A stretch of 24,387 nucleotides of DNA from a virus: IMG/VR virus record IMGVR_UViG_3300035698_011890, positions 1-24,387 of that record. One strand, 5' to 3'. The notes under the pieces were generated by a model. That model ran no database searches and had not been told where the DNA came from. It saw only the letters and a list, made by a program, of their open reading frames with translations. Below are positions 1 through 24,387 of this stretch, piece after piece. How positions within the stretch are numbered: position 1 is the stretch's first letter; each line of letters opens with the position of its first letter. Made by a program: the position numbers and the translations under genes.

Positions 1-24
1 TCTTTTCTGTTTCTTTTAAGGTGA

Positions 25-2301
25 TTACCTGGCATTACTATATTTTCCCGGTTGCTTTGCTATAGCCCATCCGACATAAAGTCTTGCTGAATTTATCCCT
101 GCACCGTTACCCCTTATTTTAACCCCATTAGATAAGTAGTCTATTAGATAGTTCGCTACTCCTATTGATGGTGCTTGAGGGTCATCAAGCTGCGCATAAT
201 CATCCATCGGGTTGTAAGGACTTAGTTCACTGAGATATGTGTACCAATTACCCGTAGCAGTAACATCCTTTATCGGGCCGTATTCAGGCAAAAAATCCAA
301 AGGTATCATCGACCCATCAGCATTCGCATTACCCGTATACGCAAAGACCCTACGGAGTTGGGGAATGTCGGCGTAGAGGAGAGCGACAAGATTATCACCA
401 TCATTATTTGTTCCGGTGTAATTACCCACCGTGAAATGTGTGGAAGTGGGAGCAGTATCATTCCACAAATCAACCCCATCACTAAATGCATAATTTTCAT
501 CTAAAGTTCCGTAGTCTGTTTCAGGATCAGATGCTTCAAGCTCATGGTAAACTGCCCAAAAACTATTGGCATCTACAAGCTCAAGATTTTTTACAATATA
601 CATACTTGGTGGTACACCGAGACTATGGCTTTCTGCATGAGCCACGCCAGTACCCGTGTATTCTACTACATCAAGACCGTATTCAGCACCAACTCTTTCG
701 GCTACAGCCAGATAAGTATTCCCCCCAACAAGAGCTTCCTCTGCTCCAGCTACAGCCGTAGAATCAAAATGCAATTCCTGATCCACACCCAAAGCACCGA
801 TACGTACAAGCCAGCTTTCAACATCAGAAAGATTTTTATACCAAAGTACATAATCCGTACCCCACCCTGCGGCAGTAATAGCGGCTAACATTGTCGCTTC
901 GATGGTTGACCCGACTTCTTCTATCACGATGAAGGCGTCTTCGGGTAGAACTGTTGGTTCTTCCATGTTTGCTGTGCAGAGAGCAAGTGCTCCATCAGGA
1001 GGGGCATATTCGAAATTTCCATTGCCATTAGCATCTGTATTGCCAGAAACTATTGCAAACTGCGGGTCACCAGAGTTTAAATAGCAAGTCTTTGCTGTAG
1101 CATTTCCAGCCGCAAAGCCAAAAACATAAGGTACATCTGCCATGTCCGGTACAGAGGTCCACGCGCCTCCATTTACCCTAATTCGTAAAACATTAGTGCT
1201 TGTGTTAAAAGCAAAGCTATGAATATCATCAGCACTGAAAGCTGCAATATTAATACCACTCGCCTTTGCATATCCAGTACCACCATCATACCATGCAGCA
1301 TCATCGGAACTAATAGTTCCGATATAGTTACTTGACCTCAAATCCTTATAAGATAATGCGGGAGTAACTCCGATATAGCTATTGACAGCCTCATATCCTA
1401 TTTTTGTTTCCCAGTACCATTCTCCTTCTGTTGGGATCAGCATATTCGAAATTGCTGTCCTGTAATTTGTTGCTCCTCCGGGATTCATAGAACAAAGCTG
1501 ATTTCCCTTAGAAAACGTTGATGTATCTCCACCGCCAATTAGTGGGTTAAAAGTAGCAAAGTTATTCGTCGGACTACTCACCGATTGCTTCGGCGTTCCT
1601 GCTTCAGTAAAGTCATTGTTATTTCCACTGACATCATTGCCAAGATTCGGTGTGTCAAGAGCGAAGTCTAAGTGAAAACCATTGTCTCCGTAGGTCAGAG
1701 AGCCAGGGTTGTAAACCCATATACCATTTTTAAACTCTCCAAAAGAGACCGGGGGGCCATCAATACCGACTGCTTGAGCAATGTATCCATAGAAAGGCCC
1801 GGCCCCCGCATTATCAGCACCTATTACATGCTCGATTGTGGAGGAAAACATATGTAAGTCGTGCTGAGTTGGATACGTTTCGGTCGTAAAATCTGTTATT
1901 TGTACCCCATTCAGTATCAGTCCGTTATTACTGGAACCGGGTACGGCTGCCGTAGAATCATAGAAAGCTTCTAAGTGGTACCAGCCACTAAGATCACGCA
2001 GTAACTGAGTAGTCTCTAAGTTTAAGAAGTATTCAGAATCATATATATAAAAGATTATTGTTCCGGTAGAAGTTATATACAGCCTGAGCCGTTTAGTACC
2101 GCCGTCCCACATATCGAATAGAAATTGGTTACCGGACACCTTTCCCATCTTGAATATTAAACTCAAAACGAACTGCTCAGTGTTCGTACCGGCACCGGCA
2201 GGTGTCCATGTCAAGTAATCCCCTACCCCATCAAGAAGCATGGAGTTCGGAATGTCTGTTGGATAAAAGCCGGAATTTCGCGCCATGGGAAAATTAAACA
2301 T
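25..2301 (-). CDS. Tail fibre / receptor-binding protein with LamG-like and SPRY-like domains
   Basis: This 758-aa protein is probably a distal tail fibre or adhesin that contacts the host surface. Residues about 20-215 look like a LamG/concanavalin-type beta-sandwich. They are followed by the phrase SPTNNFATFNPL, which is typical of phage tail fibres with this layout. Residues about 275-400 resemble a SPRY/B30.2-like domain (GEWYWETKIG core, then an IGVTPA strand). Residues about 550-758 contain HSLGVPPSMYIVKN and WNDTAPTSTHFTVG, which I associate with the DUF7483-type fibre C-terminus. The start at 2301 has GGAGG four bases upstream and overlaps the previous stop as TAATG; a second Met five codons in is possible. 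It is the last gene of the tail block, the usual place for a fibre. AGCT is far more frequent here than in the rest of the window, suggesting recent exchange. The receptor cannot be predicted. Confidence 0.8.
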   Translation of the reverse strand: MFNFPMARNSGFYPTDIPNSMLLDGVGDYLTWTPAGAGTNTEQFVLSLIFKMGKVSGNQFLFDMWDGGTKRLRLYITSTGTIIFYIYDSEYFLNLETTQLLRDLSGWYHLEAFYDSTAAVPGSSNNGLILNGVQITDFTTETYPTQHDLHMFSSTIEHVIGADNAGAGPFYGYIAQAVGIDGPPVSFGEFKNGIWVYNPGSLTYGDNGFHLDFALDTPNLGNDVSGNNNDFTEAGTPKQSVSSPTNNFATFNPLIGGGDTSTFSKGNQLCSMNPGGATNYRTAISNMLIPTEGEWYWETKIGYEAVNSYIGVTPALSYKDLRSSNYIGTISSDDAAWYDGGTGYAKASGINIAAFSADDIHSFAFNTSTNVLRIRVNGGAWTSVPDMADVPYVFGFAAGNATAKTCYLNSGDPQFAIVSGNTDANGNGNFEYAPPDGALALCTANMEEPTVLPEDAFIVIEEVGSTIEATMLAAITAAGWGTDYVLWYKNLSDVESWLVRIGALGVDQELHFDSTAVAGAEEALVGGNTYLAVAERVGAEYGLDVVEYTGTGVAHAESHSLGVPPSMYIVKNLELVDANSFWAVYHELEASDPETDYGTLDENYAFSDGVDLWNDTAPTSTHFTVGNYTGTNNDGDNLVALLYADIPQLRRVFAYTGNANADGSMIPLDFLPEYGPIKDVTATGNWYTYLSELSPYNPMDDYAQLDDPQAPSIGVANYLIDYLSNGVKIRGNGAGINSARLYVGWAIAKQPGKYSNAR

Positions 2302-2918
2302 TATGCCTCCTTATACACAGGCCAAATATGAACCGAAACACCATCACAGTAATACCCTATGTCAGTGTTTCCGAGGGATGCGGATGAAAATGAAATTGTC
2401 TCATCATTATGCAATTCATATTCCGATGCCCAAGTTCCGATCGCATTCCCATTGGCATTTATACCTATAAATCGAATCACACCCGATTTCCCTGCGGCCA
2501 TGTTCGTGGGTGTGGCCATTCCCATGGACAATGAAGATAGGGACGCAAAGGCGCATTGTGCTAATTCCATATCCCATGAAAACGTGGAACCCGTGGCGGT
2601 CAATCCGATTTCGGTAAAATGCTGTGATTTGGTATACGGGCGAGCAATCCCACCCTCGGACACCCACGCGGAACCGTTCCACCGATATGAGAGCAACGTA
2701 TCCCGTGCTACCCCTGTAGCCCCTGATGTGGCACCACTACCAAGGGCATTCAATGAGGCGGCAATTGAATACACGGTATCCCCCGTCCCATGGGTATGAG
2801 AAGTATCAGATTTTGCCGTGTCCAACCGTTCGATTTCGGTCTTCCATGAATTCAAAGCGGTTCTGACCGTATTTTCAAAATCGGATGATCCGGTAATTGG
2901 TAAGGATGCTAAACTCAT
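2301..2918 (-). CDS. Putative tail-tip / fibre-attachment protein
   Basis: This 205-aa protein has no family I can name with confidence. The N-terminal 35 residues look helical (a stretch with NSWKTEIERLD), followed by a DTSHTHGTGDTV segment. SHTHG-type motifs recur in phage fibre and collar proteins, sometimes as metal-binding turns. The C-terminal half is predicted beta-rich, with aromatic strands ending in GYYCDGVSVHIWPVY. The start at 2918 has TTGGAGG upstream and overlaps the previous stop as ATGA; its own stop overlaps the fibre start. This coupling and its place between a tail-tip gene and the fibre suggest it joins fibre to tail tip. That role is inferred from position, not from homology. 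Confidence 0.6.
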   Translation of the reverse strand: MSLASLPITGSSDFENTVRTALNSWKTEIERLDTAKSDTSHTHGTGDTVYSIAASLNALGSGATSGATGVARDTLLSYRWNGSAWVSEGGIARPYTKSQHFTEIGLTATGSTFSWDMELAQCAFASLSSLSMGMATPTNMAAGKSGVIRFIGINANGNAIGTWASEYELHNDETISFSSASLGNTDIGYYCDGVSVHIWPVYKEA

Positions 2919-3667
2919 ACGACCTCCAATATTTTAATATTGATCAAACTGTGGTTTACATATTTATGTTTACCGGAGGGCATTTTTTCCATCCGACCGA
3001 AAACAAGCCAATCGTGTTCCTCGATATCGGTCACACTCCAAAATAGAGGGTTTGATTTCTTTACTTTGATGATATCCCGCATGAAGGTGTAAAAATCGGT
3101 CAATCTTCGTGCATCAAACACACCTGAAAATGTGCGCACCGTATCCCTATCCAAAACCCAAAAGGCACCATTATTGAGTTCATCCACCAGGGAATAGTCC
3201 GTCATGCCCTCATCCATGTTCAGATTTAATGATCGGAAAGAACGCTGAACACCGCATGTGATAATCCCGGCCTCGGCAATCTCACCAGTTTTCGCCGTGA
3301 AATCAATGTATACGGTATGGGCTGCGGCTTGATATTCATATTTATATTTCATGTAATACCAACGGGTGGCTGAATCGGTAAAGAATTTGTAATAAGAATC
3401 AATTCCACTTAAATCGAATGTCTGTGCGGCTACAAGAATTACTGTTTCAGCCGCATTCATTACCGTAACCGTGACCTCTATTGCATTCGTATTGGCAATG
3501 CCTAAAATATTGGCACCACCCTCCAAGGTTAATATGAAACGGGCATCCTTGCTCGTTGCTTTCCACACTTTTTTTGGATGATCATCGGCAACATTCACAG
3601 CGGGATATTTCGCATTTTCCTCATCCGCTGTTGTTGTTAAAATCTTATCTGGATAAATCACCCACAT
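2915..3667 (-). CDS. Tail-tip protein with discoidin-like N-terminal region
   Basis: This 250-aa protein is probably a distal tail structural component. Residues about 1-135 read like a discoidin/galactose-binding-type sandwich: YPAVNVADDHPKKVWKAT, then a strand FILTLEGGANILGIANTNA, resembling the Y-P-A-x-N-x-x-D...W pattern of that fold. The C-terminal part (about 145-250) contains GVQRSFRSLNLNMDEG and KKSNPLFWSVTD. That arrangement resembles tail proteins of many metagenomic siphoviruses, but I cannot give a family name. The start at 3667 has AGGAG upstream and the stop overlaps the next start as ATGA. Located two genes after the tape measure, it could be a distal-tail or tail-tip hub protein. 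Carbohydrate binding is possible from the fold but unproven. Confidence 0.6.
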   Translation of the reverse strand: MWVIYPDKILTTTADEENAKYPAVNVADDHPKKVWKATSKDARFILTLEGGANILGIANTNAIEVTVTVMNAAETVILVAAQTFDLSGIDSYYKFFTDSATRWYYMKYKYEYQAAAHTVYIDFTAKTGEIAEAGIITCGVQRSFRSLNLNMDEGMTDYSLVDELNNGAFWVLDRDTVRTFSGVFDARRLTDFYTFMRDIIKVKKSNPLFWSVTDIEEHDWLVFGRMEKMPSGKHKYVNHSLINIKILEVV

Positions 3668-3676
3668 GATATTCTC

Positions 3677-4690
3677 CTATGCTGTGGCCAATGTTGCTGA
3701 AATTGCCCCGTCACCCTTTAATATCACCTTATGTTTATGGAAATCAAACTGAACTGTTCGAACCCATAAATTAAACGCTGTGTTCATCGGGGATAGGGTG
3801 GAATCAATCCATGTAATCTTTTCTCCCGGTTTTGGAATATCCCCTTCTAATGGAATTCTCAATACCGCACGGGGTCGATGTATCAATGGTAAAATATTGG
3901 CAAGGATAGCATCAACAGCCGTTGTCTGAGTGGCGTAGACTTCCCCCACAGACGTTTCTTTACCCCACGAATAGGATGATGCCAGTTCACGTTCAAAGTC
4001 CGAGGAACCGCCTGTGATGATCGCTACGGGCACCTCATATGAATACTCACTTGGGAAATATTCAAATTCGGTGATTATCCGTGATCCATTGGTGGCGTAC
4101 ATATCAATCAGTTCAAGGGTCGCACCGGATGCCGTTATCCTAAACATGTGTGTATTTGGAGCCGCCGCCGCAGATAAATAATCAAGTATCCCTCTTTCCT
4201 GGGTTTGAATATGTTGAATTATGGGTGAGGGGGAACGTGCCAAAGTGGAATCCAGGGACATATTCAACCGGGAAGCATGCGTGGCCCATTGAAATAGGCC
4301 CACTAAAGTGGTGGCAAAAGACGCGGTGGCATCTGAGGCTATGGTGGTGGTATATTCCCTACCATATAAATCATAGGTGATGCCCTTCCGATCGATTGAT
4401 TTCAAATGCCCCGTGCCGGAAAGGATGGTTTCAGCGGCCTCCTGTGTTGTGGTACTATATTTAACCGTAATCGGGCATGATACCGGTGGAGGCCAATCAG
4501 CAGAAAACAGATCACGGGCAAAGGTCATTCCGCCAAAAGAGGGTTCAATATATCCCCCATATATTTTTTTTAATTTATTCTGAGGTGCGGTAATACTTTT
4601 AATGAAAGCATCCCAATAATCGGTCAGAGCATTTCCGTCCATACTGACATAATGCAACACAGAATTTATTGTGATTTCAACCAATAGCAT
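3677..4690 (-). CDS. Putative distal tail / baseplate-hub protein
   Basis: This 337-aa protein is encoded immediately after the tape measure, the usual position of distal tail or hub proteins in siphoviruses. No catalytic motif is visible. It is beta-rich. The central segment (ILDYLSAAAAPNTHMFRIT, about residues 170-190) and the C-terminal part (EKITWIDSTLSPMN, then strands ending VILKGDG) resemble the domain order of hub proteins that combine insertion and ring-forming domains. This is a weak structural impression. The start ATG at 4690 overlaps the tape-measure stop as TAATG, so translation is likely coupled; the nearest purine-rich site, GGATG, lies inside the tape-measure end. A weak spacer separates it from the next gene. 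Confidence 0.6.
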   Translation of the reverse strand: MLLVEITINSVLHYVSMDGNALTDYWDAFIKSITAPQNKLKKIYGGYIEPSFGGMTFARDLFSADWPPPVSCPITVKYSTTTQEAAETILSGTGHLKSIDRKGITYDLYGREYTTTIASDATASFATTLVGLFQWATHASRLNMSLDSTLARSPSPIIQHIQTQERGILDYLSAAAAPNTHMFRITASGATLELIDMYATNGSRIITEFEYFPSEYSYEVPVAIITGGSSDFERELASSYSWGKETSVGEVYATQTTAVDAILANILPLIHRPRAVLRIPLEGDIPKPGEKITWIDSTLSPMNTAFNLWVRTVQFDFHKHKVILKGDGAISATLATA

Positions 4691-7600
4691 TAGTCAAACA
4701 TCCTCTCGGTTCCCATGTTTCGCCGTTCCCCTTCAACCCGAACATTATCAGCCTCAATTCGGATAATATCTTTCATTCGTTCATCATCATGGTGAACATG
4801 TACATGGACCTCGGTTACACCACCACCAAATCCACCACCCTTCATTTGAGAAAAAATTCTATCTAAGGCATCAACGTTCTTTTTTGATACGACTTCTTCC
4901 CCGGCCTCACCCAAAAATAACCCCTCAACCATACTTGCCTTGCGCCCATTCCATGAAAAACTTCCCTTAGTACGAGATGTCAGTCGACCACCATCATGCT
5001 CAATTCCACCGGACCCTCCGGGACCACCTTCATCTGATGTATCTCCACCTTGATCCCCGGTTGCATCCCCACCACCTTGTCCTGAATCACCCCCGTCCGT
5101 ACCTGCACGGTCTGCTGCGGCATTCGCATCATTGGCCGCACCTTTTGCACGGTCCGCCGCTTCATTGGCTTGGTTCGTTGCATCCGCCACCGCCGCCTCC
5201 ATGGCATCAACATCAATTCCCATACGGCCAAAGGCATCTTTGGTGTCTAAACCAAATGCACCAAATGCGTCTTCTACCTCTGGAACATCAATTGATCCCA
5301 TACGGCCAAAGGCATTTGTAGCATCTAACGAAAATCCTTCAATGCCGTAACTGACAGCTCCTAAAGCAGCAACACCACGCGCCCCGAAATCTTCCGATGC
5401 TTGTCCAATGAAATCACCAAATGCTGCTGCATCCTCTGTAACTGATGTGGACATATCCCGGAAACCGGCCTCAATTTCTGCGGATGACCAACCCGCTTTT
5501 TCTGCTGCGGTTTGGGCTAAACTTGCAATATCTGTTGATACCTGTGACATTTCTTTTTCAACATCAAATCCTAATTCCGTGAACGTTTCCTTATTTTTTT
5601 CAACAAAAGCACCATATATTGCAGCCACATTTGCTGTTTGAACATTAGCCCCCAAAGGGTCATCTATTGTGCCCACTTTGTCGAAAAAATCACCTGCGAA
5701 TCCCCGCCGACCACCAAAATACCCCTGTTTGTCTTCATAATTATCCCGCAACGCTTCCGTACTACGCGCGTTGGCCATATCACCAAAGGCATCACCCCCC
5801 AAGGCACCCACAAGTCCACCAAGGATACTACCCACTATTCCAATGGGGGAGGGCATTGCCAGACCACCCACCGCACTACCCAAATATCCTCCGTACTGTC
5901 CGGCCTTTCCGCGAACCCCGACTTGCTGTGCAATGGTTCCACCAATCCCGTATTTCCCGATATCCGCCAAACCGTACCCTTCATTGTAAGGATTATCGGG
6001 GGCATCATATTCAGGTGCTTCTCCATCCCCACCCGGAAAAGGAATCTTATTATCGGTTTGAATCTTTAACATCATGTTACGGAAAGACCCGGCCAAATCC
6101 GCAGGAACCACCATTTCATTCTTGTGTAAATATGCGATACCCGGATTATTAACCCTCTTTGTGCCATCCGCCAATGCGGGAATGGTTGTTCCACCCTCCT
6201 CGGTTTCAATTCCCAATAGGGCTTTAACCGAGGAAATGGTTGCATTCATTGAATCAAATTGTGGCTGTAACGCGCCAACTCCTGATTTGAGGATGTTCAC
6301 AGCGCCAATCATTTTTTCATTGAATAAGGCAGGGTCGTAGAGGCTTTGCATGGCATCGTCCATGGCCTCATAAAAGGGAACCAATGCCTGTCGAAATAAT
6401 TCTGATTGCATCATGGCGGTGATCATGGCATCCAGAATTTGATTGTATATGGAATCATACAGGGATTTTTCAAATGAAGAAAATTCTCCGGTATTCAATC
6501 CCTCTTTAAATGCCGCCCCAATGGTTTGGGACGAATCGGCAATCATCTTATTCATTTTTTCTACATACGCAACGAACGCCTCATAAGATTCAAATCCGAG
6601 GGTGACCATCATTTCCTGAACACCGGTTTCCCACTGACTTTTAATGTGTTCCATTATAATGTCGAATTCTTCTTCCCAATTACCATTCTCGCTAATTGAA
6701 AATCCCTCAAACCCGGATTGATACATGGCACCGAACTTGACCCCAAAATCATCTAACGCTTGATCCAATCCGGGGATATGCCCACCCTCTAAAGATAAGG
6801 CGGACATGAATTGTGCATTGGCACCCATGAAAACCGGCCCCAATGCTTCATTCAGACTGGTTGCCAATTTATCCCCGAACTCCTGATCACCTCCAATTGC
6901 GGCGAATTCGGCGGTAAACCCATCCCCTACCCATCCGGCAACCACGGAACCGACCTCTGCATATTTGGTTTTCTCAGCAAATAGGGTATTGCCTAAATAA
7001 TCCCCAATTGCCTCACCAATTGCCGTGCCAATCATGGTACCGATAGGGCCAAAATATGATCCAACGAGTCCGCCGGCTGCGGCACTGCCCTCAGATAATA
7101 GATTTTTTGTTGAGTTTACCAGCGCCGTGGCATCCCCGGTCAATGCGAATGAGAACGCATCCCGTATCGCATTCTGTGCGCTCTTTGCAAATAAATCGAA
7201 TGCGTCTTTGGCCAATTCTGCTGTGGTATCAGCATCCCTGACCCACTGTGTGTACCCCACATGCAACCCGTCAAACAGGGTACCGGTGGCCAGCAATTTA
7301 TCTTCTTCTAATCGTATATATTTTTCCTGAAATGCATCGGTAATGATATCGAGTTCACCATACAAATCGATGTAGGCTTGTTTTTCAGAATCCAGAAGAC
7401 GTTTTTTATTATCGAAATAACCCTCATCCTTTGTTTCGATATCATTAAACAGACGATCGTACAGGTTCAATCGAGCATCAGCAGTTTCCTCAGTAATTTT
7501 TATGGTTTGTGTAGCAAGCCATTCTTCTCCTAAAACTGCATCATTAGCAGCCGCCCCTAAGTTAATGGCCTGAATTTGTAATTGTTCCTGTTTAATTTGT

Positions 7601-9774
7601 GTGGTGGTCATCGTGGAATGACGGATATCTTTATTCATCTCATCCACGGCTTTTATTTGGGAATCTATGGATTTTTTAAATTCGGCACTTTCTTTTTCCT
7701 GTGCTTTGGCAACACCGGCAATGATTTTCTCTTGTTTCTTTAACTCCTTATTTTTCTTCTTTTGTAATTCTCCGGTAGAGACTAAGGCATCCATTTCCGC
7801 CTTTGCCGATTTATCCACCAATGCAATTAAACTATCATACCGTTCCTCTCCAATCCGACCCTCTTTCAGCCAGTTATTGATTCGCAATTTATGATTCGCT
7901 ACTTCAACCTCAATCGCTTCTTGCTTGAACATCAAATCGGTCTTTCCCGCCTGTTCCATTTTGGACATTAAGGTCAGTTCCAAATTGGACACATCGAGAA
8001 TTTTAAGCTGTTCTTTTAATTGTTGATCGAGCAGGGCCACCTTTTCACGTTGGGCCTTTAAACTCTCCTTTTGTTTATCTTCCTCATTTGTTGAATTTAA
8101 ACTTTCCTGATTGATTTTTATATTTTGGAGAAGGGTGGCCCGTTTAGCCAATAGAGTATTTAGCCCTTTTCCCAAAGAGATTAAAAGTTTATCCCCATCT
8201 GCGGCATCACCCAAAACTTTCTGCTGTTGTTTGGTTGCCCGTTCATTCCGTAGAATAAGAACTTCTGTTTGAGTTAATTCCGCATTCAAATCTTTGATAT
8301 TCGTGGTCAATCTCTGAGTGGAAGGGGATTCCCCAAATTTTTCCAGCATCTCATTTGATTTGGTAATGGCATCATAAAATGAGATTTGCCCGGATACCGC
8401 CAAACCCAATGCGGATGGCAGGGATGTGACATAATATTCAGTTAAAATCCCCATCATTCCAGCGAGTTTAACGCCGACCGTAAGCACGTTGGCCATGGAA
8501 TTTCCAAGGGCAAGAAATGAATCCTTATTGTACCGGATATATTCGGTCATGGAACGAATGGTGTCTTTCAACCCGGATGCTTGCGATTCAAAAATATCGA
8601 TCTTCACACTCTCAATGACCGACATCAATTCTTTGAATGCACCTATTGTCGTGGATCGCATGGTGTCAGCAAGTTTTTTTGCGGCACCCTCATTATCAGC
8701 CACCACGGCTTGATATTCCCGCATGGCCTTTGATCCGATGGTCATAAAGGCGAGCATTGCCCGACCACCACGAGCAGCGAATATTTCCATAACCTCCATG
8801 GTGGAGGCACCCTTCTTTTCCAATAATTCAACGGCCTCAACCAATTGACGGGTATTACCCTCGGCATCGGTGGCGGATTCTCCGTAGCGTTCAAAAACTT
8901 TGTTGACTCGTTGCATACCCACGGCCAACTGGGTTCCCGCCATACTCCCCTGGATTCCGGCATTTCCGAGAAGACCAATATAGGATGATAATTGTTCAAC
9001 CGAATACCCGAACCCGCGAGCTAATGGAGCAGCGTATTTAAACGATTCTGCCAACATTTGAACGTTGGTGTTCGATGTGGTGATGGTCTTGATGAAAGTA
9101 TCGTTTACATGACCAAGTTCGTTAACCTCTAACCCCATTGCGGTCAATGCATTGGTGGCAATATCCGCCGCCGTGCCAAGATCAAGGTTACCGGCAGTTG
9201 CTAGATCGAGTGTTCCGGGTAATGCACCAATGGCCTCATCTACACTGAACCCGGCCATGGCTAAGAACTGCAATGCCTCTCCGGCCTGTGACGCGGACCA
9301 CTCGGTGGTTTCACCCATTAATCGGGCGGAATCCTTTAATTCATCAAATTGTTCTGTGGTGGCCCCGGCAATACCGCTAACCGTGGTTAAAACATGTTCA
9401 AATTTTGCACCGGTTCGAATGATATCAGCCGCAAGGTATGTGAGCCCCATTGTGGCCATCATGGTTTTCACATTGAATAGGGATTGTCGTACCCCGGTCA
9501 ATGTACCACCCATGGTCTTCATAGCCCCGCTAACATTCCCGATCGACATCTGGAATTTGGCGGTTTGCAGACGGGTCATTTTCAGCGACTTATCTAACGA
9601 GTCCATCGCTCTTTTTGCTTTATCTGCACCTAATTTTTTTAGTAAACGGGATTCTAATTTTTTGGATTCAACCTCGGTCTTTTTGGCGTTCAGACCGAGG
9701 GTGGTTAAATCTTTTTTAAGTCCTTGAACTGCTCGGCGGGATTCATCAGTGGTTATTTTAATTTTCAGAGCCAT
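4690..9774 (-). CDS. Tail tape measure protein (TP901 family)
   Basis: This 1694-aa protein sets tail length and is ejected ahead of DNA. Residues about 20-75 form a charged helix. Residues about 125-300 match the TP901-type core: FEHVLTTVSGIAGATTEQF, MGETTEWSASQAGEALQFLA, NALTAMGLEV and GIQGSMAGTQL. Long coiled coils occupy about 490-780. Two Gly/Ala-rich hydrophobic stretches lie near residues 895-930 (YFGPIGTMIGTAIGEAIGD) and 1280-1325, and are candidate membrane-inserting segments. The motif LADGTKRVNNPGIAYLHKNE precedes the second. Near 1535-1600 is an Asp/Gly/Ala-rich disordered linker, and a His-rich HVHVHH lies near 1660. By the usual rule of about 0.15 nm per residue the tail would be roughly 250 nm (inference). 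The start lies inside the end of the frameshifted chaperone frame, as is typical. Confidence 0.95.
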   Translation of the reverse strand: MALKIKITTDESRRAVQGLKKDLTTLGLNAKKTEVESKKLESRLLKKLGADKAKRAMDSLDKSLKMTRLQTAKFQMSIGNVSGAMKTMGGTLTGVRQSLFNVKTMMATMGLTYLAADIIRTGAKFEHVLTTVSGIAGATTEQFDELKDSARLMGETTEWSASQAGEALQFLAMAGFSVDEAIGALPGTLDLATAGNLDLGTAADIATNALTAMGLEVNELGHVNDTFIKTITTSNTNVQMLAESFKYAAPLARGFGYSVEQLSSYIGLLGNAGIQGSMAGTQLAVGMQRVNKVFERYGESATDAEGNTRQLVEAVELLEKKGASTMEVMEIFAARGGRAMLAFMTIGSKAMREYQAVVADNEGAAKKLADTMRSTTIGAFKELMSVIESVKIDIFESQASGLKDTIRSMTEYIRYNKDSFLALGNSMANVLTVGVKLAGMMGILTEYYVTSLPSALGLAVSGQISFYDAITKSNEMLEKFGESPSTQRLTTNIKDLNAELTQTEVLILRNERATKQQQKVLGDAADGDKLLISLGKGLNTLLAKRATLLQNIKINQESLNSTNEEDKQKESLKAQREKVALLDQQLKEQLKILDVSNLELTLMSKMEQAGKTDLMFKQEAIEVEVANHKLRINNWLKEGRIGEERYDSLIALVDKSAKAEMDALVSTGELQKKKNKELKKQEKIIAGVAKAQEKESAEFKKSIDSQIKAVDEMNKDIRHSTMTTTQIKQEQLQIQAINLGAAANDAVLGEEWLATQTIKITEETADARLNLYDRLFNDIETKDEGYFDNKKRLLDSEKQAYIDLYGELDIITDAFQEKYIRLEEDKLLATGTLFDGLHVGYTQWVRDADTTAELAKDAFDLFAKSAQNAIRDAFSFALTGDATALVNSTKNLLSEGSAAAGGLVGSYFGPIGTMIGTAIGEAIGDYLGNTLFAEKTKYAEVGSVVAGWVGDGFTAEFAAIGGDQEFGDKLATSLNEALGPVFMGANAQFMSALSLEGGHIPGLDQALDDFGVKFGAMYQSGFEGFSISENGNWEEEFDIIMEHIKSQWETGVQEMMVTLGFESYEAFVAYVEKMNKMIADSSQTIGAAFKEGLNTGEFSSFEKSLYDSIYNQILDAMITAMMQSELFRQALVPFYEAMDDAMQSLYDPALFNEKMIGAVNILKSGVGALQPQFDSMNATISSVKALLGIETEEGGTTIPALADGTKRVNNPGIAYLHKNEMVVPADLAGSFRNMMLKIQTDNKIPFPGGDGEAPEYDAPDNPYNEGYGLADIGKYGIGGTIAQQVGVRGKAGQYGGYLGSAVGGLAMPSPIGIVGSILGGLVGALGGDAFGDMANARSTEALRDNYEDKQGYFGGRRGFAGDFFDKVGTIDDPLGANVQTANVAAIYGAFVEKNKETFTELGFDVEKEMSQVSTDIASLAQTAAEKAGWSSAEIEAGFRDMSTSVTEDAAAFGDFIGQASEDFGARGVAALGAVSYGIEGFSLDATNAFGRMGSIDVPEVEDAFGAFGLDTKDAFGRMGIDVDAMEAAVADATNQANEAADRAKGAANDANAAADRAGTDGGDSGQGGGDATGDQGGDTSDEGGPGGSGGIEHDGGRLTSRTKGSFSWNGRKASMVEGLFLGEAGEEVVSKKNVDALDRIFSQMKGGGFGGGVTEVHVHVHHDDERMKDIIRIEADNVRVEGERRNMGTERMFD
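5219..5315 (-). repeat. Short repeat inside the tape measure gene
   Basis: The same 19 bases (CCCATACGGCCAAAGGCAT, plus-strand reading) occur at 5219-5237 and 5297-5315, a period of 78 bases or 26 codons. They encode a repeated AFGRMG peptide, and a diverged third copy between them gives DAFGAFG. This looks like a small in-frame duplication near the tape measure C-terminus. Confidence 0.75.
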
Positions 9775-10557
9775 TTTGACCTCGTATCATGGAAGGATAA
9801 ATAAATTCATCCAGTTTTAAAACACGTTCAAAAGTCTGTAACGGCTCATCATATGCACGGCATAATTCAATTATTGCCTGTGTGGGAATCATGCCGCGTT
9901 TACCCGAGGGGAAAATTGGGCGGTCACGATATAGAAGATTGAATAGGTGCCATGCCGTATGATTACCTTCTTCTAAATCGGGCTTATTACATTCTTCAAT
10001 TTCCCCTCCATCATAAATTTCAAATTCACACGGTGGCTTGCCATCATAGACTATTCGGCATCCGTCACAGTCGGCGTTGTTTGGGACAGATTGCCATTCT
10101 GCCCATTCTTTAAGTTTTTTTCCTTTTCCTTATCCGTGACAGCTATCATTTTGAAACGTTCCTCCGCCTCGGCAAGGACATAATTGATGACATCGGGATT
10201 CATTTCAAACACGATCAATTTATTCTTTCGATTGCATTCCGGGTTGGAGTCGACCACTTTCCCGTTCTCATCCGTCAACTCAATTCCTTCCCACCCGGTG
10301 ATAATCCCGTCAACACGGTCAAAGGTAATGCCGAGGTAATCAACCTCTTTGATCAATTCCGATTTGGTCTTTTTGTCCGGGGCTTTCCATTCCGCATGGG
10401 TGTTCTCATCGATCATCAGTTTATTTTCAGACGGGGTGAGGGGGGAAACCATGAACTTTGCAAGGACTTTACCGATACGTTTGGTCTGTTCCTTGTTCCA
10501 TTTTTCCCGGTATTCAATGACGTGTTTTTGTTTTTCAACTCTTAAACGTAATGACAT
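9758..10557 (-). CDS. Tail assembly chaperone, -1 frameshift fusion product (GT-like)
   Basis: This is the predicted long form of the tail chaperone: 148 codons of the upstream gene plus 118 codons read after a -1 shift at A AAA AAC, 266 aa in all. The -1 frame is open without interruption from the slip site (10114) to a TAA at 9758-9760, 17 bases inside the tape measure gene. It has no usable start codon: its first in-frame ATG comes near extension residue 75. The extension begins LKEWAEWQ and contains CDGCR, a Cys-containing linker, then HTAWHLFNLL and a helical C-terminus (IPTQAIIELCRAYDEP). This matches the C-x-x-C...N-x-x-AW-x-L pattern of second-frame tail chaperones between tail tube and tape measure. 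In lambda, gpG and gpGT guide tail tube assembly on the tape measure; the same role is inferred. Confidence 0.85.
10051..10557 (-). CDS. Tail assembly chaperone, short form (G-like)
   Basis: This 168-aa zero-frame product lies between tail tube and tape measure, the classic site of the gpG-type chaperone. I chose the ATG at 10557 because GGAGGAAG lies at the right distance; an in-frame upstream start seven codons earlier has no comparable site. The N-terminal half is charged, with repeated Lys/Glu. The middle (KSELIKEVDYLGITFDRVDG, ending ITGWEGIEL) is mixed alpha/beta. The tail is Lys-rich (DKEKEKN) where the slippery codons lie, and the zero frame continues only 20 codons more to TAG. No strong sequence family is evident, as is normal for these fast-evolving proteins. 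The call rests mainly on position and on the frameshift signal. Confidence 0.8.
   Translation of the reverse strand: MSLRLRVEKQKHVIEYREKWNKEQTKRIGKVLAKFMVSPLTPSENKLMIDENTHAEWKAPDKKTKSELIKEVDYLGITFDRVDGIITGWEGIELTDENGKVVDSNPECNRKNKLIVFEMNPDVINYVLAEAEERFKMIAVTDKEKEKNLKNGQNGNLSQTTPTVTDAE
10084..10104 (-). promoter_or_regulatory. Frameshift-stimulating hairpin
   Basis: Nine bases after the slippery heptamer, GGGCAGA (10104-10098) can pair with TCTGTCC (10090-10084), giving a 7-bp stem with one G-U pair and a 7-base loop. The spacing fits that expected for a -1 frameshift stimulator. Pairing was read by eye; no energy was computed. Confidence 0.7.
10114..10120 (-). promoter_or_regulatory. -1 ribosomal frameshift slippery heptamer A AAA AAC
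   Basis: On the minus strand the zero-frame codons GAA AAA AAC give the heptamer A AAA AAC, with phase exactly matching the 10557 start (AAC is codon 148). Both tRNAs can re-pair after slipping back one base. The -1 frame that follows is open for 118 codons. Confidence 0.88.
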
Positions 10558-10578
10558 GATTCTTCCTCCATTCCCCAA

Positions 10579-10709
10579 AAAGGTAAGATATGACGGAGAG
10601 GGTGGGGGAACAATAACACCCGTTCACCCCGCTACGTAGGTCGGGGCTATCCGTCATACCTGTTACGTGGGTAGGCGCTTTTTTAAGGAGGCGCACCCGT
10701 CCACAGCGG
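10579..10709 (-). promoter_or_regulatory. Structured intergenic region between tail tube and chaperone genes
   Basis: This roughly 130-base gap is long for this compact operon. On the minus strand, near 10662-10691, GGGT-GCGC can pair with GCGC-(CT)-ACCC around a loop rich in A. At 10627-10646, CCCCG and CGGGG flank a sequence containing the palindrome CTACGTAG. ACGGGTG occurs at both ends of the gap. These could be a partial terminator or mRNA-stability elements that set high tail-tube expression relative to the chaperone. No clear U-tract follows either hairpin, so the function is unresolved. Confidence 0.45.
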
Positions 10710-11897
10710 TTAAATAAAACACAATTCGGCGGAATCTTCCCCTGCAGTTCCCAATGCTTTCATGGGGATACTCAATTCAACTGCCGGGGCATTGAATGTG
10801 ATTGCGGGAACTTGTAACCGAGTCTTTTGCATGTGAAGAACCATGGTTTTCCCGGCCACATTTCCGAAGGTTACTCGAATGGGAATTTCATTCCCGGAAT
10901 ACCCTTCACGGAAATACTTGGCATCCGCCTTTCGGAAATAAATGTTTAACGTACTGGTGATACTTCTGGCACCCTCTGCGTAATCCTCGGGGAAATCGGT
11001 TCCGACCTCATCCGTGAAATACGTTTTCGGGACATCGATTGTGATCTCCGTGGTTTTGAATTTCGCGGATACCGAATTCAATGTCAATGAGGTATCTTTA
11101 CCCTCAATGGGAGTCCCGATGGTGGTTTCATCCGGGAGGAACCCGGCAATCGAAGCACCACTCGCCCATGCCGCATCCACCACCGGAGTCACAGTCAAAA
11201 TATTGGAGGTAGCATTTGAGGCGGTAATGGTATACCCGGCATCACTGTTATTGAGGGACGCGGTTTTATTATAAATCCGCGCACTGGCAGAGAACCGGGA
11301 AGCATCAGTGACATGAATAGTTCCCGCACCTGACGCCACGGCCCCATTGATCATATCCGTCCCGGCAAACACCATCTGCATACCCTCACCGGAAAAATTG
11401 AACTGTACCGCGCCCTCATTGGAAATGGTTAAGGTAGCATTGGTGACCGTACACCCGGATAATCCTTGAACGAAATGATCCGTTTCAACCCACAGGGAAA
11501 AGGACGGAGCATATGTTCTCTGCATGTAAAAAATTCCGGCATTATTCAGGTCCGTGCAATACGATGAGGACGCGACCGTTGACTGTTTCCCGAACATGGA
11601 TATGAACAGGGCATCCCCCTGCGGAATTTGCCCCACGGCATCCCCGGCGCGAACCAGAGTGGGTAGGGTGAAAGTCCCGGAGGGCATTGCCCCCTGAAAC
11701 TGATCCACGATATCAAGAGTATCCAGTTTTTCAGGAGAATCGGAAAAATCCGGGGTTTGATTTACCACGGCATCTCCTGCGACCCGGACAAATCCCAATG
11801 TGGCCCCTGACCCGGAAGGAAATACCAGGGTTCCCGGAGAGACCTCCGCAACAGCAAATACACGCTGTTTTCTTGATACGCCAATGTTTGTGGCCAT
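10710..11897 (-). CDS. Major tail tube protein
   Basis: This 395-aa protein is the likely tail tube subunit. I chose the ATG at 11897 because AAAGGAG lies eight bases upstream; a GTG three codons earlier abuts the site and is unlikely. The N-terminal part (MATNIGVSRKQRVFAVAEVS, then a GATLGFVRVAGDAVVNQTP strand pattern) resembles tail tube proteins of siphoviruses. Residues about 180-260 look like an inserted small beta domain (GAGTIHVTDASRFSASARIY). The C-terminal third returns to core strands (SARSITSTL-like, then FRKADAKYFREG). At about 395 residues it is longer than minimal tubes, which fits the insertion. Its position, after the terminator-like gene and before the chaperone and tape measure, supports the call. 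Confidence 0.82.
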   Translation of the reverse strand: MATNIGVSRKQRVFAVAEVSPGTLVFPSGSGATLGFVRVAGDAVVNQTPDFSDSPEKLDTLDIVDQFQGAMPSGTFTLPTLVRAGDAVGQIPQGDALFISMFGKQSTVASSSYCTDLNNAGIFYMQRTYAPSFSLWVETDHFVQGLSGCTVTNATLTISNEGAVQFNFSGEGMQMVFAGTDMINGAVASGAGTIHVTDASRFSASARIYNKTASLNNSDAGYTITASNATSNILTVTPVVDAAWASGASIAGFLPDETTIGTPIEGKDTSLTLNSVSAKFKTTEITIDVPKTYFTDEVGTDFPEDYAEGARSITSTLNIYFRKADAKYFREGYSGNEIPIRVTFGNVAGKTMVLHMQKTRLQVPAITFNAPAVELSIPMKALGTAGEDSAELCFI

Positions 11898-11919
11898 GAT
11901 GCACACTCCTTTTTAAATG

Positions 11920-13101
11920 TTATGGTGTTATGGCACCCGGAACGTCCTCAATCATATCCATCAATGAGAGCAAATTTAATTGTTCCAAATTCAATCTCAA
12001 TGCGGACTTAATTTTGGGTTTTAAATTTTCGGACACCGCAGGGAAAATCCCTTTTAAATTTGTCAATTGGAAAACCCCCTGCTGCAATTTAATCATTGCG
12101 AGGGAATTCACGACATACGCCAAGGAGTCAATATTATGGGTGAATACAAACTCCTGTCTTGTTTGAAATTCACCCTGCTCCATTCGAAAGTATAATTCCA
12201 TGTAGTGGGTGGCACCGGATTCAACCAATTCCATTCGATTGATCCAGAACCCCATTTCAACAGTGATAAAGGCGATATCAATATAATCGCTGGCATCGGT
12301 TATGGCCATAGCCAAAATTTCGGCAGCTGTTTTTTTCCATCCGAGATTCATTGCACTCCGCAATGCCGTGTAATACACGTTTGAGTTCGGGGTGACATCC
12401 ACCTTTTTACACCGCTCAATGTATTCGGTCCCGGATTTAATGGCATTTTGGTTGTCATTCCTGAGTGAATAGTCCTGACTCAGATAGAAATATATTTCGA
12501 TGTTATCCGGTTCGTCCTTTTGTTTTTTGAGTAATAATGCGGTTCGGCGCTCTGATTTGATTTTTGTTTTTTCCGGCCCCATTGCTTCTTCATCATACCC
12601 GTAATGATTCAGGTAGCATCCCGTCAATGCTCCGACTTTTGATTCCCCGTATTTGGGCTTATTGTGAATGAAATTTTTATATTGAACCACGTCCACATCA
12701 AAGAACCGGGGGGTGGGAAATGTCATCACAACCTTTCCCTTTTGAATATCATCCAGACGAAGTGTGAGAACTTTACAATCAGCCGGCGAGGATTCAAGTT
12801 TACGCCGAATATCGGATAACGGGATTTCTCCAATTAATTCCTCATCGGCATCCACAATGAAAATCCAATCCGCACCCTCATCCTTGGCATGTTGAATTCC
12901 CTGATTTCGATGAATGGAATAATCATCCTCCCACGGGTGTTCAAATACTTTTGCCCCCTGTGCTTTTAAATATTCAACCGTTCGATCGGTGGAACCTGTA
13001 TCGACCACAATGATCTCATCCACAAACGGTTTAATCGTGGGAATGCAACGTTTCAAATTTTCTTCTTCATCCTTAATCATCATCACCGCAAATAATTTCA
13101 T
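11920..13101 (-). CDS. GT2 family glycosyltransferase with helical-repeat C-terminus
   Basis: This 393-aa protein is a GT-A fold family 2 glycosyltransferase, transferring a sugar from a nucleotide-sugar donor. Visible motifs are MMIKDEEENLKRCI (residues 7-20), VVDTGSTDRT (32-41), HRNQGI (64-69) and the metal-binding VDADEE (83-88, DxD). Residues beyond about 200 are helical and look TPR-like (IEIYFYLSQDYSLRNDNQNA). This layout resembles SunS-type and other GT2-TPR enzymes, some of which glycosylate peptides. The start has AAGGAGG upstream. It sits in the same direction between the tail terminator and tail tube genes, so it is co-expressed with virion proteins. Acceptor and donor are unknown; tail or capsid protein glycosylation, or host-surface modification, are both possible. 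Confidence 0.88.
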   Translation of the reverse strand: MKLFAVMMIKDEEENLKRCIPTIKPFVDEIIVVDTGSTDRTVEYLKAQGAKVFEHPWEDDYSIHRNQGIQHAKDEGADWIFIVDADEELIGEIPLSDIRRKLESSPADCKVLTLRLDDIQKGKVVMTFPTPRFFDVDVVQYKNFIHNKPKYGESKVGALTGCYLNHYGYDEEAMGPEKTKIKSERRTALLLKKQKDEPDNIEIYFYLSQDYSLRNDNQNAIKSGTEYIERCKKVDVTPNSNVYYTALRSAMNLGWKKTAAEILAMAITDASDYIDIAFITVEMGFWINRMELVESGATHYMELYFRMEQGEFQTRQEFVFTHNIDSLAYVVNSLAMIKLQQGVFQLTNLKGIFPAVSENLKPKIKSALRLNLEQLNLLSLMDMIEDVPGAITP

Positions 13102-13110
13102 ACAACCTCC

Positions 13111-13539
13111 TTACTCATGTACAAATGTGTTAAATGGAATTGATGTTAAAATGTGATAGTACCCATTCAGATCGTTCCCCTGCTCATTACTCTCTGCCTG
13201 TTGGCACATCACATTGGCCCCAACCAATTGTGCTCCAAAAAGGGTTTCAACACGTGAGGCGTATGTCGCGGCCTTTCGTGTCCCGGTTCCCCCACTCGTA
13301 AACGTGCTGATCATAATCACGCCCGTCCGAATACCAACCCCTTTTGTTCCCTTTTCACCCTCAAACGTGGACCCGTATCGGATTGCCAATCGAATCCATT
13401 CCCCATCATAGGCATCGTTCTCGGGGTTAAAATCAACGTTTGGTACCGCCACGTTCGTGGTAGACCAGTTGGCATTGATTGAACTCAAATTGCTGAACAA
13501 TCTATTAAATACCGCATCTCTGATTTCTAAAGGGCTCAT
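13111..13539 (-). CDS. Tail terminator-like protein (DUF4128 type)
   Basis: This 142-aa protein resembles the DUF4128/tail-terminator group, which caps the tail tube and joins it to the neck. It begins MSPLEIRDAVFNRLF, has a central WIRLAIRYGST strand, a Gly/Thr-rich turn and a second helix (AATYASRVETLFG), and ends in a strand (YYHILTSIPFNTFV). This helix-strand-strand-helix-strand order is typical of the family. Length fits well. Its start overlaps the preceding stop as ATGA, so the two neck genes are likely translationally coupled. A glycosyltransferase gene intervenes before the tail tube, which is unusual since terminator and tube genes are normally adjacent. Confidence 0.72.
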   Translation of the reverse strand: MSPLEIRDAVFNRLFSNLSSINANWSTTNVAVPNVDFNPENDAYDGEWIRLAIRYGSTFEGEKGTKGVGIRTGVIMISTFTSGGTGTRKAATYASRVETLFGAQLVGANVMCQQAESNEQGNDLNGYYHILTSIPFNTFVHE

Positions 13540-13961
13540 ACGAATATATTAAACCTTTGTGCCGCTTCTCGAAAATGCTGTGCAAAATCAGCCAAACTGA
13601 CAGCGACCATCCCCTGTGGTGCCTGTCCTGAATGACCCCCCTCTAACGCCTCGATATAATCAAGGTTATTGTATATGTATATATCCCCGGAGTCAATTTC
13701 CATTTTAAATGTGGTAACCCGCCGGGAAACTTCTGCAAAAACTTCCGCATCATCAGGGTCAAGGGATATACTCCAATTGGCCTTTGCCCTGCCCGTATCC
13801 ACCGGGGTGCGTTCGGCAATTCGTGAGTATAGATCGAATGTGGCCTTTTCGTATAATCGAACTATATCTTTTTCCATGTGCCGGGTCAGCTTATCCAACT
13901 GCCGATCAAATTCAACGGCACTTTCTGTAATTGCATCAAATTCAATGGAAGGGGTAGGCAT
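13536..13961 (-). CDS. HK97 gp10-like neck / tail completion protein
   Basis: This 141-aa protein matches the HK97 gp10-like group of neck or tail completion proteins. After an N-terminal helix (FDRQLDKLTRHMEKDIVRLY) comes the signature RIAERTPVDTGRAKANW, in which a T-P-V-D-T-G-x-x-x-x-x-W pattern is characteristic. A long strand region (EVFAEVSRRVTTFK) then leads to YIYNNLDYIEALEGGHSGQAP, also usual for the family. The C-terminal helix ends the protein. The start overlaps the upstream stop as TAATG. Order (stopper, gp10-like, terminator) is standard for siphoviral connectors. Confidence 0.85.
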   Translation of the reverse strand: MPTPSIEFDAITESAVEFDRQLDKLTRHMEKDIVRLYEKATFDLYSRIAERTPVDTGRAKANWSISLDPDDAEVFAEVSRRVTTFKMEIDSGDIYIYNNLDYIEALEGGHSGQAPQGMVAVSLADFAQHFREAAQRFNIFV

Positions 13962-14323
13962 TATTTTCTAACCTGTGCTTTCCAAATGATCGGGTCATTT
14001 GAGGGGGCTATCGGATTCGGGTTTTGAACCTTCCACGTTACACCACCGGCCACGATTTCATCCCCCTCATCCAATGTGATCGATAAGCCGTAGGAGGATA
14101 TCAATAATCGCATGTCACCCACCTTGATACGCTCACCATCAATGAATCGATCGGAATACCCGGTGAACAGTCCATAGGTGGGATTGGATGCCCATGTTGC
14201 CCCTGTAGCGACCTCTGTGATCGGATTGTATACTCCGGGTGTGTGTTGCCGGATAACGATGGAGGTTCCGTTCTCCTTGATATCATCATATGCCGATTTT
14301 TTATCCTCTGAATAATCCGCCAT
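13961..14323 (-). CDS. Head closure (stopper)-like protein
   Basis: This 120-aa protein is probably the head-closure or stopper protein. It is beta-rich with RQHTPGVYNPITEVATG near residues 25-41, a phrase resembling the phage head-tail joining group, then FIDGERIKVGDMRLLIS and DEGDEIVAGGVTWKVQ. The V-G-D-x-x-L and G-x-x-W-x-V patterns are seen in small stopper-type beta barrels. The start follows the previous stop by two bases (TAATATG). No catalytic motif is visible. Position between adaptor-like and gp10-like genes is the main support. Confidence 0.65.
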   Translation of the reverse strand: MADYSEDKKSAYDDIKENGTSIVIRQHTPGVYNPITEVATGATWASNPTYGLFTGYSDRFIDGERIKVGDMRLLISSYGLSITLDEGDEIVAGGVTWKVQNPNPIAPSNDPIIWKAQVRK

Positions 14324-14324
14324 A

Positions 14325-14855
14325 TTACCCCGTCAACATAATCGGGAGACTTCCCCCGGCAAAAATGTATCCCTGTAAATATCCGTTAATGATCGTCAGT
14401 GTGTTTTGAACAGGTGCGCCCGAAGTCCATTCGGTTTCGAGAACATCAATCTTCTTTCGTTTGACACGGCCACCACGCACTAAATCGGGCTGTAATGATC
14501 GAACCGATTGACCCTCCCGATACGCGGCCTCGTATAACGCCTTTTTTAAATTTCTCGGAATCACATTATTATAGATCAAGGCATTGTTTCGGTCATACAC
14601 ATACGCTCGTGGCCATTCCAATACCTGATTTTCAGAGGAACCGAAACCGGAACCGGAACTTGTCCGCATGCCCTTGTATGATTTGCTTTCGATGTAGGCC
14701 ATGCCACGGAATACCGCAGAGGTTTGATTTGCGGTCGATAGAGAGGCCCATGCGGTATACCCCATGTCCGAACAGTATGTAGAGATGGAGGCCAATGATT
14801 GATACGTGTTGGCCCCTGCAATTACACTTCCGTCTTCAACAATTAAGGCTGTCAT
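14325..14855 (-). CDS. Head-tail connector adaptor-like protein (DnaT-like domain family)
   Basis: This 176-aa protein fits the phage group often labelled DnaT-like ssDNA-binding, which in structural operons sits where the head-tail adaptor should be. Features are an N-terminal VEDGSVIAGANTYQSLASIS, helix ISTYCSDMGYTAWAS, then FRGMAYIESKSYKGMR and the LEWPRAYVYDRN motif (residues about 75-90), and helix NLKKALYEAAYREG. Adaptor function is the better reading in this context; DNA binding is not shown. AAGGGG within the preceding stop region serves as ribosome binding site, four bases from the ATG after a TAA. Confidence 0.7.
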   Translation of the reverse strand: MTALIVEDGSVIAGANTYQSLASISTYCSDMGYTAWASLSTANQTSAVFRGMAYIESKSYKGMRTSSGSGFGSSENQVLEWPRAYVYDRNNALIYNNVIPRNLKKALYEAAYREGQSVRSLQPDLVRGGRVKRKKIDVLETEWTSGAPVQNTLTIINGYLQGYIFAGGSLPIMLTG

Positions 14856-14858
14856 GGT

Positions 14859-15845
14859 TTACCCCTTATAGGCATGAATCCCGATAATTATTGAAAGCGT
14901 TCCTCCGCCTGTTTCACATTTGGCTCTAGCCCACAGTTTAGTAGCCACAGCAATTCGGGACATTTGACATACAATGGGTTGAGATTCAGCGGAATTTGAA
15001 GCGGTGCGATACGGTATTTCTGTCATCAATGTGGCTGCTCCAAAAATCCCCGTACCCGCCCAAATTTGAACCATGTAGTTTTTATCATTAACACTGGACT
15101 CAGTGATCATAATTCGATGAAGATCAAATTTAACCACCGTGATACCCATGTCCGCATCAAGTACATCACTTGCGGCGGATAATTGAACCTCTGTCCCATA
15201 TGTGTTGGCCGCTGCATCAGCGACCAAAGTCCAGGGAGCAAGGTTATTAGCCACTGACATTGTGGAATCACCGTCCGTGCCATACCAACGTTCAACCGAA
15301 TGAAAATGGGTTTCAATCTCATGAACGCGGTAGGCAAGGGAATTATGCACCCCCGATAGACCATTTGTGGCCAAATTATCTATCTTAATGGCACCGGCAT
15401 AATCAGGACCGGCCTTTCGATCAATGTAAATTTTAATTACTCCAACGGCAGAGGCCGTTGCCTGATTGGATAGTGTGCAGGTCATATCTCCGTATACATA
15501 ACGGGTGCCAATTATGGGAACTTCCTGTTGAGTAAGGGTGGCGGAACGGTTCGCCAAAATACCCCCCATAATATCAACAGCGTCCACGGTTAAGGTTAAA
15601 TCATAGAGGTCAGGAGCGGGAACTCCGGGATTGGTAACAACCAAGGTGACATAGCCTAGAACAGGAAACGTCACAGCGGGAACGGCTCCCGTTCCGGAAT
15701 CCCCTTTCCATGTAATGGTGATCACCTTCTTTCCGTTCTCACGGTCTGTATCGGTGGTCACGGCCACCGCAGAACTGCCAGCAGCCATAACCACCGAGGG
15801 CAAAAAGAACAGAAGGGCAATGAATAGTGTAAGGAATTTTTTCAT
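14859..15845 (-). CDS. Secreted or envelope protein of unknown function with Sec signal peptide
   Basis: I do not recognise the family of this 328-aa protein. It starts MKKFLTLFIALLFFLPSV and continues VMA-AG, a strong type I Sec signal peptide with probable cleavage after residue 21. There is no lipobox Cys. The mature part is beta-rich, Thr/Ala/Gly-rich, with a His-rich helix HEIETHFHSVERWYG near residues 180-195 and only a few Cys residues. It overlaps the upstream stop as TAATG, with AAAAGGAAA as a modest ribosome binding site. A host-targeted signal in a capsid-connector operon is unusual. It could be a moron acting at the cell envelope, or a virion protein whose leader acts as a propeptide. 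Confidence 0.72.
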   Translation of the reverse strand: MKKFLTLFIALLFFLPSVVMAAGSSAVAVTTDTDRENGKKVITITWKGDSGTGAVPAVTFPVLGYVTLVVTNPGVPAPDLYDLTLTVDAVDIMGGILANRSATLTQQEVPIIGTRYVYGDMTCTLSNQATASAVGVIKIYIDRKAGPDYAGAIKIDNLATNGLSGVHNSLAYRVHEIETHFHSVERWYGTDGDSTMSVANNLAPWTLVADAAANTYGTEVQLSAASDVLDADMGITVVKFDLHRIMITESSVNDKNYMVQIWAGTGIFGAATLMTEIPYRTASNSAESQPIVCQMSRIAVATKLWARAKCETGGGTLSIIIGIHAYKG

Positions 15846-16234
15846 TACTTTGATTTCCTTTTTTTGGTTGAAAGTCCACGTTTCGGTTTTATGGGTTTCA
15901 ACACAGGGTCCGGCTCGGGTTCGGGGTCCGGCTCGGGTTCGGGGTCCGGCTCGGGTTCGGGGTCCGGCTCGGGTTCGGGGTCCGGTTCCGGGAATGCTTT
16001 ATCCCCGGAATCCGGTTCATCCAAAAACGCATCAACCACAGGTTCCGGCTGTTCATCCACATGCGCCGATTTCAAAGCATCAAGTTCGGCCTCGATTTTT
16101 GCATTGTCATCAGCAAGTTCCGCATCAGATTTAAATGGTATTACCACCACTTTAGCCGCTTCCGCCTCGGCAAGTTTTTTTCGTCGTTTTGCCTTATCCT
16201 TTCTCCGTCTACGATTAAAACCGGTCAATGACAT
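15845..16234 (-). CDS. Low-complexity protein with Glu-Pro-Asp-Pro repeats and basic ends
   Basis: This 129-aa protein has no recognisable family. The N-terminus is strongly basic (NRRRRKDKAKRRKKLAEA), then an acidic helix (ADDNAKIEAELDALKSA), then residues about 80-113 consisting of alternating EPEPDP units, and finally a basic tail (KPKRGLSTKKRKSK). Alternating charge with a rigid Pro-rich spacer suggests an extended linker. Basic ends might bind nucleic acid or acidic partners, but this is inference. AAAGGAGG lies upstream of the ATG. It lies between the possible decoration proteins and the secreted protein, so a capsid-associated role is possible. The repeats are encoded by perfect 18-base tandem DNA units. 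Confidence 0.7.
   Translation of the reverse strand: MSLTGFNRRRRKDKAKRRKKLAEAEAAKVVVIPFKSDAELADDNAKIEAELDALKSAHVDEQPEPVVDAFLDEPDSGDKAFPEPDPEPEPDPEPEPDPEPEPDPEPEPDPVLKPIKPKRGLSTKKRKSK
15912..15983 (-). repeat. Perfect 18-base tandem repeat, four units
   Basis: The plus-strand unit GGCTCGGGTTCGGGGTCC is repeated four times without change at 15912-15983, with partial units on both sides. On the coding strand each unit encodes EPEPDP-type residues. Perfect identity at synonymous positions points to recent slippage or unequal exchange. Confidence 0.95.
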
Positions 16235-16290
16235 TGTAACCTCCTTTAAATGTTTATGAAATTCAGGTTGAAATGAAATTCCAGTTGATA

Positions 16291-16740
16291 TTATTCGTGG
16301 GTACGTTGACTTTTCACCGTGGCAAAAGAGGCACCACCCAATTGGATCGGCCCGATTACACGGAGAATATCAATATCTCCGGTGGCCCACGTTCCGGGTG
16401 AGCCGGTGAGGGTTACCGTCTGTGTCCCGCCCACCAACATCAGGGACGCGGTGGATGCGGTCAATGTGCCGGGGTGACCACCAACCACACCGAGAATGGA
16501 TGCAACAGAAGCCCCAAGGGCATTGGCAATGTTGGTATGCGCCCATGTATGCAACTGATTTGACCCATTGACCAGTTTAATGATGACGGAACGGGTGAAT
16601 GCTCCGGTGGCGCGAGTCGCACTGGCTGTGACCGGAGAACAAATCAGGGTCATTTGCCGGGAAAGAGCCTCACCCATTCTGGCGATTTTAATCATTTCCG
16701 CGCCAAGACTGTGACTGGTTGATTTATTTAACTTAGGCAT
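16291..16740 (-). CDS. Possible capsid decoration protein, paralogue B
   Basis: This 149-aa protein is clearly related to its neighbour at 16799-17260. Shared segments are GAFTRSVIIKL versus GGFTRTLTITL, LHTWAHTNI versus LHTWCNTSI, and the identical core GTQTVTLTGSPG followed by an aromatic residue and AT. Both end with a KSQ motif. The pattern suggests a small beta-sandwich. AGGAG lies seven bases before the ATG. Two small paralogues directly after the major capsid gene are good candidates for capsid decoration or cementing proteins; no family name can be given and no experimental analogue is claimed. A helical N-terminus (LGAEMIKIARMGEALS) may anchor it. Confidence 0.62.
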   Translation of the reverse strand: MPKLNKSTSHSLGAEMIKIARMGEALSRQMTLICSPVTASATRATGAFTRSVIIKLVNGSNQLHTWAHTNIANALGASVASILGVVGGHPGTLTASTASLMLVGGTQTVTLTGSPGTWATGDIDILRVIGPIQLGGASFATVKSQRTHE

Positions 16741-16798
16741 AATTAACTCCTTGTTTAACTGGCAGTTTACAGAATAAAACGTTCAAAAAAAATAAAAA

Positions 16799-17260
16799 TT
16801 AAGCCGTGTGAAGCAGTTGCGACTTTACCGATTTTGCTGCAAACTCAGCCCCGCCCAAGGAATTGATCAAGGCGTTCTTTACAACCGATCGGCCATCGGT
16901 GGCATATGAGCCGGGAGAACCGGTCAATGTTACCGTCTGTGTTCCGGCGACCAAGGTCAATGTGGTGGTACTTAGAGCCAATGTCCCGGAAGCACCGGCA
17001 CCAGATTTGGATGCAGATATTGCACTGGTAATGGATGTATTGCACCATGTGTGCAACTCTCCGGCAGCAGTTTTCAAGGTGATTGTCAGGGTACGGGTAA
17101 ATCCACCGGCAGTGGTGGTCCATGAGGAACTTTGTGTTGCAGGGGTGATTGCCAATACCATATCACCCGACATGCCTTTTCGCATCAATGCGTCTTTTGT
17201 GATACGTTCACTGTCCGAATGCTTCGTATTGCCAATCGAGGCAATTTGCCGAATACTCAT
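16799..17260 (-). CDS. Possible capsid decoration protein, paralogue A
   Basis: This 153-aa protein is the first gene after the major capsid gene and a paralogue of the 149-aa protein that follows. The N-terminal 45 residues (ending in MRKGMSGDMVLAITPA) differ most from the copy, while the beta-rich middle and GTQTVTLTGSPGSYAT are conserved. The N-terminus may be the capsid-binding arm. The start has AAAGGAG upstream. A decoration or head-fibre role is inferred from size, position and beta-rich composition. It could also be a second, minor structural protein. No signal peptide or catalytic motif is present. Confidence 0.62.
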   Translation of the reverse strand: MSIRQIASIGNTKHSDSERITKDALMRKGMSGDMVLAITPATQSSSWTTTAGGFTRTLTITLKTAAGELHTWCNTSITSAISASKSGAGASGTLALSTTTLTLVAGTQTVTLTGSPGSYATDGRSVVKNALINSLGGAEFAAKSVKSQLLHTA

Positions 17261-17293
17261 AATTCTCTCCTTTACATCATTGACTGCTAAATG

Positions 17294-17315
17294 GAGGGGG
17301 AACGAATTCCCCCCC
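17294..17315 (-). terminator. GC-rich hairpin with TTCG loop after the capsid gene
   Basis: About 26 bases after the major capsid stop, the minus strand can form a roughly 9-bp stem of G and A against C and T, closed by a TTCG tetraloop. Only a weak T-rich stretch follows, so it may attenuate or protect capsid mRNA rather than terminate fully. Function is inferred. Confidence 0.5.
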
Positions 17316-17340
17316 TATCCAAACACAATGAGAAAATCGA

Positions 17341-18348
17341 TTAGCCGTTGGTTACGAGTTTCACGAGGCGGATGTTCTTTTTCTCGTATACCCGGTTCCA
17401 GTTGGAGGCATACGCGGCCTCGGTATTGGTCGGAGAATCGCCGGAAACAGTGGCACTGCCAAACGCGATCCCACGGGGATGGAGCAGAAAATGCCGCCGA
17501 TTGATCAGAACATCATCACCGGCGAGGGCATCCCGATCGGTCTCAACCGGAACGGGGGCTCTTCCTTCACCACGACCGATGGCACCACGACCGAACAGAT
17601 ATGTGGTGTATTTGGTCCCGGAGGTGGTCCCGGCAGTGGTCGGCAGGGAATCATCCACGATCACGGTTTTGTCCATGTAGGTGGGAATCCGCATTGACAC
17701 GTCCTGATCGAACACATAATCGATCAACTTCTGTTTGATCAACCGGGCAAACGGGGTGGAATGCATGGCGATTGCGGTCAATTTACCGGAGGCATCCCCC
17801 AACTTAAACTGAGCATCGGTGATCACATCCGGTCCCATTTTTGAAGTTTCGGTCGCGTTAACCCCGTCCTCAATGGCCACATCGGACACGAGGTCACTAC
17901 TGTCATTGTCAATGTTGTCGGAGAACACCCCGGTGAGAATTTGTATCAGGAGGGCTTGTTCTCGCCGGTCCCAAAACGCAGCCACGAGATCGGCGATTGC
18001 GCCCATCGGGTCATCCCCGGACAGGGCGGCGGCGAGGTCATTGGCACCAAAGGCGGCACCACGCATAAACAGGACCGCAATATCGGTGCCGGTCCCGATC
18101 TTCTGGACGGACAGGGAACTTGCGGACGATCCACCGGGGATAACTTCATCGGTGGCCGAGGTCAGATCACTAAAGAAGGGCATGTTGATGAGTTTACCAC
18201 CGGTTGCGGCCAAAACATCAAGTTGAGAGTCCGGGACCACAATACCGGAACGCACGAGCGCCGATAGGGTTGCAGTCCGTTCGGTTACATAAGGAACGAA
18301 AACGGAAGGAACGACGATGTCTGTGATACGAGTGTAAGCGTGTGTCAT
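17341..18348 (-). CDS. Major capsid protein
   Basis: This 335-aa protein is the main head subunit. It begins MTHAYTRITDIVVPSVFVPY and continues VTERTATLSALVRSGIV, then DVLAATGGKLINMPFFSDLT, which matches the Gp13-like/major-capsid group with the HK97 fold known from many siphoviruses. A long helix and loop region follows (ALSGDDPMGAIADLVAAFWD). Later segments ITDAQFKLGDASGKLTAIAM and IVDDSLPTT are also typical. The C-terminus has FGSATVSGDSPTNTEA. No N-terminal cleavable delta domain is obvious, and a separate scaffold-like gene lies just upstream. AAGGAG is well spaced from the ATG. A hairpin follows the stop. Confidence 0.9.
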   Translation of the reverse strand: MTHAYTRITDIVVPSVFVPYVTERTATLSALVRSGIVVPDSQLDVLAATGGKLINMPFFSDLTSATDEVIPGGSSASSLSVQKIGTGTDIAVLFMRGAAFGANDLAAALSGDDPMGAIADLVAAFWDRREQALLIQILTGVFSDNIDNDSSDLVSDVAIEDGVNATETSKMGPDVITDAQFKLGDASGKLTAIAMHSTPFARLIKQKLIDYVFDQDVSMRIPTYMDKTVIVDDSLPTTAGTTSGTKYTTYLFGRGAIGRGEGRAPVPVETDRDALAGDDVLINRRHFLLHPRGIAFGSATVSGDSPTNTEAAYASNWNRVYEKKNIRLVKLVTNG

Positions 18349-18406
18349 TGGTCAACTCCTTATTGTGTTTGGTGGAATTGACCAATGACATCTCGTAATG
18401 GAGGGG

Positions 18407-19294
18407 TTAAGCGGTAATTGGGGTTTTAATCCCCGCCTCAATTTGGAGTGTTTTAACCAATTCCGGGTTTGTGGTTATAATTCGACCTTGTTCCGTCAAA
18501 TTTCTGGATTCAGACTTCCATGGATTTACGATAGTGGAAGTGCGGCCTCGTTGAAAATCCCCTGCCCCACTTCCGTTTCCTCTCCCGATCAACAATGAAT
18601 CACGATCTGGATCACGGGTAACGAGTTTGTCTAGGGCAATTTCGAATCCGGCGAGTTCGTAGTTGTTGGATGCATCCAGTATTTTCTCTCCGTCTGCATA
18701 CCGGCCAACCGTGACCATCTTGCCGTTTTCTTGTTTTTCGACTTTAAAATTTTCTGAAAAATACGCACGGGCCATTTTCGGAGTCATAGCCAGTTTTTCT
18801 TTCACAAAGGGACTTGTATTGAATTGATCATCGATCATGAGGCGACGGATGGTTTCATCCTTGCTCTCGTTGTCGACGGATAGGGCCGTGACTTCTTCTT
18901 CATGCCGTTTCCCGATCTCGGTGAGTTTGGTTTCCAAATCCTCACGGGCCTGTCGTTTAATCGTTTCCACATCCCCGGCCTTAATCAAATCCCCGTCCGC
19001 GAGATTCTTTACGGTTTCGAGGGCTTTCTTTGCTGATTCGATCCATTCGGCCAGTTCATCAGATTTTATCCCACTAGCCTCAATCGTTGCAATGGTGGCT
19101 TCGGCATCTTTAAGTTTCGTGCGATAGTTTTTTGCTTCTCCCCTTAAATCAGGAATCGAGGTGTAATTGGCCAAGGCATCCATCCCGAATTCTTCCGGGT
19201 CTTTGTCTCCGTCATGATCATTGATCACAATCGGGTGACCTTGTTCATTTACCGTGATATTCCCTTTCTCTGTGAATTTGTACTTTAAAGCCAT
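18407..19294 (-). CDS. Scaffold-like protein (DUF6651 type)
   Basis: This 295-aa protein is a probable internal scaffold for capsid assembly. I chose the ATG at 19294 because AAAGGAGG lies four bases upstream; an in-frame ATG ten codons earlier lacks such a site. The N-terminus (MALKYKFTEKGNITVNEQGH) is beta-like, followed by long charged helices from about 45 to 155 (a stretch with AKNYRTKLKDAEATIATIEA and REDLETKLTEIGKRHEEE), typical of scaffolds. Later IDDQFNTSPFVKEKLAMTPK and ARAYFSENFKVE resemble the DUF6651 phage group. The C-terminus (RTSTIVNPWKSESRNLTEQG) is flexible, and scaffold tails often bind capsid. Direct position before the capsid gene supports the call. Confidence 0.82.
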   Translation of the reverse strand: MALKYKFTEKGNITVNEQGHPIVINDHDGDKDPEEFGMDALANYTSIPDLRGEAKNYRTKLKDAEATIATIEASGIKSDELAEWIESAKKALETVKNLADGDLIKAGDVETIKRQAREDLETKLTEIGKRHEEEVTALSVDNESKDETIRRLMIDDQFNTSPFVKEKLAMTPKMARAYFSENFKVEKQENGKMVTVGRYADGEKILDASNNYELAGFEIALDKLVTRDPDRDSLLIGRGNGSGAGDFQRGRTSTIVNPWKSESRNLTEQGRIITTNPELVKTLQIEAGIKTPITA

Positions 19295-19552
19295 GAAACC
19301 TCCTTTGGGCATCGGCCCGGACACAGTTTTAAGTCATCTGACTATTATCGGCATCAGCCAGTTAATGTTTATTCCCGAACGGTCCACATCGGTGAAACTA
19401 AGTTCAGGTAATCAACTTTTTGTTTTTACAGCCAATAATTGTCAAAGAGCGAATAGTGAGGTGATAAATTGGGGTAAGAATATCAAGAGGATTATACGTG
19501 TGTCAACAAAAAAACATTAGGAGGGAACATTTGAGGATAAAATAGACTGGTT
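19295..19552 (-). other. Gene-free leader region upstream of scaffold gene
   Basis: These 258 bases carry no credible gene. They contain the candidate promoter near 19477-19506, a second TTGACA near 19437-19442 without a fitting -10, and a small GGGC/GCCC hairpin with a four-base loop directly before the scaffold ribosome binding site. A 12-codon reading frame near its start has no support. Confidence 0.6.
19477..19506 (-). promoter_or_regulatory. Candidate sigma70-type promoter before scaffold and capsid genes
   Basis: On the minus strand a perfect TTGACA (19506-19501) is followed after 18 bases by TATTCT (19482-19477), a four-of-six match to the -10 consensus. It lies in the longest gene-free stretch of the window and would give a leader of about 175 bases before the scaffold ATG. 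A TATAAT only four bases after TTGACA is too close to serve as partner. Confidence 0.5.
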
Positions 19553-19738
19553 TTAAACCGTTACGAACCCATTGGTTTTAGCGATATTGACCAAATCTTC
19601 ATAGGTTAAGTCCAAAAACTTCTCGTCCTTTTCTATTATACGACTGAAATCACCAACTATATCTTCATTTCCGGTCTTGCTCACGGCTCTAGCCTGAACA
19701 TGTATAATTTCGTTTGATAATGTCACAAATAATCTCAT
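19553..19738 (-). CDS. Small hypothetical protein between MuF-like and scaffold genes
   Basis: This 61-aa protein has no recognised family. It starts MRLFVTLSNEIIHVQARAVS, a two-strand pattern, followed by an acidic helix with YEDLVNIAKTNGFVTV at the end. The ATG lies five bases after the MuF-like stop, whose codons supply AAAAAGGATTAAGG as the ribosome binding site, so it is likely co-translated. It could be a small assembly factor or a regulator. Nothing more can be said from sequence. Confidence 0.6.
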   Translation of the reverse strand: MRLFVTLSNEIIHVQARAVSKTGNEDIVGDFSRIIEKDEKFLDLTYEDLVNIAKTNGFVTV

Positions 19739-19742
19739 ATCC

Positions 19743-21755
19743 TTAATCCTTTTTATCCACCTTGGGTATGACTGACGGCTCCCATTTAACGGTTACCGGG
19801 GGTTTGCCAAATCCGAGTTCTTTCCTGATTATTTCATTCAACCGGGGAAAAACTTCATTTGCCTTTAATCCATACCCATATGTATTGGCTGTCACTTCGG
19901 CCATTGCTTCGCTGAGTCCGGCATTCCCTGATTGAAAAAAATATCCCATATTATCGGGAACACCATTATATTTTTTTAATGCATCCTTAACATCATCCGC
20001 ATATGCTTTGATAAACCGAGCATTGGTAACCTCAGATTCAAATAATGCATGACCAATCTCATGGTAAAGAGTATATTTATTTCGGTCAAAATTAACAGTG
20101 GAATAGGTGCCACCCCATTTCGTTTTATGTGAAAGGACAATTTCCTTTCGCATCTTGTTATAAAAACCGTCCACGGATTCCCATGTCATTCCCTTGGCCC
20201 ATCCACGAGGGTGGTTATCTTTCATAAATGGGTAGGCATCTATTAATTTATCTGTGAAATGCACATTGACGTTTTTATTCCCCATTAGTCTGAATAAATC
20301 TGGATTGTTTTTAACTTCTTCATCCATGGCATCAAACCAAACCTTTGGAGCATTTCCTGTTTGTTTGAGTGTCACACCTCCCAATTTTTCAATTTTATTT
20401 GGTGGCATTGGTTCCAGAGTTTTTGGTTCCGGAATTTTCGGTTCTTTTGTTTCCAGAACTATTGTTGGTTTTTTAACCTTGGGTGCCACCTTGGATTTTG
20501 TGTCAAAATCAATCCCACCAAATTCCTTTTCCAATTTCCCCTGCATAACTTTAACTTGATTACCAGTTAATTTTTTACCAGAAAGCCATTTGTCCCTTAA
20601 TTTCCATTCATTTTCTGTGAATGTGTCCCCGGTTATTTTATTAAGTACCACCGGTTTAGGGGTTAATTCATCAATCAATCGTAGTCGACCGGTCTTTAAA
20701 TTCACCAAATCCTTAAACTCTACAATTCCTGTGTCCAGAAGTTCCAAACGTTTAGGGCCAAACACATTTAATTGGAATGTTTTTGATTGACCGTTGAAAA
20801 ACGATTCAAATGTTCCCTGATGGAACCCCACTTCGTTAATCTTCCGTTTTCCACCGGCATTAATGGGACCGGTGCGCAACGTGTAAGGACGATACACTTG
20901 ATCGATCTCATCCATATTCAATCCCAATTCCCGATATGTTACGGTAACCGGTAATAAAATACAGCGACAACGAGGATGTAACGGGCAAGGGGGGGATTCG
21001 TTTACCAGATATTGTTCCCCATCGAGAACGGCACACCGAGGGCATGTACCGACCCCGGTTTGAACATTCCCGGCCTCCAACGTGGAGCTCCATTTAACCT
21101 TTTTCACAACTTGCGGGTTTGCATTATATACCGCATTTTGTGCCCCGACATTCACGGAGTGTACATAGGTACGGGCGAGGGTGACCGCCTCACGGTTCGA
21201 TATGTTGTTGAACCCTTCTTCCAACCGTTTGACAATGGGTGCAATGCCCTGCCCTCGGAGTTGGCCGGTAATGATTTCCTGTTTGATTTTCTGCTGAATG
21301 TTCGAATCGAATGTGCGATTTACCCAATCTGATAGAGTAGCACCACCTATCGGGGTGGTCATAATTGCGGATTTTACCTGTGCTGCAGAGAGGGCTACGT
21401 TTGTGAAATTCGCAACCCTCCCGCCAAAGGACACAATATCGGAATGCTCCAACGTACTCCGTGCGCCGGTCACCCCGGAAATTTCGGTCAGCTGCTCGGT
21501 TAATTGCCCCTGAACACCAACAGAGAATCGATTGATCTCACCGAGCATTTCATCCGATCGGGCCTTAGACCAACTTTTTATTTTGTTCCCTTTGGTTTTG
21601 ACGTATCCGGTGATCTCTTTTTTCGCCTGTTGCAAAGAACGTTGAACGATGTGGAGGGATTCGTCGGTATATTGATCTAGCTGATATTCCCATGCAACGT
21701 TTCGAGAAAGGGTAATCAAGTCTTTTAATTCGTCCGGGGATAACTTCGGGGCCAT
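19743..21755 (-). CDS. MuF-type head morphogenesis protein fused to a zinc-metallopeptidase-like domain
   Basis: This 670-aa protein is a minor head protein of the SPP1 gp7/Mu F group with an extra C-terminal domain. Residues about 1-100 are helical. Residues about 185-275 contain EAVTLARTYVHSVNVGAQNA, then CPRC (238-241), LDGEQY, and CPLHPRCRC (257-265), the hallmark Cys/His end of the MuF domain. Residues 300-450 are less clear, with a Pro/Lys/Glu linker at 423-455. Residues about 470-640 hold YHEIGHALFE, with HEIGH at 565-569, and GLSEAMAEVTAN around Glu616, fitting an HExxH zincin with a downstream Glu ligand. The start has GGAAGG upstream. The peptidase may mature the head or act as a MuF-linked effector; both are inference. 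Confidence 0.85.
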   Translation of the reverse strand: MAPKLSPDELKDLITLSRNVAWEYQLDQYTDESLHIVQRSLQQAKKEITGYVKTKGNKIKSWSKARSDEMLGEINRFSVGVQGQLTEQLTEISGVTGARSTLEHSDIVSFGGRVANFTNVALSAAQVKSAIMTTPIGGATLSDWVNRTFDSNIQQKIKQEIITGQLRGQGIAPIVKRLEEGFNNISNREAVTLARTYVHSVNVGAQNAVYNANPQVVKKVKWSSTLEAGNVQTGVGTCPRCAVLDGEQYLVNESPPCPLHPRCRCILLPVTVTYRELGLNMDEIDQVYRPYTLRTGPINAGGKRKINEVGFHQGTFESFFNGQSKTFQLNVFGPKRLELLDTGIVEFKDLVNLKTGRLRLIDELTPKPVVLNKITGDTFTENEWKLRDKWLSGKKLTGNQVKVMQGKLEKEFGGIDFDTKSKVAPKVKKPTIVLETKEPKIPEPKTLEPMPPNKIEKLGGVTLKQTGNAPKVWFDAMDEEVKNNPDLFRLMGNKNVNVHFTDKLIDAYPFMKDNHPRGWAKGMTWESVDGFYNKMRKEIVLSHKTKWGGTYSTVNFDRNKYTLYHEIGHALFESEVTNARFIKAYADDVKDALKKYNGVPDNMGYFFQSGNAGLSEAMAEVTANTYGYGLKANEVFPRLNEIIRKELGFGKPPVTVKWEPSVIPKVDKKD

Positions 21756-21773
21756 GATTCTTCCTTCCTATTT

Positions 21774-21791
21774 TTAAAAAAAACATATCAT
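21774..21791 (-). other. Possible five-codon minicistron before the MuF-like gene
   Basis: A good AGGAG (21801-21797) lies five bases before an ATG at 21791 that opens only M-I-C-F-F before TAA. The MuF-like gene has its own ribosome binding site just downstream. It could be a leader affecting translation or a decayed start. Confidence 0.3.
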
Positions 21792-21813
21792 TTATTCTCC
21801 TATTAAATCAATC

Positions 21814-22002
21814 CTAATTATCAGAGTTCAATCCCCATGCATCAGTCAGGTATCTTTCATGGTCGGAGAGCAGTTCCGCCTTTGATGTATAAATGGGTCC
21901 GACCTGTACACATCCACCACAATTTGTATCAATGTGCTGGAAATGATCCTTACCAAACCTTTTGTATTCAATACCGGTTTCTTCTGTAAATCGTGTTTTC
22001 AT
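21814..22002 (-). CDS. Small hypothetical protein with CGGC motif
   Basis: This 62-aa protein is unrecognised. It contains HFQHIDTNCGGCVQVGP (residues about 20-36), where two His precede a CxxC and could form a small metal site, then a helix with KAELLSDHERYLTDAWG. The start overlaps the previous stop as ATGA, with a purine-rich Lys codon run upstream. It belongs to a run of small genes that several times carry CxxC. Role unknown. Confidence 0.55.
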   Translation of the reverse strand: MKTRFTEETGIEYKRFGKDHFQHIDTNCGGCVQVGPIYTSKAELLSDHERYLTDAWGLNSDN

Positions 22003-22202
22003 ATCACCTTCTTCTTTTTAACCCTGTATAGCCCGGGTGCCAGTTTTTCCAATCGGCCTTGGAGTACAAATTTATTGAGCAGCGGTGAAATTGATTGAAA
22101 CTGATAATGGGTTAAAACCTTTGCAACATCCACACTTCGGAATGAATTGCATCCGAAATGTTCCTGAATCAGTGTGAAATTTTTAGATGGTCGAATTTTC
22201 AT
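21999..22202 (-). CDS. Small winged-helix-like protein
   Basis: This 67-aa protein has a helix-turn-helix and wing pattern: helix SFRSVDVAKVLTHYQFQ, then SISPLLNKFVLQGRLEKL as recognition helix and GLYRVKKKK as the basic wing end. The length fits a minimal winged helix. It could be a DNA-binding regulator of late genes or a small antitoxin-like protein, but no partner toxin is visible. Its start overlaps the preceding stop (GAATGA), indicating coupling. Family assignment is tentative. Confidence 0.55.
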   Translation of the reverse strand: MKIRPSKNFTLIQEHFGCNSFRSVDVAKVLTHYQFQSISPLLNKFVLQGRLEKLAPGLYRVKKKKVI

Positions 22203-22390
22203 TCAATCAACCCCAATTTCCGAGCAATGGCTTTGCACTCCCAACATGGTTCATCTCCTGGGAGTGGGTATTCTTCTCTGCTTTTTTCCTGGTATGCAAC
22301 CGTGGTTTTGAATTGGGTGAGTGTGTGGCATTCGGCAACCTTGTGTAAATGTTTTAGTTCCGTCTTATTTAATTTTTTCTGCCACTTCAT
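22199..22390 (-). CDS. Small hypothetical protein with CWEC motif
   Basis: This 63-aa protein is unrecognised. It begins with a basic helix (MKWQKKLNKTELKHLHKVAE), then CHTLTQF, and ends GDEPCWECKAIARKLGLIE. The CxxC together with upstream Cys and His could bind zinc. Its start overlaps the previous stop as ATGA. Coding density and overlap make it credible despite the small size. Confidence 0.55.
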   Translation of the reverse strand: MKWQKKLNKTELKHLHKVAECHTLTQFKTTVAYQEKSREEYPLPGDEPCWECKAIARKLGLIE

Positions 22391-22644
22391 CGGGTGCGCT
22401 CCTTGATTTTAAAACAGAATACAGCACCATCCCCTATGTTCCGTTCAAACACCTTCAAACAATCCGCGCACAACGACATAGCACCCACGCTACCGTCCTC
22501 ATGTGGTTTCTTTTCCACCACAATGTAATCCGGTGGGGCAATACATTGAAACGGAATGCGCGGCCCAAGGGTCATAAATGATCCGGGTGTAATTTCCGCC
22601 TGACACTTCTCAATGTCAAGAGGTTTGATCGGTTGAATTTTCAT
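22387..22644 (-). CDS. Small hypothetical protein with CADC motif
   Basis: This 85-aa protein is unrecognised. I chose ATG 22644 because TGGAGG, lying within the preceding stop region, is well placed; an in-frame ATG 11 codons earlier falls inside the upstream gene without a site. Cys residues occur in EKCQAE, IPFQCIAPPDY, SLCADCLKVF and AVFCFK, which could make a zinc ribbon. Such small zinc-ribbon-like proteins are common near phage head genes, but no function follows. Confidence 0.58.
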   Translation of the reverse strand: MKIQPIKPLDIEKCQAEITPGSFMTLGPRIPFQCIAPPDYIVVEKKPHEDGSVGAMSLCADCLKVFERNIGDGAVFCFKIKERTR

Positions 22645-22646
22645 AT

Positions 22647-23363
22647 TTACCTCCATATTAAAATATCTGTTTCCCAATCATATGTCGGGAGTGTATTTAT
22701 TTCATATAGGGCCACGGGTTTATCATCCATACCAAACATCGTTAATTCCCGGCAATAGGTCAGATTCACTTCTTCCAATAGGTCCGGGGTATAATAATGC
22801 CGCCAATCAGGGTGCCGTTCGGGTGATACATTTTGCCGTTTCCGTTGCCGATAGGACAGTTTCAATTTTTTGGCCAGTACCGACAGACCGCCATCAAGGT
22901 ATTCGGTGAATAACACATATTTAATCATACATCGGCCCTCATATGAAAACATGGGCCACCACAGGAATTGTTTTGATGGCCACGGACGTTCTCGATTAAT
23001 GATTGCCCGAACGAATGTTGGGAATCCTTTTTCCGCTAATTCCTGTTCAAACGGAATTTGTTTTCCCTTTTTGGATTCTGTTCTGCGGTTATGACAATAA
23101 TAGCTGACCAAGAAATCACGAGGATCACGCACGATCGTGAACGGTACAGTTAAATTTGCATCCACAAGCATCGTAGAGACACGTGGCCGTATATCCGGCT
23201 TACCATATAACGGATATTTATCCGTCGGAACATCAGAAGACGTATCAGCAAACCAGCAATGGCCGAGGTAATTTAATGGGGTGATCACCGACTGATATTT
23301 CAAATATGATCCACCAGTTTTCGGGATATGAACAAACGATAGAATAGGTTTTGAAATTGTCAT
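22647..23363 (-). CDS. Sulfotransferase-like protein
   Basis: This 238-aa protein resembles PAPS-dependent sulfotransferases, which move sulfate onto sugars or other acceptors. The 5'-phosphosulfate loop is FVHIPKTGGSY (residues 10-20), and the 3'-phosphate region is IVRDPRDFLVSYYCHNRR (77-94), with the Arg and Ser usual in the family. The C-terminal YYTPDLLEEVNLTYCRELTM segment, then FGM, matches the family's end helix. Length fits a single-domain enzyme. Its start overlaps the methyltransferase-like stop as ATGA, so the two are coupled. Acceptor unknown; virion sugars or host envelope glycans are plausible given the GT2 gene downstream. Confidence 0.82.
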   Translation of the reverse strand: MTISKPILSFVHIPKTGGSYLKYQSVITPLNYLGHCWFADTSSDVPTDKYPLYGKPDIRPRVSTMLVDANLTVPFTIVRDPRDFLVSYYCHNRRTESKKGKQIPFEQELAEKGFPTFVRAIINRERPWPSKQFLWWPMFSYEGRCMIKYVLFTEYLDGGLSVLAKKLKLSYRQRKRQNVSPERHPDWRHYYTPDLLEEVNLTYCRELTMFGMDDKPVALYEINTLPTYDWETDILIWR

Positions 23364-23932
23364 GGATGTTCCCTTAAATAATCCATCAGGAAAGAGCGTG
23401 CCGCATCAGGGATAGCAATTAAATTATCCCCCTTGATCACCGTGTAATAACCAACTGGCAAACTCGCAAGCACTTCCCTGATGTTAGGCCATTTATCCGG
23501 GTCATGCGGTTTTGGTGGTGGTCGGAGGAACATGGACATGTTATCAATTAGAATACAATGATCATGGTTTGACTTAGAAACTGAATACAATTCCTCTAAT
23601 AACGGACATTCAATATCCGCGCCCCCGGTTGTACCTCCACTCCAATGGGCATCCAACCATACCATTGAATTCCCCTCCAAAAGAAAATCCGATAAACGAG
23701 AAGTAGAATCACCGAGAATCCATCTGATATTATCGGGAGGTTCCAGGATATGTTTTTTTCGGTAATCAAAGGTTTGTGGACTAATTTCTATCGTGACCAC
23801 ACTACGGAAATGGGCAGAGGCCCACATTGCGGTATCACCCACATTCGTACCTGTTTCAATGAACCGTTCAACTTTAAATTTTTTAGAAAGACCAATTACC
23901 AGATCAGGATCAAACCAAATTCGATATGCCAT
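23360..23932 (-). CDS. SAM-dependent methyltransferase-like protein
   Basis: This 190-aa protein looks like a class I methyltransferase of the small-molecule or FkbM-related kind. Motif I is FIETGTNVGDT (residues 24-34), the acidic end of strand two is VVTIEIS (Glu49), motif III-like WILGDST lies at 71-77, and VWLDAHWSGG at 91-100 with GADIECPLLEEL after it. ILIDNM near 128-133 is a further strand end. Glycine spacing in motif I is imperfect (ETGTNVG), as in several FkbM-like enzymes. GAGGATAAT precedes the ATG. Overlap with the sulfotransferase gene suggests one pathway, perhaps carbohydrate tailoring. Its codons 6-24 are repeated at the right edge of the window. Confidence 0.75.
   Translation of the reverse strand: MAYRIWFDPDLVIGLSKKFKVERFIETGTNVGDTAMWASAHFRSVVTIEISPQTFDYRKKHILEPPDNIRWILGDSTSRLSDFLLEGNSMVWLDAHWSGGTTGGADIECPLLEELYSVSKSNHDHCILIDNMSMFLRPPPKPHDPDKWPNIREVLASLPVGYYTVIKGDNLIAIPDAARSFLMDYLREHP
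23862..23918. repeat. 57-base direct repeat, internal copy
   Basis: These 57 bases are identical to 24331-24387 in the same direction, 469 bases apart. This copy lies in the methyltransferase-like gene. The bases to its left differ from the other copy; to its right the other copy is cut by the window edge. Confidence 0.97.
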
Positions 23933-23949
23933 ATTATCCTCATTCGTTT

Positions 23950-24213
23950 TTATGGATGAAACTCCAATGTTGCGGAAATCACACCCGCTTTTAATTTACC
24001 GTAAAATTCGGAGCAATTCCGTAAATGTTTATGCAAAGGGCAATCAACAATACGTTCCAGATAAAATGCTCCACAGGTTTGAACCGAGATCACCTCCCCG
24101 CAATGCTTGCATGTGAAATCATCAAAGGGTGTGCTATCGGTATCCCCCTTCGGCGGTGGCCACATATCTGATCCGAGTTTAACTGTGAAATGACTATCGG
24201 CTGCTTCGTTCAT
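23950..24213 (-). CDS. Small Cys/His zinc-ribbon-like protein
   Basis: This 87-aa protein is unrecognised. ATG 24213 is chosen because CGGAGG lies well placed upstream; an earlier in-frame start 13 codons before lies inside the preceding frame without a site. It carries FTCKHCGEVI, then CGAFY, VDCPLHKHLRNCSE, so four to six Cys and two His could bind zinc. CKHCGE resembles one knuckle of a zinc ribbon. The ATG overlaps the preceding stop (ATGA), consistent with an operon. Function unknown. Confidence 0.6.
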   Translation of the reverse strand: MNEAADSHFTVKLGSDMWPPPKGDTDSTPFDDFTCKHCGEVISVQTCGAFYLERIVDCPLHKHLRNCSEFYGKLKAGVISATLEFHP

Positions 24214-24386
24214 AGATTCCTCCGTAATACGAAAATGGGTTGATGAATGCATTTATCGGTTCTTCGATACATCTTATGGTAATCGAGACCGATGGTTTCC
24301 ACCACATCCCATTTAGCCAATAATAGATGTAACCGTTCAACTTTAAATTTTTTAGAAAGACCAATTACCAGATCAGGATCAAACCA
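24210..24386 (-). CDS. Partial reading frame at right edge, possible chimeric join
   Basis: An open frame runs from the right edge to a TGA at 24210, whose bases overlap the next ATG. Its first 18 residues (WFDPDLVIGLSKKFKVER) are identical to the methyltransferase-like protein at its residues 7-24, because the DNA is the 57-base repeat. The following 40 residues (starting LHLLLAKWDVVETIGLDYHK and ending FVLRRNL) do not resemble that protein and look like the true C-terminus of another enzyme, possibly a second methyltransferase or related enzyme. The start is outside the window. The join may be an assembly artefact, so only the 40-residue end should be trusted. Confidence 0.5.
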   Translation of the reverse strand, partial: WFDPDLVIGLSKKFKVERLHLLLAKWDVVETIGLDYHKMYRRTDKCIHQPIFVLRRNL

Positions 24387-24387
24387 A
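24331..24387. repeat. 57-base direct repeat, edge copy
   Basis: The last 57 bases of the window repeat 23862-23918 exactly. A repeat that ends precisely at the sequence end suggests an assembly graph overlap, though a true duplicated gene segment is also possible. Confidence 0.97.

Follow-up and report, generated by a model that had tools for sequence, protein, structure and literature searches.

A probable programmed -1 ribosomal frameshift linking two tail chaperone frames in an uncultivated siphovirus-like phage

How would the second of two overlapping frames be translated when no start codon lies near its beginning? We met this question in an IMG/VR virus fragment of 24,387 nucleotides (hereafter the window), whose tail module occupies the minus strand from 13961 to 4690 and encodes, in order, an HK97-gp10-like protein, a tail terminator, a glycosyltransferase, a tail tube protein, a pair of candidate chaperone frames and a tape measure protein. 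The overlapping pair thus sits between the tail tube and tape measure genes, which is the layout of the G/GT type. The features on which our analysis turns are as follows.

10710-11897, minus strand: tail tube protein (PF18906 Phage_tube_2, E 7e-10)
10051-10557, minus strand: 0-frame, G-like tail assembly chaperone of 168 aa, ATG start after GGAGG (PHROG 313 tail assembly chaperone, E 0.0076)
10121-10131, minus strand: purine-rich AAGGAAAAGGA, seen in the sequence just 5' of the heptamer
10114-10120, minus strand: slippery heptamer A AAA AAC
10083-10104, minus strand: candidate stimulatory hairpin, 7 bp plus one bulged U, 9 nt past the heptamer
9758-10129, minus strand: -1 frame ORF (T-like extension), 118 codons after the heptamer
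9989-10069, minus strand: module of four cysteines opening the extension, CDGC...PPC...EEC
4690-9774, minus strand: tape measure protein (PhageMin_Tail, E 4e-39; PHROG 1533, E 2.5e-76)

From 10129, which directly follows a stop, down to 9758 the -1 frame is open, giving 123 codons from stop to stop, and the 118 codons that the original prediction had counted past the heptamer were found there. Its first 60 codons contain no ATG, GTG or TTG, again as predicted, and the only near-start codons among them are ATA and ATT. Both motifs previously noted, CDGCR and HTAW-x-L (here HTAWHL), are present in the extension, which ends 17 bases inside the tape measure gene (9758 against an ATG at 9774). The interval 9775-10050 had been expected to appear as a gap, and it does indeed lack any minus-strand ORF of at least 60 aa with a start codon; annotation based on start codons would therefore miss a conserved domain. 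An open -1 frame spanning this 274-nt gap arose in 56 of 20,000 dinucleotide shuffles. Codon-usage scoring did not separate the frames over the whole extension (0.066 vs 0.073 bits per codon), and beyond the 0-frame stop it placed the -1 frame on top, if weakly (0.107 vs at most 0.04).

The heptamer is in the reading phase of the 10557-10051 ORF, near its end, and is separated from the hairpin by the nine predicted nucleotides, TTAAAGAAT. In-phase XXXYYYZ sequences (Y = A/T) occupy 42 of 6,675 codon positions, two of them being A AAA AAC. The other in-phase copy lies at 19133, also within a gene of the window, so that the heptamer has no significance by itself; its placement and its conservation do.

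Searching both proteins directly against viral contigs and phage genomes gave no matches, nor did we find sequence similarity between the two and any annotated phage, so the tape measure gene served as the route to relatives. Upstream of it, a scripted scan looked for 0/-1 overlaps of the same layout, using a filter that we set ourselves on lengths and on an end near the tape measure gene, in which heptamers played no part. It returned 76 non-redundant overlaps, the window included. These are not fully independent, since a duplicate was discarded only where its first frame matched another over all of the last 40 residues. An in-phase slippery heptamer was present in the overlap in 55 of the 76, roughly 13-fold above the 4.2 expected from the in-phase heptamer frequency in the tape measure genes of the same loci. 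AAAAAAC was the commonest (n = 19), and 21 overlaps had no canonical heptamer. Looking for such enrichment ahead of the tape measure gene offers a simple test that works where profiles are weak. A search with the tail tube protein added a distant case, L003. Among the individual loci, that of Roseobacter phage RDJL6 (L006:2485-2868) combines AAAAAAC in phase with a -1 extension of 125 codons ahead of the tape measure gene, the second frame being annotated in the phage record as a separate hypothetical protein.

The original prediction had named non-conservation of the second frame in related phages as grounds for rejecting it; we found instead that the heptamer and the -1 extension are kept in independent contigs. 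Homologues of the region were found through the -1 frame only. The extension aligns with those of five loci (L002, L018, L028, L044 and L074), just two of which, L044 and L002, are found by tblastn (E 3e-12 for L044). All six divergent sequences begin with KKL at the heptamer, which is AAAAAAC in L002, L018, L028 and L074 and AAAAAAT in L044/L171; it is immediately followed by the 0-frame stop in both L002 and L044. Their alignment was too divergent for a scan of the collection. A closer pair, L171 and L170 (the latter on the same contig as L044), is 77% identical and retains the heptamer and UAA unchanged. Here differences are concentrated at the third codon position, and dN/dS for the extension in the -1 frame is 0.103 (NG86) or 0.194 (YN00), values from which we conclude that the extension is under purifying selection in this pair. 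Selection at the protein level in these relatives, together with the missing start in the window, is what a second frame of the G/GT type would be expected to display.

These comparisons also bear on other ways of explaining the two frames. Since the contig is metagenomic and the junction homopolymeric, one may ask whether a single gene was split when an assembly or sequencing error changed the length of the seven-A run. However, the same junction occurs in independent contigs from other samples, the 0-frame stop right after the heptamer is conserved in L002 and L044/L171, and both frames carry a third-position excess of differences, which together leave an artefact very improbable. We give as little credence to the second frame being a gene of its own, reached by re-initiation or begun at a non-standard codon. 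Downstream frames can couple to an upstream stop, and near-cognate codons exist in some relatives (e.g. CTG in L002), yet the window lacks the three usual start codons at the beginning of the frame, conservation of the extension starts at the heptamer with its invariant KKL, and heptamers are enriched some 13-fold. A fusion could also be made by transcriptional rather than ribosomal slippage, since A runs can cause RNA polymerase to slip, with a similar product; however, the window's run is short, and relatives use GGGAAAC and GGGAAAG at the same junction, heptamers that are not homopolymers and that fit tandem tRNA slippage, so that polymerase slippage, too, has only a very slight chance of being correct.

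By a wide measure we favour a programmed -1 ribosomal frameshift like that of lambda G/GT, here within the tail genes of a siphovirus-like phage, and we hold this explanation to be very probably right. Gene order, the conserved heptamer and extension, purifying selection, frame-specific homology, and weak profile and fold matches all support the chaperone reading originally proposed. Most ribosomes would translate 10557-10051 into the 168-aa G-like chaperone, while a minority, with Lys and Asn tRNAs paired to A AAA AAC, would slip back by one base and then read the -1 frame, yielding a fusion of approximately 266 aa (148 + 118). If lambda is a guide, the portion shared by both products may coat the tape measure protein, and tail tube subunits may be recruited by the extension. 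What the sequences show directly is the anatomy, its conservation and, in relatives, purifying selection on the extension; the slippage, how often it occurs, the part played by the hairpin and the binding partners are inferred.

The original prediction described the frameshift signal as complete. Heptamer, spacer and -1 frame bear this out, but the stimulator was overstated, the hairpin being the weakest part. Its seven pairs are present (GGGCAGA-AUGGCAA-UCUG(U)CCC, with an optional eighth U-A pair at the base), though it spans 10104-10083, one base longer than the predicted 10104-10084, on account of the bulged U. Compared with shuffled sequence its stability is not clearly better (z -0.76 in a 50-nt window, -0.89 in 96 nt), and a competing fold beats it in windows of 60-70 nt. 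Several homologues have stems at a similar distance from the heptamer, and those of L018, L028 and L074 are much stronger (z -3.3 to -4.2), starting within approximately 5-8 nt of the heptamer; a stimulator is therefore plausible for the group and unproven in the window. The purine-rich AAGGAAAAGGA could possibly act as an internal stimulator resembling a Shine-Dalgarno sequence.

Profile comparison with known tail chaperones, a check put forward with the original prediction, gave weak matches. The 0-frame protein matched PHROG 313 (listed above), to which its L002 homologue is closer (5e-6). For the extension we obtained PHROG 3817, a tail chaperonin (E 0.003), and PF23812 Phage_TAC_18 (E 0.001), the latter at 19.7 bits against a Pfam curated cut-off of 27, and we did not assign membership. 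An AlphaFold2 model of the extension built from six sequences (mean pLDDT 77, pTM 0.68) matched in BFVD named tape-measure or tail chaperones of Caulobacter phages (CcrColossus), Enterobacter phage F20 and Acinetobacter phage Loki, with probability 0.97-0.99, TM about 0.5 and E 0.045-0.25. The best BFVD match, a protein without a name, had E 0.008 and none reached 0.001, while sequence and fold searches of the PDB gave no meaningful match. We take the predicted fold as supportive rather than decisive.

As in lambda, the frame pair stands before the tape measure gene, the -1 shift would fall late in the first frame, and the extension would be made only as a fusion. The lambda heptamer, GGGAAAG, is different, and the Cys4 module that opens the extension is a further departure from lambda. 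In lambda, -1 frameshifting sets the G to GT ratio at about 30:1 (PMC5009743). The window's own heptamer, A_AAA_AAC, is reported as a shift site in haloarchaeal virus HCTV-2, and in E. coli constructs it was much less slippery than A AAA AAG (PMC5009743), which may not hold for the window's host. Another close system is phage Loki, whose AAAAAAC junction was published as a predicted frameshift (PMC5313236) and is annotated in its record (LN890663, gp12/gp13) as a joined CDS. Loki shares with the window the heptamer, an extension starting with KKL and the order relative to the tail protein and tape measure genes; its chaperone also weakly matches the predicted fold of the window's extension. 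Profile comparison of the two extensions was not significant. In contrast to the window, where the 0-frame runs on to 10051, the Loki 0-frame stop directly follows the heptamer; further, one extra gene precedes the Loki tape measure gene, and its extension is without the four cysteines. Given these precedents, the mechanism, its position and the heptamer were already known, and the locus adds a clear frameshifted chaperone case from an uncultivated phage without a close sequenced relative.

The one unexpected feature, a small twist on this otherwise ordinary case, is the four-cysteine module. Its pattern, CxxC...C...C, is invariant in the six homologues, and the weak PF23812 and PHROG 3817 matches fall in the extension beyond most of the cysteines (three of the four precede the Pfam match region). 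The module is a possible metal site. We propose tentatively, and with rather less than even confidence, that these extensions make up a subfamily within the second-frame chaperones, marked by an N-terminal, possibly zinc-binding Cys4 directly after the junction, which would place a metal site only on the rare fusion. Among titles and abstracts, we identified no paper joining frameshifted tail chaperones with a zinc module, and we regard the Cys4 module as a small, testable lead.

Other genes of the window deserve brief mention. The family 2 glycosyltransferase (11920-13101, minus strand; PF00535, E 5e-16) lies within the tail module, between the tail terminator and tail tube genes. A protein at 15845-16234 (minus strand) has a long Asp-Pro-Glu-Pro repeat, and at 16291-17260 (minus strand) two neighbouring small proteins of no Pfam family look alike by eye (LTGSPG motif) and are possibly duplicated. 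The Mu F-like head protein (19743-21755, minus strand; PF04233) has a long C-terminal region with HEIGH, resembling a zinc-metallopeptidase motif. Finally, a sulfotransferase-like protein (22647-23363, minus strand; PF00685, E 4e-5) carries an HIPKTGG motif, and its gene adjoins that of a possible methyltransferase without a Pfam match (23360-23932).
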